A DNA stretch of 64,000 nucleotides from Leptolyngbya sp. Heron Island J (GTDB taxonomy: Bacteria > Cyanobacteriota > Cyanobacteriia > Phormidesmidales > Phormidesmidaceae): contig NZ_AWNH01000060.1 in the NCBI RefSeq assembly GCF_000482245.1, forward strand, positions 62,001 through 126,000, in the 5' to 3' direction. Shown here in pieces: positions 1 through 64,000 of this stretch. Positions within the stretch are counted from its first letter, which is position 1; the number at the start of each line of letters is the position of its first letter. A model generated the notes under the pieces. It saw nothing but the letters and a program-made list of their open reading frames with translations. It was not told the origin of the DNA and searched no databases. The translations under genes were made by a program, and so were the position numbers.

Positions 1-1914
1 CAAGAGCAGGAACGTGGTATCACGATTACTGCGGCTGCCATTAGTACTAGCTGGCGTGATCATCAGATCAACATTATTGATACGCCTGGTCACGTAGATT
101 TCACCATTGAAGTAGAGCGTTCAATGCGTGTGCTAGATGGTGTGATCGTTGTTTTTGATTCAGTTGGTGGTGTGCAGCCTCAGTCAGAAACTGTTTGGCG
201 ACAGGCAGATCGATACAACGTTCCACGTATCGCTTTTGTCAATAAGATGGATCGCACGGGAGCAAGCTTCTTTTCGGTCTATCAGCAGGTTCGTGAGCGT
301 CTTAAGGCTAATGCGGTTCCTATCCAGATCCCAATCGGTGCCGAAGACCAATTTCGGGGTGTAGTGGACCTGGTGAGGATGCGGGCCCACATTTATGCCA
401 ATGACCTAGGGACAGACATTGAAGAAACTGACATTCCTGATGAACTTCGGGAACAGGCAGAGGAATATAGAACGCTGTTGCTTGAGTCCATTGTTGAAGC
501 TGACGATGCTCTGATGGAGAGATACCTTGAGGGCGAGGAACTCAGTAGTCAGGAAATTATGAACGCAGTGCGTGCAGGGGTAACTAGTGGTGACTTAGTG
601 CCAATGCTCTGTGGTTCAGCATTTAAGAACAAAGGTGTTCAGCTTTTGTTAGATGCCGTAGTTGATTATTTGCCCTCTCCATTGGATATACCACCTATTC
701 AGGGCACATTGCCTAATGGAGATATGGGCGAGCGGCCTCCTGAAGACGATGGTCCACTTGCTGCTTTAGCATTCAAGATTATGTCAGATCCCTACGGGCG
801 ACTGACATTCATCCGAATGTATTCGGGTGTTTTGACAAAGGGCAGCTACGTTTATAACGCTACTAAGGACAAAAAAGAGCGAATTTCTCGATTAATTGTC
901 CTCAAAGCGGATGAGCGTATAGAGGTTGATGAGCTTCGGTCTGGTGATTTGGGTGCCGTGTTAGGGCTCAAAGATACAACGACGGGCGACACAATCTGCA
1001 CCACAGATAGCCCGATTGTGCTAGAGTCTCTATTCGTGCCAGAACCTGTTATATCCGTTGCTGTGGAACCCAAAACCAAGCAGGATATGGAAAAGCTGGC
1101 CAAAGCTTTACAATCACTGTCCGAGGAAGATCCTACATTCAGGGTGTTTACCGACCCTGAAACTAATCAGACGGTGATTGCAGGCATGGGGGAGCTTCAC
1201 CTGGATATTCTCGTGGATCGTATGAAGCGAGAATTTAAGGTAGAGGCAAACATCGGCGCACCTCAGGTGGCCTATCGCGAAACTATTCGCAAGGCAGTTA
1301 CCGGTGAAGGTAAGTTTGTGCGCCAAAGCGGTGGTAAAGGACAGTTCGGTCACGTAGTGATTAAAGTTGAGCCAGGGGATGAAGGCTCCGGATTTGAGTT
1401 CGAATCTAAGATTGTTGGCGGTACAGTGCCTAAAGAATATGTTGGTCCTGCAGAAGCTGGCATGAAAGAAAAGTGCGAATCTGGTATTCTAGCTGGGTAT
1501 CCCATGATCGACCTTAAAGTCAAACTGGTTGATGGTTCTTACCACGATGTAGACTCATCTGAAATGGCCTTTAAGATCGCTGGATCAATGGCTATTCAGG
1601 ATGCAGTCACAAAGGCTTCTCCAGTACTACTGGAACCTATGATGAAAATCGAAGTTGAAGCTCCTGAGGAGTTTCTTGGTGACATCATGGGAGACCTTAA
1701 CTCTCGTCGAGGCCAGATTGAGGGTATGGGGTCCGAGAGTGGGCAGGCCAGGGTAAGTGCAAACGTACCTTTGGCTGAAATGTTTGGCTATGCCACTGAT
1801 ATCCGCTCAAAGACTCAGGGTCGAGGCATATTCTCTATGGAGTTTAGTCACTACGCGGAAGTTCCGCGCAACGTGGCTGATGCGGTTATCGCTAGAAACA
1901 AAGGGAACGCATAA
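1..1914 (+). CDS. fusA: Elongation factor G (partial, 5' end outside window)
   Basis: Translocation GTPase that moves tRNA-mRNA through the ribosome after peptide bond formation. The reading frame is open from base 1, so the gene enters from outside. Visible 637 residues start just before the G2 element RGITIT; G3 DTPGH and G4 NKMD follow. A full EF-G is about 690 residues, so roughly 55 N-terminal residues with the P-loop lie upstream of the window. Domain II, the G-E-L-H-L-D motif of domain III, domain IV and the C-terminal domain V are all intact. It is followed after 25 bases by tuf, as in the conserved str operon (rpsL-rpsG-fusA-tuf-rpsJ). Identification is essentially certain; some cyanobacteria have extra EF-G paralogues, but the operon position marks this as the main copy. 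Confidence 0.97.
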
Positions 1915-1939
1915 ATTAGTTTAGGGACACAGTAAATAC

Positions 1940-3169
1940 ATGGCACGCGAAAAGTTTGAAAGAAGTAAGCCCCACGTTAACATTGGCACAATTGGCCACG
2001 TTGACCACGGTAAAACCACTCTGACAGCTGCTATCACCATGACATTAGCAGCGGCTGGTGGTGCTAAGGCTCGTAACTATGAGGATATTGATGCTGCTCC
2101 TGAGGAAAAGGCTCGGGGTATCACTATCAATACAGCTCACGTAGAATACGAGACTGATAATCGCCACTATGCTCACGTTGACTGCCCTGGACACGCAGAC
2201 TACGTTAAGAACATGATTACCGGTGCTGCTCAAATGGACGGAGCAATTCTGGTTTGTTCTGCTGCTGATGGTCCTATGCCCCAGACTCGTGAGCACATTC
2301 TGCTTGCCAAGCAGGTAGGTGTACCTAACATCGTTGTCTTTTTGAACAAGCAAGATCAAGTCGATGATGAAGAGCTGCTTGAGCTGGTTGAGCTTGAGGT
2401 TCGTGAACTCTTGAGTTCTTACGAGTTTCCTGGCGATGACATTCCCATTGTTGCAGGCTCTGCTCTTAAGGCTGTTGAAGCACTGCAGGCTAAGGGTGAT
2501 ATTGGTCGTGGTGAGGATGAGTGGGTTGATAAGATCCATGCTTTGATGGATGAAGTTGACCAATACATCCCTACTCCTGAGCGTGATGTTGATAAGCCTT
2601 TCTTGATGGCCGTTGAGGACGTCTTCTCCATTACTGGTCGGGGTACAGTGGCTACCGGTCGTATTGAGCGCGGTAAAGTCAAAGTTGGCGAAACTATCGA
2701 AATCGTTGGTATTCGCGATACATCTCAGAGCACTGTTACTGGTGTGGAGATGTTCCAGAAGACTCTGGATGAGGGTATGGCTGGTGATAATGTCGGTGTG
2801 CTCTTGCGTGGTATTCAAAAGGAAGATATCTTGCGCGGCATGGTGCTAGCCAAGCCCGGTAGTATCACGCCTCACACTCAGTTTGAGGCAGAGGTATATG
2901 TACTGAATAAGGAAGAAGGTGGCCGTCATACACCTTTCTTCCCTGGCTATAAGCCTCAGTTCTATGTGCGGACTACTGATGTAACTGGTTCCATTGCTAG
3001 CTTTACTGCAGACGATGGCAGTGCTGCTGAAATGGTTATGCCTGGTGACCGCATTAAAATGAATGTGGAACTAATTAACCCTGTTGCAGTAGAAGAGGGT
3101 ATGCGCTTTGCTATCCGTGAGGGTGGTCGCACCGTGGGTGCTGGCGTAGTATCTAAGATTACTAAGTAA
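1940..3169 (+). CDS. tuf: Elongation factor Tu
   Basis: GTPase that delivers aminoacyl-tRNA to the ribosomal A site. The 409-residue protein has the usual cyanobacterial length. The P-loop [10 protein letters not shown] is near residue 20, followed by RGITI (G2), [15 protein letters not shown] (G3), NKQD (G4) and GSALK (G5), then beta-barrel domains II and III. It starts with ATG 25 bases after fusA, with only a weak purine-rich stretch upstream. It is co-oriented with fusA and rpsJ and probably co-transcribed with both. A strong hairpin lies right after its stop codon. Confidence 0.98.
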
Positions 3170-3199
3170 TTCTTACTGAGTAATTTCGTTTCAGATTGG

Positions 3200-3230
3200 T
3201 GCGAAGAAGGTGGTAGTAACCTTCTTCGCA
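3200..3230 (+). promoter_or_regulatory. 12-bp perfect hairpin between tuf and rpsJ
   Basis: Bases 3200-3211 (TGCGAAGAAGGT) pair perfectly with 3219-3230 around a 7-base loop. The stem is followed by TACCCGGTTTTCTG, not a clean U-tract, so it is more likely a partial terminator, an RNA-processing site or a 3'-end stabiliser setting different levels of tuf and rpsJ mRNA than a full terminator. Function is inferred. Confidence 0.6.
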
Positions 3231-3284
3231 TACCCGGTTTTCTGACCGTTGAACCTTGATAATTGAAGGATGTTTTAAGTCGTA

Positions 3285-3602
3285 ATGGCTACTATTCAGC
3301 AGCAAAAGATACGTATTCGCTTGAAAGCATTTGATCGTCGTCTCCTAGACACTTCTTGCGAAAAAATTGTAGACACGGCTAATCGAACCAACGCTACTGC
3401 AATTGGGCCGATTCCCCTACCTACTAAGCGAAAAATCTACTGTGTACTTCGTTCTCCTCACGTGAACAAAGACTCTCGAGAGCACTTCGAAACACGTACT
3501 CATCGCCGCATTATTGATATTTATCAGCCTACATCCAAAACCATTGATGCCTTAATGAAGCTGGATCTACCTGCTGGTGTGGATATCGAGGTTAAGTTGT
3601 AA
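3285..3602 (+). CDS. rpsJ: 30S ribosomal protein S10
   Basis: Small-subunit ribosomal protein S10 (NusE), which also takes part in NusB-dependent antitermination. The protein is 105 residues, the normal size, with typical segments [23 protein letters not shown] and [19 protein letters not shown]. The ATG is preceded by GAAGGA, a plausible ribosome binding site. It is the last gene of the str operon in cyanobacteria, and here an intrinsic terminator follows. The 115-base gap to tuf contains a hairpin, so its expression may be partly uncoupled from tuf. Confidence 0.97.
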
Positions 3603-3663
3603 TTCGGTGAGCTAGATGTCTGCTTTTGATTCACCTAGCTCGGTACTCGTCTATCTATCGTTA

Positions 3664-3701
3664 ACCTGAGTAACTGAACCCGACAGTTCTCAGGTGTTTT
3701 T
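3664..3701 (+). terminator. Intrinsic terminator of the str operon
   Basis: ACCTGAG at 3664-3670 and AACTG at 3672-3676 pair with CAGTT at 3684-3688 and CTCAGGT at 3689-3695, a 12-bp stem with a single bulged T and a 7-base loop. GTTTTTAG follows directly. The position about 60 bases after rpsJ fits the end of the operon. Confidence 0.8.
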
Positions 3702-3830
3702 AGTCGGCGGCTTCGAATGGCGGATGTTTGAATCTGCCAGATAGGTTAGAATATCTTTGCGCATTCGTAGGATTGTTTACGGTTTCTATCCTTTCGAATA
3801 TTTGCTTATAAGTATCCCCTACCCGTCATA

Positions 3831-4487
3831 ATGAATTCTGCTTCATCAGTCGCTGTTCGAGAACTGCCCTTGTTCCCATTACCTGAGTTAGTTCTCTTTC
3901 CTGGTAGGCACTTACCACTCCACATATTTGAGTTTCGTTATCGCATCATGATGAATACGATTTTGCAGTCGGATCGTCGTTTTGGTGTGCTTATGATTGA
4001 CCCTGATAGCGGTGAGATTTCAAAAATTGGCTGCTGTGCTGAAATTGTTCACTTTCAGCGTCTGCCAGATGATCGAATGAAGATTTTGACCATGGGACAG
4101 CAGCGGTTCCGCGTTTTGGACTATGTTCGTGAAAAGCCCTATCGTGTCGGCTTGGTCGAGTGGGTTGAGGATGAAACTGCAGATAAAGATCTTTCACCCT
4201 TGGCCTCTGAGGTAGATCAGTTATTGAGGGATGTTGTTCACCTTTCTTCGAAACTCACAAGCCAAGAAATTGAATTTCCTGAGAGCGTTCCGGAATTGCC
4301 TCTAGATTTGTCTTATTGGATAGCCAGTACTTTGCATGGCGTAGCAAGAGAGCAGCAACAGCTTTTAGAGATGCAGGATACAGCCAAGCGTTTAGAACGC
4401 GAGGCTGACATTTTGACTTCTACCCGTAATCATCTGGCTGCTCGTACGGCTTTGAAAGATGTATTGCCTGAAGATAGCCCCTCATAA
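3831..4487 (+). CDS. LON N-terminal-domain protein
   Basis: Stand-alone LON substrate-binding domain protein of 218 residues, without the ATPase or protease parts of Lon. The family signature is seen in the first 60 residues: LPLFPLPELVLFPGRHLPLH and FEFRYRIMM. The C-terminal third is helical and charged (LEMQDTAKRLEREADIL). Such proteins are common in cyanobacteria; the cellular role is not established, though the domain recognises protein substrates in Lon. It is convergent with pheA, with 20 bases between the two stops. The family call is firm, the function open. Confidence 0.88.
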   Translation: MNSASSVAVRELPLFPLPELVLFPGRHLPLHIFEFRYRIMMNTILQSDRRFGVLMIDPDSGEISKIGCCAEIVHFQRLPDDRMKILTMGQQRFRVLDYVREKPYRVGLVEWVEDETADKDLSPLASEVDQLLRDVVHLSSKLTSQEIEFPESVPELPLDLSYWIASTLHGVAREQQQLLEMQDTAKRLEREADILTSTRNHLAARTALKDVLPEDSPS

Positions 4488-4507
4488 TTGTCAAGTTTGC
4501 TCCTAAG

Positions 4508-5353
4508 CTAAAGAGTGTTGACTTGAATTTGTTCGTAGCTGCCAAAAATTTTTAGGCTTTTAGTGCAATTCCTTAATAGATGTAGAGTTGCCTGAGTATT
4601 AGAGTCATCCAGACTGGCTTCAATATCAATGAAAAACCTGTAGTCCCCTAGTGCTAGCTTTGTAGGGCGCGATTCTATTCGACTCATGTTAATGCCTTGA
4701 GTTGCAAATAGTTGTAATGGCTTGAGCAGTGCTCCGGGCGCGTTATCTGGCAATCTGAATGCTAAAGATGTATGGCTACCGCGATTGGATAGCTGTTGGC
4801 TCAGAACCCAAAAACGTGTCGAATTGTCAGGGTTGTCATTGATTGGATCGGCTAGTGTTGGGATGTTGTATAGCTGTGCAGCCCACAAGGGTGAGATCGC
4901 TGCTGCTGCTTTGTCTTGGGATAATTTAGGTAAAGCTTCTGTTGTGGAGCTGGTTGCGACCTGAGTGGCATCTGGTAGGTTTGTCGCTAACCATTTCTGG
5001 CATTGGGTTAGAGCTTGAGGATGGGAGTATACGGTTTGAATTTTATTCAGGCTAGGGGCTTCGGAAAGAAGGGCGTGGTGAATAGGTATCACTAAATTAT
5101 TCTGAATTTTTAGGTTGTCTAATTCCCACAACATGTCAAGAGTGTCACGTACACTGCCTCCAATTGAGTTTTCAATGGGGACTACGGCAACATCAGTTTC
5201 ACCGGTGGCAGCAGCTTGAATAGCTTTAGCAATCGTGTCATATGGCTTAAGGGTGGATACTGTATTGTTGTGGGTCTTGAGCCAATGGGCATAGTTGTTA
5301 GCGGCCAGTTCAGAGTAGCTTCCTGGAGGCCCTAAGTGAGCAATAGAAGTCAT
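4508..5353 (-). CDS. pheA: Prephenate dehydratase
   Basis: Converts prephenate to phenylpyruvate in phenylalanine synthesis (or may act on arogenate; the two are not separable by eye). The N-terminal catalytic domain (about residues 1-180) starts HLGPPGSYSE and carries VPIENSIGGSVRDT and the catalytic TRF in NSTRFWVLS. A C-terminal ACT domain (about 195-281) contains GALLKPLQLF and the ESRP element that binds phenylalanine for feedback inhibition. The 281-residue length is right for a monofunctional enzyme without a chorismate mutase domain. Confidence 0.95.
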   Translation of the reverse strand: MTSIAHLGPPGSYSELAANNYAHWLKTHNNTVSTLKPYDTIAKAIQAAATGETDVAVVPIENSIGGSVRDTLDMLWELDNLKIQNNLVIPIHHALLSEAPSLNKIQTVYSHPQALTQCQKWLATNLPDATQVATSSTTEALPKLSQDKAAAAISPLWAAQLYNIPTLADPINDNPDNSTRFWVLSQQLSNRGSHTSLAFRLPDNAPGALLKPLQLFATQGINMSRIESRPTKLALGDYRFFIDIEASLDDSNTQATLHLLRNCTKSLKIFGSYEQIQVNTL

Positions 5354-5534
5354 CTAAAAAATATACAGAAGGTCGTGAGTGACCACTGAAATAAAGGTGT
5401 TAGAGTTAGCTTAATGGCTTTCGAGCCAACTATTTTTTGTTTGGATACGTGGTTGCGAAGATATTTATAAGGATATCTAAATGCTGCTTATGCCACGGGC
5501 ATTTTGTATATGGTGCTGGGGTGAGATTGTCTGA

Positions 5535-6077
5535 ATGGTCCATTTGCATGCGTCACAGTCTGTAGAAATTGCCATATCCCCTGCGCCTGTGCCGATTCAT
5601 CAGTATTTGAGTGACACTGAACGTTTGGTGTACGCTCTTGCAGACCCTAGTCAAATTAAGGTCTTAGGACGTCATACGTTTCAATTTAGTATGCGTTCTA
5701 TTAGGTTCTTAATGCTGACCCTTGAGCCAGTCGCTGACGTAAAGATCTATCCAAATGATTGTGATGAAATAATCATTTATTCAGATTCTTGCAGATTACG
5801 ACATCAAGCTGTGCTGAATCGACGATTTGCTTTCAAACTACAGGGTTGGTTGGCTGCACGTCCTGATAATTCTGGTGTTTCGGGCAATGCTGAGCTGGAT
5901 ATTCATATTGACTTGCCTGCGGCGTTTCGTCTTACTCCAAAATCGCTGTTGGAGTCGACAGGTAATGCGATCGCTAGCAGTATTTTGAGCACTATTAAAC
6001 AACGTTTGCAGCGTCGTCTGATTCACGAATATCGTGGCTGGACGGCTGGTGTATTGTCAGCGTCACAGTCGCGCTAG
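5535..6077 (+). CDS. DUF1997 family protein
   Basis: A 180-residue protein resembling the DUF1997 family of cyanobacteria and plastid-containing plants, whose function is unknown. It is a beta-rich domain with the segment ELDIHIDLPAAFRLTPKSLLE followed by a helix that begins TGNAIASSILSTIKQRLQRR. No signal peptide or transmembrane segment is evident. It is transcribed divergently from pheA and convergent with rnhB. One HIP1 site lies inside the gene (5967). Family assignment is from recall of the pattern and should be confirmed by a profile search. Confidence 0.75.
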   Translation: MVHLHASQSVEIAISPAPVPIHQYLSDTERLVYALADPSQIKVLGRHTFQFSMRSIRFLMLTLEPVADVKIYPNDCDEIIIYSDSCRLRHQAVLNRRFAFKLQGWLAARPDNSGVSGNAELDIHIDLPAAFRLTPKSLLESTGNAIASSILSTIKQRLQRRLIHEYRGWTAGVLSASQSR

Positions 6078-6148
6078 GAAAGCGTTTAATCACATCAGCT
6101 AGTTGTAACAATAGTCTGAGGGCTTTAAAGGCCAGGTCTAGTATCCAG

Positions 6149-6730
6149 TTATCCCAATATAGAAAGCTGTTGACAGCTTTTGAATGAACGGCGGTGATAT
6201 CGTGTCGGTCCCAGGTTTTTTAATCCAGCGAGATGCTTAGGACTGCCATATCCCTTATTAGAGGCTAAGTCGTATCCTGGATAGCGACGCGATAGGCGAA
6301 TAATCAGCGTATCGCGCCAGACTTTGGCCAGGATGCTAGCAGCTGCGATCGCAACTACAGACTGATCTCCCTTAACCACCGTCTGTTGCTCAATACTCAG
6401 CTCAGGAATCGCCTGGTTGCCGTCCACTAGACATTGAGTGGGTTGAGGCGACAAGTGGAGAATAGCCTGACGCATTGCCTGTAATGAAGCCTGTAAGATA
6501 TTGATCTGGTCAATCTGTCGAACAGAGATACAGCCAATTTTTGCGTCAACAGAGGCTGATTGAATAATCGGTATCAGCCTCTCACGCTTTTTTGAAGAAA
6601 TAGCCTTACTATCCGCCACACCTTGCTGTTGTAGCCATAGCTCTGCATCAGGTTTTAAGATCACCGCTGCAGCCACTACAGGACCAAACAAGGCACCACG
6701 CCCTACCTCATCTACGCCGGCAATTGACAT
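6149..6730 (-). CDS. rnhB: Ribonuclease HII
   Basis: Cleaves the RNA strand of RNA-DNA hybrids, removing misincorporated ribonucleotides and primers. The 193-residue protein begins GVDEVGRGALFGPVVAAAV, with the metal-binding Asp-Glu pair of the DEVGRG motif. The second acidic motif CLVDGN lies near residue 100 and the helix AAASILAKVWRD near 130. It starts 3 bases after the rne stop codon on the same strand, so both are almost certainly one transcript; the rne-rnhB pair is a known conserved cyanobacterial arrangement. Confidence 0.95.
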   Translation of the reverse strand: MSIAGVDEVGRGALFGPVVAAAVILKPDAELWLQQQGVADSKAISSKKRERLIPIIQSASVDAKIGCISVRQIDQINILQASLQAMRQAILHLSPQPTQCLVDGNQAIPELSIEQQTVVKGDQSVVAIAAASILAKVWRDTLIIRLSRRYPGYDLASNKGYGSPKHLAGLKNLGPTRYHRRSFKSCQQLSILG

Positions 6731-6733
6731 TAA

Positions 6734-8782
6734 CTAGCTCACTGTTGCCGATGAGCGGCGACGGCGACGGCGACGGGTGGGTGGAGCATCTGTTTCCGAG
6801 GTAGCTTCTTCTGTTTCAGATAACTCTTGTTGAGCCTCGGCAACGTCTTCTAGAGGCAGGTCAGCTGCCTCTAATTCATTCACAGAAGTTACCTGAGTAA
6901 TGGAATCAGCCACTTCAGACTGGATTTTTTCAGGGGCTAGAGCCGATGTTGGTCTCTGATCAGACAGCTGTGTATCAGGTTCACTCAGGTCAGTGTCCGT
7001 AGCCGGTGGCGCTTCACCAGGTAAAACTACTGATACAACTACATTCTTGGTATCTTTAATTTCCTCTTGGCTGAGTACCAGTGGCGAAACACCCATTTCA
7101 GCATAAATGCGCTGTTCGTCGGGAGTTAACGTTACAGTAACCACCTGAGGGGGAACTTCTGGCTTACGACTACGGCTGCGAGAACGTTTACCACGGGTAG
7201 AGGATGCCTCTGCTGTTACATCATCCCGTGAACTGTCTCCATTGGGCGTCAAAATAGGTGCAGAACTCACAATTGGGCTAACATTGCCGCTACTACTATT
7301 GACTAGCTTTGGTGGAGCCGCTGCCGAACGACTACTACGGGGACTAGGACCATCACTACGACGACGACGACGACGGTTACGACCATTCCCTTTGTCGTTA
7401 TAGTCAGGGTGATTGACTAAATCAAGAGACTTCAGATTTTGATCTGGTTCCAAATTATCTGAGCGTTCCTGACGAGCAATGCGTGCACTGGACATGGGAA
7501 CGACTCGGCTTGCTACTGCCGACTGTTGAACCTCAACAGGGGCTTCACCAGGTAACTGAGCAAGATGACCTAATCCTCCACAAGCAGGGCAGGGACATCC
7601 AAATAATTCATATATGTTTTGACCCTGGCGCTTACGCGTCAACTCCACTAGCCCAAGTTCAGAAAGTTGGGAAATCTGTGGACGCGCTTTGTCAGCTTGT
7701 AAAGCCTTACCAAAATGCTCTAGAACCTGCATCTGGTCGCGACGAGACTCCATATCGATAAAATCGACTACAATCACGCCAGCGACATTTCGTAGACGGA
7801 GCTGGCGAGCAATCTCTACAGCGGCTTCGCAGTTAGTCCAGAGCACCGTTTCTCGTGCTGTAGCTGACCGAGTAAATGAGCCTGAGTTAACATCGATTAC
7901 TGTCAGAGCTTCAGTCGGCTCAATGATGATATATCCGCCTGATGGCAAATCAACCCGCGGCTTCAATGCTTCACGAATCGCTGCGTTGACACGGAAATAT
8001 TCCAGGATAGATGGTGAATCGGTGCGGTGATGGTCTACTAACACACCAGCAGGCAAGCGGCCATCGCTCCAGCTTGATAGATGCTGCTTAACCCGCTGCA
8101 TTCCAATATCTGAATCAGTCACAATACGATTGACATCGGCATTGTAAACGTCCCGCAATACTCGCTGGATAAAGTCATCATCACGATTCAAAAGGGCGGG
8201 AGGACGGGTGGCCATCGCTTCTTGCTGAATCATTTCCCAACGTTTCTGTAGGGCCTCTAAATCTTCGATAATGGCTTCTTCAGAAACACTTTCGGCTTCG
8301 GTACGGACAAGTAGCCCCATGCCTGGTGGCTTAGTCAAAATACCTAGAGCACGTAATCGATGTCGCTCAGCCTCATTACGAATGCGCCGGGATAGGTTGA
8401 CGCCTCGCCCATAAGGCATCAGCACCAAATAGCGTCCAGGTAAAGTAATCTTTCCAGTCAGCCGTGGTCCTTTGTTTCCCGTAGGTTCCTTCATGATTTG
8501 CACCAGCACTTTCTGCTTAGGTGCAACTAGCTCAGTAATTGGTCCAGGAGCCCGCTTTAGCTTTAGTGGCCCTAAATCGGACACATGCATAAAGCCATTT
8601 CGCTCACTATCACCAATATTGATAAAGGCCGCATCAATTCCCGAGAGTACGTTTTCAACAGTACCTACGTAAATGTCTCCAACCTGGTGGCTACCGGTAG
8701 CCACAATTAATTCTTGAATTTGATCTTCTGAAAAGACGGCTGCAGTACGATGCTGCTCCGCAATAATGATCTGCTTAGGCAT
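6734..8782 (-). CDS. rne: Ribonuclease E
   Basis: Single-strand-specific endonuclease initiating mRNA decay and rRNA/tRNA maturation. The 682 residues comprise an S1 domain (about 35-130), the RNase E/G catalytic domain with metal-binding D297 (VIDVNSGSF) and D340 (VIVVDFIDM), and the Zn-link C398-P-A-C401. The rest is a low-complexity tail with basic patches. It ends with a run of seven arginines then SSA; a conserved Arg-rich nonapeptide at this place in cyanobacterial RNase E is reported to bind PNPase. GAGGA precedes the ATG at good spacing. The leader is long (see separate entry), and autoregulation through the leader is known for cyanobacterial rne. Confidence 0.97.
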   Translation of the reverse strand: MPKQIIIAEQHRTAAVFSEDQIQELIVATGSHQVGDIYVGTVENVLSGIDAAFINIGDSERNGFMHVSDLGPLKLKRAPGPITELVAPKQKVLVQIMKEPTGNKGPRLTGKITLPGRYLVLMPYGRGVNLSRRIRNEAERHRLRALGILTKPPGMGLLVRTEAESVSEEAIIEDLEALQKRWEMIQQEAMATRPPALLNRDDDFIQRVLRDVYNADVNRIVTDSDIGMQRVKQHLSSWSDGRLPAGVLVDHHRTDSPSILEYFRVNAAIREALKPRVDLPSGGYIIIEPTEALTVIDVNSGSFTRSATARETVLWTNCEAAVEIARQLRLRNVAGVIVVDFIDMESRRDQMQVLEHFGKALQADKARPQISQLSELGLVELTRKRQGQNIYELFGCPCPACGGLGHLAQLPGEAPVEVQQSAVASRVVPMSSARIARQERSDNLEPDQNLKSLDLVNHPDYNDKGNGRNRRRRRRSDGPSPRSSRSAAAPPKLVNSSSGNVSPIVSSAPILTPNGDSSRDDVTAEASSTRGKRSRSRSRKPEVPPQVVTVTLTPDEQRIYAEMGVSPLVLSQEEIKDTKNVVVSVVLPGEAPPATDTDLSEPDTQLSDQRPTSALAPEKIQSEVADSITQVTSVNELEAADLPLEDVAEAQQELSETEEATSETDAPPTRRRRRRRSSATVS

Positions 8783-9171
8783 CCAATTTCCTCAAAAACC
8801 TATGCAGTCAACCCAATTATTACCGAGGTTGACACACGTAAGCTCAACGATTAATCCTTCAAATCTAAAACAGCTGCTCGAACCCAACCCTTTGGCACCT
8901 AATTAGAGTCAACCGGGCTCTGTTGAGGCCATGGGCAGGCTACAGAGAAAACCGCAGGAATCCAAAACTTTCACTGCTTGGCAGCTAGAAGTGACGTTTA
9001 GATAAATCCGATTAGAGTACTGGAGCCTCAGACAGACTGTAAGCGTCGCTAGTACGTTGCAATCGCAAGGGTTCTGACAGAAGCGAAACTAGTCAGTACT
9101 CGCCTTTGGGTAAGCTGCAGCTAACAAACTCTGTAGTTATCCTACGGCAGCTTCAGTTGCAATGGATTATA
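8783..9171 (-). promoter_or_regulatory. Putative promoter and long 5' leader of rne-rnhB
   Basis: No gene lies in the 556 bases between rne and rnj. On the minus strand a perfect -10 box TATAAT sits at 9166-9171, with TGGCCA (four of six matches to TTGACA) 17 bases upstream at 9189-9194. Transcription from here would give a leader of about 375 nt containing U-rich single-stranded stretches such as GCTGTTTTAGATTT and AGGTTTTTGAGG near the start codon. Cyanobacterial rne leaders are known targets of RNase E itself. Promoter and length are inferred from sequence only. Confidence 0.5.
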
Positions 9172-9274
9172 GCCTGAGCTTGCCCATATGGCCAGGACTT
9201 TAGAATTTTTATTTTAATTTCTTTATGGAAATATGTGTTAGCTACCCTACAAGATTGGGTCAACTGGATTTTTA

Positions 9275-9319
9275 TCCAGCTTGAGAAAATTTAGATCAAA
9301 ATGGATTTCTCAAGCTGGA
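9275..9319 (-). terminator. 14-bp hairpin after rnj (possible terminator or processing site)
   Basis: TCCAGCTTGAGAAA at 9275-9288 pairs perfectly with 9306-9319, loop 17 bases, starting 20 bases beyond the rnj stop on the minus strand. There is no U-tract after it. The ATCCAG part (9274-9279) could instead pair with CTGGAT at 9264-9269 in a mutually exclusive short hairpin. It probably marks the 3' end of the asd-dapA-rnj unit or a processing point. Confidence 0.5.
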
Positions 9320-9338
9320 ATAGGTTCATGCGGTGGTT

Positions 9339-11213
9339 TTAGACGGCTACAACACGCTTTTTAAGGGGTTGTTCCACTGGTTTTAGCGGCGTCTTAAGAT
9401 CGATGGGCTGCATGAGAAAAACAATGAGCGGATACCGTTTGGGTAGCTCACGTCGCACGAAATGACGAACTTCTTCTTCTAAGCGCGATCTCAACCCGTC
9501 CCATCTCACTGTGGTTTGACTCCCTGAAGTATCAATAACCTCGCTCCAGCGGTTTCTCAAACCAGATATCACTACCTGATGGATTTTTCCTTCCCAATCA
9601 GTTTGTGAATGCTTCGTCACGACGCCCCGCAGATGGACCGCAGGCGGTGCCAATAATTTGCCATTGCCATCGACAGTTGCCGAAATCGTGATGATACCGT
9701 CTTCTGCCAATTGCTGACGTTCTTTCAAGACTGTACGTCCGACAATGCCATTGCGAGACGAATCTACCAATTCAATACCCGACGAAACTTTACCAGCAAT
9801 TCGGATACCCTGCTCATTATCAACAGCCACGATATCGCCATTTTGAATGACTACCATGTGCTCGGCTGGGACTCCCATGCTTTGAGCTGTTGCTGCGTGC
9901 TTGACCAACATCCGGTGTTCACCATGAACGGGCAAAAAATACTTCGGACGAGTTAGAGCCAGCATCAGCTTTTGATCTTCCTGGGCTCCGTGGCCAGAAA
10001 CATGCAACCCTCGCTGTTTGCCATATATCACATTGGCTCCCTGAGCCATCAGCTTGTCAATAGTATTGACAACCGCAATGGTATTACCGGGAATTGGATT
10101 TGCTGAGAAAATAATTGTGTCTCCAGCGCGGACCTTGATTTGGCGATGGGAGCCATTGGCAATGCGGGTGAGGGCTGCCATCGGTTCACCCTGAGACCCT
10201 GTGGTCAAAATCATTGCCTTTTCATCGGGACAGCTATTAAGAGTATTCAGCGGTTTAAATAAATCGTCTGGACACTTGATATAACCTAAGCTGCGGGCGT
10301 GGGCAATCACATTCAGCATCGAGCGCCCCACGACAAATACTGAGCGCTTATGCTTTTGCGCTAGCTCCAATAGCATGTTGACTCGATGGACCGAAGATGC
10401 GAATGTCGTCACCATAAGGCGACCTTTCGCTTCGCTAAAGGCACGGTCAAGATTGGGAAAAACTGAGCGTTCAGAGGGAGTATGACCAGGTACTTCAGCA
10501 TTTGTGGAATCACTGATCAAACATAGAACTCCCTCTTCACCGTAAGCTGCCAAACGCGCTAAATCAAAATACTCGCCATCTACCGGAGTATGGTCAATTT
10601 TAAAGTCGCCTGTGTGGATGACAGTGCCTGCTGGAGTGCGCATAGCTACTGTAAAGCTATCGGCCATGGAGTGAGTGTTACGAATGTACTCCACCACGAA
10701 CGATTCCCCCAGTCTGACAGTGTCTCGGGGCTGTACTGTGCGTAACTCGGTTCGGTCAGCAACACCTGCTTCCTCTAGCTTATCGGCTAACAGAGCCATC
10801 GCCAGTCGGGGACCGTAAATGACGGGAATATCAAACTGCTTAAGGTGAAAAGCAATGCCACCGATATGGTCTTCATGCCCATGGGTGACAATCATCCCCT
10901 TAATCTTATGGTGGTTTTCTCTTAAATAAGTGACATCCGGTAGTACGATGTTGACGCCGTGCATCTCATCGGATGGAAAAGCTAAACCGGCATCCAATAA
11001 GATAATTTCGTCATTGATTTCAAAGACGCAAGTATTTTTGCCAATTTCATGTAGCCCGCCCAGGGGAATGACTTTAAGTGTATTTTTATCCACTTTACTA
11101 TTGGCTTTAGGCTCAGATTTTGGGGCATAACTCCGCACCCTTTGATTGTCAGTCTGAGTGTTGCCTTTTGTAGTAATTCGAGATCGTTGGCTTGTCCGAG
11201 ATCGTTGGCGCAT
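9339..11213 (-). CDS. rnj: Ribonuclease J
   Basis: Metallo-beta-lactamase/beta-CASP nuclease with 5'-3' exonuclease and endonuclease activity in RNA turnover. The 624 residues have the Zn motif H111-G-H113-E-D115-H116, then HTGDFKIDH, the beta-CASP region, and the C-terminal HVSGHGAQED and PVHGEHRML motifs. The N-terminal 45 residues are a basic, disordered extension (RQRSRTSQRSRITTKG) that may contact RNA. It lies last in an asd-dapA-rnj row on the minus strand, upstream of rne-rnhB, so three RNases sit next to each other. Confidence 0.95.
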   Translation of the reverse strand: MRQRSRTSQRSRITTKGNTQTDNQRVRSYAPKSEPKANSKVDKNTLKVIPLGGLHEIGKNTCVFEINDEIILLDAGLAFPSDEMHGVNIVLPDVTYLRENHHKIKGMIVTHGHEDHIGGIAFHLKQFDIPVIYGPRLAMALLADKLEEAGVADRTELRTVQPRDTVRLGESFVVEYIRNTHSMADSFTVAMRTPAGTVIHTGDFKIDHTPVDGEYFDLARLAAYGEEGVLCLISDSTNAEVPGHTPSERSVFPNLDRAFSEAKGRLMVTTFASSVHRVNMLLELAQKHKRSVFVVGRSMLNVIAHARSLGYIKCPDDLFKPLNTLNSCPDEKAMILTTGSQGEPMAALTRIANGSHRQIKVRAGDTIIFSANPIPGNTIAVVNTIDKLMAQGANVIYGKQRGLHVSGHGAQEDQKLMLALTRPKYFLPVHGEHRMLVKHAATAQSMGVPAEHMVVIQNGDIVAVDNEQGIRIAGKVSSGIELVDSSRNGIVGRTVLKERQQLAEDGIITISATVDGNGKLLAPPAVHLRGVVTKHSQTDWEGKIHQVVISGLRNRWSEVIDTSGSQTTVRWDGLRSRLEEEVRHFVRRELPKRYPLIVFLMQPIDLKTPLKPVEQPLKKRVVAV

Positions 11214-11360
11214 AAGTTCCTTAATGAAAAGTCAAAAAAGTGAGTTGTGTAAATTCTTGAAAATGTTTAAGAAGGTTTCTGTAGAAACTAATGATTGGGC
11301 AAAAGCGTATTAATTCTCTGAATATGTGACTACGCCACTAGCGCAAATTTAGTCTCAACT

Positions 11361-12260
11361 CTATACGACTGCTGCTGGTAGCAATTCCAGTTCAGCCATT
11401 AGGTGTTTGAGGTTATCAACCAGGTCAGTTGGTGCTTCACTTAGAGGGGACCGGCAAACGCCGACTGGCCATCCCTGAAGCTGCAGTGCTGCCTTGATCA
11501 ATATGGGATTAGTAGTTGCAAATAGAGCTTTGCACAGTGGCAGTAGCTTGAGATGTATATCCCTTGCAGTAGATACCTGACCAGCTTCATAGGCTTGAAT
11601 CATTTGGTATAACTCATCTCCCACCAGATGGCTAGCAACGCTTACTACACCGATGGCCCCTACTGAAAGCATGGGTAGTGTTAAGGAGTCATCCCCTGAG
11701 TAAATTTCAAATCCAGGCGCTGTCAAACGTCTAATTTCACTGACCTGGTCTAAATCACCACTGGCTTCTTTAACAGCGATGATGTTTGGGATTTCTGCCA
11801 GTTTAGCGACGGTAGATGCTTCTAGATTTTGTCCCGTACGTCCTGGCACGTTGTAAAGCATGATTGGCAGGTTGGGCACAGCAGTTGCGATCGCACTAAA
11901 ATGCGCTTGCAGACCAGCCTGAGGGGGTTTGTTGTAATAAGGCACCACCTGAAGGGTACCGTCTAACCCTAAATCAGCAGCCTTTTGAGTAGCTTCAATA
12001 GCTTCCTTTGTGCTGTTTGAACCAGTACCAGCGACCACCTTTCCCTGACCGTCAACGGCAGCTTTAACTACTTGAAAAAGCTCATATTCCTCTGACCAGC
12101 TGAGGGTTGGAGATTCACCTGTAGTTCCACAAACTACAATAGTGTCAGTGCCATGGCTAACCAAATAAGATGCTAAACGCCGCGCAGACTCATAATCGAC
12201 GGCACCCGCTTGATTAAATGGGGTAATCATTGCCGTGAGTACTCGCCCAAAATATGTCAC
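11361..12260 (-). CDS. dapA: 4-hydroxy-tetrahydrodipicolinate synthase
   Basis: Condenses pyruvate with aspartate semialdehyde in the diaminopimelate/lysine pathway. The 299-residue TIM barrel carries the Schiff-base lysine K164 ([10 protein letters not shown]), Y136 in [10 protein letters not shown] and the GTTGE motif at 45-49. It follows asd, whose product is its substrate, at a gap of 189 bases, and precedes rnj. The order asd-dapA-rnj is conserved in other cyanobacteria. One HIP1 site (11887) is inside the gene. Confidence 0.97.
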
Positions 12261-12449
12261 GTTCTATCTATCCTCGCTACATCACAACCATGTCAAAAAA
12301 ATAAAGACATTGCCTCCAAATAACTAGACATCAGACCATGCTATATAAATGGCCTTCTATAGAGTCTTTTCAAGAACGCTCAAAACGGGCTATTTACAGA
12401 ACCTAGCCGCTGGAGCAAGCGCCTAGCGCACAGGCTGACTTGCAGGATT

Positions 12450-13484
12450 CTAGACAAGAGCCTTAGGTTTAAGGGCCTGTTTGCTAACCAACAGCTCAGC
12501 AATTTGAACGGCATTAAGTGCTGCCCCTTTGCGAATCTGATCACCACTTAGCCAAAGCTCCAGACCGTTCTCATTGGATAGATCACGGCGTACTCGACCA
12601 ACCAACACATCATCTTCGCCACTCGCTTCTATAGGCATCGGAAAGTAGTTTGTTTGCCAATTCTCAACTACTTTGACTCCGGGTGCCGTCTGCAGCAAAG
12701 TCAAAGCTTTTTCAACCGCTAGTGGCTGTTGAAACTCCACATTAATCGCTTCCGAATGAGCTCTGAGGACTGGCACCCGTACACAAGTCGCGCTTATACG
12801 TAGATCAGAAACACCAAAAATTTTACGGGTTTCATTCACCATTTTCATTTCCTCTTGGCAGTATCCCATCTCATTAAGAGGAGAATTATGAGGAAATAAA
12901 TTAAACGCAAGTGGGTAAGGAAAGGCTTCAGTCGGTGGTTCCTGTCCTTGTAAAATTGCTTGAGCCTGCTGCTTAACCTCTTCCATAGCACGTGCCCCAG
13001 CACCACTTGCAGACTGGTAAGTTGCAACCACAATACGTTCAATGGGTTGATACTGATGTAACGGCCAGAGGGCAACGCTCATCAATATAGTCGTGCAATT
13101 AGGATTTGCGATAATTCCCTGGTGTCCTAACGCAGCTGCAGGATTCACCTCAGGTACTACTAGAGGTACTGATGATTCCATTCGAAATGCACTGGAATTA
13201 TCAATTACAACTGCACCTGCTGCTGCGGCTTTGGGTGCCCATTCCTTAGAAACAGAACCACCAGCTGACGCCAGTACTAGGTCGATATCAGCAAAATTTG
13301 CATCACTGATGGCCTTGACTTTCAGCGGCTGCCCACGAAATATAAGCTCTTTCCCTGCCGAACGATGGGAAGCCAAGAGAGACAGCTCTTTGACTGGAAA
13401 ACTACGCTTCTCCAAAAGCTCTAGCAGTTCGGTACCAACGGCACCAGTAGCACCCATGATTGCTACACGATATGCTTCAGGCAA
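12450..13484 (-). CDS. asd: Aspartate-semialdehyde dehydrogenase
   Basis: Reduces aspartyl phosphate to aspartate semialdehyde with NADPH, the branch point to lysine, threonine and methionine. The 344-residue protein has the nucleotide-binding GATGAVG (11-17) and the active-site C130 in NPNCTTI. The start codon is TTG: on the minus strand GGAGGAGG (13494-13501 on the plus strand reads CCTCCTCC) lies 9 bases before TTG and fits the protein family start, whereas no ATG is nearby. It is divergent from tig across 1 kb. Confidence 0.95.
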   Translation of the reverse strand: MPEAYRVAIMGATGAVGTELLELLEKRSFPVKELSLLASHRSAGKELIFRGQPLKVKAISDANFADIDLVLASAGGSVSKEWAPKAAAAGAVVIDNSSAFRMESSVPLVVPEVNPAAALGHQGIIANPNCTTILMSVALWPLHQYQPIERIVVATYQSASGAGARAMEEVKQQAQAILQGQEPPTEAFPYPLAFNLFPHNSPLNEMGYCQEEMKMVNETRKIFGVSDLRISATCVRVPVLRAHSEAINVEFQQPLAVEKALTLLQTAPGVKVVENWQTNYFPMPIEASGEDDVLVGRVRRDLSNENGLELWLSGDQIRKGAALNAVQIAELLVSKQALKPKALV

Positions 13485-14514
13485 AAGACTTAACCTCCTC
13501 CATTCAAAACTTTCAGTATAAGTATGAAATCAAAATTAAAAACTAAACATAATGCAACCAAATTTCTGTTGACGGCTTTGACTTAATCGCTAGTGGGTTT
13601 ACGTAAGGTTTAACCGCAACACAGACACTTCTCACTAAATGCCATGCTTGTCATTAATCCAAACAATCAATCAACCATAGCTACCCACGTAACGCACCTA
13701 AGCCAGTAGCAATCCTGAAATGTTAGTAAGTTCTGCACTGAGACGGTCGCGAAGAGTACATACAAGCCTCTTAAGAAAACTAACTGGAGCTATGCCCGTA
13801 CAGCACTCACAGCAACACAACTGGCGGTTTTCAGAAAAAACTTTGCAAAATGACTGTACATATCTACTGGTAAGGATGAATTAACACTTCCTAGAAATTT
13901 CTAGCCAATCTGGACTATTACCCCTAATGAGGCCGCTAGCCCCCTCTTAGTGCCTATGCTGACTAAACACGACTGACATAACAGTAGCGCTTAAAGTTCC
14001 AGTGTGCCACAAAGAGCAAGCAATAGAGACATTTAATCAGCTGATTGTTGAGATATTGACATGATTGGACTAGCCTAGATTTGATATCTATCTGTCAAAT
14101 CCAATACGGCTAGACGTTATTTTGCTGGTCAATTTAACTTAGTCATATTCCAATACCGGTTATTCGGTAGCGAACCACTTTGCCGTCGATTAACTTTCTA
14201 GTACATCTCAATCTTCGAACTGTGAGAGCAAAATTTCTAAACCTCCACCACAAACTCTACAGTTCTGAACAGGAATAATCAGGTACTATAACTAATTGCG
14301 TTGCAGCTAATGCTCTACGCATTAGGATTGTGTGGTCTTTGCATCCCACAATACTCTTCCAGGCAAAGGTTGTGCCGCTGCTTAACTGCAAGATGGCTCC
14401 TGGCTGATGTGTCAAGTTTCTGCCTCCAACTCAAGGGACAAACCTACACATCTGGGCTGTTTGTGGTAGAACTTCCTCTGCATAAACCATTCATAATTAG
14501 AACAGAAATCCCCA
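13485..14514. other. 1.0-kb non-coding region between divergent asd and tig
   Basis: No credible gene: the open frame at 14301-14546 has no family resemblance and overlaps the tig start. The region has two perfect palindromes, CTAGAAATTTCTAG at 13891-13904 and AATCAGCTGATT at 14035-14046. A TATAAC box at 14287-14292 could serve tig with a leader of about 215 nt. The length is large for this otherwise compact window; it may hold promoters for both genes or an unrecognised small RNA. Confidence 0.5.
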
Positions 14515-15876
14515 ATGAAAGTTACCCAGGAAAAATTGCCCGATAGCCAGGTTGGCTTAGAAATTGAAGTTCCTGCAGATGTCTCTAAGCAGACCTATGA
14601 GCAAACGCTGCGTAAGTACATGAAGACAGCGAACATTCCTGGGTTTCGTAAAGGTAAGGTTCCAAGACAGATTTTGGTGCAGCAATTAGGTGCAACGAGG
14701 CTTAAGGCTGCAGCGCTTGAAGAGCTTGTGCAGAATGTGATTGATAAGGCCATTTCTCAAGAAAAAATCGAAGCTTTGGGAAATTATCAGCTGCGTTCCG
14801 GGTTTGAAACCTTAATCGAAGAATTTGAACCAGGTAAATTATTGGTTATTTCAGCCTCAGTGGACGTTCCTCCTCAAGTTCAACTTGAGCGCTATAAGGA
14901 TCTGTCAGTTCAGGCAGAAGAGGTTGTCTATAACGCTGAGCGCATTACCGAAACTTTAGAAAGCTACCAGCAGAACCTGGCTGATCTTGCGCCTGTTGAA
15001 GAGCGGCCAGCCCAAGAGGATGATGTTGCCGTAGTAGATTTTGTCGGTAAAGTTGTCGAGGATGGTAAGGAGCCAGAAGAGTTTGAGGGCGGGAGTGCCA
15101 GCGAATTTCAGGTTGAGGTCAAGGAAGGCCGATTTATCCCAGGATTTGTCGAAGGCATTGTTGGTATGGAGCTTGGTCAGACCAAAGATGTCGACGTCAC
15201 GTTCCCAGAGGACTATCCTCAACCAGAGTTAGCAGGTAAACCAGCTATCTTTACCATTACGCTCAATGATCTAAAGGAGCGAGAACTGCCTGACATTGAT
15301 GATGATTTAGCTCAGGAAGTCAGTGAGTTTGAAACTTTGGAAGAGCTCAGGCAATCCCTAGAAGAGCGCTTTAAGAAAGAGTCCGAGGATGCTACTCAAG
15401 CAAACACAGAAAAAGCCCTCTTAGATGAGCTAGTGACTCATTTGCAAGTGGAAATCCCTAAAACCCTTCTGCAGCGGGAAGTTGACCACATTGTTACTCA
15501 AACAGTCATGCAGCTGTCTAATCAGGGCATTGACATCAATAAATTTTTGACCAAAGAGCTGGTTGAAAATATGCGTGAAAATGCAAAACCTGAAGCGACT
15601 GAACGTTTACGTCGCACTCTAGCTCTGGGAGAAGTCGCAAAGTTAGAGTCCATTAGTGTTGATGAGGAAGCTGTGGCCACTCGCATGAAAGAGATGATGG
15701 CTGAGGTTGATGACCCTAGCAACATTGATCAAGATCGTTTGAAACAGGTCGTTAACGAAGATTTGCTCAAGGAAAAGATTTTGGGTTGGCTGACCGAAAA
15801 TGCAACTGTTGAGCTAGTCCCTGAAGGCACTCTCAATACAGAAAAAGACGGCGAGACGGATGCTGAAGAGGAATAG
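14515..15876 (+). CDS. tig: Trigger factor
   Basis: Ribosome-bound chaperone and peptidyl-prolyl isomerase acting on nascent chains. The 453 residues have the N-terminal ribosome-binding domain with the signature GFRKGKVPRQI near residue 45, the FKBP-type PPIase domain (about 165-250, DVAVVDFVGKVVEDG and GFVEGIVGMELGQTKD), and the C-terminal helical cradle. The acidic tail (EKDGETDAEEE) is common. It heads the tig-clpP-clpX set conserved across bacteria. Confidence 0.96.
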   Translation: MKVTQEKLPDSQVGLEIEVPADVSKQTYEQTLRKYMKTANIPGFRKGKVPRQILVQQLGATRLKAAALEELVQNVIDKAISQEKIEALGNYQLRSGFETLIEEFEPGKLLVISASVDVPPQVQLERYKDLSVQAEEVVYNAERITETLESYQQNLADLAPVEERPAQEDDVAVVDFVGKVVEDGKEPEEFEGGSASEFQVEVKEGRFIPGFVEGIVGMELGQTKDVDVTFPEDYPQPELAGKPAIFTITLNDLKERELPDIDDDLAQEVSEFETLEELRQSLEERFKKESEDATQANTEKALLDELVTHLQVEIPKTLLQREVDHIVTQTVMQLSNQGIDINKFLTKELVENMRENAKPEATERLRRTLALGEVAKLESISVDEEAVATRMKEMMAEVDDPSNIDQDRLKQVVNEDLLKEKILGWLTENATVELVPEGTLNTEKDGETDAEEE

Positions 15877-16139
15877 TTGAGTAGACTCGCGGGCTATTTA
15901 CCCTGAATGGGCCTGTTGAGGATGTCTGCTAAAAGCTTAAACCGATCAAATTTTTTTGGAGACAAAAGGTAGCTGTGGTCAGGCGTTGCTGCCTGGAGAA
16001 GGGGTTGCTTAGGTATTCATTGCTAAAGTTAGCCCAAGGATTTCAAAAAAACCTAACTAGTTACTGTTGAAATTGGTCGGTTTTCGCTAGAGTATGGGGG
16101 CTACTCCTTGCACGTGTCTTAGTGAAGGGATAGGGCATA

Positions 16140-16862
16140 ATGTATAGAGACCCTTTATATCGATACATGTATTCATCAATGTCTCATCTTTACCACAGTG
16201 CGATGGTGCCAGACTTGTCTGGTCATGTACTGTCTGCTGACGCTGGCGGAGCGAGCAACATGCTACCGGTGGTTTTAGAGCAGTCTGGTCGGGGTGAACG
16301 TGCTTTTGATATTTATTCGCGCCTACTGAGGGAGCGTATCGTATTTCTGGGTAGTGGTGTGGATGATACTCTGGCAGACTCGATTGTGGCTCAGCTGCTT
16401 TATTTGGATGCTGAAGATCCCGAGAAAGATGTCCAGATTTATATAAATTCTCCTGGTGGATCGATCACAGCAGGTATGGCTATCTACGATACGATGCAGC
16501 AAATTCGTCCAGATGTTGTGACCATCTGTTTTGGATTAGCTGCTAGCATGGGGGCGTTTTTGCTGTCTGGTGGGGCCAAAGGCAAGCGTATGGCTTTGCC
16601 GAGTTCTCGCATTATGATTCATCAGCCTCTGGGCGGCGCTCAGGGACAAGCTGTCGATATTGAAATTCAAGCTCGGGAAATTCTTTATTTGAAGCAGCGC
16701 TTGAATGAGCTATTGGCTAACCACACTGGTCAGCCTTTAGAAAGAATTGCAGAGGACACTGAGCGTGATTTCTTCATGTCTGCAGCTGAGGCTGCTGATT
16801 ATGGATTGATTGATACTGTGATTTCTCGTGATGCTGCTGCCGATTTAATGTCAACGCACTAG
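16140..16862 (+). CDS. clpP: ATP-dependent Clp protease proteolytic subunit
   Basis: Serine protease subunit that forms the ClpP barrel. The catalytic triad is visible: S136 (LAASMGAF), H151 (MIHQPLGG) and an Asp in AEDTERD (about 196). At 240 residues it is about 40 longer than typical ClpP; the part matching other ClpPs begins near residue 41 ([20 protein letters not shown]). I keep the upstream ATG because AAGGGA precedes it; ATGs at residues 14, 22 and 41 are alternatives. The extension could be a propeptide. clpX follows after 12 bases. Confidence 0.93.
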
Positions 16863-16874
16863 GTTAGGGCCGAT

Positions 16875-18221
16875 ATGTCTAAGTATGACTCCCATCTTAA
16901 ATGTTCCTTTTGCGGTAAGTCTCAGGAGCAAGTGCGAAAGCTAATTGCTGGTCCAGGAGTTTATATCTGTGATGAGTGTGTTGATCTATGCAATGAGATT
17001 CTAGATGAAGAATTATTTGACTCTAGTTCTGCAGTAGCTCCTCCTACCCCTCGACGAGAACAGCAGCCCGAGCGCGGGCGTAAGTCCCCGTCACATATTT
17101 CCCTGAATCAGATTCCTAAGCCTCGTGATATCAAAGCATACTTGGATGAGCATGTCATTGGCCAAAACGAAGCTAAGAAGGTTCTTTCTGTCGCAGTTTA
17201 TAATCATTACAAACGGTTAAGCTATGTTCAATCAGGAGGAGACCCTGGCGAAGACAGCGTAGAACTGCAAAAGTCTAATATTTTGCTTATCGGTCCAACT
17301 GGTTCAGGAAAGACCTTGCTGGCTCAGACTTTAGCGAAAATTTTAGATGTCCCGTTTGCTGTAGCTGATGCAACTACGCTCACTGAAGCAGGCTACGTTG
17401 GTGAAGATGTAGAAAACATTTTATTGAGACTGCTGCAAGTGGCCGATCTCGATGTTGAAGAGGCCCAGCGAGGTATTATCTACATCGATGAAATTGATAA
17501 AATTGCGCGTAAAAGTGAGAATCCATCAATTACACGAGATGTTTCTGGTGAAGGAGTACAGCAGGCCCTGTTAAAGATGCTAGAGGGAACTGTTGCTAAT
17601 GTTCCTCCTCAGGGTGGGCGAAAACATCCTTACCAGGACTGTATTCAAATTGATACAAGCAATATTTTATTTATTTGCGGTGGTGCATTTGTTGGCTTAG
17701 AGAAGATTATTGAGCAACGTATCGGTAAAAAATCGATGGGATTTGTTCAAGGAGCTGGTGAACCCCAAACTCAATTTAATCGCGATAAGCGAACGGCTGA
17801 TGTGTTGAAAAATTTAGAGGCTGATGACATTGTTAAATTTGGGATGATTCCTGAGTTTATTGGTCGGATTCCAGCTATTTCCGTACTCAACCCGTTAGAT
17901 GAAGAAGCTTTGATGGCGATCTTGACAGAGCCTAAAAATGCTCTAGTTAAGCAGTTCCAGAAGCTGATGCTTATGGATAATGTCAGCTTGGAATTTAAAC
18001 CGGATGCTATCCGCGCTATTGCTCAAGAAGGGTATCGACGTAAGACTGGCGCACGAGCGCTTCGCAGCATTATTGAAGAAATTATGCTAGATGTGATGTA
18101 CGAGCTGCCTTCAAGAAAAGATATGAAGCGCTTTCAAATCACTCGCGAAATGGTGGAAAAACGCTCTACCGCTGAGCTGCTGTTGCATCCTTCTTCCTTG
18201 CCTAAACCAGAATCTGCTTAA
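16875..18221 (+). CDS. clpX: Clp protease ATP-binding subunit ClpX
   Basis: AAA+ unfoldase feeding substrates, including ssrA-tagged proteins, to ClpP. The 448-residue protein has the N-terminal C4 zinc-binding domain (C10, C13, C32, C35), Walker A GPTGSGKT, Walker [11 protein letters not shown], the pore motif GYVGEDVE and the C-terminal D2-type small domain with [11 protein letters not shown]. It sits 12 bases after clpP, so it is co-transcribed with it. smpB, the partner of the ssrA tagging system, is 4 kb away in the same window. Confidence 0.97.
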
Positions 18222-18293
18222 TTAAAACCAGTGATTATCCTGGGTTGATATCCCTAAGTGTCACCCTATATGGGGTGTGGTTATTGTTTGGGG

Positions 18294-19133
18294 ATGGATA
18301 TGGCTTACATCGATCTCAATGGGGTTGCTCATTACTATGAGTGGGTTTGTGATGGTCCCACTGGAAATCGGCCAACGCTAGTCTTTCTGCATGGTTGGGG
18401 GGGGTCAGCCCGTTATTGGGAAAGCACGGCCGAGGCGATGAAGTATGATTTTGACTGTCTTCTATATGATTTGCGTGGATTTGGTAGATCGGCAGCGGCT
18501 GTTAATACAACAGCTGATTTAGGATCACTAGAAAGCTTTGCCAAGGATCTAGACCAATTACTGACTGGCTTAAAGCAGGAGCGCGTATTTATCAGTGCCC
18601 ATTCTATGGGAGCTTCGGTAGCACTCTATTTTCTCAATTGTTTTTCTCAGCGAGTTAGTAAAGCAATTCTTACGTGCAATGGCTCTTTTGAATATGATGA
18701 ACGTGCTTTCAAGGCATTTCATCAATTTGGTAGCTATGTAGTGATGTTTCGCCCATCATGGTTGGCGCACGTGCCATTGGCACCTCAGCTGTTTATGTCA
18801 CGATTCCTAAAAGGGCAGATTCCCTATGCTGATAAAAAAAACTTTCTTGACGATTTTTTGCAAGCTGATATGGCGACGGCCCTTGGCACATTAAAAGCCT
18901 CGGTGAGTAAGCATGCTACAGAAACGATGCCTCAAGTATTTGCTGCCATTGATGTGCCTACGCTGATGGTATCTGGGCAATACGACAAAATTACCCCTGC
19001 TGAGCTGGGACGTCAAGCAGCATCCTTGAGCCCAAAGATTGACTACGTGGAAGTGCCGGAGACTGGGCATTTTCCCATGTTGGAAGATGCAGATACTTAT
19101 CTATCGATAGTCAAATCTTTTCTGAGCCAATGA
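18294..19133 (+). CDS. Alpha/beta hydrolase
   Basis: Alpha/beta-hydrolase fold enzyme of about 279 residues with unknown substrate. Seen: the HGWGGSARYW oxyanion segment, the nucleophile elbow in SAHSMGAS, an acidic residue in SGQYDKITP and the catalytic His in TGHFPML. These match the family of small esterases and lactonases. The start is uncertain: ATGs at 18294 and 18300, and a GTG at 18258; the GGGG before 18300 favours one of the two ATGs. It follows clpX by about 70 bases and may be read from the same transcript. Confidence 0.85.
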   Translation: MDMAYIDLNGVAHYYEWVCDGPTGNRPTLVFLHGWGGSARYWESTAEAMKYDFDCLLYDLRGFGRSAAAVNTTADLGSLESFAKDLDQLLTGLKQERVFISAHSMGASVALYFLNCFSQRVSKAILTCNGSFEYDERAFKAFHQFGSYVVMFRPSWLAHVPLAPQLFMSRFLKGQIPYADKKNFLDDFLQADMATALGTLKASVSKHATETMPQVFAAIDVPTLMVSGQYDKITPAELGRQAASLSPKIDYVEVPETGHFPMLEDADTYLSIVKSFLSQ

Positions 19134-19564
19134 CCAGGTAAAAGCTAGGCTTCTAGTAGCTAAGACCAATAACACTCACAGAAAGGTTACGAAAGGTGTT
19201 TGAGTTGGTCTAAATCCTTGTATTTCTTTTAAAGGAAAAGTTACATACACCAAGCTTGATGGGAATGCTGAGTACGAGCTTGTTCTATTGTGCTGCTGAT
19301 AAAGAGGGCTAAAACTTTGACTGCTATTTAAACTGTTAGTTACAATCCTAGACTGCGTGTGAGGTCTGAAATGCACTCTACTGAGTGCATTAGAGAAAGT
19401 CTGGAGCGAGGTAAGGTTTGAAACAGCCAAGAGTGAATATACGGAGTCTCTCGGGAAATTCATAGACCGAGTCCCGTAATCCAACGATGGTGTGCTTAAG
19501 TCAACATCCCGACAATGTACTTAAATCACGATTTAACGCCCTGACACAGGATATTTAGCACACT
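19134..19564 (+). other. Non-coding region upstream of sigF with a 9-bp hairpin
   Basis: 431 bases with no convincing gene; the minus-strand frame 19176-19484 has no family likeness. A perfect hairpin AATGCACTC (19370-19378), tetraloop TACT, GAGTGCATT (19383-19391) lies about 175 bases before sigF. It could be a protein-binding site or an RNA element in the sigF leader. Confidence 0.4.
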
Positions 19565-20350
19565 ATGGCTACTCAAACCTCATCGCTTCGCTCTCGTGGG
19601 ATGGAGATGCTGATGGCATATAAACAACAGCCATCAATCAAATTGCGTAATGATTTAGTCCGTTTAAATGCAGGTTTAGTTAGGAAAATAGCGCACCGTG
19701 TCAGTCATCAATGCGCTGAGCCCTATGAAGATCTTGAGCAGATTGGCTATCTTGGATTAATTCGAGCTATTGAACGGTTTGATCCTAGTCAAGGATGTGC
19801 ATTTAGTTCTTTTGCGGTTCCCTATATTCGTGGTGAAATGCTTCACTTTCTGAGGGATCGAGGTTCTACGGTGAAGATTCCTCGTCGTTGGCAAGATTTG
19901 CAGAAAGCAAGCCAGAAGCTCCAGGCTGAGCTACTGCGGCAGTATGGTCGTCAGCCTTCTGATTATGAAATGGCCGAAGCACTGTCTATTTCAGTTAAAG
20001 AATGGCGTCAGGTCAAGATGGCTAATAAGAATCGGATGCCACTGAGTTTGGATGCTACTGTTTGTCATCAAACTGACTCGACCATAACTTTGGGGGATAC
20101 GCTACCCGATATGCACTATCAGCTATTACAGGCATTAGAAGAAGATCGTCAGCAAGTGCAACGGGCGTTGAGCCAATTAGAGGATAAAACGCGCTCGGCT
20201 ATTGAATTTGTATTCTTTAAAGGGCTATCACGCAAGGAAGTAGCTGAACGAATTGGAGTGAGTCCGATGACGGTCACCCGTCGTATCCAGCGTGGTGTGG
20301 ATCAAATGATTGCCTATTTGCAGCCCCAGGCACTGCAGACAGATCCATAA
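19565..20350 (+). CDS. sigF: RNA polymerase sigma factor SigF (group 3)
   Basis: Alternative sigma factor of the SigF/SigB type. The 261 residues contain region 2 (YEDLEQIGYLGLIRAIERFD, then FSSFAVPYIRGEMLHFLRD), region 3, and a region 4 helix-turn-helix (GLSRKEVAERIGVSPMTVTR). Region 1.1 is absent, as in group 3. In Synechocystis SigF controls motility and pilus genes and its own gene; whether this holds here is inference. A STAS anti-sigma antagonist is encoded at 56.2 kb, which could belong to the partner-switching control of such a factor. Confidence 0.92.
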   Translation: MATQTSSLRSRGMEMLMAYKQQPSIKLRNDLVRLNAGLVRKIAHRVSHQCAEPYEDLEQIGYLGLIRAIERFDPSQGCAFSSFAVPYIRGEMLHFLRDRGSTVKIPRRWQDLQKASQKLQAELLRQYGRQPSDYEMAEALSISVKEWRQVKMANKNRMPLSLDATVCHQTDSTITLGDTLPDMHYQLLQALEEDRQQVQRALSQLEDKTRSAIEFVFFKGLSRKEVAERIGVSPMTVTRRIQRGVDQMIAYLQPQALQTDP

Positions 20351-20556
20351 AAGCTTGGACACATTGGGGTTGATGAACATCGTACCCGTTAAGCAAAATT
20401 GATGTCCTTTGATGGGAATTAGTTTTGATTAGAATCTTGAGTAGCGGTGTTTTGAGTTGGATATCACGCCGCTACTTTCTATTAAGGAAGCAGCTAACTA
20501 TCCTCTATTAGGTGTAATAAGATTCAGTAACCATTGGCCTCATTGAAGGAGCAATC

Positions 20557-22092
20557 GTGACATCTGAATCAGCTAACTGGGCATTTGATGACTCAAAGTT
20601 TCGTCAGCTACAGGCTCAACTCACGGCGTGCTGGCAACCTCTAGATTGCTTTGATCGTGCTCCTAGGCAAATTTTGGTGATACCCTCTCTTAGCCTTGAT
20701 CAGGAGGAATTGAGAAAGGTAGAAGGTGTGCATCATTATGAAGAGCGGTTATTATTTTCGCTGCTGCATTTACGTAACCCTAATACCTCTCTAATCTATG
20801 TGACTTCGCAGCCTTTGCACCCTAGTATTGTTGATTATTATTTGGAGTTGCTACCCGGTATTCCCAGTTCCCATGCACAAAATCGGTTGCGCTTATTTTC
20901 TACTTATGATGGTTCACAACAACCTTTGACTGAGAAAATTCTGCAGCGTCCGCGTTTGGTGGAACGTATTCGCCAGTGCCTTTCTCCCCAAGAAGCTTAC
21001 ATGGTTTGTTTTAACTCTACGACCTGGGAGCGGCAGTTGGCCCTTACATTGAATATTCCGCTGATGGCCGTATCTCCAGCATTGCTGGATTTGGGAACTA
21101 AGGCCGGTAGTCGTGAGATTTTTAGTGCTTGTGGTGTTCCCCATCCACAAGGTAGTTATCTTACTCACTGCGTGAAAGATCTGGCTGTGGCCACGGCTCA
21201 GTTGTGGGAGCAACAACCAGACTTAAAGCGTATTGTCATCAAGCTGAATGAAGGATTTTCAGGGGAAGGGAATGCCTTGCTGATGTTGAATGAGTTACAG
21301 GGAGTTGCTCCGGGCAAGGCACCCCATGGTGAAAGGGTGGTTGGCATACTAGAAGCGCTAAAGCATATGCGTTTTCAGTATGTGCATGAAACGTGGGAGC
21401 ATTTTAACCGCAAGATTGAAGAGCTGGGTGCGATCGCAGAAGCCTTTATTGAAGGCGAAATCAAGCGCTCCCCTAGCGTCCAAGGCCATATCACCCCGTT
21501 TGGGACAGTAGAAATCCTATCCACCCACGATCAAATCCTAGGTGGTCCAGACGGACAAATCTTTTTAGGGTGTCGGTTTCCAGCGGATGCAGCCTATCGG
21601 CTTGCACTTCAAGACATAGGCCGTCGTGTTGGAGAAACCCTGGCCCAACGGGGAGCCTTAGAACGATATAGCGTTGATTTTATTGCGGTGCAGAAAGACG
21701 ACCAAACATGGGAGTTAAATGCAATTGAAATCAACCTACGTAAAGGAGGGACCACGCATCCGTTTATGGCTCTCCAACTATTGACTAACGGCAGCTATAA
21801 CCTGGAGGATGGTCAGTTTTACACCCCCCAAGGACAGCCCAAATACTACCGAGCCTCTGATAACTTACAAAAAGATCACTACAAGGGGCTGCTACCAAAT
21901 GATCTGATGGACATCATTATGATTGAGCAGCTGCACTTTAATTCCATTGCTGGCACTGGCGCAGCATTTCACTTGATGGGATGCCTCTCAGAATATGGCA
22001 AACTTGGCCTCACCTGTATTGGCAATACGCCTGAAGAAGCTGAGCGGATCTACGAACGGGTAGTTACAGCTCTAGACAGCGAAACCCGCTAA
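20557..22092 (+). CDS. ATP-grasp ligase, PGM1-related
   Basis: A 511-residue ATP-grasp enzyme resembling the group named after the peptide ligase PGM1 (pheganomycin pathway) and found widely in cyanobacteria and plants. Central residues about 225-400 hold KLNEGFSGEGNAL (nucleotide-binding loop), AEAFIEGEIKRSPSVQG and the metal-binding end WELNAIEINLRKGGTTHP. The start is GTG with GAAGGAG upstream. The substrates are not known; amide or peptide bond formation with ATP is expected. No biosynthetic cluster surrounds it. Its stop interlocks with that of smpB (four shared bases, CTAA). Confidence 0.8.
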   Translation: MTSESANWAFDDSKFRQLQAQLTACWQPLDCFDRAPRQILVIPSLSLDQEELRKVEGVHHYEERLLFSLLHLRNPNTSLIYVTSQPLHPSIVDYYLELLPGIPSSHAQNRLRLFSTYDGSQQPLTEKILQRPRLVERIRQCLSPQEAYMVCFNSTTWERQLALTLNIPLMAVSPALLDLGTKAGSREIFSACGVPHPQGSYLTHCVKDLAVATAQLWEQQPDLKRIVIKLNEGFSGEGNALLMLNELQGVAPGKAPHGERVVGILEALKHMRFQYVHETWEHFNRKIEELGAIAEAFIEGEIKRSPSVQGHITPFGTVEILSTHDQILGGPDGQIFLGCRFPADAAYRLALQDIGRRVGETLAQRGALERYSVDFIAVQKDDQTWELNAIEINLRKGGTTHPFMALQLLTNGSYNLEDGQFYTPQGQPKYYRASDNLQKDHYKGLLPNDLMDIIMIEQLHFNSIAGTGAAFHLMGCLSEYGKLGLTCIGNTPEEAERIYERVVTALDSETR

Positions 22093-22574
22093 CGATTCTT
22101 CATCATACGAGCGATGTCGCGTTTTTCTTGCTTTTGCTTGAGGGATTCACGTTTATCGTGTAACTTTTTACCGCGTCCAATAGCGATGTTGACTTTCACA
22201 CGACCTTTCTTGAGATAGAGCTTTAAAGGGACTAAAGTTAAGCCCTTTTCTTCGACCTTGCCAATAAGTTTACGAATTTCGGCTTTATGGAGCAGTAATC
22301 GTCGAGGACGCCGAGGCTCATGGTTGTAAGCCTGATTCGTCATGTTGTGGGGAGAAATATGGACATTGAGTAACCACACTTCACCGTTTTTGACCTGAGC
22401 GTAACCGTCCCGCAGGTTCACTTTGCCAGCCCGGATGGACTTGACCTCGGTGCCTTTTAGCTCGATACCAGCCTCATAGCTATCTAAAATTTCGTAGGTA
22501 AACCGAGCCTGGCGGTTGTCAGCCATGACTTTAAAGCCGTCACTGGGCTGGGATTTTTTATTTGCTTTCGCCAT
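22089..22574 (-). CDS. smpB: SsrA-binding protein SmpB
   Basis: Binds tmRNA and brings it to stalled ribosomes for trans-translation. The 161 residues contain the typical YEAGIELKGTEVKSIR, VNLRDGYAQVKNGEVWLLN and RPRRLLLHKAEI segments, with the basic C-terminal tail DKRESLKQKQEKRDIAR that occupies the mRNA channel. It is convergent with the ATP-grasp gene. The tmRNA gene itself is not in this window. Confidence 0.97.
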   Translation of the reverse strand: MAKANKKSQPSDGFKVMADNRQARFTYEILDSYEAGIELKGTEVKSIRAGKVNLRDGYAQVKNGEVWLLNVHISPHNMTNQAYNHEPRRPRRLLLHKAEIRKLIGKVEEKGLTLVPLKLYLKKGRVKVNIAIGRGKKLHDKRESLKQKQEKRDIARMMKNR

Positions 22575-22645
22575 GCTGACTTAATTTCTACAACCTGTAG
22601 GAAAAATACTAAATTTCATATCCTCGGGTTTGTTATTGTAGCGGG

Positions 22646-22912
22646 CTATTCTACAACTACGCACCATTCATGGAGTTCGTAGTCGACGCAGCCATTTTGA
22701 ATTAGTGGATCGGCTTTGACAATCGCTTCCGCTTCGGCCAAACAAGATGCCTGGAATAGCAGCATACCGCCACCACGTTCGGCCCAGTAACCGGTTTTAG
22801 CTTGGTGCCCTTTGGCGATTAACTCTTTGACGTAGTCAACGTGGGCAGGTACAAACTGGTCAAATGTGGCCTTATTGACAATGCCATGCTCAATTTTGAC
22901 AAACCACACCAT
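22646..22912 (-). CDS. YciI-like protein
   Basis: A small alpha/beta (dimeric ferredoxin-like) protein of 88 residues. Typical YciI features are the segment HVDYVKELIAKGH, a GGGMLLFQASCLAEAEAIVKAD region and the D-P-L-x-x-N-G-C segment. Catalytic function in the family is largely unknown. I chose ATG at 22912 (MVWFVKIEHG) over the TTG two codons upstream. It lies behind smpB's start and divergent from the 2H-family gene. Confidence 0.82.
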   Translation of the reverse strand: MVWFVKIEHGIVNKATFDQFVPAHVDYVKELIAKGHQAKTGYWAERGGGMLLFQASCLAEAEAIVKADPLIQNGCVDYELHEWCVVVE

Positions 22913-22986
22913 AAGCAAAATTCACAGATATCGGCTACTCAGCTAGGCCTTGCAAAATATATTGTAGGAAGATTAATTGTCAATCT

Positions 22987-23553
22987 ATGAATTCGCATCG
23001 ATTCTTCATCGCCCTGGTACCTCCGCCAAAGATTCAAGCGTCTGTTAATGAGATCAAACGCTATTTTAAACAGCATTATGCTTCTCGTAAGGCGTTTAAT
23101 TCGCCACCGCATATTACGCTGCAGGCTCCGTTTGAGTGGCCATCAGACCGAGGTTTAGATGAACTGATTGAGGGATTGAAATGGTTTGCTCTCAAGAGGG
23201 GGAAGATTGCGATCGCACTCCGCAATTTCGGAGCCTTCCCACCCAAAGTTATCTATGTCGATGTTGTCCAAAACCCTGAACTCATGGTCTTACAGAAAGA
23301 TTTAGCCACATTTATAGAAAACAGATATGGCATTGCCGACCATCGTTATCGCAATTTCTGTCCCCACATGACCGTCGCCTTTCGAGATCTCACAAAAACC
23401 GCCTTTCACCAAGCCTGGCCAGAATTTCAACAAAAGACTCTAACGTTCAATTTTACAGCCCAGCAGCTGACCCTCCTGCGCCATGACGGTCAACGGTGGC
23501 AAACATACCAGAACTATTCATTTGAAAACTCGACCTCGACCAATGACTCATGA
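22987..23553 (+). CDS. 2'-5' RNA ligase/2H phosphoesterase family protein
   Basis: A 188-residue 2H phosphoesterase. Both hallmark H-x-T motifs are visible: PPHITLQAP (near residue 40) and CPHMTVAF (near 120). Members act as cyclic phosphodiesterases or 2'-5' RNA ligases on RNA ends (ThpR type); the native role is poorly defined. The last 40 bases overlap the 3' end of the opposite-strand DUF1593 gene. One HIP1 site at 23209. Confidence 0.85.
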   Translation: MNSHRFFIALVPPPKIQASVNEIKRYFKQHYASRKAFNSPPHITLQAPFEWPSDRGLDELIEGLKWFALKRGKIAIALRNFGAFPPKVIYVDVVQNPELMVLQKDLATFIENRYGIADHRYRNFCPHMTVAFRDLTKTAFHQAWPEFQQKTLTFNFTAQQLTLLRHDGQRWQTYQNYSFENSTSTNDS

Positions 23554-24620
23554 CCATAGAGCCTCATAAGCTTTTGCATAAAAGCCTGATGCCATGCATG
23601 CCGCTGTAATATGCACGTACTAATCCGGACCATAAAGACATCAGTAGCGTTTCTCCAGGTATTGGCAGGCTTAGCATAGTCCCACTCAAACCCTCCATTA
23701 ATACCCGTGTAATAATTTGGCCTTTCGGCAAAGGGCCTGTAGTATTCTCCAGCCCATGAGCCCTGGGTCGGATCATCAAAGTTATTGGAGGTATCCAACA
23801 GGTATAGCAACGAATTAGTATCTAATGCTCGAAAGTAGTCAGGCAGCACCTCTTTGATGTGGGCTCCAAGAGCACCGGCATTTTGTGCAAGCAGATCATT
23901 GAGTACTACAGCTTCGTTGGCTATGTGCAAATCTTCATTGAAAGCCATGCCATGCCACGACCAGTCCATTTCAAGCCACCAAAGATCGGGAAATCGGTTC
24001 CAGATCTCCATGCGGGCCTCCCCCCAAGCATTCCAGTTATATTTTTGACCATCACCATCGGCCAGAGCATTGTCTAGAAGATACGTCCCAATTGAAATCA
24101 GACGTATCTTATTTTGTTCTGCGGAGGTAAGTTTTTCTAAACATTGGGGCACACGGTGGGTGCCCCCCCATACCAGCATGTAAAGAGGATGAGGATCGCT
24201 AACACTGGTCTCAGCTTTGATGGCAGCGATTGCTTGATCGTGGCTAGTGAATAACTTTGTACGTAAATATGATGGCGATGGATAAGCTAAAGTTTGAAAC
24301 TTATAAGCCGGATTTTTGTAGTCCTCTTCATACCGATCGAGAACGATTTGGGTTCCTGTAACGCCGCTATCAAGGCTATCGGGCCAGATTCCACATATAT
24401 CTACTTCATTGGCGTACATCATTAAGTGCGCCATCGATTGTCTATCGTCCGGATCACCCTGACCAACCTGGAGGTCGGAAATAATAATGACCCGTGGTTT
24501 TTGGTTGGTTGGAGTTGTGCCCTGTCCTTCAGCTTTGGTAACAGACCAAAAGTTCCCTTGGGCACAAGAACCAGTCGCAAAACCTATGAGCGAGTTCCTT
24601 AGAAAAGCTCGCCTATCCAT
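23514..24620 (-). CDS. DUF1593, nucleoside-hydrolase-like secreted protein
   Basis: A 368-residue protein with a twin-arginine-like signal (DRRAFLRNSLIGFATGSC) at the N-terminus, so probably exported. The mature part starts with PRVIIISDLQVGQGDPDD, which resembles the Asp-rich Ca site (D-x-D-x4-DD type) of inosine-uridine nucleoside hydrolases and matches the DUF1593 family. ATG at 24620 was chosen because the Tat signal starts there; the reading frame extends 23 codons further into tenA but lacks a signal in that form. The start overlaps the tenA stop by 8 bases, suggesting translational coupling. Substrate unknown. Confidence 0.75.
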   Translation of the reverse strand: MDRRAFLRNSLIGFATGSCAQGNFWSVTKAEGQGTTPTNQKPRVIIISDLQVGQGDPDDRQSMAHLMMYANEVDICGIWPDSLDSGVTGTQIVLDRYEEDYKNPAYKFQTLAYPSPSYLRTKLFTSHDQAIAAIKAETSVSDPHPLYMLVWGGTHRVPQCLEKLTSAEQNKIRLISIGTYLLDNALADGDGQKYNWNAWGEARMEIWNRFPDLWWLEMDWSWHGMAFNEDLHIANEAVVLNDLLAQNAGALGAHIKEVLPDYFRALDTNSLLYLLDTSNNFDDPTQGSWAGEYYRPFAERPNYYTGINGGFEWDYAKPANTWRNATDVFMVRISTCILQRHAWHQAFMQKLMRLYGHESLVEVEFSNE

Positions 24621-25281
24621 GGGGTGGTGCTCCTGTTTCCCGATATTGCCACGCTGCTTGGAAAAAGTCCCGTTCACAGACCATGGCATAGCAATAGGTG
24701 GATCGGATCAACTGACTATCCTCTGCATATTCGTCCACAAGGGTTTCTAACTGAGCCGCTAAGGGTTCAAATTCATCACTGCTATAGGTAACAATCCAGG
24801 CCTTATAGGTATGGTCAGGAATACCACCTTGGGCAAGATGCTTTCCAAGGTATGCATACAGACGCATACAGGGAGACATAGCTACGGCTGTTACCCCAAT
24901 GGGTTGGCTCCAAGCTGTTGCTAATAAAAAATCCGTATACTGCCGGGTGGCACTGCCTGGACGCACCTGAGCTAGATCGACATTCCAGGTTTGAGCATAG
25001 CTCTGGTGTAGCTTTAATTCTGATAACACCCCAGTAGCTAAATCATGAAATACGTTGAAGCTTTGCCATGTAGGGGCTTTAGCGGCTGCAATACTATAGG
25101 CTCGGGCAAAGGCTTCTAGAAAGAAGGCATCTTGCCCTACATAATATGCAAACGTTTCCTTCGGTAAGGTGCCATCTGCAATACCTTGAACAAACGGATG
25201 GGCAAGGCTCTCATTCGCCAGGTTTAAATGGTCTTGCCAAAGCTTAGAAGAAAGGACCATGGGGGATAAATCAGCGGTCAA
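24613..25281 (-). CDS. TenA family protein (thiaminase II-like)
   Basis: A 222-residue all-helical TenA protein. TenA enzymes hydrolyse aminopyrimidine thiamine breakdown products for salvage. Seen: the substrate-binding Asp in GQDAFFLEAF (D51), the catalytic Cys in AMSPCMRLYAYLG (C138) and the C-terminal Glu in VCERDFFQAAW (E203), so it is a TenA_C type with an intact active site. It is first in a two-gene unit with the exported nucleoside-hydrolase-like protein. No thiamine riboswitch is recognisable upstream. Confidence 0.85.
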   Translation of the reverse strand: MTADLSPMVLSSKLWQDHLNLANESLAHPFVQGIADGTLPKETFAYYVGQDAFFLEAFARAYSIAAAKAPTWQSFNVFHDLATGVLSELKLHQSYAQTWNVDLAQVRPGSATRQYTDFLLATAWSQPIGVTAVAMSPCMRLYAYLGKHLAQGGIPDHTYKAWIVTYSSDEFEPLAAQLETLVDEYAEDSQLIRSTYCYAMVCERDFFQAAWQYRETGAPPHG

Positions 25282-25361
25282 ATTGTACTGCGGGTGACAT
25301 TATAGAATTAATAGACGGTTACCCACTGCACCGGCATCTATTGCCTAATGCCCATCATCAC

Positions 25362-26487
25362 ATGCTAGATCTGTCCGACCTCAAACGCGAAAGCGACCTA
25401 CTCACTAATCGCCTGGGCAAAGCTCAGGAGTATCTTTGACCTACCTGCCATTCAAGCAAAAATCGATGACCTGGAGCAGGTGGCCGCCCAACCAGACTTT
25501 TGGGATAATCAGCAGCAAGCGCAGAAGACGCTACAAACTCTAAACGAATATAAGTCATATCTTGAACAGCTCAGTACCTGGAATACTCAGCTTGGAGATA
25601 TTCAGACTATCGCAGAGCTGCTGGAACTTGAATCAGACCCAGCCCTCTTAACTGAAGCGCAGGAAACAGCTCAGAATCTGGCTAAAGCGCTCGATCAATG
25701 GGAGCTGCAGCAGTTGCTATCTGGTCCCTACGATAAAAATAGCGCTGTTGTCACTATTAATGCTGGAGCTGGAGGAACGGATGCTCAAGACTGGGCGGAA
25801 ATGTTGCTGCGGATGTATACCCGTTGGTGTGAGCAGCATGGCTACAGTATCAAACTCGTTGAGGAATCTAAAGGGGATGAAGCAGGTCTGAAATCAGCCA
25901 CTTTGGAAATTGATGGGCGCTACGCCTATGGCTATTTGAAGGCGGAAAAGGGAACTCATCGGTTGGTGCGCATCTCTCCGTTTAACGCTAATGGCAAGCG
26001 GCAAACGAGTTTTGCAGGGGTTGAGGTTATGCCGGTATTAGATGACAATATCGAGCTGGATATCCCGGATAAAGACTTGGAAATAAAGACTTCACGTTCA
26101 GGTGGAGCGGGTGGTCAGAATGTGAATAAGGTTGAAACGGCGGTGCGGATTACTCACCTACCGACGGGGCTGTCGGTACGGTGTACCCAGGAGCGATCGC
26201 AACTACAAAACCGCGAAAAAGCTATGGCTCTGCTCAACGCGAAATTGCTAGTCATTGCCCAGGAGCAGCAGGCCCAGGCAGTTGCTGATATTCGAGGTGA
26301 CATGGTAGAAGCTGCCTGGGGCAATCAAATTCGTAACTATGTCTTTCACCCTTATCAAATGGTCAAAGACTTGCGCACGAGTGTCGAAACTACGGCGGTT
26401 GACGATGTCATGAACGGTGACCTTGACCCATTTATTGAGGCACTGCTCCAACAAGAAAATCAAATTACCCAAGAATCAACTGTGTAG
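25362..26487 (+). CDS. prfB: Peptide chain release factor 2, with programmed +1 frameshift
   Basis: Class I release factor reading UGA and UAA. Frame one runs from ATG 25362 for 25 codons to CTT at 25434-25436 and meets UGA; a +1 slip gives GAC and continues to 26487, in total about 374 residues. The 25-codon length before UGA equals that of E. coli prfB. The SPF tripeptide that recognises the stop codon is in [10 protein letters not shown], and the catalytic GGQ in [13 protein letters not shown]. Low RF2 lets the ribosome shift and make more RF2. A plain open-frame call would start wrongly at 25480 and lose about 40 residues. Confidence 0.95.
25426..25440 (+). promoter_or_regulatory. prfB programmed frameshift signal
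   Basis: AGGAG (25426-25430), a 3-base spacer TAT, slippery CTT (25434-25436), in-frame UGA (25437-25439) and C at 25440. Spacing and bases are the same as in the classical RF2 autoregulatory site. Confidence 0.93.
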
Positions 26488-26610
26488 TCGGCCTCATGCT
26501 ATTGAGACCTGATACATTACTTAATGTTGGCAGAAATTCTAGTTGTGCTGTTTTCAGCCGACATCGAAAGAAATTCTCTAGGCATCAAAACTGTTTATTA
26601 TCAGATTCCC

Positions 26611-26787
26611 ATGTCTCAGTCTCCTCCACCTTCTGTAGATGCACCGTCCAATGAGCCCACGCCTAGCTATGTCAAGTTAGCTATGCGTAACATGGTGAAA
26701 AAAGGCAGCAAATCCTTATTTCACTTCTTTTTGACGGCCATGGGCCTACTGGGTGTGCTGGTTGGTCTGGCCTACCTCACCCGGTGA
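26611..26787 (+). CDS. DUF3285 small membrane protein
   Basis: A 58-residue protein beginning MSQSPPPSVDAPS, with a proline-rich N-terminus, a basic stretch (RNMVKKGSKSLFH) and one transmembrane helix (FFLTAMGLLGVLVGLAYL). It matches the small cyanobacterial DUF3285 family, function unknown. I chose ATG 26611; an upstream ATG at 26524 would add 29 unlike residues. Its TGA overlaps the GTG start of ybeY (GTGA), so translation of the two is likely coupled. Confidence 0.8.
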   Translation: MSQSPPPSVDAPSNEPTPSYVKLAMRNMVKKGSKSLFHFFLTAMGLLGVLVGLAYLTR

Positions 26788-27308
26788 TCCCGTTGACTCA
26801 AAACCCTACACCTGAAGTAGAACTCTGGGTGGAGACCAGGGAAGATGTGGAACTAACCCACAAAGCAGAGCTGCCAACTGTGTCAACTTGGCAGACCTGG
26901 TTTAAGATTTGGCTGAGTGAGCTAAAACCAACCTCATCTCCAATTGGTCGCTATGAGGTTAACCTTTTGTTGACTGATGATGTCACCATTCGACAGTTGA
27001 ATGCTACCTATCGTCATCAAGATAAGGCGACTGATGTTTTAGCCTTTGCCGCTCAAGAAACGGAAATACCCGGTGCTCAAACCATCTATCAAACCGCTCC
27101 CTTACCCCTGGGGGACGTGGTTATTTCTGTAGAAACTGCTCAGCGGCAGCGACACGATGCCCACTATTCCTTGACCCAAGAACTGGCATGGCTCGCAGCC
27201 CATGGCTTGCTGCATCTATTAGGATGGGACCATCCCGACGATATAGCCCTGAAAATCATGCTAGAGCAACAGCAGCAGCTTTTGCGACAGATCGACCTAA
27301 CGTTTTAG
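26784..27308 (+). CDS. ybeY: Endoribonuclease YbeY
   Basis: Zn-dependent endoribonuclease for rRNA maturation and ribosome quality control. The 174-residue protein has the diagnostic H140-x3-H144-x5-H150 in AHGLLHLLGWDH and the upstream KATDVLAFA and PLGDVVISVE motifs. Start is GTG overlapping the DUF3285 stop. It is followed by dgkA, an order known from other cyanobacteria. Confidence 0.95.
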   Translation: MIPLTQNPTPEVELWVETREDVELTHKAELPTVSTWQTWFKIWLSELKPTSSPIGRYEVNLLLTDDVTIRQLNATYRHQDKATDVLAFAAQETEIPGAQTIYQTAPLPLGDVVISVETAQRQRHDAHYSLTQELAWLAAHGLLHLLGWDHPDDIALKIMLEQQQQLLRQIDLTF

Positions 27309-27570
27309 CAGACTATATGTTAGTTATCGAATCTGGATAGGTAGTATACGATTACAGATTTTGATAAAGGTTAACATAGTCCGCAGAATGATAATTCTTT
27401 CGGGAACCTATTGAGCGGTTTCAGGTTTCGATTAATTAGGGCTGAAGATTATGGAAGCCCTCTTAATATGCTGCGCGGTCGCTTCAACACCCTGTGTTGG
27501 TTGCTGCCAACTAAATTAACCAGCTTCCTATTTTGTACTGATTGATATACATTACCTTCAAGGTTTGTGC

Positions 27571-28014
27571 ATGTCTATTTCCTCTAACCTTCAAACTGTT
27601 CCTAAGAGTAAAAAGGAAAGCAAAACTGCCTGGCAGGTTGCCCCTAATTTATTCACGAGTTTTCGCTATGCATGGGCAGGTATTATTTATGCCGTTAGGA
27701 CTCAGCGTAACTTTCGTATTCATTTAGCGATTGGGCTGGTGGCCTTATCTTTAGGGGTCACGTTGCACATCACTGCGGTTGAAGCGGCTGTAGTTACGAT
27801 TACCATTAGTGCTGTATTGGTGATGGAATTGATGAATACAGCCTTAGAGTCTGTTGTCGATCTGACGGTTGGTCAGACTTATCACGAGCTGGCGAAGATT
27901 GCCAAGGATTGTGCGGCTGGAGCCGTTCTGATCTCTGCGATCGCAGCGCTATTGGTAGCTGGCTTTATTTATCTACCACCGTTAATCCTGCTGTTAAACA
28001 CTGGGATCGCTTAA
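27571..28014 (+). CDS. dgkA: Diacylglycerol kinase (prokaryotic, membrane)
   Basis: Small integral membrane kinase of about 147 residues phosphorylating diacylglycerol or undecaprenol. After a 30-residue basic N-terminus (SKKESKTAW) come three hydrophobic helices (about 50-66, 70-87, 118-141). The signature is E86-L-M-N-T-A-L-E93-S-V-V-D with both catalytic glutamates. Start at ATG 27571; a TTG lies two codons upstream. HIP1 at 27937. Confidence 0.92.
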
Positions 28015-28042
28015 GCTATGCTCATTGAGCTTTGGGCGAGCA

Positions 28043-28654
28043 ATGATTTTAGTCATTGATAACTACGACAGTTTTACGTATAACCTGGTGCAGTATTTGG
28101 GAGAACTGGGTCAATTACTGCCGGTTGCGGCTGATATTCAGGTTTTTCGTAATGATCAAATTACTTTGGAGCAGATTCGTGCTTTGGTACCCGATGGTAT
28201 CTTGATTTCTCCTGGACCTGGTACACCGGATGATGCTGGTATTTCCCTGAAGATTATCCAGGAATTGGGACCGACTACGCCGATTCTGGGAGTCTGCTTA
28301 GGTCATCAAAGTATCGGTCAGGTGTTTGGTGGCAAGATAACGGCTGCTGCTGAACTGATGCATGGAAAGACATCGCTTGTAACCCATACTAATCAGGGAG
28401 TATTTGCAGGGCTTGAAAATCCACTGACGGCAACCCGATATCACAGTTTAGTGGTTGCTCGCGAGAGCTGCCCCGAGTGCTTAGAGATTACGGCTTGGGT
28501 GGATGATGGAACAATTATGGGGCTACGTCATCACCAATATCCTCATATCCAAGGTGTGCAGTTTCATCCTGAAAGTGTGTTGACTCAATCGGGTAAGCAG
28601 CTCTTGCAGAACTTTTTGAGTGCTATTCCCATGCGGACACCACTTACTGTTTAA
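28043..28654 (+). CDS. trpG: Glutamine amidotransferase subunit of anthranilate/aminodeoxychorismate synthase
   Basis: Class I glutaminase providing ammonia for anthranilate (tryptophan) and/or 4-amino-4-deoxychorismate (folate) synthesis. From ATG 28043 the 203-residue protein begins [20 protein letters not shown]. The catalytic triad is C85 (LGVCLGHQ), H175 and E177 (VQFHPESVL), and [10 protein letters not shown] forms the oxyanion region. In organisms with one such gene it serves both pathways, so trpG or pabA both apply. It follows dgkA by 28 bases. Confidence 0.92.
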
Positions 28655-28776
28655 GACTGTCTACAATTTTGAAATACTGCAGAAGCCAGAAAACTGTCTG
28701 TCTTGTTTAGCGAGTGTTCCAAGGCTGTGGCACTATAACAAGTCATGGACAGTTGATTGCAATGGGATGTGAGGAC

Positions 28777-29541
28777 ATGATGAAACGGCGGCAATTGCTT
28801 CGAAATGCCAGTGCAGCATTCGTCAGCACCCTGGGTCTGGGAATTGCATCTAATTGGCAAGCCTATCAGGCTCAAACAGGGACTTTAAGAATCACGTCAC
28901 TGGGACATATGTGTTTCCAGTTTTCTGGCGGTGGCAAGACCATTTTGACTAACCCGTTCACTCCCGTAGGTTGTACTGAAGGGTATGCTGCTCCAAACTT
29001 GACGGGTGCAGATTTGGTTCTGATTAGTAGTCGACTGTTTGATGAAGGATTTATTCCTGACGGTGTGTCGGTTAATTATTTATTAGATGAACCGGGTGCC
29101 TATGAGGTTAATGGTTTGAGTGTTCAGGGGGTTGGTATGCCCCACGATCGAGAGGGTGGCAGACGATTTGGTACCAATACGGCTTGGCTATGGATGCAGG
29201 CTGGTATCAAAGTTGTTCATTTAGGTGGTGCGGCTGCCCCCATTGATTTAGAAGATCGGATTTTAATTGGTCGACCTGATGTACTACTGGTTCCAGTCGG
29301 GGGTGGACCCAAAGCTTACAATCCCGCTGAAGCAGTTGCGGCGATTGAGAGTTTGCAGCCTAAACTTGTAATTCCGACTCAGTATCGTACCAATGCTGCT
29401 GGTAGTAGCTGTGAATTGGAGGCGGTAGATGCATTTTTAGGCTTGATGGCAGGGACTCCTGTTGAGCGGGTCGGCAGTACGCTAACGGTTCAGAGTAGTG
29501 GTCTGCCAGCTAGCGGAATGCAGATTAAGGTTCTCTCCTAA
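28777..29541 (+). CDS. Metallo-beta-lactamase-fold protein lacking the metal site
   Basis: A 254-residue protein with a likely signal (KRRQLLRNASAAFVSTLGLG, twin-arginine-like) and an MBL-fold body resembling UPF0173-type hydrolases. The normal HxHxDH is replaced: VLISSRLFDE at 81-90 has S85, L87 and E90 where His is expected, with only D89 kept; HLGG at 128-131 has Gly for the bridging Asp, and IPTQY has Q182 for the last His. It is therefore probably not a metal hydrolase. ATG 28777 follows TGAGGAC. It lies 17 bases before pepP and may be co-transcribed. Confidence 0.8.
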   Translation: MMKRRQLLRNASAAFVSTLGLGIASNWQAYQAQTGTLRITSLGHMCFQFSGGGKTILTNPFTPVGCTEGYAAPNLTGADLVLISSRLFDEGFIPDGVSVNYLLDEPGAYEVNGLSVQGVGMPHDREGGRRFGTNTAWLWMQAGIKVVHLGGAAAPIDLEDRILIGRPDVLLVPVGGGPKAYNPAEAVAAIESLQPKLVIPTQYRTNAAGSSCELEAVDAFLGLMAGTPVERVGSTLTVQSSGLPASGMQIKVLS

Positions 29542-29558
29542 ATGGGGCAACGGCTCAC

Positions 29559-30902
29559 ATGTCAATATATCTGGAATATCAACAGCGACGACAGGCTGTA
29601 ATGGCTGCTATTGGTCAAGGCACTGCTATTTTTGGCAGCGCACCGGCTGCAGTAATGCACAACGATGTGGATTATCCATTTCGGCAAAACAGCGACTTTT
29701 TCTATTTGACGGGGTTTAATGAGCCGGATGCGATCGCAATCCTAGCTCCCCACCATGAAGAACATCAGTTTGTACTGTTTGTACGTCCCAAAGACAAGGA
29801 AAAAGAAACCTGGTCCGGTTATCGCACAGGTGTCGAATTAGCTAAAGAACAATACGGTGCTCAAGAAGCTTATCCCATTGAGGAATTAGCCGAGAAGCTA
29901 CCCCAATATGTCGAAAATGCTGACCGGCTCTACTATCACTTTGGTGACGATAATCGGTTGGACCAACATATCTTGACTCTTTGGCAGCGAATATTAGCCA
30001 AATATCCTAAACGCGGACGAGGCCCGGTCGCGATCGAAGATGGACGGTTGTTAATGCAGCAGTTTCGGCGGATTAAGAGTGCTGGCGAATTGAAGCAAAT
30101 GCGTCAGGCGATCGCTATATCGGCTAAAGCTCATAACCATGCCATGGCTATTGCTCAGCCTGGTTGCTATGAATATGAAATCCAGGCAGAAATGGAACAT
30201 ATCTTTCGCCTGGAAGGAGCCCTGGGACCTGCTTATCCATCGATTGTGGCTTCTGGTGCAAATGCTTGCATTTTGCACTACGTCGAAAACAATCGCCAAA
30301 TGCAAACAGAAGATCTCTTGCTGATCGATGCGGGCTGTGCTTATAGCTATTACAACGCTGATATTACCCGTACTTTTCCTGTGGGTGCAGGATTTACTCC
30401 TGAACAACGTATTCTCTATGAATTGGTACTAGAAGCTCAGCTTAAGGCCATTGAGGCTGTTCAACCTGGGCGTCCCTTTAATGATTTTCATGATGCAGCC
30501 ACTCGTGTTATTACTGAGGGCTTGGTCGAGCTAGGACTGCTTAAAGGTAGTGTAGACACGCTCATCGAAGAGAAAAAACACAAGGCCTTTTTTATGCACG
30601 GTACCGGTCATTTTTTGGGGTTGGATGTGCATGACAGCGGTACGCTACGTAACTCTGATAAAACTTGGCAGCCCTTTGCTCCAGGCAATGTGGTGACTGT
30701 TGAGCCAGGTATTTATATTGCTCCAAACTATGAACCCGCCGAAGATCAGCCCGATGTAGATCAACGCTGGCGTGGCATTGGTATTCGGATCGAAGACGAT
30801 GTGTTGGTTACCCAAACAGGCCACGAGGTACTGACAGCCGCTGTTCCCAAAAGCCTGGAGGCTATGGAGTCACGGGAAAGTGCCTTGTTGAGTATGTCTT
30901 GA
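29559..30902 (+). CDS. pepP: Xaa-Pro aminopeptidase
   Basis: Removes N-terminal residues next to proline. The 447 residues show the aminopeptidase P N-terminal domain (FRQNSDFFYLTGFNEPDA) and the C-terminal pita-bread domain with dinuclear metal ligands: Asp in LLIDAGCAY, Asp in YNADITRTFP, His in HGTGHFLGLDVHD, and Glu in VTVEPGIYI and GIRIEDDVL. Cytosolic, no signal. HIP1 sites at 29730 and 30108. Confidence 0.95.
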   Translation: MSIYLEYQQRRQAVMAAIGQGTAIFGSAPAAVMHNDVDYPFRQNSDFFYLTGFNEPDAIAILAPHHEEHQFVLFVRPKDKEKETWSGYRTGVELAKEQYGAQEAYPIEELAEKLPQYVENADRLYYHFGDDNRLDQHILTLWQRILAKYPKRGRGPVAIEDGRLLMQQFRRIKSAGELKQMRQAIAISAKAHNHAMAIAQPGCYEYEIQAEMEHIFRLEGALGPAYPSIVASGANACILHYVENNRQMQTEDLLLIDAGCAYSYYNADITRTFPVGAGFTPEQRILYELVLEAQLKAIEAVQPGRPFNDFHDAATRVITEGLVELGLLKGSVDTLIEEKKHKAFFMHGTGHFLGLDVHDSGTLRNSDKTWQPFAPGNVVTVEPGIYIAPNYEPAEDQPDVDQRWRGIGIRIEDDVLVTQTGHEVLTAAVPKSLEAMESRESALLSMS

Positions 30903-31217
30903 TTGCGTGGCGTCGCGTACTTGTTTTTTTGTACCAATTTAGTTTGATTAGGGTACTCTAACGACGGACTCAGCTCTGTGTTGCTGTGATTAAGACCGGC
31001 AACACTATGGGTAACAGATATACTCCAATGGTTCTTGTCTGAAACCATAAAACTCAGATGAATCAAGGAAGGGGGCATTTTATAAACCGCATAATTTTAA
31101 GATTCAATATCTCCAACATTGTGCAAATGCGGTTACTCTTGTTTTGCGATATCGATCCTAGGTTACCCTAGCCACTTGGTGACTTTGGGATCACTGCTGT
31201 TAAAAGGAACTGAAGCT
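30903..31217 (+). other. Non-coding gap between pepP and the amidase gene
   Basis: No gene seen. A 7-bp stem GTGTTGC (30978-30984)/GCAACAC (30999-31005) is the only structure noted; a T-run near 30923 has only a 4-bp stem around it. The amidase reading frame is open from 31119, but no good start is seen before 31218. Confidence 0.4.
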
Positions 31218-32804
31218 GTGCGTTGGAATCCTTTACTGGCTGGTAAGTTTACTGTCCCCAGAATATCTAGCATGATGTCTGGTGTGATAGGCATTTTGGG
31301 TGCTGTTCTGATTGCTTTGCCGGCTGATGCAGCTACTCTTCAGTTTTGGCGTTTTGATCAGCAGCAAAACCGTCTGACCTTTACCACCGATACTCAGGTA
31401 CGCCCGACGGCCCAACTGATTTTTAACCCAACTCGTTTAGTGATTGATTTGCCGGGTACTCAGGTAACGAGTTCAACTACCCGACAACGTCTCCAAGCAG
31501 GACTAGAGGAGGTGCGCGTTGGTCAACTGGATGAGCAAACAGCCCGAATTGTGATTGAGTTGGCTCCTGGATATACCCTAGATCCGCAGCAGGTCCAGGT
31601 TCGAGGAGAAACCAGTCGTCGTTGGTATGTACAACTACCTGAGCTAATAGCGGCGGATGGAGACCGCCCTAGTCCGTCAACATCGTCTTCTGATAGGGCT
31701 GCTACTCCACAACCCCAGCGGACGACTAACCAGGTGACAGCCGATAATGGTGCAACGCGTGAGCAGGATACTCAAGTGGAGAGTATCGTGGCAACGGCGG
31801 ATGGCTTTTTTATTCGGGTATCAGGTCAAACGCCAGAGGTACGTCTGCGTCGTTCTCGTCGACGTGATCCACAGCGAACAATTACCCTAGAACTATCAGA
31901 TAGTTCTATTGCCCCTGGATTAACATCAGCTTCATTGCCAGACAACCGTTATAGCGTCGAGAGTTGGGAGGTTTCCCAAAGTGATTCAACGGTGCTCATA
32001 ACCATGAGGCTGGGAGACGATAGTCCCGACTGGCAGACGATTGGAACTGAAATTGGCAATAGTCTGCGAGGTGTTTCAGTCCTTCCCGACGGAGTGGCTA
32101 TTCGGGATATCCCTGATAGTGGTGCCAATAGTATTCCAGTTCCAACTGAAACAGTTACTCGTCCTTCAGATCGCTCATCAAATCGAAGACCATTGCCTGA
32201 GAGGTCGACTCCCCCAGTTGAGACGCCTTCTCCTTCTGCGCTACCCCGAGTCCCCCAGGGACGTATTGTCGTTGCGCTTGATCCTGGTCATGGAGGGCGT
32301 GACCCGGGTGCTGTTGGTATCGGTGGTTTGCAAGAAAAGCAGGTGATTTTCCCGATTTCTCAACAGGTAGCTGCGATCCTTCGGGAGCAAGGTATAGAGG
32401 TAGTGATGACTCGTAACAGTGATATTGAGCTAGATCTTGATCCGCGTGTGCAGATTGCTGAGCGGGCTGATGCCGATCTCTTTGTCAGTATCCATGCCAA
32501 TGCTATTAATCTTAGTCGGCCTGATGTGAATGGTTTAGAGACCTACTATTATTCCAGCGCCGGGGCTCGATTTGCTCGTAATGTGCATGATGTTGTGTTG
32601 CAGATAATGGGTATGCGCGATCGCCGTGTGCGGCAGGCTCGTTTCTATGTTCTGCGCCGGACATCAATGCCCGCTATCCTGATTGAGGTCGGGTTTGTTA
32701 CAGGTGCAGAAGATATTCAGAATCTGCGCGATCCAGAATGGCGCAGTCGGATGGCAAATGCGATCGCACGTGGCATTCTAACCCACATCCAACGTGAACT
32801 TTAG
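31218..32804 (+). CDS. N-acetylmuramoyl-L-alanine amidase (AMIN + Amidase_3)
   Basis: Periplasmic cell-wall amidase of the AmiC type, cutting the stem peptide from muramic acid during daughter-cell separation. From GTG 31218 (AAGGAAC upstream) it has about 528 residues: a signal peptide ending near ALPADAA, AMIN-type segments (about 35-130 and again about 190-270), a Pro/Ser-rich linker, and Amidase_3 with Zn ligands in ALDPGHGGRDPG, the Glu of GLQEKQV, FVSIHANA, and the catalytic Glu in ILIEVGFVTG. An alternative ATG at 31119 would add 33 residues before the signal. In filamentous forms AmiC enzymes also drill septal nanopores. Confidence 0.9.
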   Translation: MRWNPLLAGKFTVPRISSMMSGVIGILGAVLIALPADAATLQFWRFDQQQNRLTFTTDTQVRPTAQLIFNPTRLVIDLPGTQVTSSTTRQRLQAGLEEVRVGQLDEQTARIVIELAPGYTLDPQQVQVRGETSRRWYVQLPELIAADGDRPSPSTSSSDRAATPQPQRTTNQVTADNGATREQDTQVESIVATADGFFIRVSGQTPEVRLRRSRRRDPQRTITLELSDSSIAPGLTSASLPDNRYSVESWEVSQSDSTVLITMRLGDDSPDWQTIGTEIGNSLRGVSVLPDGVAIRDIPDSGANSIPVPTETVTRPSDRSSNRRPLPERSTPPVETPSPSALPRVPQGRIVVALDPGHGGRDPGAVGIGGLQEKQVIFPISQQVAAILREQGIEVVMTRNSDIELDLDPRVQIAERADADLFVSIHANAINLSRPDVNGLETYYYSSAGARFARNVHDVVLQIMGMRDRRVRQARFYVLRRTSMPAILIEVGFVTGAEDIQNLRDPEWRSRMANAIARGILTHIQREL

Positions 32805-32853
32805 CTCCTTGAAGCCATTCACCTGGTCTTAACCAATTCTCGTGGCTGATTGA

Positions 32854-33918
32854 TTATTTATGCTCTGGATGTTCAGTCGCTTCACAGGGTTCACCAAGCG
32901 TATTAATTTTACGAATGAGCTGCTGTAAACGGCCAAAATCTCGGTGATTAAACTGAAATACAAGGCGCGGCAGGTCTACAGTTTCATCGCCATGCTCCTC
33001 TGGGAGCGCTTCCGTCATTTCAATTTTGCCAGCAGCTACGATATCACTAAATGTTTGATTTAACTCTTCTAATGCTCCGGAGCGCAGACATGAATTGAGG
33101 CGTAAAACTAATCGTTCATCCACATATCGAATGGAATGAAATACCCGATAGTAGTTTGTAATCTCAGTCCAGGCATCATCAATATTATCGGTAATAACAT
33201 ACAAGCTAGGGTCATCAGGGCTAATTAGACGATTTGCCAGCAGATGCTCTTGTATGTAGGTGTCCCAGCCTTGCCAATAATTACCGCCGGGATGATCAAT
33301 CAATACAATTGGCATTGGCTCTGCCTTACCTGTTTGCACAAGCGTAAGTGACTCAAATGCCTCATCCTGAGTACCAAAACCTCCAGGAAACACTGCAAGC
33401 GCATCACACTCTCTCAAAAAAAACAACTTGCGTGTAAAAAAGTATTTGAATGTGAGTAGCTTCGGATCATTTTCCATAATTGGATTTGATCCTTGCTCAA
33501 AAGGTAGCCGAATGTTTAATCCAAACGAATGCTCAACGCCAGCTCCCTCATTGCCAGCTTCCATGATGCCTGGGCCAGCCCCTGTCATGATCATAAATCC
33601 CTGTTGGGCAGATCGCTGGGCAAATGTTTTAGCTAGCTGATAGTCAGGATGAGCTGCTGGAGTGCGAGCTGAACCAAAAATAGCAATTTTACGAGTATGA
33701 CGATAGGGATAAAAGCCCTGGAACCCCAGTTCCATATCCTGCAAGGTATTGTTCAGAATCTTCCAATCCAGTCGATCAGCCTCCCGTCCAATCATTCTTA
33801 CCAGGGTTTCTAAAATTTGTTGAATCACGGCCCCATGTTCCATAGAGGGCAACTGTGTGACAATTTCAGAAATCTTCTCTTGTAAGTGAGTTGGCAATTT
33901 TGTTGTGGAGGTGACCAT
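32854..33918 (-). CDS. LOG family Rossmann-fold protein
   Basis: A 354-residue protein of the TIGR00730/LOG family. The nucleotide-binding motifs MTGAGPGIMEAGNEGA and PGGFGTQDEAFE (the PGGxGTxxE signature) are intact. Relatives hydrolyse nucleoside monophosphates to base and ribose phosphate (cytokinin activation in plants). The N-terminal 70 and C-terminal 90 residues extend beyond the minimal domain of about 180, typical of the longer bacterial subgroup. Transcribed convergent to the amidase gene. Confidence 0.85.
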   Translation of the reverse strand: MVTSTTKLPTHLQEKISEIVTQLPSMEHGAVIQQILETLVRMIGREADRLDWKILNNTLQDMELGFQGFYPYRHTRKIAIFGSARTPAAHPDYQLAKTFAQRSAQQGFMIMTGAGPGIMEAGNEGAGVEHSFGLNIRLPFEQGSNPIMENDPKLLTFKYFFTRKLFFLRECDALAVFPGGFGTQDEAFESLTLVQTGKAEPMPIVLIDHPGGNYWQGWDTYIQEHLLANRLISPDDPSLYVITDNIDDAWTEITNYYRVFHSIRYVDERLVLRLNSCLRSGALEELNQTFSDIVAAGKIEMTEALPEEHGDETVDLPRLVFQFNHRDFGRLQQLIRKINTLGEPCEATEHPEHK

Positions 33919-34318
33919 AAAACACGAAGTTAGTGAAGATCCTTAATCGCTTCATCTCAGAGCGATGCTCCCCAATTGTATAGCAATGCTTTGAGGCAAC
34001 AGGCCGATATTATCTGCTGTGACTGTTGCAACTTAACAATTAAAAATTTGATGGCTCAATGCTTTTATCTTAGGCCTGATGTAGTCCCAAAGAAGAGACT
34101 CCCCCAACGCTAGAGAGTGCTAGCAGTGTAGCAGGCTGTGTCCGTTTCGCACAGCATCTACCCTGAATGGCCAAATTATTCAAAAAATAATGGTTCCAAC
34201 AGAGTTTGCCGGAACCGCTAAAAATTTCACCTGTTGATTTTTATAGTGACTATCCACAATTTGGCAGCCATTACAAGCTAACCCATCGTTTAGATGAGCG
34301 ACAACCTGGCTTTAATGC
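33919..34318. other. Non-coding region between the LOG gene and trxA
   Basis: 400 bases without a believable gene. It contains the probable trxA terminator (separate entry) and a 6-bp stem GCTGTG (34135-34140)/CACAGC (34150-34155). Confidence 0.4.
34182..34216 (-). terminator. Probable trxA terminator
   Basis: On the minus strand GGTTCC (from 34216) pairs with GGAACC (ending 34192), followed by ATTATTTTTTG. It lies about 100 bases after the trxA stop, so trxA mRNA would have a long 3' end. Confidence 0.6.
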
Positions 34319-34639
34319 CTACAGGTACTTCTCAAGGGTATTTGCCAGTGTCGTCTTGGGTACAGCGCCAACTACCATATCAACCCGTTGACCATCCTTG
34401 AAAATCATCAAAGTTGGAATACTACGAATGCCATACTGGCTGGCAACCTTAGGATTATCGTCCGTATTAACTTTAACAACCTTGACCTTGCCATCGTACT
34501 GTTCAGAAATCTCGTCCACTACGGGGGCAACCATCCGGCAAGGGCCACACCAAGGGGCCCAGAAGTCTACAAGCACCGGTAGCTCGCTTTTGAGAACTTC
34601 TTGTTCGAATGTCGAATCTGTGACTTGTGCGGCTGACAT
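34319..34639 (-). CDS. trxA: Thioredoxin
   Basis: Disulfide reductase linking photosynthetic electron flow or NADPH to target enzymes. From ATG 34639 ([18 protein letters not shown]) it has 106 residues, the standard size, with the active site WCGPC (C31, C34) and the cis-proline in RSIPTLMIF. An upstream in-frame TTG or ATG would add 7 residues and is less likely. The small RNA Yfr1 lies just upstream on the same strand. Confidence 0.96.
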
Positions 34640-34849
34640 CCCTATATTCCTTGTCAACAAATATCAGATTCTTACCATAGCTGATTTTGGTCTGTGCCTC
34701 ATATCAGCATTGGAAAAATCAACCTTAAGAATACCCCTTTATGGCCAATTCCACTGATGCTAAAAGTTGAATCGCTCATTTTTAGGAGCAACTTCAATCC
34801 TCTGAATAAGTTCTATTCAAATAGAAAAAAATACTTAGAGCTGCCCATA

Positions 34850-34924
34850 TAGGAACCGCCTAAACCAAACAGGTTTAGGCGGAGTGTGGTGTGAGGAGTG
34901 AACGGAAACTTCCGTCTCCGCTTT
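34850..34924 (-). ncRNA. yfr1: Small regulatory RNA Yfr1
   Basis: On the minus strand a short 5' hairpin (ACGGA/TCCGT, within 34902-34915) is followed by the unpaired core CACTCCTCACACCACACT and then a perfect 11-bp hairpin (34856-34866 with 34872-34882, loop 5). The ACUCCUCACAC core flanked by two stems is the hallmark of Yfr1, and its known position between guaB and trxA in cyanobacteria is matched. Yfr1 pairs through the core with mRNAs such as outer membrane porins. A TACAAT -10 box lies at 34932-34937. Exact ends are estimated. Confidence 0.88.
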
Positions 34925-34931
34925 CTGTCTC

Positions 34932-34937
34932 ATTGTA
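34932..34937 (-). promoter_or_regulatory. -10 box of yfr1
   Basis: TACAAT on the minus strand, which would place the transcript start near 34924-34925, a few bases before the first Yfr1 stem. No good -35 box is visible at 17 bases. Confidence 0.5.
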
Positions 34938-35141
34938 GGTCAAGTCTCAGCTTTTGCCATCCCCTACACCTAAGGTATGACGAGGATTTTAAGTTTTGTT
35001 TTATTGCGATCGTAAAAAAATAAAAAAATTAGTGACGCAGATCATATTGAGGAGTGATGGCAACTATCATATTGACTAAATCGAACTGCAACATCACAGT
35101 TTTTTTGTAGATAATTTCTTGGTAGAAAATAACAAATAGTA

Positions 35142-35183
35142 TTTAGAAGGTAAGATTTTCTCAAGAAAATCTTACCTTCTAAA
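35142..35183 (-). terminator. 20-bp perfect inverted repeat after guaB
   Basis: TTTAGAAGGTAAGATTTTCT at 35142-35161 is exactly complementary to 35164-35183 with only two bases between. It lies 7 bases beyond the guaB stop on the minus strand. The tail is T-rich (ACTATTTGTTATTTTC) but not a pure U-tract. Most likely the guaB terminator. Confidence 0.65.
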
Positions 35184-35189
35184 CATGAG

Positions 35190-36353
35190 CTATTTACCCA
35201 TACCAAGCTGCTGAGCTTTTTGATACACTTTGCCTTCCGTCAGGAGCGAAGGTGCAATGACCACTTCTACCTGTTGCATGCCCTTGAGATCTTTGGCACC
35301 TAAGGTTCCCATACTTGTTTTCAAAGCGCCGAGTAGATTGTGGGTGCCATCATCAAGCTGAGCTGGACCTCGCAAAATTTGCTGAAGACTACCGGTCGTC
35401 CCTACTTGAATACGTGTACCACGGGGTAGCACAGGACTAGGAGTTGCCATTCCCCAGTGGAATCCCCGCCCAGGTGCTTCGGCTGCCCGAGCAAAGGGAG
35501 AGCCAATCATCACAGCATCGGCACCAGAGGCTATAGACTTGCAGATATCTCCCCCGGTTACCAAGCCGCCATCAGCAATAACGGGTACGTAGCGACCTGT
35601 TTCGTGCTGATAGTCATCTCGGGCGGCTGCGCAGTCAGAGACGGCGGTTGCTTGGGGAACGCCTACGCCCAATACTCCTCGCGATGTACAAGCAGCGCCG
35701 GGGCCAATCCCGACCAATACACCAGATGCGCCAGCCTTCATTAACTCAAGGGTGACTTCGTAGGTAACACAATTTCCCAAAATCACTGGCATGGGCATTT
35801 CTGTGCAGAAATTCGCCAGATCTAGAGGAGATATAGATTCTGGTGAGATGTGGTTTGTAGATACCACTGTCGCTTGAATAAAGACTAGGTCGGCTTGAGC
35901 TTCGGCGACGGTTTTGCCATATTTAGCAGCTCCCATCGGTGTGAGGCTAACCGCTGCGATACCACCCTGGGATTTAATCTCTCCAATACGTTGCTTAATC
36001 AGCTCTGGTTGAACCGGTTGAGCATAGATTTCTTGCATGAGTGGCACAAACTCTGATTTGCCGACAGAAGCAATCCGATCTAAGACTGGATTCGGGTTGT
36101 CGTAACGGGTTTGAATACCTTCCAGGTTGAGAACGCCGAGAGCACCGAGTTTTGCTAGTTCTACCGCCATCTGCACGTCAATTACGCCGTCCATAGCGCT
36201 GGCAATGATAGGGATTTCACGCTCTATATTGCCAAGGGTCCAACGGGTGTCAGCTAATTCGGGATCTAGGGTTTGAGGTCCAGGTACTAATGCGATCTCG
36301 TCAATGCCATAGGCACGCCTTGCTGTTTTGCCACGACCAAGTTGAATGTTCAC
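35190..36353 (-). CDS. guaB: IMP dehydrogenase family protein (GuaB3 type)
   Basis: Oxidises IMP to XMP in guanine nucleotide synthesis. The 387-residue TIM barrel lacks the CBS pair of long IMP dehydrogenases and fits the short GuaB3 group of cyanobacteria and actinobacteria. The catalytic C222 sits in [15 protein letters not shown] and the phosphate-binding loop in [15 protein letters not shown]. Start is GTG with AAGGAG 7 bases upstream. A 12-bp palindrome lies 24 bases upstream. Yfr1 and trxA follow on the same strand. Confidence 0.92.
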
Positions 36354-36750
36354 TGATATCTCCTTCCCAAGATCATTAGGCTAGCCTAGCAAAGAAAGAA
36401 ATCGATACTCAATTGTTTGTGGATAGGTCGCTTAGGAATTTGGTTGAGGACGTTTTTCCAGTCATGGAGTAAGTGCTGGTTAATGCTTGACTATGGCAAG
36501 GTCGGGCTATTTGTAGACTTACACTTTCGTAAAATAATAAAGAGCATACATGCTGGTAAATGCTCTAATAGACCAATGTTTAGTGGCTTAGTTAGTAACT
36601 GGATCAGGGTATGCTCAGGCCTAAGCAGATTGTCTGGTAGTGCGACATTACTCATGCTTTCTTATCTAGAACTCTAAGCTTGGTCAAAAATCCATAGAAT
36701 TGCTTCATGGCTATGGTTTAGACTCCTTTCATGAATCATCGACAATCAAC
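36354..36750. other. Non-coding region between divergent guaB and the KtrA-type gene
   Basis: About 400 bases. The plus-strand frame at 36417-36677 has no family likeness and an atypical composition, so I do not call it. A perfect 12-bp palindrome TAGGCTAGCCTA at 36377-36388 is placed close to the guaB start and could be an operator. Confidence 0.4.
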
Positions 36751-37455
36751 GTGAATTTATCGTCACTCAAGTTTTTTAGGAATCTTCGGGCTAACAACCG
36801 TCAGTTTGCGGTGATTGGTTTGGGGCGTTTTGGGCGAGCTGTGTGTCTGACGCTCCATGGTATGGGGTATGAGGTTTTGGGGATTGATGTGGATGAGAAC
36901 CGGGTCGCGCAGGTGCTGACTGATCAAATTGCGGCTCACGCGGTGCAAATGGATTCTACGCAGCCTTCTGCCCTACAAGAGGCTGGTATCCCTGATTTTG
37001 ATACGGTGATTATCGCTATTGGTAACTACATTCAAGAGAGCATTATTACCACTCTCAATGTTAAAGAAGCTGGTGTTGCGAATGTGGTGGCTAAGGCATC
37101 GACTGAAATTCACGGTAAGCTCCTGCGGCGAGTGGGAGCTGATCACGTTGTGTTTCCGGAGTTTGAAATGGGCTGTGAGTTAGCCCGTTCTCTGACGCGT
37201 CCGGGGGTGCTTGATCGATTTGAACTTGATCCCGACCACAGTATCGTCGAGGTGGTTGTGCCGCAGGAGTTTGATGGTAAGACCATTGTGGAACTAGATC
37301 TGCGTAATCACTATGGGCTGACTTTGATGGCTATTAGCAAAGAGAATGCTATGGACAAGTTTGAGATTAACCCTAGCCCAGTAACGCGATTGAGGGCTGG
37401 AACGCTGATGGTAGTTGTAGGCGCTAATAGGGGCATTGATAAGCTGCCAATGTGA
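36751..37455 (+). CDS. K+ uptake regulator, TrkA/KtrA family (RCK protein)
   Basis: Cytosolic regulator of a K+ transporter. About 234 residues: a Rossmann RCK_N domain with FAVIGLGRFGRAVC and an acidic end of strand 2 (GIDVDEN), then a TrkA_C domain from about residue 145 (FELDPDHSIVEVVVP). I chose GTG at 36751 (NLSSLKFFRNLRANNRQF) because the 17 codons before it look unlike the family; the frame is open from ATG 36700. The membrane partner (KtrB) is not in this window, unlike in many ktrAB operons. Confidence 0.85.
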   Translation: MNLSSLKFFRNLRANNRQFAVIGLGRFGRAVCLTLHGMGYEVLGIDVDENRVAQVLTDQIAAHAVQMDSTQPSALQEAGIPDFDTVIIAIGNYIQESIITTLNVKEAGVANVVAKASTEIHGKLLRRVGADHVVFPEFEMGCELARSLTRPGVLDRFELDPDHSIVEVVVPQEFDGKTIVELDLRNHYGLTLMAISKENAMDKFEINPSPVTRLRAGTLMVVVGANRGIDKLPM

Positions 37456-37518
37456 GCGTTATCATGGCGACCTTCTGTCAACATATGTTTGAAGAGATTC
37501 GGTGATGGATGAGGAAAT

Positions 37519-38661
37519 ATGCAAGTTATTGGCCTCATAAGTGGCACCTCTGTCGATGGCATTGACGCGTCCTTAGTTGAAGTGACAGGACAGGGGTATG
37601 ATGTGCGGGTTGAATTGCTAGCAACCCAGACTACTGATTATCCGACAGCATTGCGCGATCGCATCCTTGCTGTATGTGGCGGTGCATCTCAAACAATGGC
37701 AGAAATTGCCCAGTTGGATGACGAAATTGCGATCGCATTTGCCGATGCTGCCAATCAGCTAGGCAAGGCTGACCTAATTGCCTCCCATGGTCAAACGATT
37801 TATCATCGCCCTCCGACATCAGTACGTTTGGGCTATAGCTGGCAGCTTGGCCGCGGCACCCTCATTGCCGATCTGACCCAGACACCCACCATTTGTAATT
37901 TTCGCAATGCCGATATTGCTGCGGGGGGGCAAGGGGCTCCGCTAGTGTCTCCCGTTGATGTCAGCTTACTCAGTCATCCCCAACGCCATCGATGTGTACA
38001 AAATATTGGCGGCATTAGCAATCTGACCTATCTGCCGCCCTGGGATAAAACCGACACTCCTCCTGCCGGGATCGTAGGCTGGGATACAGGCCCCGGCAAT
38101 GCTCTGATTGATTGGGCAGTGTCCGTATTTAGTGATGGCCGCCTGACCTATGATCACAACGGGACCTGGGCCGCCCAGGGGACTCCCTGTCAATCGCTTA
38201 TAGACCAATGGCTTACCCAGCCATTTTTTCGGCAACCGCCGCCAAAATCGACTGGACGGGAACTATTTGGCGTTGACTATGGTCAGCGGTGTTGGCACGC
38301 AGCACAGACACTGGACCTCAGCCAGGCGGATTTTCTGGCAACCTTGACTGCGTTTACGGCTGCTACAGTAGCTGCTAGCTATCAACAGCTACCACGTTTG
38401 CCGGACGAAGTTTTGCTGTGCGGAGGGGGAAGTCAGAATGCATATTTGCGATCGCAATTACAGGTCAGATTGCCTAACATTCACTTTCTGACCACTGATG
38501 ACGTTGGTCTTAACAGCGACTTTAAAGAAGCGATCGCATTCGCCATCCTGGGTTACTGGCGTTGGCATCAACATCCAGGTAATCTACCTGAGGTGACAGG
38601 TGCCAGCAAACCTTGTCTGTTGGGGCAGATCTTTGGCATTGAAGATAGCGTTAACAGCTAG
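37519..38661 (+). CDS. anmK: Anhydro-N-acetylmuramic acid kinase
   Basis: Phosphorylates and opens 1,6-anhydro-MurNAc, recycling cell-wall material. The 380 residues begin IGLISGTSVDGIDASLVEV (ATP-binding), with SHGQTIYHRP, NIGGISNLTYLP, WDTGPGNALIDW and LLCGGGSQNAYL, all of the hexokinase/actin-like AnmK family. The gene carries four HIP1 sites (37655, 37729, 38448, 38530), a high density. It may work with the amidase encoded at 31.2 kb only in the broad sense of wall turnover. Confidence 0.95.
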   Translation: MQVIGLISGTSVDGIDASLVEVTGQGYDVRVELLATQTTDYPTALRDRILAVCGGASQTMAEIAQLDDEIAIAFADAANQLGKADLIASHGQTIYHRPPTSVRLGYSWQLGRGTLIADLTQTPTICNFRNADIAAGGQGAPLVSPVDVSLLSHPQRHRCVQNIGGISNLTYLPPWDKTDTPPAGIVGWDTGPGNALIDWAVSVFSDGRLTYDHNGTWAAQGTPCQSLIDQWLTQPFFRQPPPKSTGRELFGVDYGQRCWHAAQTLDLSQADFLATLTAFTAATVAASYQQLPRLPDEVLLCGGGSQNAYLRSQLQVRLPNIHFLTTDDVGLNSDFKEAIAFAILGYWRWHQHPGNLPEVTGASKPCLLGQIFGIEDSVNS

Positions 38662-38855
38662 TACAAGGATGCTGAGTTTGTAGTGTTGCAGTAGCAATGG
38701 TTGGAGATCTTCATCTATTCTGAAGAAGCGTCCCTGTCTAAGGCCGACATCGTAAGCAAGGGTTTGCACCTCAAGGTTTAATGTCGTACATTTGCTAGCC
38801 GCACATCATTGATAGTTCCATACACGAATTGTCATAAAACCATCAGGGAGAACAC

Positions 38856-39302
38856 GTGAGCCACAGTTTTCTGATCGAGCCAGGACGCTGGACCCTTCAA
38901 GGTAGCTGGTTAGCCAAGGATTTGTTTCCTATAACCGTCAAAGGCAAAATCTTGGTTGCCTGGAATAGTAACGACTGGTTCACTATGGTTACCAAGCTTA
39001 TTTTTCCGAATGGAGAGCTAGATGACATCGCTCTCCAATACAAAGGGCGTATTGTTCGAGGCGATCGTCAGTATACGTTTGTACTACAGCACACTATGCT
39101 TGGACGGGTCGAGGGCGAAGGCTGGATTGCGCCCGATTCCATAGTTCAGCAATATTGGGTGTTAAAAGATAGACATATGCGCACTGGATTTGAAACGCTT
39201 TATCGTCTGAGCCCCAATCGATATCATTTCTCCGGCGGCATTATGGCCGGTCATCATCTAACCAGTACGATGGAAGCGATTATTGAGCGCCATCAGGGTT
39301 AG
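38856..39302 (+). CDS. Conserved hypothetical protein (beta-rich, 148 residues)
   Basis: I do not recognise a named family. The protein is beta-rich with many aromatic residues (GRWTLQGSWLAKD, EGWIAPDSIVQQYWVL) and no signal or membrane segment. Its make-up suggests a lipocalin-like or heme-binding-like barrel, but this is a guess. Start is GTG with GGGAG upstream, in good spacing. It stands alone between anmK and the kinase pair. Confidence 0.7.
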   Translation: MSHSFLIEPGRWTLQGSWLAKDLFPITVKGKILVAWNSNDWFTMVTKLIFPNGELDDIALQYKGRIVRGDRQYTFVLQHTMLGRVEGEGWIAPDSIVQQYWVLKDRHMRTGFETLYRLSPNRYHFSGGIMAGHHLTSTMEAIIERHQG

Positions 39303-39515
39303 GTGCTACCAAGCTATTCCATAAGTTACTGTCAAATTCACCCTGGCAATAGCTGAGCTGAATGTATTCATAGATGGACTGAGCATCCCATCGCATTTAT
39401 TTTTTGGTACTTAGCTAATAAAAAACTGCGACTTTTTACCCTCTAGGATAAGGATAAAGGCCTCATTCGTTGAATCAACATGGTTTCCCACAACCGCTCA
39501 ATCATCTCAGTGGCC

Positions 39516-39544
39516 GTATTGTTGGTTTAGAACCGCAGCGTTAG
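39516..39544 (+). repeat. 29-nt leader shared by both kinase genes (copy 1)
   Basis: The 29 bases directly before the first kinase ATG match 27 of 29 bases of the same stretch before the second kinase (41224-41252). The stretch ends CCGCAGCGTTAG, so a stop codon abuts the ATG in both copies. No Shine-Dalgarno sequence is seen. Bases further upstream are unrelated. Confidence 0.85.
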
Positions 39545-40996
39545 ATGACAAACAATAACTCCGGTCGTAGACTTGCCAATCGCTATGAGCTGATGGATCC
39601 CATCGGTGAAGGTTCCATGGGAAAAGTCTATTTGGCTAAAGATACGCTTTTAGGGGGCGTGCCCGTCGCTGTTAAATTTTTGGCTCAAACCCTGCTGAAT
39701 GAGCAAATGACCCAGCGATTTATGCATGAGGCCATGACCTGTGCGCAGCTAGGCAACAACAGCATACATGTTGTTAGAGTGACAGACTATGGCGTAGCTG
39801 ATGATGAGATTCCCTTTTACGTTATGGAATATCTCAAAGGGAAAAACCTGGGTCAGGTTCTGCAGTCACATCCTCTACCGGTTAAACGATTTCTTGACTT
39901 TACTCGGCAAATCTGTCTGGGGTTAGACACTGCCCACAGGGGGATTATCCTTGAGGGGCAACTGGTTCCTATCATTCATCGAGATATTAAACCCAGTAAC
40001 ATTTTAGTCACCCAAAGTGCCAGTGTAGGGGAGCTGGTCAAAATTTTGGATTTTGGCATTGCAAAACTGATACAGGTAGGCATTAGCGAACAAACCAGTA
40101 GTTTTCTGGGAACGTTGGCCTATGCATCACCAGAGCAAATGGAAGGGCAGGAGCTAGATCGACGTTCTGACATCTATAGCTTAGGTGTCATGATGTATCA
40201 AATGCTCACAGGATCTTTACCATTACGCCCTAGCAGTAATACATTTGGCGGTTGGTATAAAGCGCACCGTTCCCAGGAGCCAACACCATTAGATGGGTTA
40301 TCCCCCTATGGTGCTTTGCCTGTGCGAATTAAAGACGCTGTGATGAGCTGTTTGGCCAAGGAGCGCTCCCAACGCCCTGGTAGCGTTAGTGAACTTTTTG
40401 CGCACCTTGAGGGCTCTATTGTATCTCCCATAGCTCCGAAAGAAGAGACCGAACCAGCGCCCCCCATAGAGTCTGAGGAAGATCGATTTTATCGACAACA
40501 AGGATGGCCACCAGATAAACCTGTTGCAGAGATTGTTTTTCCTAAACTTCTGATCATGGGAAAGCGTCAGTTACCGACACTTTGGGTAATGCTATCGCCT
40601 CAAGAAATTGAGCAGCGTATTAGCAACACCGGTTACAACAATTTCTTATGTACGCTTAATCCACACCCTATGGTGCTTTGGGTGACAGCGTTTCATAGTA
40701 AGGCTCAAGGGCCTAGATGGCTATCCAGTTATCTGGATCTCAAAAACCCTAGTCATGGGAAAATTATCTGGTACCTAGGTGAAAATGGTAGCTATCGAGT
40801 ACTATTCTTCTCCAAAGACACTCCTAACCAATTTATTGCTTCCCGCCGTCTGCATATCGCATCACCTCAGCGAAAACTGCTCAAGGAGTGGGTTCTAAGA
40901 GCGCGTGCAACCATCTCAGTAGGAAGTTCGCAAGATAGTAAAGATATTCTCAGGAAGGAGCTAAATCATAAGCTCAAACCTAAAATGCTGTGGTGA
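39545..40996 (+). CDS. Serine/threonine protein kinase, tandem copy 1
   Basis: Soluble Hanks-type kinase of 483 residues. Kinase domain about 14-288: glycine loop GEGSMGKVYL (21-30), K44 in VAVKFL, HRDIKPSNIL (145-154), DFG 169-171 and SPEQMEG. All catalytic residues are present. A linker rich in Pro/Glu follows, then a C-terminal domain of about 175 residues (FPKLLIMGKRQLPTLWVML... VLWVTAFHSK... PRWLSSYLDLK) that I do not recognise and that has no transmembrane helix. It is closely similar to the next gene, so a tandem duplication. Confidence 0.93.
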   Translation: MTNNNSGRRLANRYELMDPIGEGSMGKVYLAKDTLLGGVPVAVKFLAQTLLNEQMTQRFMHEAMTCAQLGNNSIHVVRVTDYGVADDEIPFYVMEYLKGKNLGQVLQSHPLPVKRFLDFTRQICLGLDTAHRGIILEGQLVPIIHRDIKPSNILVTQSASVGELVKILDFGIAKLIQVGISEQTSSFLGTLAYASPEQMEGQELDRRSDIYSLGVMMYQMLTGSLPLRPSSNTFGGWYKAHRSQEPTPLDGLSPYGALPVRIKDAVMSCLAKERSQRPGSVSELFAHLEGSIVSPIAPKEETEPAPPIESEEDRFYRQQGWPPDKPVAEIVFPKLLIMGKRQLPTLWVMLSPQEIEQRISNTGYNNFLCTLNPHPMVLWVTAFHSKAQGPRWLSSYLDLKNPSHGKIIWYLGENGSYRVLFFSKDTPNQFIASRRLHIASPQRKLLKEWVLRARATISVGSSQDSKDILRKELNHKLKPKMLW

Positions 40997-41223
40997 CCAC
41001 TAAAATCACTCTGGTTGATGCTTGGGGTTACCTAAAATAAATCGGGTACTTTAGGAACGGTTACAGAACTTTTAGTTCCAGTACGATACAAACAGGGCAT
41101 TGATAATTTCATCTATAGCCAAATCAATGCTTATAGCGAATGCCTGAGCAAAAAGGATTTTCTCTGTTTCATAGCTACTATGGCTGATAGGTTGGAGGTT
41201 CCTCTGACTTCGGACAGTGCTAT

Positions 41224-41252
41224 GTATTATTGGCTTAGAACCGCAGCGTTAG
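41224..41252 (+). repeat. 29-nt leader shared by both kinase genes (copy 2)
   Basis: Second copy, differing from 39516-39544 only at the 6th and 11th base. Again TAG directly precedes the ATG. Read in the frame of this TAG, both copies spell GLEPQR followed by stop. Confidence 0.85.
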
Positions 41253-42779
41253 ATGACAGACAATAATTTTGGTCGTAGACTTGCTAACCGTTATGAGTTG
41301 ATGGACCCCATCGGTCAAGGCTCGATGGGAAAAGTTTATCTGGCTGAAGACATGCTACTAGGAGGCGTACCTGTCGCTGTCAAGTTTTTGGCTCAAACCT
41401 TGCTGAATCAGCAAATGAATCAGCGGTTTATGCATGAGGCAATGACTTGTGCTCAGCTGGGAAACAACAGTATGCATGTCGTCAGGGTTACAGATTATGG
41501 GGTGACCGATGACGAAATTCCCTTTTACGTTATGGAGTATTTAAAGGGAAAAAATTTAGGCCAGGTGATTCAGCCAAACCCCTTGCCAATCCCGCGATTT
41601 CTCGATTTTATTCGACAAATCTGTTTGGGTTTGGAGAGTGCCCATAAAGGAATTATCCTGAATGGGCAATTGGTTCCCATCATTCATCGAGATATTAAAC
41701 CTAGCAATATTTTAGTCACCCAAAGTGCCAGCGTAGGGGAGCTGGTCAAGATTTTGGATTTTGGCATTGCCAAATTAATCCAGGCTGATAATAGTGAGCA
41801 AACCAGTAGTTTTATGGGGACGTTGGCCTATGCGTCGCCAGAGCAAATGGAAGGACAAGAGCTAGATCGGCGTTCTGATATCTACAGCTTGGGTGTCATG
41901 ATGTATCAAATGCTCACAGGCTCTTTGCCCTTTCGCCCCAGCCACAATACATTTGGCGGCTGGTACAAAGCCCATTGTGACCAAGACCCGATTCCATTAG
42001 ATGGGTTATCCCCCTATGGCTCCTTGCCCAAGCTGCTCAAAGATACAATTATTAGCTGTTTGGCTAAGGATCGGTCTCAACGACCTAGTAGTGTCAGCGA
42101 CCTATTGGGGAATCTAGCCCCGCTAGAAAATCGGTTTGGTAGGTCAATTGATCTTGGCAAACAGATTAGAGGGACGCTTCAGGAACTGCCGGTCGTACTT
42201 CGGCCAGCTCCTCCTAATGACTCTGAGGAAGATCGATTTTGTCGACAGCAGGTATGGCCTAAAAATAAAAATACACCTGTTGCTGAAATTTCTTTTCCTA
42301 AACTGCTGGTTATGAGTAATCGTCAGTTACCCACGCTTTGGGCAATGTTGGGGGCACAAGAAATTGATCAACGAATTGGTAATACTAGTTCTAACAACTT
42401 TTTATGTGTTCGTAATCCCTATCCAATGGTGCTGTGGGTTACGGCGTTTTACAGTAAAAATCAGGGACCAAGGTGGTTATCTAGCTATCTGGATCTTAAA
42501 AAAAATGTTAATCAGAAATTAATTTGGCATTTGGGAGAAACAGGCATCTATCGAGTTTTATTCTTCGCTAAGGAAGCGTCTAATCCGTTTATAGATTTTC
42601 GTCGTCTCCATGTTTCACTGCTTCAACAAAAGCTTCTGAAAGAGTGGGTATTGATGGGACGTTCAATAGTGCCAGTTGGTCAGCCTCAGGATAGTAAACG
42701 TGTGCTTAGAAAAGAGCTCAATGATAATTTGAAGCCGCAAATGTTAATGAGCTTTAAGGCGATGCACTCTGATACTTGA
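41253..42779 (+). CDS. Serine/threonine protein kinase, tandem copy 2
   Basis: Paralogue of the preceding kinase, 508 residues. The catalytic elements are the same and at the same positions: GQGSMGKVYL, VAVKFL, HRDIKPSNIL, DFGIAKL, SPEQMEG. The linker is about 20 residues longer (NRFGRSIDLGKQIRGTLQEL), and the C-terminal domain (FPKLLVMSNRQLPTLWAML, PRWLSSYLDLK, KLLKEWVLMGRS) is conserved but has diverged more than the kinase part. The 256-base gap between the genes shows no likeness to the region before copy 1 except in the 29-nt leader. Confidence 0.93.
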   Translation: MTDNNFGRRLANRYELMDPIGQGSMGKVYLAEDMLLGGVPVAVKFLAQTLLNQQMNQRFMHEAMTCAQLGNNSMHVVRVTDYGVTDDEIPFYVMEYLKGKNLGQVIQPNPLPIPRFLDFIRQICLGLESAHKGIILNGQLVPIIHRDIKPSNILVTQSASVGELVKILDFGIAKLIQADNSEQTSSFMGTLAYASPEQMEGQELDRRSDIYSLGVMMYQMLTGSLPFRPSHNTFGGWYKAHCDQDPIPLDGLSPYGSLPKLLKDTIISCLAKDRSQRPSSVSDLLGNLAPLENRFGRSIDLGKQIRGTLQELPVVLRPAPPNDSEEDRFCRQQVWPKNKNTPVAEISFPKLLVMSNRQLPTLWAMLGAQEIDQRIGNTSSNNFLCVRNPYPMVLWVTAFYSKNQGPRWLSSYLDLKKNVNQKLIWHLGETGIYRVLFFAKEASNPFIDFRRLHVSLLQQKLLKEWVLMGRSIVPVGQPQDSKRVLRKELNDNLKPQMLMSFKAMHSDT

Positions 42780-42992
42780 AAATGGCTTTTTCCTAGTCAG
42801 TCATGGGCTCAACGTGTGAGCTAAGGCATCGAAAAAATCTGGGCGTTGCTGATCCTCGGAATGATTGCATCTACAAGATACAGGTGAATGGCATTTCTCC
42901 AGCTCGGTGCATCCTCTAAATCAGTAACGACAAAATCTGAATTGATGACATTCAGAATGAAAATCGTTATGGTTCAGAATTTAAATGGATAC

Positions 42993-43865
42993 TTAACTAG
43001 AGGAATGAGGAAAGTGGATGACGGGATGCCAACTTGAACGCAATAAGGCGCTTGTAAAGCTAGGTACAGACCATTTCAAAATTCCCTTTGATTTACCTGA
43101 GCAAATCGCGATCGCAGAAATATCATTGATCTCTGCAGATTTTAAAATTTCAGGCTGGGGGTCACCCTCACGAATCTCAGTAAATACCTCTATACCTGCC
43201 AGTTCTAAGTCTGCTTTGACTTCATCCAGCTGTGTCTGAACCTGCTCTTTAGATTCTCTCAGCTCTACCCGAATACACTCATCAATCACCCAGCAAAGCG
43301 TACATTGCTTCGGGTGCTCATTTATCTGAGCTGCCGTCTTAATCTGCGATACTAAATGCTTAGCACTGTTGCTACCATCGTAGGGGACCAAAAGATGTTC
43401 AAATAGAGTTTGACACCGTAAGGCCAGCTCCTGATCTCGATAAGTTGCCACCAGTTGAGGGCGCAAAATTACCAGCGGCACATCAAGTTGATTAGCAATT
43501 CCCGTTGTAGTACTCCCAAAAATTTTTTCTGTGAGTAAGGAACGGGTTGGTGTACCTAAAAGTAATACATCAGCGTCATAGCAGCGTGCTGCCTTTGAAA
43601 TATTGTCAATAATTCGCCCTGAGCGCACATCAATGACAACTGACTTATGCTCAGGAAGTATAGCTTCACTAGCGTTGGCCAGCTTTTGTTTAGCTTGAAC
43701 CACGGCTTCATCATCAACTTTGGGGATTTCACGCTCAGTTGTCAGCGCAACATTATGGAAAAAAACTACTTTTTCAAGGCCAGACTGTACCAAATCAGGG
43801 ACAAACTTGATCAGCCGCTGCAAACTATCCTCAAAATCAGTACAGACTAGCGCACACTTAAACAT
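42993..43865 (-). CDS. Tandem universal stress protein
   Basis: A 290-residue protein with two Usp domains (about 1-140 and 150-288). Domain 1 has the phosphate-loop-like LLGTPTRSLLTEKIFGSTTTGI, close to the ATP-binding G-x2-G-x9-G-S-T pattern; domain 2 is more degenerate (AIAICSGKSKGILK). A beta-strand start is seen twice (CALVCTDFEDS; HLLVPYDGS). It lies 41 bases after the PP2C gene on the same strand and is convergent with kinase copy 2. A weak 7-bp hairpin at 42936-42956 lies downstream. Confidence 0.85.
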   Translation of the reverse strand: MFKCALVCTDFEDSLQRLIKFVPDLVQSGLEKVVFFHNVALTTEREIPKVDDEAVVQAKQKLANASEAILPEHKSVVIDVRSGRIIDNISKAARCYDADVLLLGTPTRSLLTEKIFGSTTTGIANQLDVPLVILRPQLVATYRDQELALRCQTLFEHLLVPYDGSNSAKHLVSQIKTAAQINEHPKQCTLCWVIDECIRVELRESKEQVQTQLDEVKADLELAGIEVFTEIREGDPQPEILKSAEINDISAIAICSGKSKGILKWSVPSFTSALLRSSWHPVIHFPHSSS

Positions 43866-43906
43866 CCGGCTCTACTCCATCCTCATCATCTAACAATTGG
43901 GACTGA

Positions 43907-44638
43907 TTAGTCTTGAAAAGCTACCACTACTACCGTGATGTTATCTCGCCCTCCCCGCTGGTTGGCTGCGTCAACCAGCGATTCAACTGCCGTTGGGCAC
44001 GAACGAATACTCTTCAAATGAGTGGCGATGAGCGGATCAGAAAGTTCTTCTGTTAACCCATCGCTACATAACAGGAGACGATCACCCCCAGATACATCCA
44101 GTGCCTGAATATCGATCCGACTCAGATCTTCTCTTCCTAAACATTGGGAGAGCACATGTCGCCATGGATGATGCTTCGATTCATCCACTGTCAATTCACC
44201 CTCTTCAATGGCTTTGGCAACCCAAGTATGATCGGTTGTAATCTGGTCGAGTTTAGCTCCTCGTAAACGGTAGAGACGGGAATCTCCGACATGCGCACAC
44301 CATGGCTGTTTGTCATTGTCTCGAAACATGACAGCCACAGCAGTTGTTCCCATATCTGATCGTTCAGGGTGGTGATATTGATCTTTCAAAATGGCATCGT
44401 TAGCTGCAATAAACGCCTTTCGCAGCATTACGTCTGGCGCTTCTGAGCTATCCCAATGCTCATTCAAATATTGATAAATCGTTTCTGTAGCCAAACGACT
44501 AGCTTCCTGACCGCCAGCGTGTCCCCCCATACCATCAGCAACTACAAAGAACCGGCCTAAATCATCCAGATAATAAGCATCTTGATTGCTAGTTCTTAGC
44601 AATCCTGGATCTGTTAAACCGGCAAAAAAGCGTTGCAT
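43907..44638 (-). CDS. PP2C family protein phosphatase
   Basis: Metal-dependent Ser/Thr phosphatase of about 243 residues. Motifs: [58 protein letters not shown] and [11 protein letters not shown], all typical with the metal-binding aspartates present. I chose ATG at 44638 ([16 protein letters not shown]); the frame extends 17 codons upstream into the gap behind the ABC1 gene. It is a natural antagonist for the two Ser/Thr kinases encoded next door, though pairing is inference. Confidence 0.92.
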
Positions 44639-44663
44639 AAAGCATCTAGGCATAAAAAAGAAA

Positions 44664-46499
44664 CTATGGCATGCGGTCAGCTCGACCAAGACTCATCAAA
44701 GAGCGAATTAATGCTATTCCTGCAGCAATTGCCGGTAACATCATACCCAAAGCAACCCATGGTAGTTGACTAATCAACAAGAGGGTAGCCGATAGGGTAA
44801 ACGTGCCCAAGAGCAGAGTATAGTTTGTCATCAGATTAATGCTACTCAGACGTCGAATAGCCCGATCGGTCTCAATAGAGCGCACTCTGACACGAATATC
44901 ACCTCGATCTAAACGATCCAATGAATCCTCAATTCGTCTTGGTAACCCAAATGCTGAGCTACCTACTTGAGCAGCTTGGCGACCGATTTCACCAATGAGT
45001 CCATTACTAGAAGAATTAGAGACATTAGACATAAGTTGATTGGCAAACGGTTTTGCAGCCTCCATAAAGTTAAACTCTGGATCTAGACCTTTCCCTACAC
45101 CCTCAAGTGTAGAAAATGCTCTCATCACGAATGTAAAGGTTGCTGGGAAGCGAAATGGCTGATCATACGCAACAGCATACAAATCATCACTGATAGCGGT
45201 AATGGACTGTTCCTCAAATGGCTTGTCCATCAAGTTATCCAAGATGTACTGAATTGAGCGACGTACAGGGCCCATATCTTCAGTTTCTGTTAGGGCCCCT
45301 AACTCAATTAAAGATGTCATCACCATATCAGCGTTGCGCTGAGAAACCCCCATAAAAGTATGCATCAGTCCATCACGCGTAATCGGTTGAATATGACCCA
45401 TCATGCCAAAATCATAAAAGATAAGGGCACCATCAGGATTCACAGCGATATTGCCAGGATGCGGATCAGCATGGAAAAAACCATCATTAAGCAGCTGATG
45501 TAAGTAAGCTTGTGCTCCCAACTGCGCAAGGCGTTGCCGGTCTAACCCAGCAGCTTCCAAAGACTCATAATGACTAATTTTAATCCCTGGCAAATATTCC
45601 AAGGTCAGCACGCGACGTGACGCATAGCGCCAATAGATGCGAGGAGCTTTAACCCACTCGATCTCACGAAAGTTACGGCGAAATGTATCTGCATTACGCC
45701 CCTCATGCAAAAAATCAATTTCTAACCAAAGAATACGGCAGCATTCTTCATAGATACCAATCCAATCTCGCCCTTTACCCCACTCAGGATGACGCTGAAA
45801 GTAATGGGCAATTCCTTTCAGAATAGACAGGTCGATTTTAAAGAGACGCTGTAAACCAGGACGTTGAATCTTAACAACGACTTCCTCTCCCGAATGTAAC
45901 TGGGCCCGATGGACCTGTCCTAAGCTGGCCGCTGCCAATGGAATTGGGTCAAAGGTTTTGTAAAGCTCTTCTACGGGACGACCTAAATCAGCCTCAATAA
46001 TGGCCTTAGCTTGCTCGTAACTAAAAGCAGGAACCTGATCCTGTAACTTAGAGAGCTCTTCTACATATTCAGTCGGAAACAAATCCGAGCGTGTAGAAAA
46101 CAGCTGCCCTAGCTTAATGAATGTGGGGCCAAGATTTAGAAAATTGAGCCGAATCCATCGAGCTTGAGCCCGTCGTCGCGCTGCTTGCTTCTCAGCAGAC
46201 ATGCCTCCCGCGTAGCTCCAGGACTTGCCATAGAGCCAGCGTTTACCAAGCATGGTCAGAAAAAATGACCAAATATCAATAAATCGCTCTGGACGACTGT
46301 AACGTCGATTCCAGCGGTAACGCTTTTCTATTGGAATACTCAGCTGCTTATCGACAAAATGAACTGTCGCCGGATTAGAACTTGTCGGATTAACTAGCGA
46401 TAATTCAGGGTTGCTAAGGCTCCCTAACTCACTAAGCGAGTGGTCATCAGGACGCTCACTTAGCAAAGGCTGATCGGTTGTGTTGGGAACTGTAGACAC
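44664..46499 (-). CDS. ABC1/AarF/UbiB family kinase-like protein
   Basis: Atypical kinase of 611 residues. Characteristic parts: [20 protein letters not shown] (the KxGQ motif), the Ala-rich loop [15 protein letters not shown] replacing a Gly-rich loop, [10 protein letters not shown] with the Lys, and [15 protein letters not shown] plus YDFGMMGHI. Two C-terminal hydrophobic helices ([16 protein letters not shown] and [13 protein letters not shown]) anchor it to a membrane. Relatives act on quinone/tocopherol metabolism in cyanobacteria and plastids. It is followed by the PP2C gene after 25 bases. Confidence 0.93.
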
Positions 46500-46593
46500 G
46501 CAGTCTCCTAGATGGCCAGCGGCATGTTAGAACTGTGAATTTGAAACGGCTAGCAATCTTGATCTAAGTCTTGGCCGTATGTTTTTAGGTGTA

Positions 46594-46896
46594 TCAGGAA
46601 GAACGATACTGCTGTAAAGCAACTCGCACCTGGGCAATTTCAGCTCGTAGGTTATCAATCGTTGCCTGCAAGTCCTCACCTGAGCTAGGGTCAGCTGTTG
46701 TATCCGCTAGTCCTGTTTGGGAAGACTGAGCTTGTTCAAAAACCTCTTCGACAAATTGATGTAGCCGTTCCCTTTGTTCGGCATCGAATCGACCGACTCC
46801 ACTCATACCGGTGGTGATGGCCTCTTCGAGCTTTTCACCGATAGCCGTTGCTAAGGCACGCCCTAGAAAGAACGCTTGCAGCGTTGGATTGCTCAT
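46594..46896 (-). CDS. Small conserved cyanobacterial protein
   Basis: 100 residues, mostly helical: NPTLQAFFLGRALATAIGEKLEEAI, then an acidic helical part and a C-terminal coiled coil (QATIDNLRAEIAQVRVALQQYR). I believe it belongs to a conserved cyanobacterial/plastid family of unknown function (possibly DUF6825), not confirmed. No signal peptide. It lies 94 bases before the ABC1 gene on the same strand and may share its transcript. Confidence 0.65.
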   Translation of the reverse strand: MSNPTLQAFFLGRALATAIGEKLEEAITTGMSGVGRFDAEQRERLHQFVEEVFEQAQSSQTGLADTTADPSSGEDLQATIDNLRAEIAQVRVALQQYRSS

Positions 46897-47018
46897 AAAA
46901 AAATTACGGATATCTAAGCGACATTATACCCATGGTTTAAGACTACCTGAGTGCAAATAGCTAAACCTACAAATTTTTTTTGCGGTTAGAAACTTTTTCT
47001 AAGCTAGCTGGTTTGGTG

Positions 47019-47705
47019 TCAATCTGACAGGACGTTATTTAACGGAGGGGTATCTTCTGGAGAAATGATAATAGGACTCTCTGTGAACTGGAATTCTGAT
47101 GCGGGTCGTTTATTCAACCAGGGGGGAGTATCCGTCAGTGACGCTGGGTTACCTGTTTGTGGGGTGCTCGTACTTTCACCCTCCAATTTTCCTGTTTGAG
47201 TTGAAACTACTGGAGGTAGGCTTTCTTCCTCAAAAAACTCATCTGTAACGTCCTGAGTTTCATCTTCACCAAGATTAGCTGGGATAGGGCTGGGAATCTC
47301 TGATGGGGTTAAGGGTACTTCAGAATTAAATTCTGTACTATCGTAATCGTCTTCACTGGTAGTGTGATTGTCAAAATCGGCACTACGACGATCGTTGTAA
47401 ATTAACTGAGGTGCGGGTGCTATATCTTCCCAACGGGTATCAAAGTCATTGTAGCGGTCAGCTGATGGTACTTCAGGTGGCCATTCTGCCAATGGAGGAA
47501 AATCTTGTTGGGGTTTAAAGAGCGGTAGTGGGGCTTGACTAACGGGTACTACTTGAAACCGTAAGGTTCCCCCCAGGGCAATCCCTAAACCGCTGGCAAC
47601 AGCCGCTGTTGCAGCTAGGAAAAATAATCGCCGCCTGGATACTTTACTAGCACCGGGTGGTGTGTCTTTTGCGGTTGGTTGAAGAGACGACGGCGTTATC
47701 TGCAT
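47019..47705 (-). CDS. Hypothetical single-pass membrane or exported protein
   Basis: 228 residues with no family that I recognise. A basic N-terminus (SKVSRRRLFFLAATAA) leads into a hydrophobic segment at about 27-47, either a signal anchor or a twin-arginine-like signal. The remainder is a disordered Pro/Glu/Asp/Ser/Thr-rich region (EDETQDVTDEFFEEESLPP) ending in SPIIISPEDTPP. Likely periplasmic and unstructured. Confidence 0.6.
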   Translation of the reverse strand: MQITPSSLQPTAKDTPPGASKVSRRRLFFLAATAAVASGLGIALGGTLRFQVVPVSQAPLPLFKPQQDFPPLAEWPPEVPSADRYNDFDTRWEDIAPAPQLIYNDRRSADFDNHTTSEDDYDSTEFNSEVPLTPSEIPSPIPANLGEDETQDVTDEFFEEESLPPVVSTQTGKLEGESTSTPQTGNPASLTDTPPWLNKRPASEFQFTESPIIISPEDTPPLNNVLSD

Positions 47706-47949
47706 ATGGGCACAGGAAGCTTTCAGTAGAATAGCCAGGGAGTGTCAGAACGAAAAGGTTAGGGCATGGGTCTTGATGAGCCCATAATCATTGCTGCACT
47801 AACAGTGAGATGAAATTTAATATTTCCTCAGTATTCAACTTTATCGATAGCGGTGGAGAAATGGCAATGGTAGGTGTCAGGTATCTTTTAGTCTTGGGTG
47901 ATGATTAGGGCTATGTACCAAGGGGTTGAGCGATTGAATTATTTGTCAT

Positions 47950-50691
47950 CTATGGGCTGTCTGTCAGCGGGTAATGATGTTTGAGATAGTCGACGGCAGA
48001 TACTTGGGATGTAATATTGCCATCCAAAGTTGCATAGGTTAGTGCGGTTAGTATTGCTCGATATAGAGGGCCAGGAGGATATCCCAGCTGTTTGAGGTGA
48101 TTGCCATTGATGGGTGGACGAGTATGAATGAGTTGGGTAATGTACTGCCAGATGTAAGTGCCAATTTGTCGAGGGCGACGCACACTAATCAGTAATAATG
48201 TGGGTAAATCGTAGTTAATTAGGGTTCGATAAATGAAGCTGGGTTGAAAATGTTTGGTATGACACAACTCTGCTACTAGAGTATTTTCAACTTCTGGTAG
48301 TTGTGCTAATCGTCGGATAGAACTTAGAGGTAGTTGCAGATTGGTTGCTATTTGAGATCGCACCTCTACCCTAGCCAGTAGCACCTCCAACCTAACTAGC
48401 CAGGGTTCTACCCCAATATCTTGGCCCACTTCCTCCACAAAACGCTGTCGCCAGCGGCCCGCTCGATGCATTTGCTGCCAAAGGTCTGAGTCAATCGTCA
48501 AGCTAGGATGCAAGCAGCTTAGGGCTCCTAGCTTGTCCAAAAGTCCCAAGGACTGTGCCCAATAGTCTGCTTGCAAAATATAAGTAAGTTCAGCTTTGAG
48601 CCGCGTTTGCAATGCTGGCATTCGCTTTTTGGTCTGCTGGGCCTGCAGGTCTGCATAAATTCCGCTGTCGACTGCATAGCGAATAAACGTTTCAGTTTGG
48701 GAATCGATGGTAAACCCTAAGCGGACTGCGAACCTTACAGCGCGAAAAATCCGGGTCGGGTCCTCAATAAAACTATTGGCATGGAGCACCCGTACCTGAC
48801 GTTGTTGAAGATCTAAAGAACCTCCAAAAAAGTCAAGCAGTAATCCAGGTTGTGGCGACGTCAGACGAATCGCCATAGCATTGATAGTAAAGTCCCGCCG
48901 ATAAAGATCCTGGCGAATTGAGCTAGGTTCTACTTCTGGATTAGCCGCTGGATATGGATAAAATTCCGTACGAGCAGTGGCAATATCGATCATTAAAGGG
49001 ACATTGCCCGCCCTGGCTCGCCAAATCAAGGCAGCGGTTTGAAACTCTCCATGAACCTGGAGTTCAGCTTCTGGGTGTTGTTTTTGCAGCTGTTGGGCCA
49101 AGACCACACCAGCCCCTTCTACAACGGGTGAGCGGAAGCTATCCACTACCAGGTCGATATCCTGGAGGGATAGCGTATCCCCAGGAGCTAACAACAAATC
49201 ACGTACAGCTCCTCCCACCACATACAAGTGCCATCCTCGCTGCTGGGCGGCTTGGGCAATGTGGGTCAATAAGGTCCATAACTTTTCGGATTCTAACGCC
49301 GTAGGATACGCTTGCAGTGATGACTGCAAGCGTTCATAGACGTTGGTTTTGAGCGTTGGTAGTAAGTCCCCATCCACAGGTTGAGGTGGGTACATCTGTC
49401 GTAAAACGTCAGTACGAGTGACAATCCCCACGAGTTCCTCCCCATCCAAGACTGGTAGTCTGCCAACGTCATAGGTGACCATGAGAGATTGAATGTCACT
49501 CAGGGGGGTATGGGGCGTTATGGTTTTGAGGTTAAGGGTCATATAGCCTTTCACCGGGGCGTGACTAAACCCATGGTGCAGGGCTAAATCAATGTCCCGT
49601 CTGGAAATAATGCCCTGTAGTTTGCCTCTGTCATTGGCTACACACAATCCAGAATGACCGTACCGCAGCAAAATGCGCTGGGCATCTGTCACCGTAGTAG
49701 TGGGGCGAATTGTCCGTACTGGCGAAGACATTAAATCCTGCGCTGTAACTGATTGGCGATGGGATTGAATGATCGCCTCACAAAGCTGGTTAAAAATGGT
49801 GTCAGGGTCAGTGGTAGTAAGATTTGCCGCTGCCGCACAGACATGCCCCCCTCCGCCATAGGGTTGGAGTAATGTGCGACAGTTCATGCCAGTTTGGGGA
49901 CGAGTGCGGCTAATTAGGGTTAGTCGAGGTTTGGCTTTAGATTCATAAATGGCTGCTAGCAATAAGCTATCAAGTCCTAACAGCACCATCAGATGGCTGG
50001 CTAAACCCGATAGACCTGGGACAAAATCTGTTGTTTTCAGATAGACGGTGCCTACGGCATACCCCTCGATCTGTTCAATTGCTATCGTATCTAGAGCGGT
50101 GCTCAATAATCCTTGTAGTGTTCCTGACAAACCATGTTCTACGGCTTCTGCAATGGTGCGCTGATTAGCGCCCTGCTCCATCAACCAGGCCAAGGCATAG
50201 GCATCGCGAGGGGTAGTCTGGGCAAATGTCAGTGACCCAGTGTCTACATGAATACCCAAGGCCATGACTGTGGCCTCGGTAGAAGAAATTTGCTTGTCAG
50301 ATTTTTGTAAAGCTTCAACCACAAGGGTGGTGGTCGCTCCGACGGACTCAATGTGGTGTTCGCCAGGCATATCAGGACCAGATTCTGTATGGTGGTCGTA
50401 AATGGTAATGGGTAATTGAGCTGCGATCGCATGCTCAATCCACCCTGCCGCTACTCCTACCCGACTACGTTTATGGGTATCCACCACCGTAATTGAGCGA
50501 ATCATAGGTATGGTCACAGCCCGTCGTTCAATCAGTGGGTACTCATCGCGATGTAGTGCTAAAAAAGCTTTAACGGCTGGATGAGCCCCCCCAGTTAGTA
50601 CAATCCGACTGCCCGGATAGAGACATGCCAGCCCGACCGCTGCCCCTAACGTGTCAAAATCTGCAGTTGTGTGGCAAAGGATTAAGTTCAT
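47950..50691 (-). CDS. DHH phosphoesterase - CBS pair - tRNA nucleotidyltransferase fusion
   Basis: A 913-residue multidomain enzyme. N-terminal DHH domain (HTTADFDTLGAA at 7-18, VVDTHKRSR, YDHHTESGPD) and DHHA1 (PYGGGGHVCAAAA) to about 310; two CBS domains (about 315-435: MSSPVRTIRPTTTVTDA, MTLNLKTITPHTPLSD); then a class II nucleotidyltransferase head (VVGGAVRDLLL, LQDIDLVVDS) with RNA-binding body from about 470. Such fusions in cyanobacteria add CCA or parts of it to tRNA; A-adding and CCA-adding forms cannot be told apart here. The DHH part could act on nucleotides such as oligoRNA or c-di-AMP. Confidence 0.9.
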   Translation of the reverse strand: MNLILCHTTADFDTLGAAVGLACLYPGSRIVLTGGAHPAVKAFLALHRDEYPLIERRAVTIPMIRSITVVDTHKRSRVGVAAGWIEHAIAAQLPITIYDHHTESGPDMPGEHHIESVGATTTLVVEALQKSDKQISSTEATVMALGIHVDTGSLTFAQTTPRDAYALAWLMEQGANQRTIAEAVEHGLSGTLQGLLSTALDTIAIEQIEGYAVGTVYLKTTDFVPGLSGLASHLMVLLGLDSLLLAAIYESKAKPRLTLISRTRPQTGMNCRTLLQPYGGGGHVCAAAANLTTTDPDTIFNQLCEAIIQSHRQSVTAQDLMSSPVRTIRPTTTVTDAQRILLRYGHSGLCVANDRGKLQGIISRRDIDLALHHGFSHAPVKGYMTLNLKTITPHTPLSDIQSLMVTYDVGRLPVLDGEELVGIVTRTDVLRQMYPPQPVDGDLLPTLKTNVYERLQSSLQAYPTALESEKLWTLLTHIAQAAQQRGWHLYVVGGAVRDLLLAPGDTLSLQDIDLVVDSFRSPVVEGAGVVLAQQLQKQHPEAELQVHGEFQTAALIWRARAGNVPLMIDIATARTEFYPYPAANPEVEPSSIRQDLYRRDFTINAMAIRLTSPQPGLLLDFFGGSLDLQQRQVRVLHANSFIEDPTRIFRAVRFAVRLGFTIDSQTETFIRYAVDSGIYADLQAQQTKKRMPALQTRLKAELTYILQADYWAQSLGLLDKLGALSCLHPSLTIDSDLWQQMHRAGRWRQRFVEEVGQDIGVEPWLVRLEVLLARVEVRSQIATNLQLPLSSIRRLAQLPEVENTLVAELCHTKHFQPSFIYRTLINYDLPTLLLISVRRPRQIGTYIWQYITQLIHTRPPINGNHLKQLGYPPGPLYRAILTALTYATLDGNITSQVSAVDYLKHHYPLTDSP

Positions 50692-50968
50692 AATGCATCC
50701 ATGAGCCCGTACAGCAGATATGTTGTTGACAATTGACAGATATTAGTTCAAAAAAATTAATCCTCAGGGATTCAAACAAAACGCTTTCGTTAAGGGCCTA
50801 ATGTTTGATAGCTTACTAAACAGGGCGATCAGTGCTCCATACTGTATCACCATCAGTAGATTAAGAGGCTTATCCAAGCCTAGACGTAGAATTCTGCTTA
50901 GTTAGTATGGCGGTTTTCCACCTGGGCATGGTGTATCAGATCTTTTGCTGTCTTGAGAGTGGCGCGTT

Positions 50969-51157
50969 ATGTCTATTCTGTTTCAACTTCTTTTATTTGT
51001 TCTGGTAGTTTGGTCTTTTGTAATGGTGATCGGGGTTCCCGTGGCCTACGCTTCACCTCAGAACTGGGAGCAATCAAAGCGACTGATTTTTCTAGGTTCT
51101 ATCATCTGGGGAGTTTTAGTCATTGTGGTAGGTGGTCTAAATTACCTTGTGGTTTAA
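50969..51157 (+). CDS. psbZ: Photosystem II protein PsbZ
   Basis: Small subunit of the photosystem II core in the thylakoid membrane, 62 residues with two transmembrane helices (about 3-26 and 38-60) joined by the loop [13 protein letters not shown], the exact design of PsbZ (Ycf9). ATG at 50969. A TTGACA - 17 bases - ATTAAT pair at 50733-50761 is a weak promoter candidate. It is followed by ribH, an arrangement seen in other cyanobacteria. Confidence 0.96.
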
Positions 51158-51288
51158 AAGCTTGGCTTAGAAAGCAGTTTAATTTTTTGCTGCTGTACCT
51201 CAAGTTACTAGTTCAAAATATTCACTGTTGGGTGGTAAGGTCATTGAGGCCTTCCACCTTATTTTTTAAGCAAGTAGAGTAGTTCTCC

Positions 51289-51828
51289 ATGACTGTTTTT
51301 GAAGGAAGTTTTGACCGTGCCAGTACAGCTAAGTTTGCAATCGTAATCGGTCGATTCAATGATTTAGTCACTAACAAATTATTAGAAGGCTGTCAGGACT
51401 GTCTGAAGCGTCATGGTGTTAATGTAGACCCCCACGGTAATCAGGTGGACTATGCCTGGGTGCCGGGTAGCTTTGAGGTTGCATTAGTTGCGCGACAGCT
51501 AGCTCTCAGTGGCCAATACGATGCCATTATTTGTCTGGGCGCGGTCATTCGTGGTCAAACGCCTCATTTCGACTATGTTGCGGCTGAGGTGTCTAAAGGC
51601 GTCGCTGCTGCTGGTTTTCAAACTGGTGTACCTGTTGTATTTGGTATCTTGACCACTGACTCCATGCAGCAGGCGTTAGAACGAGCTGGAATTAAGAGTA
51701 ATCTCGGTTGGAACTACGCCATGAGTGCTCTGGAAATGTCTAGCCTGATGGCTCAGCTGCCTAAACCCGCAAATATTCTGGACATGCCCGGTTTGATGCC
51801 TCAATTGCCTAAGTCAGCAGAAGCCTGA
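51289..51828 (+). CDS. ribH: 6,7-dimethyl-8-ribityllumazine synthase
   Basis: Penultimate step of riboflavin synthesis, forming an icosahedral or pentameric shell. The 179 residues show [50 protein letters not shown] (with the active-site His) and [21 protein letters not shown]. The C-terminus has a short repeat-like tail ([20 protein letters not shown]), longer than usual. It is 131 bases after psbZ. Confidence 0.95.
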
Positions 51829-51965
51829 ATGGAAAAATAGCTTTCAAGATTTGCCGTGGATACCTCAGAATCAGGAGAAAAAAATAAAACAAACTCTTTT
51901 CAAGAATTTGTTTGACAAAGAAAATCTCTTTATGGCATCCTAGATAAAGTCAAAACACGGCAAAC

Positions 51966-52037
51966 GCGGGTGTAGCTCAGTGGTAGAGCGTCACCTTGCC
52001 AAGGTGAATGTCGCGCGTTCGAATCGCGTCACCCGCT
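51966..52037 (+). tRNA. tRNA-Gly (anticodon GCC)
   Basis: The 72-nt cloverleaf has acceptor stem GCGGGTG/CACCCGC (51966-51972 with 52030-52036), D arm with AGCTCAGTGGTAGAGC, anticodon stem TCACC/GGTGA with loop TTGCCAA (GCC at 51998-52000), and T loop GTTCGAATC. CCA is not encoded. A TTGACA at 51912-51917 could be its -35 element, but no good -10 box follows. Confidence 0.96.
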
Positions 52038-52165
52038 TTAAATTAACTCTGGAAAAGCTCTAAAGCTGTATCTTGTTTAGCAAGATGACTCTTCTTTACG
52101 TGATTTCTGGGCATCCAGATTGTACTCTACTGATCTGTATCAGCATCACAAATTCTCATCGTTTC

Positions 52166-53047
52166 TTACCGATTTGCTAGTTCGAGGGCTTTACTCTCAG
52201 CTAAATCAAGAATCATTCCCTCACGGGCAACAATGCTGTTGGGAAACTCAGCTACAGTTTTGCGGCCAATCTCATCCATGAAATCGTCATCGTGAAGTGG
52301 ATCATGGTGGAACACCACAAGCTTTTTCACATTGGCTGCTTTGGCCAGTTTAACAGCTTCTTGCCAGGTAGAATGCCCCCAACCCACCTTGCTGGTGGTT
52401 TCAGAATAATATTCTGCGTCGGTATAGGTGCAGTCATAGATCATGACATCAGCATTTTGGGCTAGATACAAGACGTTTTCGTCGAGCCGTTCGGGAAAAT
52501 GCTCTGTGTCTGTAACATAGGCAGCTGCCAGGCCATTCCACTCAACTCGATAACCAACGGCTTCTCCTGGGTGATTCAGGAGGGCATTAGTCACATTGAT
52601 ATCGCCAATGGAGACTGTTTCACCGATAGAAAGGTCACAGAACTTAAGCTGTGCCTGCATGATCTGCAACGGTACGGGAAAGTTAGGGTGCAGCATTTGA
52701 TCGTTTAGGCGCTGCTCAATGGTTGCTCCGTTTGGAGAAATAACACCGTATACCTCAAACTGATTGCTCGGTAGAAAAGCTGGTACAAAAAATGGAAATC
52801 CCTGGATGTGATCCCAATGGGAATGGGTGAAAAACATGCTGGCATGAATAGGCTTGCCTTCATGTAGGAGATGTTGTCCCAATTCTCGGAGGCCAGTGCC
52901 ACCGTCAAAAATTATACGTTCACCATTAACCCGCATCTCAATACAAGACGTATTGCCACCGTAACGAACCGTTTCAGGTCCAGGGCAGGGAATACTGCCT
53001 CGTACTCCCCAGAAGTGAATTGTAAATTGAGTATTCGAGTCGGACAT
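52166..53047 (-). CDS. MBL-fold metallohydrolase
   Basis: A 293-residue hydrolase with intact dinuclear metal motif HSHWDH (in FFTHSHWDHIQGFPFF), opening HFWGVRGSIPCPGPETVRYGGNTSC, and later HPGEAVGYRVE, CTYTDAEY and VFHHDPLHDDD. The start matches a widespread family related to RNase Z and cyclic-nucleotide phosphodiesterases; its substrate is unknown. No signal peptide. The gene is behind tRNA-Gly on the opposite strand. Confidence 0.9.
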   Translation of the reverse strand: MSDSNTQFTIHFWGVRGSIPCPGPETVRYGGNTSCIEMRVNGERIIFDGGTGLRELGQHLLHEGKPIHASMFFTHSHWDHIQGFPFFVPAFLPSNQFEVYGVISPNGATIEQRLNDQMLHPNFPVPLQIMQAQLKFCDLSIGETVSIGDINVTNALLNHPGEAVGYRVEWNGLAAAYVTDTEHFPERLDENVLYLAQNADVMIYDCTYTDAEYYSETTSKVGWGHSTWQEAVKLAKAANVKKLVVFHHDPLHDDDFMDEIGRKTVAEFPNSIVAREGMILDLAESKALELANR

Positions 53048-53372
53048 CAGTGGCTAATAATGACGTTAGTGAGGGCCGCGAATGTGTCTAATGGCCATTG
53101 ACTGCTTCGGTTTAACCCATTAGTTTAGCGTATCCCCCTTTTTTCTAGAGAAATGCGTGAGGATCAGGAGTGATCTTACCTATTAATCCACGTCAAATGC
53201 TTTTAACCCCAGACTGGCTTGATAGATCAAGCCATAGGGCGCACATCTGTAACCGTTAATTTTTTTATCCTAGTCTAGGTTTCTCAGCATCATCTGCCTT
53301 TGAATGACCATCTTTAGATTAGGCCATATTGCTTACAAACCAGTTTTCCCAAAGCTGCATTGAAAGTAGGCG
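53048..53372. other. Non-coding gap between the MBL gene and surE
   Basis: 325 bases, no gene and no distinct hairpin noticed. It would hold the promoter of the MBL gene and the 3' end of the surE transcript. Confidence 0.35.
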
Positions 53373-54224
53373 CTATGGGGTCGGATCTTTGGCGTAAGAG
53401 CACGGCTTGGGTAAATGATTCTGTAGCCCAGTGAGGTCGCTATAAGCTGTCAAATCGTAGTGTAAGGGTGTAACGGTAATGTAACCTGCTTTGAGGGCCT
53501 TCACATCGGTTGTAAAGCGAGTCATGAAGTCCATATTCTGAGCGTCACTGAGACTATTGGGTAAGGTATGGGAAATGTCACCATCTTCCTCTTCGATCAC
53601 CTCCCCGGCTAGCCAATAGTAGGTTTTTCCGCGAGGGTCAATCCGTTTTTCAAAGAGATCTTTATAGCGACGTACTCCCAGGCGGGTCACGGCAACACCT
53701 TGGATGGTTGATTTAGTGATGGGTGGAATATTGAGATTGAGTAACAAGGGCTGATCAAGTTGTGCCAGCCTTGGAACGAGCTGACAGGCATAGTCAGCTG
53801 CTGGTTGAAAATCTGAATGGCTAAAACTGGCTAGACTAAGAGCCAGGCTGGGCACCCCCTCTAGTAACCCTTCCATAGCGGCTGATACAGTTCCTGAGTA
53901 GAGAACGTCATTCCCTAAATTAGCCCCGTGGTTAATCCCTGATAGAACGCAGTCCGGTGTACTATCCAGCAACGCATCCAGGGCAAGCTTGACGCAGTCG
54001 GCTGGGGTGCCAGAACAGGCCCAAGCTTGAATGCTCTGATGGTATACGGAAGTAACTTGTTCGGCCCGAATTGGATGGTGCATTGTGATGCCATGCCCTG
54101 TGGCCGAGCGTTCTCGGTCGGGACAGACGACGGTAACTTGGTGCCCTCTGGTTGCTAGAGTATTGGCGAGACTTCGAATACCGGCTGCAAAGATACCGTC
54201 GTCGTTGCTGATTAATAGTTTCAT
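53373..54224 (-). CDS. surE: 5'/3'-nucleotidase SurE
   Basis: Survival protein E phosphatase acting on nucleoside monophosphates, about 283 residues. Metal motif [13 protein letters not shown] (N7, D8, D9), [24 protein letters not shown] and [25 protein letters not shown] are all intact. Divergent from pheS. Confidence 0.95.
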
Positions 54225-54294
54225 AGGGAATCAAAACTTCGGTGTAGACTAAAGACTGTTCTTTGTGCCCTCCCATTTCAACCTTTTGGCCAGT

Positions 54295-55287
54295 ATGACC
54301 ACCGACCTAGAGCAGCAACTGAGTACATTACAGCAAGAGGCGAGCGATGCGATCGCGACCCTGGGCAGCCTAGATGAACTTGATAAATTTCGGATTGGCT
54401 ACTTGGGTAAAAAAGGTAAGCTCTCTAAAATCTTAGGTGGCATGGGTAAGCTGTCTGCCAAAGAGCGCCCTCGCATTGGAGCCCTGGCTAATCAAGTCAA
54501 GACAGCATTGCAGAATAGCATTGATGAGCGTAAAACTGCTCTGCAGAATGCCAAAATTCAGGCCCAGCTAGAGGCTGAAACCCTGGATGTGACTATGCCA
54601 GGTACCTATTTGCCCCAGGGAAGAGTGCATCCCATCAACAGCATTATCGACCAGATTACCGATATTTTTGTGGGGTTAGGTTATACAGTGGCCAGCGGCC
54701 CTGAAATCGAAGAAGACTACTATAACTTTGAAGCGCTTAACTTTTTGCCTGATCACCCTGCTCGGGATATGCAGGATACCCTCTACTTGCCCAATGGCAA
54801 GATGATGCGTACCCATACGTCCAATACCCAAATTCGCTACATGGAAAATCATGATCCACCACTGCGGGCATTGGCGACAGGACGTTGCTACCGTCGTGAC
54901 ACGGTGGATGCTACCCATGCAGCCGTCTTCCACCAGATAGAATTCTTTGCGGTCGATAAAAACATCACCTTTGCAGATTTGCGAGGCACTATTCAGCTTT
55001 TTTTAGAGGCCCTGTTTGGAGATATTGAAGTGCGGTTGCGACCTAGCTATTTCCCGTTCACTGAGCCATCGGCTGAAGTAGATGTGAAATGGAATGGAAA
55101 GTGGTTAGAGGTGCTGGGCTGCGGCATGATTGATCCCAACGTGCTCAAGGCTGTTGGTTATGACCCAGAAGTTTACAGTGGTTTTGCGGCTGGTTTGGGC
55201 GTGGAGCGTTTAGCCATGGTTCAGAGTCAGATTGATGACATTCGTCGACTCTATGCCAGTGATTTACGCTTCCTGAAGCAGTTTTAG
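54295..55287 (+). CDS. pheS: Phenylalanyl-tRNA synthetase alpha subunit
   Basis: Catalytic subunit of the alpha2-beta2 enzyme charging tRNA-Phe. About 330 residues: N-terminal coiled coil ([16 protein letters not shown]..., to about 85), then class II core with [14 protein letters not shown], motif 2 ([18 protein letters not shown]) and motif 3 ([14 protein letters not shown]). ATG 54295 (MTTDLEQQL) was chosen over the GTG at 54265. pheT is not in this window, so the two subunit genes are separated. Confidence 0.95.
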
Positions 55288-55313
55288 ACTGCACGGAATA
55301 ACATCCTAGACCC

Positions 55314-55371
55314 ACGTCCACAAAAAATTATCGCTGAGCTATATGTGTCGGCGATAACTCTTTGTGGACGT
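55314..55371. terminator. Bidirectional terminator between pheS and msrA
   Basis: ACGTCCACAAA (55314-55324) pairs with 55361-55371 and TTATCGC (55328-55334) with 55351-55357, separated by a symmetric 3-base internal loop; terminal loop 16 bases. ATATGTTTTT follows on the plus strand. Located between convergent genes. Confidence 0.75.
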
Positions 55372-55398
55372 ATATGTTTTTGATAGTCCGATCAATAA

Positions 55399-56073
55399 TT
55401 AGCTATCAGAAGCTACACCAACACCAATAGGACAGCTGACATTGGTCCCACCAAGACCGCAATAGCCACCAGGGTTTTTCTCCAGGTACTGCTGATGATA
55501 GTCCTCAGCATAGTAAAACTCGGGGGCATCCAAAATTTCAGTGGTGATAGTACCGTACCCGGCCTTACTTAGTGATTCCTGATATAGCGATAGCGATTTT
55601 TCAGCAGCGGCTTTTTGTTCTGGAGAGTAAGTGTAAATCCCGGACCGATATTGGGTGCCGACATCATTGCCCTGGCGCATACCCTGGGTGGGGTTATGAC
55701 TTTCCCAAAAGACCTTCAGCAGCTGTTCATAGCTGATAGTGTTAGGATCAAACACGACCAAGACTACTTCATTATGCCCAGTCATGCCTGAGCACACCTC
55801 ACGATAGGTCGGATTGGGTGTGTAGCCAGCACTATAGCCAACTCCGGTTGAGAAGACGCCCTCTTGTTGCCAAAAGCGGCGTTCAGCTCCCCAAAAGCAA
55901 CCCAGACCAAACATAGCTGTTTGCATACCCTCAGGAAAGGGAGGCTGTAATGGGTTGCCATTAACGTAATGCTGCTTAGGAACAGGCATTTTTTCGGAAC
56001 GGCCTGGCAATGCATCGGTAGGGGACGGCATTGCCGCTTTTTTGCCTAAACCACCAAGTCCAAAAAGCACCAT
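55399..56073 (-). CDS. msrA: Peptide methionine sulfoxide reductase A
   Basis: Reduces methionine-S-sulfoxide in oxidised proteins. The active-site motif GCFWG is at residues 58-62 (catalytic C59), followed by [30 protein letters not shown] and a C-terminal Cys (NVSCPIG) for regeneration. The 224 residues include an N-terminal extension of about 50 compared with the minimal enzyme, common in cyanobacteria. Confidence 0.95.
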
Positions 56074-56168
56074 AGATTTGTAATAGATTTAAGAACGCTC
56101 ATGTCTTAGTCTAATCAATCTAGTTAGTAATCGTCGGATTGACTTGGGCAAAAGTGCTAATTTCATAA

Positions 56169-56205
56169 ATTTAATGACCTGTTGATAATCAGCAGGTCAT
56201 TAAAT
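56169..56205 (-). terminator. 17-bp hairpin after the STAS gene
   Basis: 56169-56185 pairs with 56189-56205 (one G-T wobble) around a TAA loop, 23 bases after the STAS stop on the minus strand; the trailing bases are T/A-rich (TTTATGAAATT). Likely terminator. Confidence 0.65.
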
Positions 56206-56228
56206 CATTGCTTTATTATGTGATGGTC

Positions 56229-56561
56229 TTATTTGAGGACGGCTGCTTCAAACGCTGCCCGATCTTCAAAGATTTCAAAGACTCGATCCATGCTGGTTAG
56301 TTCGAAGAGCATACGGATCTGATCGTTGATCGAACATACATACATTTTGCACCCAGCTGTGCGGGCATTCTTCAAGCATGCGACCAGAACTCCCAGACCA
56401 GAACTATCCACAAATGTGATGTCCTTGAGGTCAATAAGCAGTACCTTGGCATCTTTTTCGAGAGCAACATCCACCTGCTGACGAAATGCAGCAGTCTGGG
56501 TGCCGTCTAAAATACCACTGGGCTCAATTACATGAACACCTAAGTCCATAGAGATTGTCAT
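56229..56561 (-). CDS. STAS-domain anti-sigma factor antagonist
   Basis: A 110-residue SpoIIAA-like STAS protein. The phosphorylatable motif DSSGLG is at 52-57 in ITFVDSSGLGVLVACL. In partner switching an anti-sigma kinase phosphorylates this Ser; the unphosphorylated form binds the anti-sigma factor and frees sigma. No anti-sigma gene is adjacent. SigF (19.6 kb) and two kinases are elsewhere in the window, but a link is only inferred. Confidence 0.9.
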   Translation of the reverse strand: MTISMDLGVHVIEPSGILDGTQTAAFRQQVDVALEKDAKVLLIDLKDITFVDSSGLGVLVACLKNARTAGCKMYVCSINDQIRMLFELTSMDRVFEIFEDRAAFEAAVLK

Positions 56562-56723
56562 AGCTCAATATCAGTAACTTATAGTTTAGCTTTACAGATG
56601 TTCAAAACTAGCACTCTTACCGGGTTCATCGGCCGAGGCCTTTAAACTAGAGTAATAGAGCAGTGCCTATCCCCACGTCCGTCAAACTGCTCACTGTTGG
56701 GTTTTATGTACAGTTTGGAACAT

Positions 56724-58346
56724 TCAATCCTTCAAAAGAATTGAGACCGTTCCGGTCGATTGATTGACTGTCTGCTCGTAGCTAGTTATTGCGATCGCAT
56801 CAATTGATTGACTCCAGGGCTGCAAAATAGGCTGTACCAAGGAAAACCAACGATTACTAGATAGAAGACGCCCAACCTCATCCAAAGTTCCGTACATATA
56901 TCCATAGTTGGGAGTATCCATGGGCTGTACCGTGTACCGGAATCGTTGAGTCTCAAATAAGGGATCATTAGAAGCCTTTAGAGCTGCTGTCAAGCTGTCA
57001 ATAGATGTGGCAAACACATCACAATCACGGGTTTTGGTGTGTAAGACCACCAAGTCCGTTTCCACTGTGGTTTCCCGATTTCGAGCGTCCAATCGTGTAT
57101 TTAATCGACTCCAGGCGGTTACAGCTTGACCCATGATCGATAGTTGACTAACTGTCAGACCTTGCTCCATAGCGATGTCATCCAGTCGTTTTGACACCGT
57201 TGGGTTGGTATTCATAACAGTTATCAGCCAATTGCCATCTTGCCATTGACCAATCGCGTAATTGCTGGCTAAAAGCTGACTGAGTGGTTCTGAAAGTGAT
57301 GTGGCTAATTGTGTTGAGAGCCATTGCTGCCCTTGTTGCAACGGCAGCGGTAATTGGTCATAGTGGGCAAGTTCTTCCCAGAAACTTGTCCACAGTGAGG
57401 GAAAGTCTTGTCCTATTGCTGCCCAAGCCAAAGAGTCAGGCAAATATTGATGCGATTCACCTAGGGTGTCTGATGAGTCAATATTTAATGATTTTGTCGG
57501 TGATAGAGGCAAATTACCTAAGGATGTTAGCTGGGTATTGATGACTAATCTTTGTGGATAAAATGTGGTGGTTGCATGTAGTTGCTGCCATTTTGGAGCT
57601 GACATCAAGCCAAAATTGGTCGGGGCTGCTAACCCCAGCCAATCAACAAAATCCGGAATCCGTAAACTTAGCCAGATAGGATGACAACAGTCCTGGGATG
57701 ATAGCTGTAAACTTGGGGACTGAGCTACCCGCAGACTCTGCTGCAAAACTTTTACGTCATTAGCAATCAGCAAAGTATGATCACCTACAACTGCTGTCGC
57801 TAGCTGCTGTTGGCTTGTAGGCAGAAAACCCACAATAATTGGAACGCCGCTAACGGTAGTTAAGGTTGTTTTAGTGCCAGCAATTGCCTGGCGTTGCCAG
57901 AACAGTTCTAAAAACTCACGTAGCTGCTCGCCATCGGTTGTATCAGTCGCTAGAAGATACCCAGCTTGCCGTCCATTGCTTTGATCTCGATCTAGATCTT
58001 TGCTAGTGATAGCAAAGGCAATATTATTACCTAACCAAGGTTGAATGTCTTGATTAAAGTCGATGTCTAATGGGGTTAACCAGGCATCGATCGATTGGGG
58101 TAGGGCTTTAGAAAGATTGGATCTCACCCATGTTTTGTCGGTCGATGCTGCCGTGTTGATGACGCCTGCTAACACTGACTGTTTTGGCACAAACTCTAGC
58201 GGAATGTTTTCTGCAGACAGAGGTGATTGTCCTGGAGTGAGGGGCAGCTGTTTGCAACTACTTGTGCTAAAGCTAATGAATACTAGTGCGATCGCAATAA
58301 TCACTAGCCGCCAGCGCTGCCATGATTCCCCTAACAAATTCACCAT
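56724..58346 (-). CDS. DUF3352 protein, probable lipoprotein
   Basis: A 540-residue exported protein. The N-terminus has a hydrophobic segment (LVIIAIALVFISFS) ending in TSSC, a weak lipobox. The rest, with PLEFVPKQSVLAGVINTA near the start and repeated alpha/beta segments, resembles the DUF3352 family common in cyanobacteria, function unknown. Composition is rich in Gln, Ser and Thr as in periplasmic proteins. Confidence 0.75.
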   Translation of the reverse strand: MVNLLGESWQRWRLVIIAIALVFISFSTSSCKQLPLTPGQSPLSAENIPLEFVPKQSVLAGVINTAASTDKTWVRSNLSKALPQSIDAWLTPLDIDFNQDIQPWLGNNIAFAITSKDLDRDQSNGRQAGYLLATDTTDGEQLREFLELFWQRQAIAGTKTTLTTVSGVPIIVGFLPTSQQQLATAVVGDHTLLIANDVKVLQQSLRVAQSPSLQLSSQDCCHPIWLSLRIPDFVDWLGLAAPTNFGLMSAPKWQQLHATTTFYPQRLVINTQLTSLGNLPLSPTKSLNIDSSDTLGESHQYLPDSLAWAAIGQDFPSLWTSFWEELAHYDQLPLPLQQGQQWLSTQLATSLSEPLSQLLASNYAIGQWQDGNWLITVMNTNPTVSKRLDDIAMEQGLTVSQLSIMGQAVTAWSRLNTRLDARNRETTVETDLVVLHTKTRDCDVFATSIDSLTAALKASNDPLFETQRFRYTVQPMDTPNYGYMYGTLDEVGRLLSSNRWFSLVQPILQPWSQSIDAIAITSYEQTVNQSTGTVSILLKD

Positions 58347-58491
58347 AGATAGCTTTACTACTCACTCCTGTGCGCCTCTAGTTTAGTAGAGCAAAGCCAT
58401 CGAAATGAGGGCTACCAGCTTAATTTTCTAAGATTGAGATAGTTAGTATGTGCCACATCTCCATAGGTCAGCCGCAGGTGCCCTGATGCGC

Positions 58492-59097
58492 CTAAATTAA
58501 ATCTTGGCTACGCCAGACTGCCAGGAGACGGCCTTGAATATCAACATCTTGAGCTGGATACACCATGGGCTCATAGTTAGGATTTGCTGGTCGTAGTACA
58601 ACATCATCACCCTGACGGTACAAATACTTAAGCGTTGTAGCGCTTTCGACACGAGCAGCAACAATAGTGCCATCTTTGACAGTATTTGGATCTTCCACCG
58701 GACGCATAATCACAAAGTCGCCATTATCAATCAGGGCGTCGACCATGCTATCCCCCCGCACTCGCAAGGCATAGTCACGAGACTTAAGCGGCAGTGAGGA
58801 TAAATCAAGACGTTCTTCAGCTACATCTGCAAAGGCTTCAACCATGGAACCTGCTGCAATGGTCCCTTTGATTGGAACTCCACTACCCTGCAAAATCCGA
58901 ATTGTTCTGGCTTTGCCCTCATTCCAGTCAATATAGCCCTTCTTTCTGAGGTGATCGAGACGACTTTGAATGGGTGCCGGAGACTTTAACCCCATGGCCC
59001 GCATCATCTGCCGAATGGAGGGCGAATGCTGATGTTCACGAATATAATCAGCTAACCAGTTGTAAAGCTCCTCTTGAGCGTTGGTAAGAGGTTCCAT
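58492..59097 (-). CDS. lexA: LexA-family repressor
   Basis: A 201-residue transcriptional repressor: winged helix-turn-helix at 1-68 (SIRQMMRAMGLKSPAPIQSRLDHL) and an S24 peptidase domain from about 75. The self-cleavage residues are all present: the Ala82-Gly83 bond in TIAAGSM, S117 in RGDSMVD and K157 in TTLKYL. Some cyanobacterial LexA proteins have lost these and no longer act in the SOS response; this one could still cleave. No cyanobacterial LexA box was found in its own upstream region by eye. Confidence 0.9.
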   Translation of the reverse strand: MEPLTNAQEELYNWLADYIREHQHSPSIRQMMRAMGLKSPAPIQSRLDHLRKKGYIDWNEGKARTIRILQGSGVPIKGTIAAGSMVEAFADVAEERLDLSSLPLKSRDYALRVRGDSMVDALIDNGDFVIMRPVEDPNTVKDGTIVAARVESATTLKYLYRQGDDVVLRPANPNYEPMVYPAQDVDIQGRLLAVWRSQDLI

Positions 59098-59230
59098 AGG
59101 TTACTCACAGGACGAACCGTAAGGGAACAGACGTACCCCTACAAGAACAACAGTACCAACAAAACAGTCTTTTTGTCTACTTGGTTTTGCAATGCTGCCC
59201 CAGCAAATGACCATGACCAGATCATGGCCA

Positions 59231-59264
59231 AAAAAATTGGGATTGGAGATGTACCTCCAATCCC
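59231..59264 (-). terminator. Intrinsic terminator of sigA
   Basis: On the minus strand GGGATTGGAG (from 59264) pairs with its complement ending at 59239, a perfect 10-bp stem with a 6-base loop, followed by AATTTTTTTGG, a clean U-tract. It lies 47 bases after the sigA stop and ahead of lexA, so lexA is probably separately transcribed. Confidence 0.88.
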
Positions 59265-59310
59265 GAATCAACGATTTGAAAACCGTTAAAGCTAGCTATG
59301 GCAAATAGAT

Positions 59311-60432
59311 CTAACGAATATACTCTTTGAGAACGCTATTGCGGTTAGGATGACGTAGCTTACGTAGGGCTTTTGCCTCAATTTGGCGAATTCGCTCACG
59401 AGTCACATTGAAGATCTGACCAATTTCCTCCAGGGTTTTCATGCGACCATCGTCCAAGCCATAGCGTAAACGCAATACATCCCGTTCACGAGGACTAAGG
59501 GTACTTAGAACACCCTCTAGGTCTTCGCGCAGTAAACTCTTTGAAACCTCGTCCTCAGGGGTTTCACCGTCAGATTCAATGAAATCGCCAAGACGTGAGT
59601 CTTCTTCTTTACCAATAGGCGTTTCGAGGGAAATAGGCAACTGAGCGGATTTTGCGATAAACCGCAGCTTCTCAATAGTCATTTCCATCCGAGTCGCAAT
59701 TTCTTCTTCAGTTGGCTTGCGACCCAATTCTTGCGACAAGAGCTTAGTTGTTTTCTTGATACGAGAGATAGTTTCGTACAAATGAACAGGCAAGCGGATA
59801 GTCCGAGATTGATCAGCGATGGCCCGAGTAATTGCCTGACGAATCCACCAAGTGGCATAAGTTGAAAACTTATAACCCTTTTCATGGTCGAACTTCTCAG
59901 CAGCACGGATCAAACCCAGGCTACCTTCCTGAATGAGATCCTGAAAAGATAGACCACGATTCATGTACTTCTTAGCAATGGAAACAACCAGTCGTAGGTT
60001 GGATTGAACCATTTTGTCTTTGGCACGACGCCCCAAATGCAGCCGACGCCGGAAAGCAGGTAGTGGCATATCAACAGCCGCTGCCCAATCAGCATCATCT
60101 GGCTCATGGTCCATGCCATCAGACAGATCATCGCGAATCCGTTCAAGTTCTAATAAGTCAGCAATTTTACGAGCCAGTTCAATTTCTTCCTCTGCACGCA
60201 GCAGACGAATACGCCCAATTTCCTGGAGATAAAGCCGAATAGAGTCTTCGGTGTAGTGTTTTTTCTTCGACTGAGCTGATGAGTTACGACGTCGAGATAC
60301 ACCCTTAGCAGCTTTAGCACCCTGGATATCTTCCTCAGAACTTGAAAAAGTTTTCCCAGCTTCAGGATCGATTAGCGAATCCAGCTCATTTCTGGGCCTC
60401 AAGTCCTCAAGAACAGTATTTGCTTGGGTCAT
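59311..60432 (-). CDS. sigA: Principal RNA polymerase sigma factor SigA
   Basis: Group 1 housekeeping sigma factor of 373 residues. After a variable N-terminus come region 1.2 ([16 protein letters not shown]), region 2 ([26 protein letters not shown] and [19 protein letters not shown]), region 3, and region 4 with [12 protein letters not shown] and [20 protein letters not shown]. It has the length and motifs of RpoD1/SigA of cyanobacteria. GAGGAAA lies 6 bases before ATG. A long upstream region (570 bases) precedes it. Confidence 0.95.
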
Positions 60433-61002
60433 GCCGCTTTCCTCGTATTCCTTAGATGAAACAGATCAAGATATCGAGACAACAGATCACCAAACTTCAG
60501 TAAGCCCAAACATAAAACGCTTAACAGTTAACAACGTAATAACGTCAAAGCAGTTGCATGGGCCTCGTTGAGTTATCAATTGGTGAAATGCTTGCCTGGT
60601 GATGTAAACAGTGCGCACAGTGAGCAAGACCTTAGTTTACACCAGTAGACATTTACCAACAGGCTGAACGTAAATTCCGTAGTTAGCAAAGCTTTAATTC
60701 CACTACCAGTGTAAAATCATGGTCCAGCTGAGAAACTGTCCGTGTTTCTACAGTAGTAACACGCTTTTCAGTAAAACGCCCAGGGGAATTTGGGCTAGTT
60801 GTCATAAATCCATAGCTTTTGATGAACATTGCTTAGCCCAGTTCCTTTTATTTCAAGGCTTACGCGACTGTATCAATGTACACATTAATATTGCCTATCA
60901 AAAACTAAATAAAATATAAAAATTTTATTTTGAATCGAATGTTGATATTTCTACTAAAGCGGCTGTAATTAGGAACATTAGTTCTTACATGCTTGAAAAT
61001 TA
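60433..61002 (-). promoter_or_regulatory. Non-coding region upstream of sigA
   Basis: 570 bases with no recognisable gene (the plus frame 60719-60919 is unlike any family). It should contain the sigA promoter(s). A 7-bp inverted repeat TGTAAAC (60603-60609)/GTTTACA (60635-60641) lies about 170 bases before sigA. Bases 60895-60960 are very AT-rich. Confidence 0.4.
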
Positions 61003-61260
61003 TCAGAGCTGCATTTCTAATGACTTGTGTTTAAGATTAAGCCATAGGTGACAGTCCTTATCTTCATAGGTTACTAAGATGTCTGCCCCTTTTTGAGCTA
61101 GTTGATTAGCGTGTTGATAGAGCTCTTTACGTTGGCTGTAGTCTGAGGTCTGTATGCGTTGAAAGAGAGCATACTGATACTGCATCCCATCTTGCAAATC
61201 TTCCTCTAGCCAGAATTTAAAGTGTTTGATTTGCTGTGATTTAAATGATTTAGCTGTCAT
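61003..61260 (-). CDS. Small conserved hypothetical protein
   Basis: 85 residues from ATG 61260: TAKSFKSQQIKHFKFWLEED, then a helical QYALFQRIQTSDYSQRKELYQHANQLAQKG and a beta ending ADILVTYEDKDCHLWLNLK. I recall similar small proteins in cyanobacteria, without known function. The frame is open 28 codons upstream (to 61344), but that part is Ser/Lys-rich and unlikely. The upstream gap 61261-61574 has only a 10-bp tandem repeat ATTTAATTGG at 61397-61416. Confidence 0.6.
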   Translation of the reverse strand: MTAKSFKSQQIKHFKFWLEEDLQDGMQYQYALFQRIQTSDYSQRKELYQHANQLAQKGADILVTYEDKDCHLWLNLKHKSLEMQL

Positions 61261-61574
61261 AGATATTAAGGAACTAGAACTGTTCCATATCTTTTTTGCC
61301 GTTGCTGATTTAGAGGAGGATAAATCGGTCTGAAAGTAGTTCAATTGGGCCAGACTGTACAGGTGAAATCATAGTTCGAATCGGCAAAGCCTCTTTATTT
61401 AATTGGATTTAATTGGCAAAACCCTATCAGTTCTAGCTGTACTAGATAAAATGCGCATCCTGACCTTTTGCTAGATGGCTAACCAACGACAAGGGATGAG
61501 ATCCTAAGTGTAGTGCGACTGACGATCTTGCAGCACTCTAAGCAGTCTTTGCTCGATCTATAGTCGTGGGAGCT

Positions 61575-61958
61575 CTAAAGAATAGTTTTGGCAACAGCCG
61601 ATTTAACTAGTAGGTGTAAGACCTCATTGCTAATAGGCTCAACTAAAAAGCCATCAATGCCTGGATGTTCTTCTTGAAGAGGCCAGCTGGGCTCATGGGA
61701 TTCTGTCAGGGCAACGATAGTTGTACCCAAGGGTTTAACGGTTTCTCTTAGTCGATCTACAAAGGCAGGTGACCAGTTGTGATGGGTGCCTGAGAGGATA
61801 ACTAGGTAAGGAATACTTTGTTCGATGCGAGCCACAGCTTGATCTGCAGAGTGGGCGACAAAAATAGAGCCTTCAACCTGATTCGAAAGCGATTGGACCA
61901 TCATGTCTGCTCCACAGTTCTGACCCAGCAATAGTATGTAATTGTCAGAACTGTTCAT
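61575..61958 (-). CDS. Degenerate response-regulator receiver protein
   Basis: A 127-residue stand-alone domain with the strand-helix spacing of a CheY-like receiver. The phospho-acceptor Asp is missing: where PDLILLD is expected the protein reads PYLVILSG (50-57). The conserved Lys is also replaced, VEP (E107) instead of VKP, while the Thr/Ser in VALTES remains. The N-terminal acidic pair is absent. It is probably a pseudo-receiver working by protein binding. Neighbours give no partner. Confidence 0.6.
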   Translation of the reverse strand: MNSSDNYILLLGQNCGADMMVQSLSNQVEGSIFVAHSADQAVARIEQSIPYLVILSGTHHNWSPAFVDRLRETVKPLGTTIVALTESHEPSWPLQEEHPGIDGFLVEPISNEVLHLLVKSAVAKTIL

Positions 61959-62129
61959 ATGCCGTTACCCAGCAAACCTATTTCAGCACCTTCAGTCTAT
62001 GGGGTGCGGTTGAAAATCGAAGTTGAGTGCAAGGTATTGAAAGGGTTCTTAGGATGGATTATCAAAGTTGGGAACTACTATATCCAAGTTAATGAATTGC
62101 AAGATAAGCTAAATGGCTTAGATTACATC

Positions 62130-62858
62130 TCAGGGGGCAAGGCGTGCTTTCTTGAGGCGATTGCTTTCATACCAGTTTGCGATCGCAGGTACCCACGTCT
62201 GAAAATGGGGCCAAATCACCTCGCACAACTTTTGTGCTTCCAGTTGTGCATCTGCTTTCCAACGCAAATCTAGTAAATGCATTAGCGAACGAACATTGGC
62301 AGACATGACCCAGTGCTGGCGGACATCAAAGGGAATCAGTCCTCGGGCATGTTCTTCAGAAAAGCCTTGTTCAATACGAGTTTTATATCGCTCACAGGCT
62401 GCTAAGCACCAAGCAATATCTTGCTGACGAAGGTCCTCAGTATAGGTGTACTTTTTGCCTTGCCGATCGCTATAGTCTCCAACCGGTCGTAGATAAAATA
62501 CTTCTTCAACAGTGCGTTTACCGGCTACAACATCCAAAATACGGGAACCTGTGTAGCGAAAAGACTGAACATCAAAGGAAATGCCCACCCGGTGGGTGCG
62601 TATCTGCTGCATTGTAGAGTGGGGTAACCAACCGCAATTTAGTACAATCTGCGGATGTTCCAAGGGGCCATAGTGTCCTCGTCCACCCCTGAGCAAGTTG
62701 CGAATTACCAGTTCGCCGCATTTTTCTTCAGATGGCCAGTCGTGCCGCTCATTCCACACAAATCCTTCCGCATAGTCTTGGTGCATGGCAGCATAAATGG
62801 TCTGCTGAGGATTTGGTGTTTGAGAAATAACTTCGACAGTAAACCGATGCATGGGCAA
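62130..62858 (-). CDS. thyX: Flavin-dependent thymidylate synthase
   Basis: Makes dTMP from dUMP with FAD, NADPH and methylene-THF. The 242 residues include the ThyX signature RTHRVGISFDVQSFRY (cyanobacterial variant of RHRxxSxNxxSxRY), GHYGPLEHPQ, and FDVRQHWVMSANVRSLMHLLDLR near the C-terminus. It is the non-homologous alternative to ThyA. An 8-bp inverted repeat TACCGATA/TATCGGTA (62936-62943, 62964-62971) lies upstream. Confidence 0.93.
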   Translation of the reverse strand: MPMHRFTVEVISQTPNPQQTIYAAMHQDYAEGFVWNERHDWPSEEKCGELVIRNLLRGGRGHYGPLEHPQIVLNCGWLPHSTMQQIRTHRVGISFDVQSFRYTGSRILDVVAGKRTVEEVFYLRPVGDYSDRQGKKYTYTEDLRQQDIAWCLAACERYKTRIEQGFSEEHARGLIPFDVRQHWVMSANVRSLMHLLDLRWKADAQLEAQKLCEVIWPHFQTWVPAIANWYESNRLKKARLAP

Positions 62859-63085
62859 TCGCTGAAAGGACTTGTTGTAAGGAAAACGTTAATGATTACA
62901 CGAGCTCCTTGGAGACCATTTACTGGCAATTAACTTACCGATAAATAGTTAACCGGTATAGTCTATCGGTAGAGGAGCATCAGCTCAAGACAGTCTGTCA
63001 ATACGTGTATTTTCCTGAAACTAAGTGACAAAAATCAGGTTTGAACCAGGTAAGTATTATCAAATACTTACACATTGAAACAAAA

Positions 63086-64000
63086 CTATCCTCGTCTGAG
63101 TTTCTGCTGTAGTTCATGCTTAAGGCGAGCCATGATAGAAGCCTCGTCTAAGTTATCGATAATTTGAGCGATAGCTGCTTTGGGGCTCTGGTCTCCCCAG
63201 CTAGCTCCATTTACCAAGTAAGTCCTGGTAACCTGGCCGATGGCAATTGTGGCAAAACCGGCCACAGTTGCTTGGGTAAGGGCAACAGAAAAATAAGGTG
63301 CCAGGCTAAGACCTCCTGTTGCTAGGCCAGCAGCTCCCAAAATGCCCTTTAAAGAACTAAGTCCCAGGGTGATCAACAATTCGCTAACAGAAAGGCTGCC
63401 GGTTGCGATCGCAATTGTCTTTAAAAGCTTGAGTGACTCCTGCTGAGTCATAGGTAGTCCATATAGTCTGGATAGACTGACCACTAAGCCTAGGTCTACT
63501 GTGACTCCGCCAAAGACATCAGCTAGTAATACCGGATTAATTGCCACTGCGATCGCTTTAGTCAGCGCAGTTTGCCAGATTAGATCATCAGCACGCCGCT
63601 GACGAATTTCTAACTTGCGTGCGACGAGTTTGGCTTGCACATCATCTGTGTACAACAAGGTATTCAGCGCAATCAGCGCTTTCCCTTCCCGTGCTAGTAC
63701 ATCTAAGATTTTAAGTTTGAGCGCCTGAATATCCGGTGTCCCTCGGGTCCGTCGACGCTGCCGAGTGCCATCGGCCTTTTGTATAACGGTGCTGCTGAGC
63801 GGTGCAGCCGCTGCCAACACAATATCCTCTGACAAAATGCTCAGGGGAGCCACTCGCTGTTGAATTTTTTCTATTAGTAATGCTTGTTCATCTGGAGAAT
63901 ACTGATCAGCTTTGTTGAGGACGAGCAAAATAGGTTTACCTACCTGGCGTAACCAGCTCAGAGCGTCATATTCTACCTGAGTTAAATCAGCTGCAATGAC
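63086..64000 (-). CDS. GTPase with DUF697 domain (partial, N-terminus outside window)
   Basis: The reading frame is open to the right edge, so the gene start lies beyond 64000. The visible 304 residues begin VIAADLTQVEYD and contain the G4 motif LVLNKADQYS, then a helical C-terminal region (about 150 onward) with Gly/Ala-rich hydrophobic helices (LLITLGLSSLKGILGAAGLATGG, VALTQATVAGFATIAIGQVTR) as in DUF697 proteins. P-loop and G3 are not visible. Such GTPases are probably membrane-associated; the role in cyanobacteria is unknown. HIP1 sites at 63405 and 63549. Confidence 0.85.
   Translation of the reverse strand, partial: VIAADLTQVEYDALSWLRQVGKPILLVLNKADQYSPDEQALLIEKIQQRVAPLSILSEDIVLAAAAPLSSTVIQKADGTRQRRRTRGTPDIQALKLKILDVLAREGKALIALNTLLYTDDVQAKLVARKLEIRQRRADDLIWQTALTKAIAVAINPVLLADVFGGVTVDLGLVVSLSRLYGLPMTQQESLKLLKTIAIATGSLSVSELLITLGLSSLKGILGAAGLATGGLSLAPYFSVALTQATVAGFATIAIGQVTRTYLVNGASWGDQSPKAAIAQIIDNLDEASIMARLKHELQQKLRRG

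Follow-up and report, generated by a model that had tools for sequence, protein, structure and literature searches.

The window, the whole stretch of 64,000 nucleotides analysed here, contains two Ser/Thr kinase genes in tandem, a small conserved gene upstream of them and two neighbours on the opposite strand downstream. The features are listed below; the start at 39516 given in the earlier note includes the 29-bp leader of copy 1.

38856..39302, + strand: conserved gene of 148 aa, predicted 10-stranded nitrobindin/FABP-like barrel (neighbourhood survey, structure model)
39516..39544, + strand: 29-bp leader of copy 1, 27/29 identical to the copy 2 leader
39545..40996, + strand: copy 1 of the SpkA-type Ser/Thr kinase pair, 483 aa (ORF, Pfam, trees, family assignment); short linker, truncated tail, adjoins the barrel gene
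39584..40402, + strand: residues 14-286 of copy 1, Hanks kinase domain (PF00069, E = 1.9e-40; motifs)
40481..40993, + strand: residues 313-483 of copy 1, SpkA C-terminal domain (AlphaFold, no Pfam/NCBIfam match, phylum survey)
41224..41252, + strand: 29-bp leader of copy 2, 27/29 identical to the copy 1 leader
41253..42779, + strand: copy 2 of the SpkA-type Ser/Thr kinase pair, 508 aa (ORF, Pfam, trees, copy comparison); retains the linker motif of the clade and the longer tail
41292..42092, + strand: residues 14-280 of copy 2, Hanks kinase domain (PF00069, E = 1.2e-42; motifs)
42231..42776, + strand: residues 327-508 of copy 2, SpkA C-terminal domain (sequence alignment)
42993..43865, - strand: universal stress protein (USP), a neighbour (PF00582, E = 5.1e-27)
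43907..44689, - strand: PP2C-type phosphatase, possible opposing enzyme (PF13672, E = 1.3e-19)

Both kinase genes encode catalytically intact, soluble Hanks kinases, as the earlier note had read them from their frames. Pfam recognises the kinase domain in each, the P-loop, VAVK, HRDIKPSN, DFG and SPE motifs lie at the same positions in both, and the highest 19-residue Kyte-Doolittle mean is 1.23 in copy 1 and 1.36 in copy 2, so that no transmembrane segment is indicated in either. To call the kinase domains near identical was an overstatement: identity in the kinase part is 86% for protein (248/290) and 80% for nucleotides. The C-terminal parts share 68% of their residues (118/173), and fourfold sites differ between the copies at 55/105 in the kinase part and 29/43 in the C-terminal part.

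The C-terminal domain (CTD) spans about 170 residues and lies, as had been supposed, outside the described domain libraries. With both C-terminal parts as queries, NCBIfam gave no match and Pfam none at its cut-off, a single sub-threshold hit reaching E = 0.11 and 13 bits against 21.9; no solved structure matched the CTD by sequence at E <= 10. AlphaFold models the copy 1 CTD confidently (pLDDT 94.0, pTM 0.87) as a compact alpha/beta module with two long C-terminal helices, and this model has no clear match in the PDB and viral structure libraries. For the Whirly/MRP-like fold the best VIA match has a Z of 4.0 (rmsd 4.1, 92 aligned); the best Foldseek match in the PDB, to a different protein, has an E of 0.05, and the CaMKII hub, a kinase association domain, reaches a Foldseek E of 0.13 at a probability of 0.10. 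Two viral models match at E about 1e-3; one of them, the unnamed A0A0N7A9T9, has a probability of 1.00, with TM 0.49 and rmsd 5.2. Across 60 aligned family members, picked for having both kinase and CTD, 42 CTD columns are conserved at 90% or above, and W321, P322, W347, W379, W392 and D398 are present in all 60; the conserved motifs RWL..YLDLK and HPM.LW are rich in aromatic residues. The same set, which served for the trees, comprises frames of at least 420 aa with a readable P-loop and excludes the own-genome duplicates L001, L002 and L031.

Of 386 genomes of the phylum searched with a CTD profile, 94 have the domain; a genome-contig scan tuned to close relatives returned nine loci, all cyanobacterial. 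The CTD has no match in either the plasmid or the phage collection, and no place in the plasmids covers 80% of the full-length kinase. One locus among seven examined (six with short or odd frames, and L042) carries a CTD without a kinase, namely L063; of the short or odd frames, those at L017, L064 and L065 reach contig ends, while L037 and L067 look frameshifted.

Comparison of the sequences assigns both kinases to the SpkA family (sll1574/75 type), so that they are not orphans and the unfamiliar CTD is SpkA's own C-terminal extension. A review table gives SpkA as sll1574/75, and a 2005 survey, in its description of SpkA, records a C-terminal extension of 200 residues without known domain (PMC1262709). 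Genus g40 was taken as Synechocystis because the published SpkC peptide is found in three of its genomes at 88-95% identity (it is absent from two of the five searched). SpkC itself, considered as the named counterpart of the CTD kinase on what we take to be its 'I-other' class and its length, is ruled out, as that peptide maps to a locus other than that of the CTD kinase.

One CTD match is present in each of four g40 genomes surveyed, where the profile covers the kinases at positions 2-177 of 180, in the same place as here. The CTD kinase of G128 (L062:7160-8725, 521 aa) is followed at a distance of 2.6 kb by an ORF that contains all but the first residue of the published peptide of Sll1577, which we take to be CpcB; in G070, also of g40, the kinase has anmK and the barrel gene on one side and a presumed lepA ORF on the other, and cpcB is not adjacent. 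Among published primers (PMC7860145), the CTD kinase is the best fit for the spkA forward primer (1/17 mismatches in G128 and G462) and for the spkA reverse primer (3/19 in G128), and all spkB, spkC and spkG primers, with three of the four spkF primers, fit best at other loci. The primers and the one cpcB neighbourhood in these g40 congeners indicate that the named spkA gene corresponds to the CTD kinase. The kinase type, SpkA, has been characterised in Synechocystis, which goes halfway towards the refutation named in the earlier note; for the present pair, a literature search that did not use the organism name as a query found no report.

The 148-aa gene lies directly upstream of the kinase in 65 of the 79 genomes that have both, and this adjacency spans many families; the two genes are apart in the other 14. 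Among 93 genomes with the CTD, 14 lack the barrel gene; another 22 genomes have the barrel gene but no detected CTD, two of these being weak matches. The barrel gene of L023 has unread bases and is not part of set A2. In the window, the barrel gene adjoins copy 1 only and copy 2 comes after copy 1. The protein is predicted to adopt a 10-stranded barrel fold of nitrobindin/FABP type; the best model has a moderate pLDDT of 78.3, and two of the five lie at about 40. It aligns with Arabidopsis nitrobindin at Z 16.6 (rmsd 2.8, 144 aligned, 12% identity), unrelated barrels scoring nearly as high (Z 15.6 and 15.0), and no nitrobindin/FABP-type Pfam family is found in the barrel protein at E <= 1 (8 members).

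It is somewhat doubtful that the barrel gene is a mere positional neighbour, kept by shared transcription or general synteny and playing no part in SpkA signalling. The 14 genomes with separated genes and the 22 without a detected CTD are in keeping with such a neighbour, and anmK is also present in 7 of 12 loci, so general synteny contributes; yet adjacency across so many families argues for a closer link, as does its persistence in G128, whose barrel gene is preceded by an ORF that is not anmK. We favour a barrel protein that probably acts in the SpkA pathway, perhaps delivering a small-molecule signal.

As to the shared upstream regulation of the two kinases proposed earlier, the leaders are similar, but the copies have separate intergenic regions (242 bp before copy 1, 256 bp before copy 2), and a promoter scan stayed at chance level, with 7 found against 8.4 expected. 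The PP2C gene lies downstream of the kinases in L022-L027 and was not found within the limited flanks of L028-L030, L061, L062 and L066; the USP gene is present in L022-L028 and was not found in L029, L030, L061, L062 and L066, again with limited flanks.

The two adjacent paralogues do reflect a tandem duplication, although not the recent one that had been supposed. Two CTD copies are present in each of the eight genomes searched within the genus, seven of which carry them in tandem, and in both trees the copies cluster by orthologue and not by genome, which points to a tandem duplication at the base of the genus and older than the genus itself. Kinase distances of 0.185 between within-genome paralogues and 0.198 between genomes give no sign of gene conversion. 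Another tandem pair is suggested by Anabaena alr2411/alr2412.

The CTD changes faster than the kinase, with a distance ratio of 2.36 (2.06-2.90) in six within-genome pairs, but 29 comparable pairs from the rest of the family (excluding L009, L066, L028_+2612 and L067) give a ratio of 1.80 (0.96-2.92); a fast-changing CTD is therefore mostly a family trait, and argues little for the different ligands that had been deduced from it. Copy 1 no longer has the juxta-kinase linker motif or the tail, whereas copy 2 has changes at the family-conserved CTD positions equivalent to K325, Y364 and H374, which copy 1 keeps. This complementary loss rests on few sites, because the H374 equivalent is changed in only five of seven copy 2 sequences and both window copies depart from the family at seven more of its conserved CTD positions.

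Columns fixed differently between the copies number six in the kinase, four in the linker and six in the CTD, two of the last being tail columns missing from copy 1. Such a small number, and the overlap of the pairs' rate ratio with that of single-copy members, would suit a second copy that is largely redundant, maintained through dosage or drift and without a division of tasks. We consider this rather unlikely, given that all eight genomes searched in the genus have two copies and that these differ consistently in the linker, in the tail and at some CTD positions. The contrast between the linker and tail loss of copy 1 and the CTD changes of copy 2 hints instead at a division of regulatory inputs, and the paralogues are best viewed as lineage-specific SpkA co-orthologues that may have divided those of their parent.

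Taken as a whole, a scheme of two SpkA co-orthologues set by their CTDs, with a barrel partner, an output in pili and divided inputs, is on balance probable. Of this scheme, kinship with SpkA, the age of the duplication, the co-occurrence with the barrel gene and the losses in each copy can be read from the sequences. The SpkA-specific CTD would set the activity or targeting of each soluble kinase, and its phosphorylation could be undone by the PP2C phosphatase, whose gene lies some 1.1 kb downstream in this clade. If the pair works as SpkA does in Synechocystis, it would regulate pilin genes as well as thick pili and movement. Autophosphorylation and a requirement for motility and thick pili have been reported for the Synechocystis kinase, whose function is treated in PMC3264485, PMC4632739 and PMC10068330, and the link to motility dates from 2001. 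PCC 6714 is reported to be non-motile despite an intact spkA, for which its authors blame the missing pilA5 (PMC4060947). A PilM-type pilus gene is present in the genome that carries the pair.

A CTD that docks substrates or anchors partners, and is not a sensor, would allow the copies to address different substrates under the same input. The aromatic-rich motifs, the two long helices and the failure of structure searches to recognise a known ligand-binding fold agree with it, but no partner is known and the conserved upstream barrel gene is left unexplained, which makes this reading unlikely. Improbable, too, is an undescribed cytosolic cyanobacterial signalling module of SpkA, orphan CTD and barrel, in which the barrel binds a small molecule (haem/NO, a bilin or a fatty acid, for example) and its state is passed to the kinase via the CTD, whose fold is unrecognised, to set pilus-based movement, with the input split over two kinases in the genus.

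The SpkA-motility link was already known, and the 2005 survey, where it describes SpkA, left the CTD extension unassigned (PMC1262709). What had been an unfamiliar domain is now a concrete, testable gap in knowledge of SpkA, and the CTD now has defined borders, a fold modelled with confidence, a set of residues known to be conserved, a mapped distribution and a conserved gene neighbour, itself a predicted barrel of ligand-binding type. The duplicated pair is a natural experiment, in which the linker and tail are separated from some conserved CTD positions.

The known system that appears closest is the SpkA kinase (sll1574/sll1575) of Synechocystis sp. PCC 6803: judged from its congeners, it has the same kinase and CTD (521 aa in G128) and the same upstream 148-aa gene, but there each of the four g40 genomes surveyed has a single CTD match, whereas here two tandem copies have diverged in linker and tail. 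The cbSTKI-other class, as outlined by Zhang et al. 2007 (PMC2176072), also combines a kinase with a long unidentified C-terminus and includes SpkA; it is a leftover category of 107 proteins, whereas the SpkA CTD defines one homologous group, which presumably sits inside it. The conserved spkA cluster 3 of Spacedust (PMC12510874) has a conserved, unannotated third gene that we infer to be the barrel gene; fold, duplication and distribution appear not to be described for that cluster. PknB-type PASTA kinases (NF033483) have a related kinase domain (E about 1e-72), but the window kinases score 245.1 and 246.0 bits against a curated cut-off of 450 for PknB/Stk1 and, unlike PASTA kinases, have no transmembrane segment indicated. 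Nitrobindin/FABP barrels resemble the predicted 10-strand barrel of the upstream gene, at a sequence identity of only 12%, and a fold of this kind is also found in phycobiliprotein lyases.

The window carries two Hanks-type kinases in tandem, preceded on the same strand by a small gene, as follows:

38856-39302, + strand: barrel gene, uncharacterised, 148 aa, predicted nitrobindin/FABP-like barrel
39545-40996, + strand: copy 1, kinase with C-terminal domain (CTD), 483 aa
41253-42779, + strand: copy 2, kinase with the same CTD, 508 aa

Both copies are identified as Hanks kinases by Pfam, their catalytic motifs occupy corresponding positions, and a sequence scan of either copy finds no hydrophobic stretch suggesting a membrane segment; the earlier note's description of two tandem kinases lacking a transmembrane segment is therefore upheld. 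The copies are identical at 248 of 290 positions in residues 1-290, at 6 of 20 in the linker and at 118 of 173 in the C-terminal part. At the DNA level the kinase parts are 80% identical, and 55 of 105 four-fold sites differ. The genome has 30 Pkinase matches over the cut-off and one under it, and carries the CTD at two places. The pair is a real feature, consisting of lineage-specific duplicated members of a known kinase family.

The note could not place the CTD in a known sensor family, and the searches agree: the CTDs of both copies lie below every Pfam cut-off and have zero NCBIfam matches, the best Pfam match among 17 family members has an E of 0.074, and a sequence search finds no match among solved chains. 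An AlphaFold model (mean pLDDT 94.0, pTM 0.87), built on 17 aligned CTDs taken from the window and from named loci, predicts strands at 18-26, 29-38, 50-58, 64-73, 77-86, 104-111 and 118-125, a short helix, further helices at residues 40-47 and 90-102, and a C-terminal pair of long helices. Across 60 family members, 42 columns are at least 90% conserved. Foldseek finds nothing below E 0.001 in the PDB (best 0.05), a viral library gives two matches near E 0.001, and the top VIA score, Z 4.0 to Whirly/MRP, may reflect a common arrangement only. The predicted fold receives no assignment from the PDB, VIA or viral searches, and we do not claim it as new.

The family to which these kinases belong is very probably SpkA, judged by sequence comparison in genomes of genus g40, which we take as Synechocystis. 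The SpkC peptide listed in PMC4379935 maps, with 88-95% identity, to 3 of the 50 genomes searched in one family. These three are g40 genomes (3 of 5 searched), and in them the peptide's locus is distinct from the CTD-kinase locus. The CTD kinase of one g40 genome, G128, is:

L062:7160-8725: CTD kinase of G128, 521 aa

An ORF reading MTGNASAIVSNAAR lies 2.6 kb after it, against ITGNASAIVSNAAR for the Sll1577 peptide in PMC4379935; the review table in PMC11863333 gives sll1574/75 as SpkA. When the spkA RT primers of PMC7860145 are compared across 25 loci, their best fit is the CTD kinase gene, with 1/17 mismatches for the forward primer in G128 and in G462 and 3/19 for the reverse primer in G128; both sites in L062 fall within the linker/CTD part. 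Other loci are the best fit for every spkB, spkC and spkG primer and for three of the four spkF primers. The fourth spkF primer fits best in L061, outside the kinase; the spkD primers point to no clear locus, one of them fitting L062 outside the kinase (2/16 mismatches). Counting against SpkA, the kinase of G070, also of g40, lies between the barrel gene and a lepA-like ORF (judged by eye) and does not adjoin cpcB, Sll1577 being presumably CpcB.

The barrel gene is present in 101 of 386 genomes of the phylum, two of them via weak matches. Both it and the CTD occur in 79 genomes. In 65 of these the gene precedes the CTD on the same strand at a distance of at most 5 kb, and in 60 of the 65 at most 2.4 kb, leaving space for hardly more than the kinase part; the two are apart in 14. 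A further 22 genomes have the barrel gene with no CTD detected; of 93 genomes with the CTD, 14 lack the barrel gene. Its position upstream of spkA-type kinases is conserved across many cyanobacterial families, and we infer that it is the conserved, unannotated third gene adjoining spkA that Spacedust noted (PMC12510874). Five models of its product range in mean pLDDT from 78.3 down to 39.2; the best predicts ten strands. Its top matches are nitrobindin-type (Foldseek E 9.1e-6 to 2fr2; VIA Z 16.6, rmsd 2.8, 144 aligned), followed by phycobiliprotein-lyase and FABP barrels. In VIA, scores nearly as high go to a designed transmembrane barrel (Z 15.6) and to an outer-membrane protease (Z 15.0), so that generic barrel shape gives part of the score. 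By sequence, no Pfam family of the nitrobindin/FABP kind matches. The predicted fold is nitrobindin/FABP-like, from which the ligand does not follow.

All 8 genomes of the genus have two CTDs, in tandem in 7; in G006 about 46 kb separates the two, which are on opposite strands. Both the CTD tree and the kinase tree recover the genus as monophyletic. Copy 1 forms a clade in each (0.814 and 0.997, respectively), as does copy 2, with locus L009 inside its clade in the CTD tree (0.997) and outside it in the kinase tree (0.86). The ratio of CTD to kinase distance is 2.36 (2.06-2.90) for 6 within-genome pairs, 1.69 and 2.33 for orthologues of copy 1 and copy 2, and 1.80 (0.96-2.92) for 29 comparable pairs of other members; with overlapping ranges, the faster CTD change proposed earlier reduces to a mild excess at most over the rest of the family.

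All 7 copy-2-type sequences retain a motif in the linker (around RSIDLGKQIRGTL) as well as a longer tail; both features are missing from 7 of 7 copy-1 sequences. At positions conserved in at least 85% of 46 other members (copy 1 numbering), copy 2 is altered and copy 1 intact at K325 and Y364 (7/7 each), H374 (5/7) and V331 (2/7); in copy 1, Q405 is altered in 4/7 and L483 is absent. R363, L383, P394, C395, G404, C430 and I481 are altered in both window copies. Fixed differences number 6 in the kinase, 4 in the linker and 6 in the CTD, two of the last being tail columns that copy 1 lacks. Losses in separate parts of the copies would fit subfunctionalisation, at few sites.

At loci L022-L026 the kinases are followed, on the opposite strand, by genes for a universal stress protein (USP) and a PP2C phosphatase and by an ABC1-type gene; L027 has the USP and PP2C, and L028 the USP. 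The limited flanks of L029, L030, L061, L062 and L066 yielded none of these three genes. In the window, the PP2C and ABC1-type kinase-like ORFs overlap by 26 bp (44664-44689, - strand).

The CTD is present in 52 of 59 relatives. A profile search of 386 genomes of the phylum finds it in 94, every one of the window's class; there are no matches in plasmids (72,556 records) or phages (50,697 records). The places listed for the phylum lie in open frames of at least 429 aa, with the sole exception of 196 aa at L063. Here (L063:5039-5617, genome G405) a stand-alone SpkA CTD of 192 aa lies in a 10-kb stretch where no kinase domain was detected; G405 also has a complete SpkA-type kinase (L042). Apparent frameshifts, which may be assembly errors or mark pseudogenes, occur in spkA-type copies at L037 (G008, kinase part) and L067 (G020, within the CTD).

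Among the matches listed, tandem pairs occur in 17 genomes, namely 16 of family f28, taken as heterocystous on genome size alone, and the window's own. Of the 36 f28 genomes in which the CTD matches, 28 have three CTD places; at least five f28 genomes have no match. A divergent second pair (read at L066:5357-8555, G385) is present in many f28 genomes in addition to an SpkA-like copy; it is possibly Anabaena alr2411/alr2412, whose expression is altered in a furA mutant. The L066 pair is distant from the window pair in both trees; support for the pair itself is 0.984 in the kinase tree but 0.001 in the CTD tree. A third pair belongs to a Synechococcales MAG (L028:2612-6450; 0.956 and 0.985). Tandem copies of the kinase thus probably have more than one origin.

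No title on the SpkA C-terminal domain appears among the matches listed for literature from 2018 on. Earlier papers place SpkA in class cbSTKI-other (PMC2176072) and describe a C-terminal extension of 200 residues with no assignable domain, whose role 'remains to be elucidated' (PMC1262709). PMC3264485 regards SpkA as essential for both thick pili and motility, switching on the pilA9-11 operon and repressing two others, and non-motile GT strains share a 1-bp spkA insertion (PMC4632739, PMC10068330). We propose that the CTD of SpkA may form a regulatory module with the conserved barrel neighbour; in a kinase family already known, it is these two that make the locus of interest.
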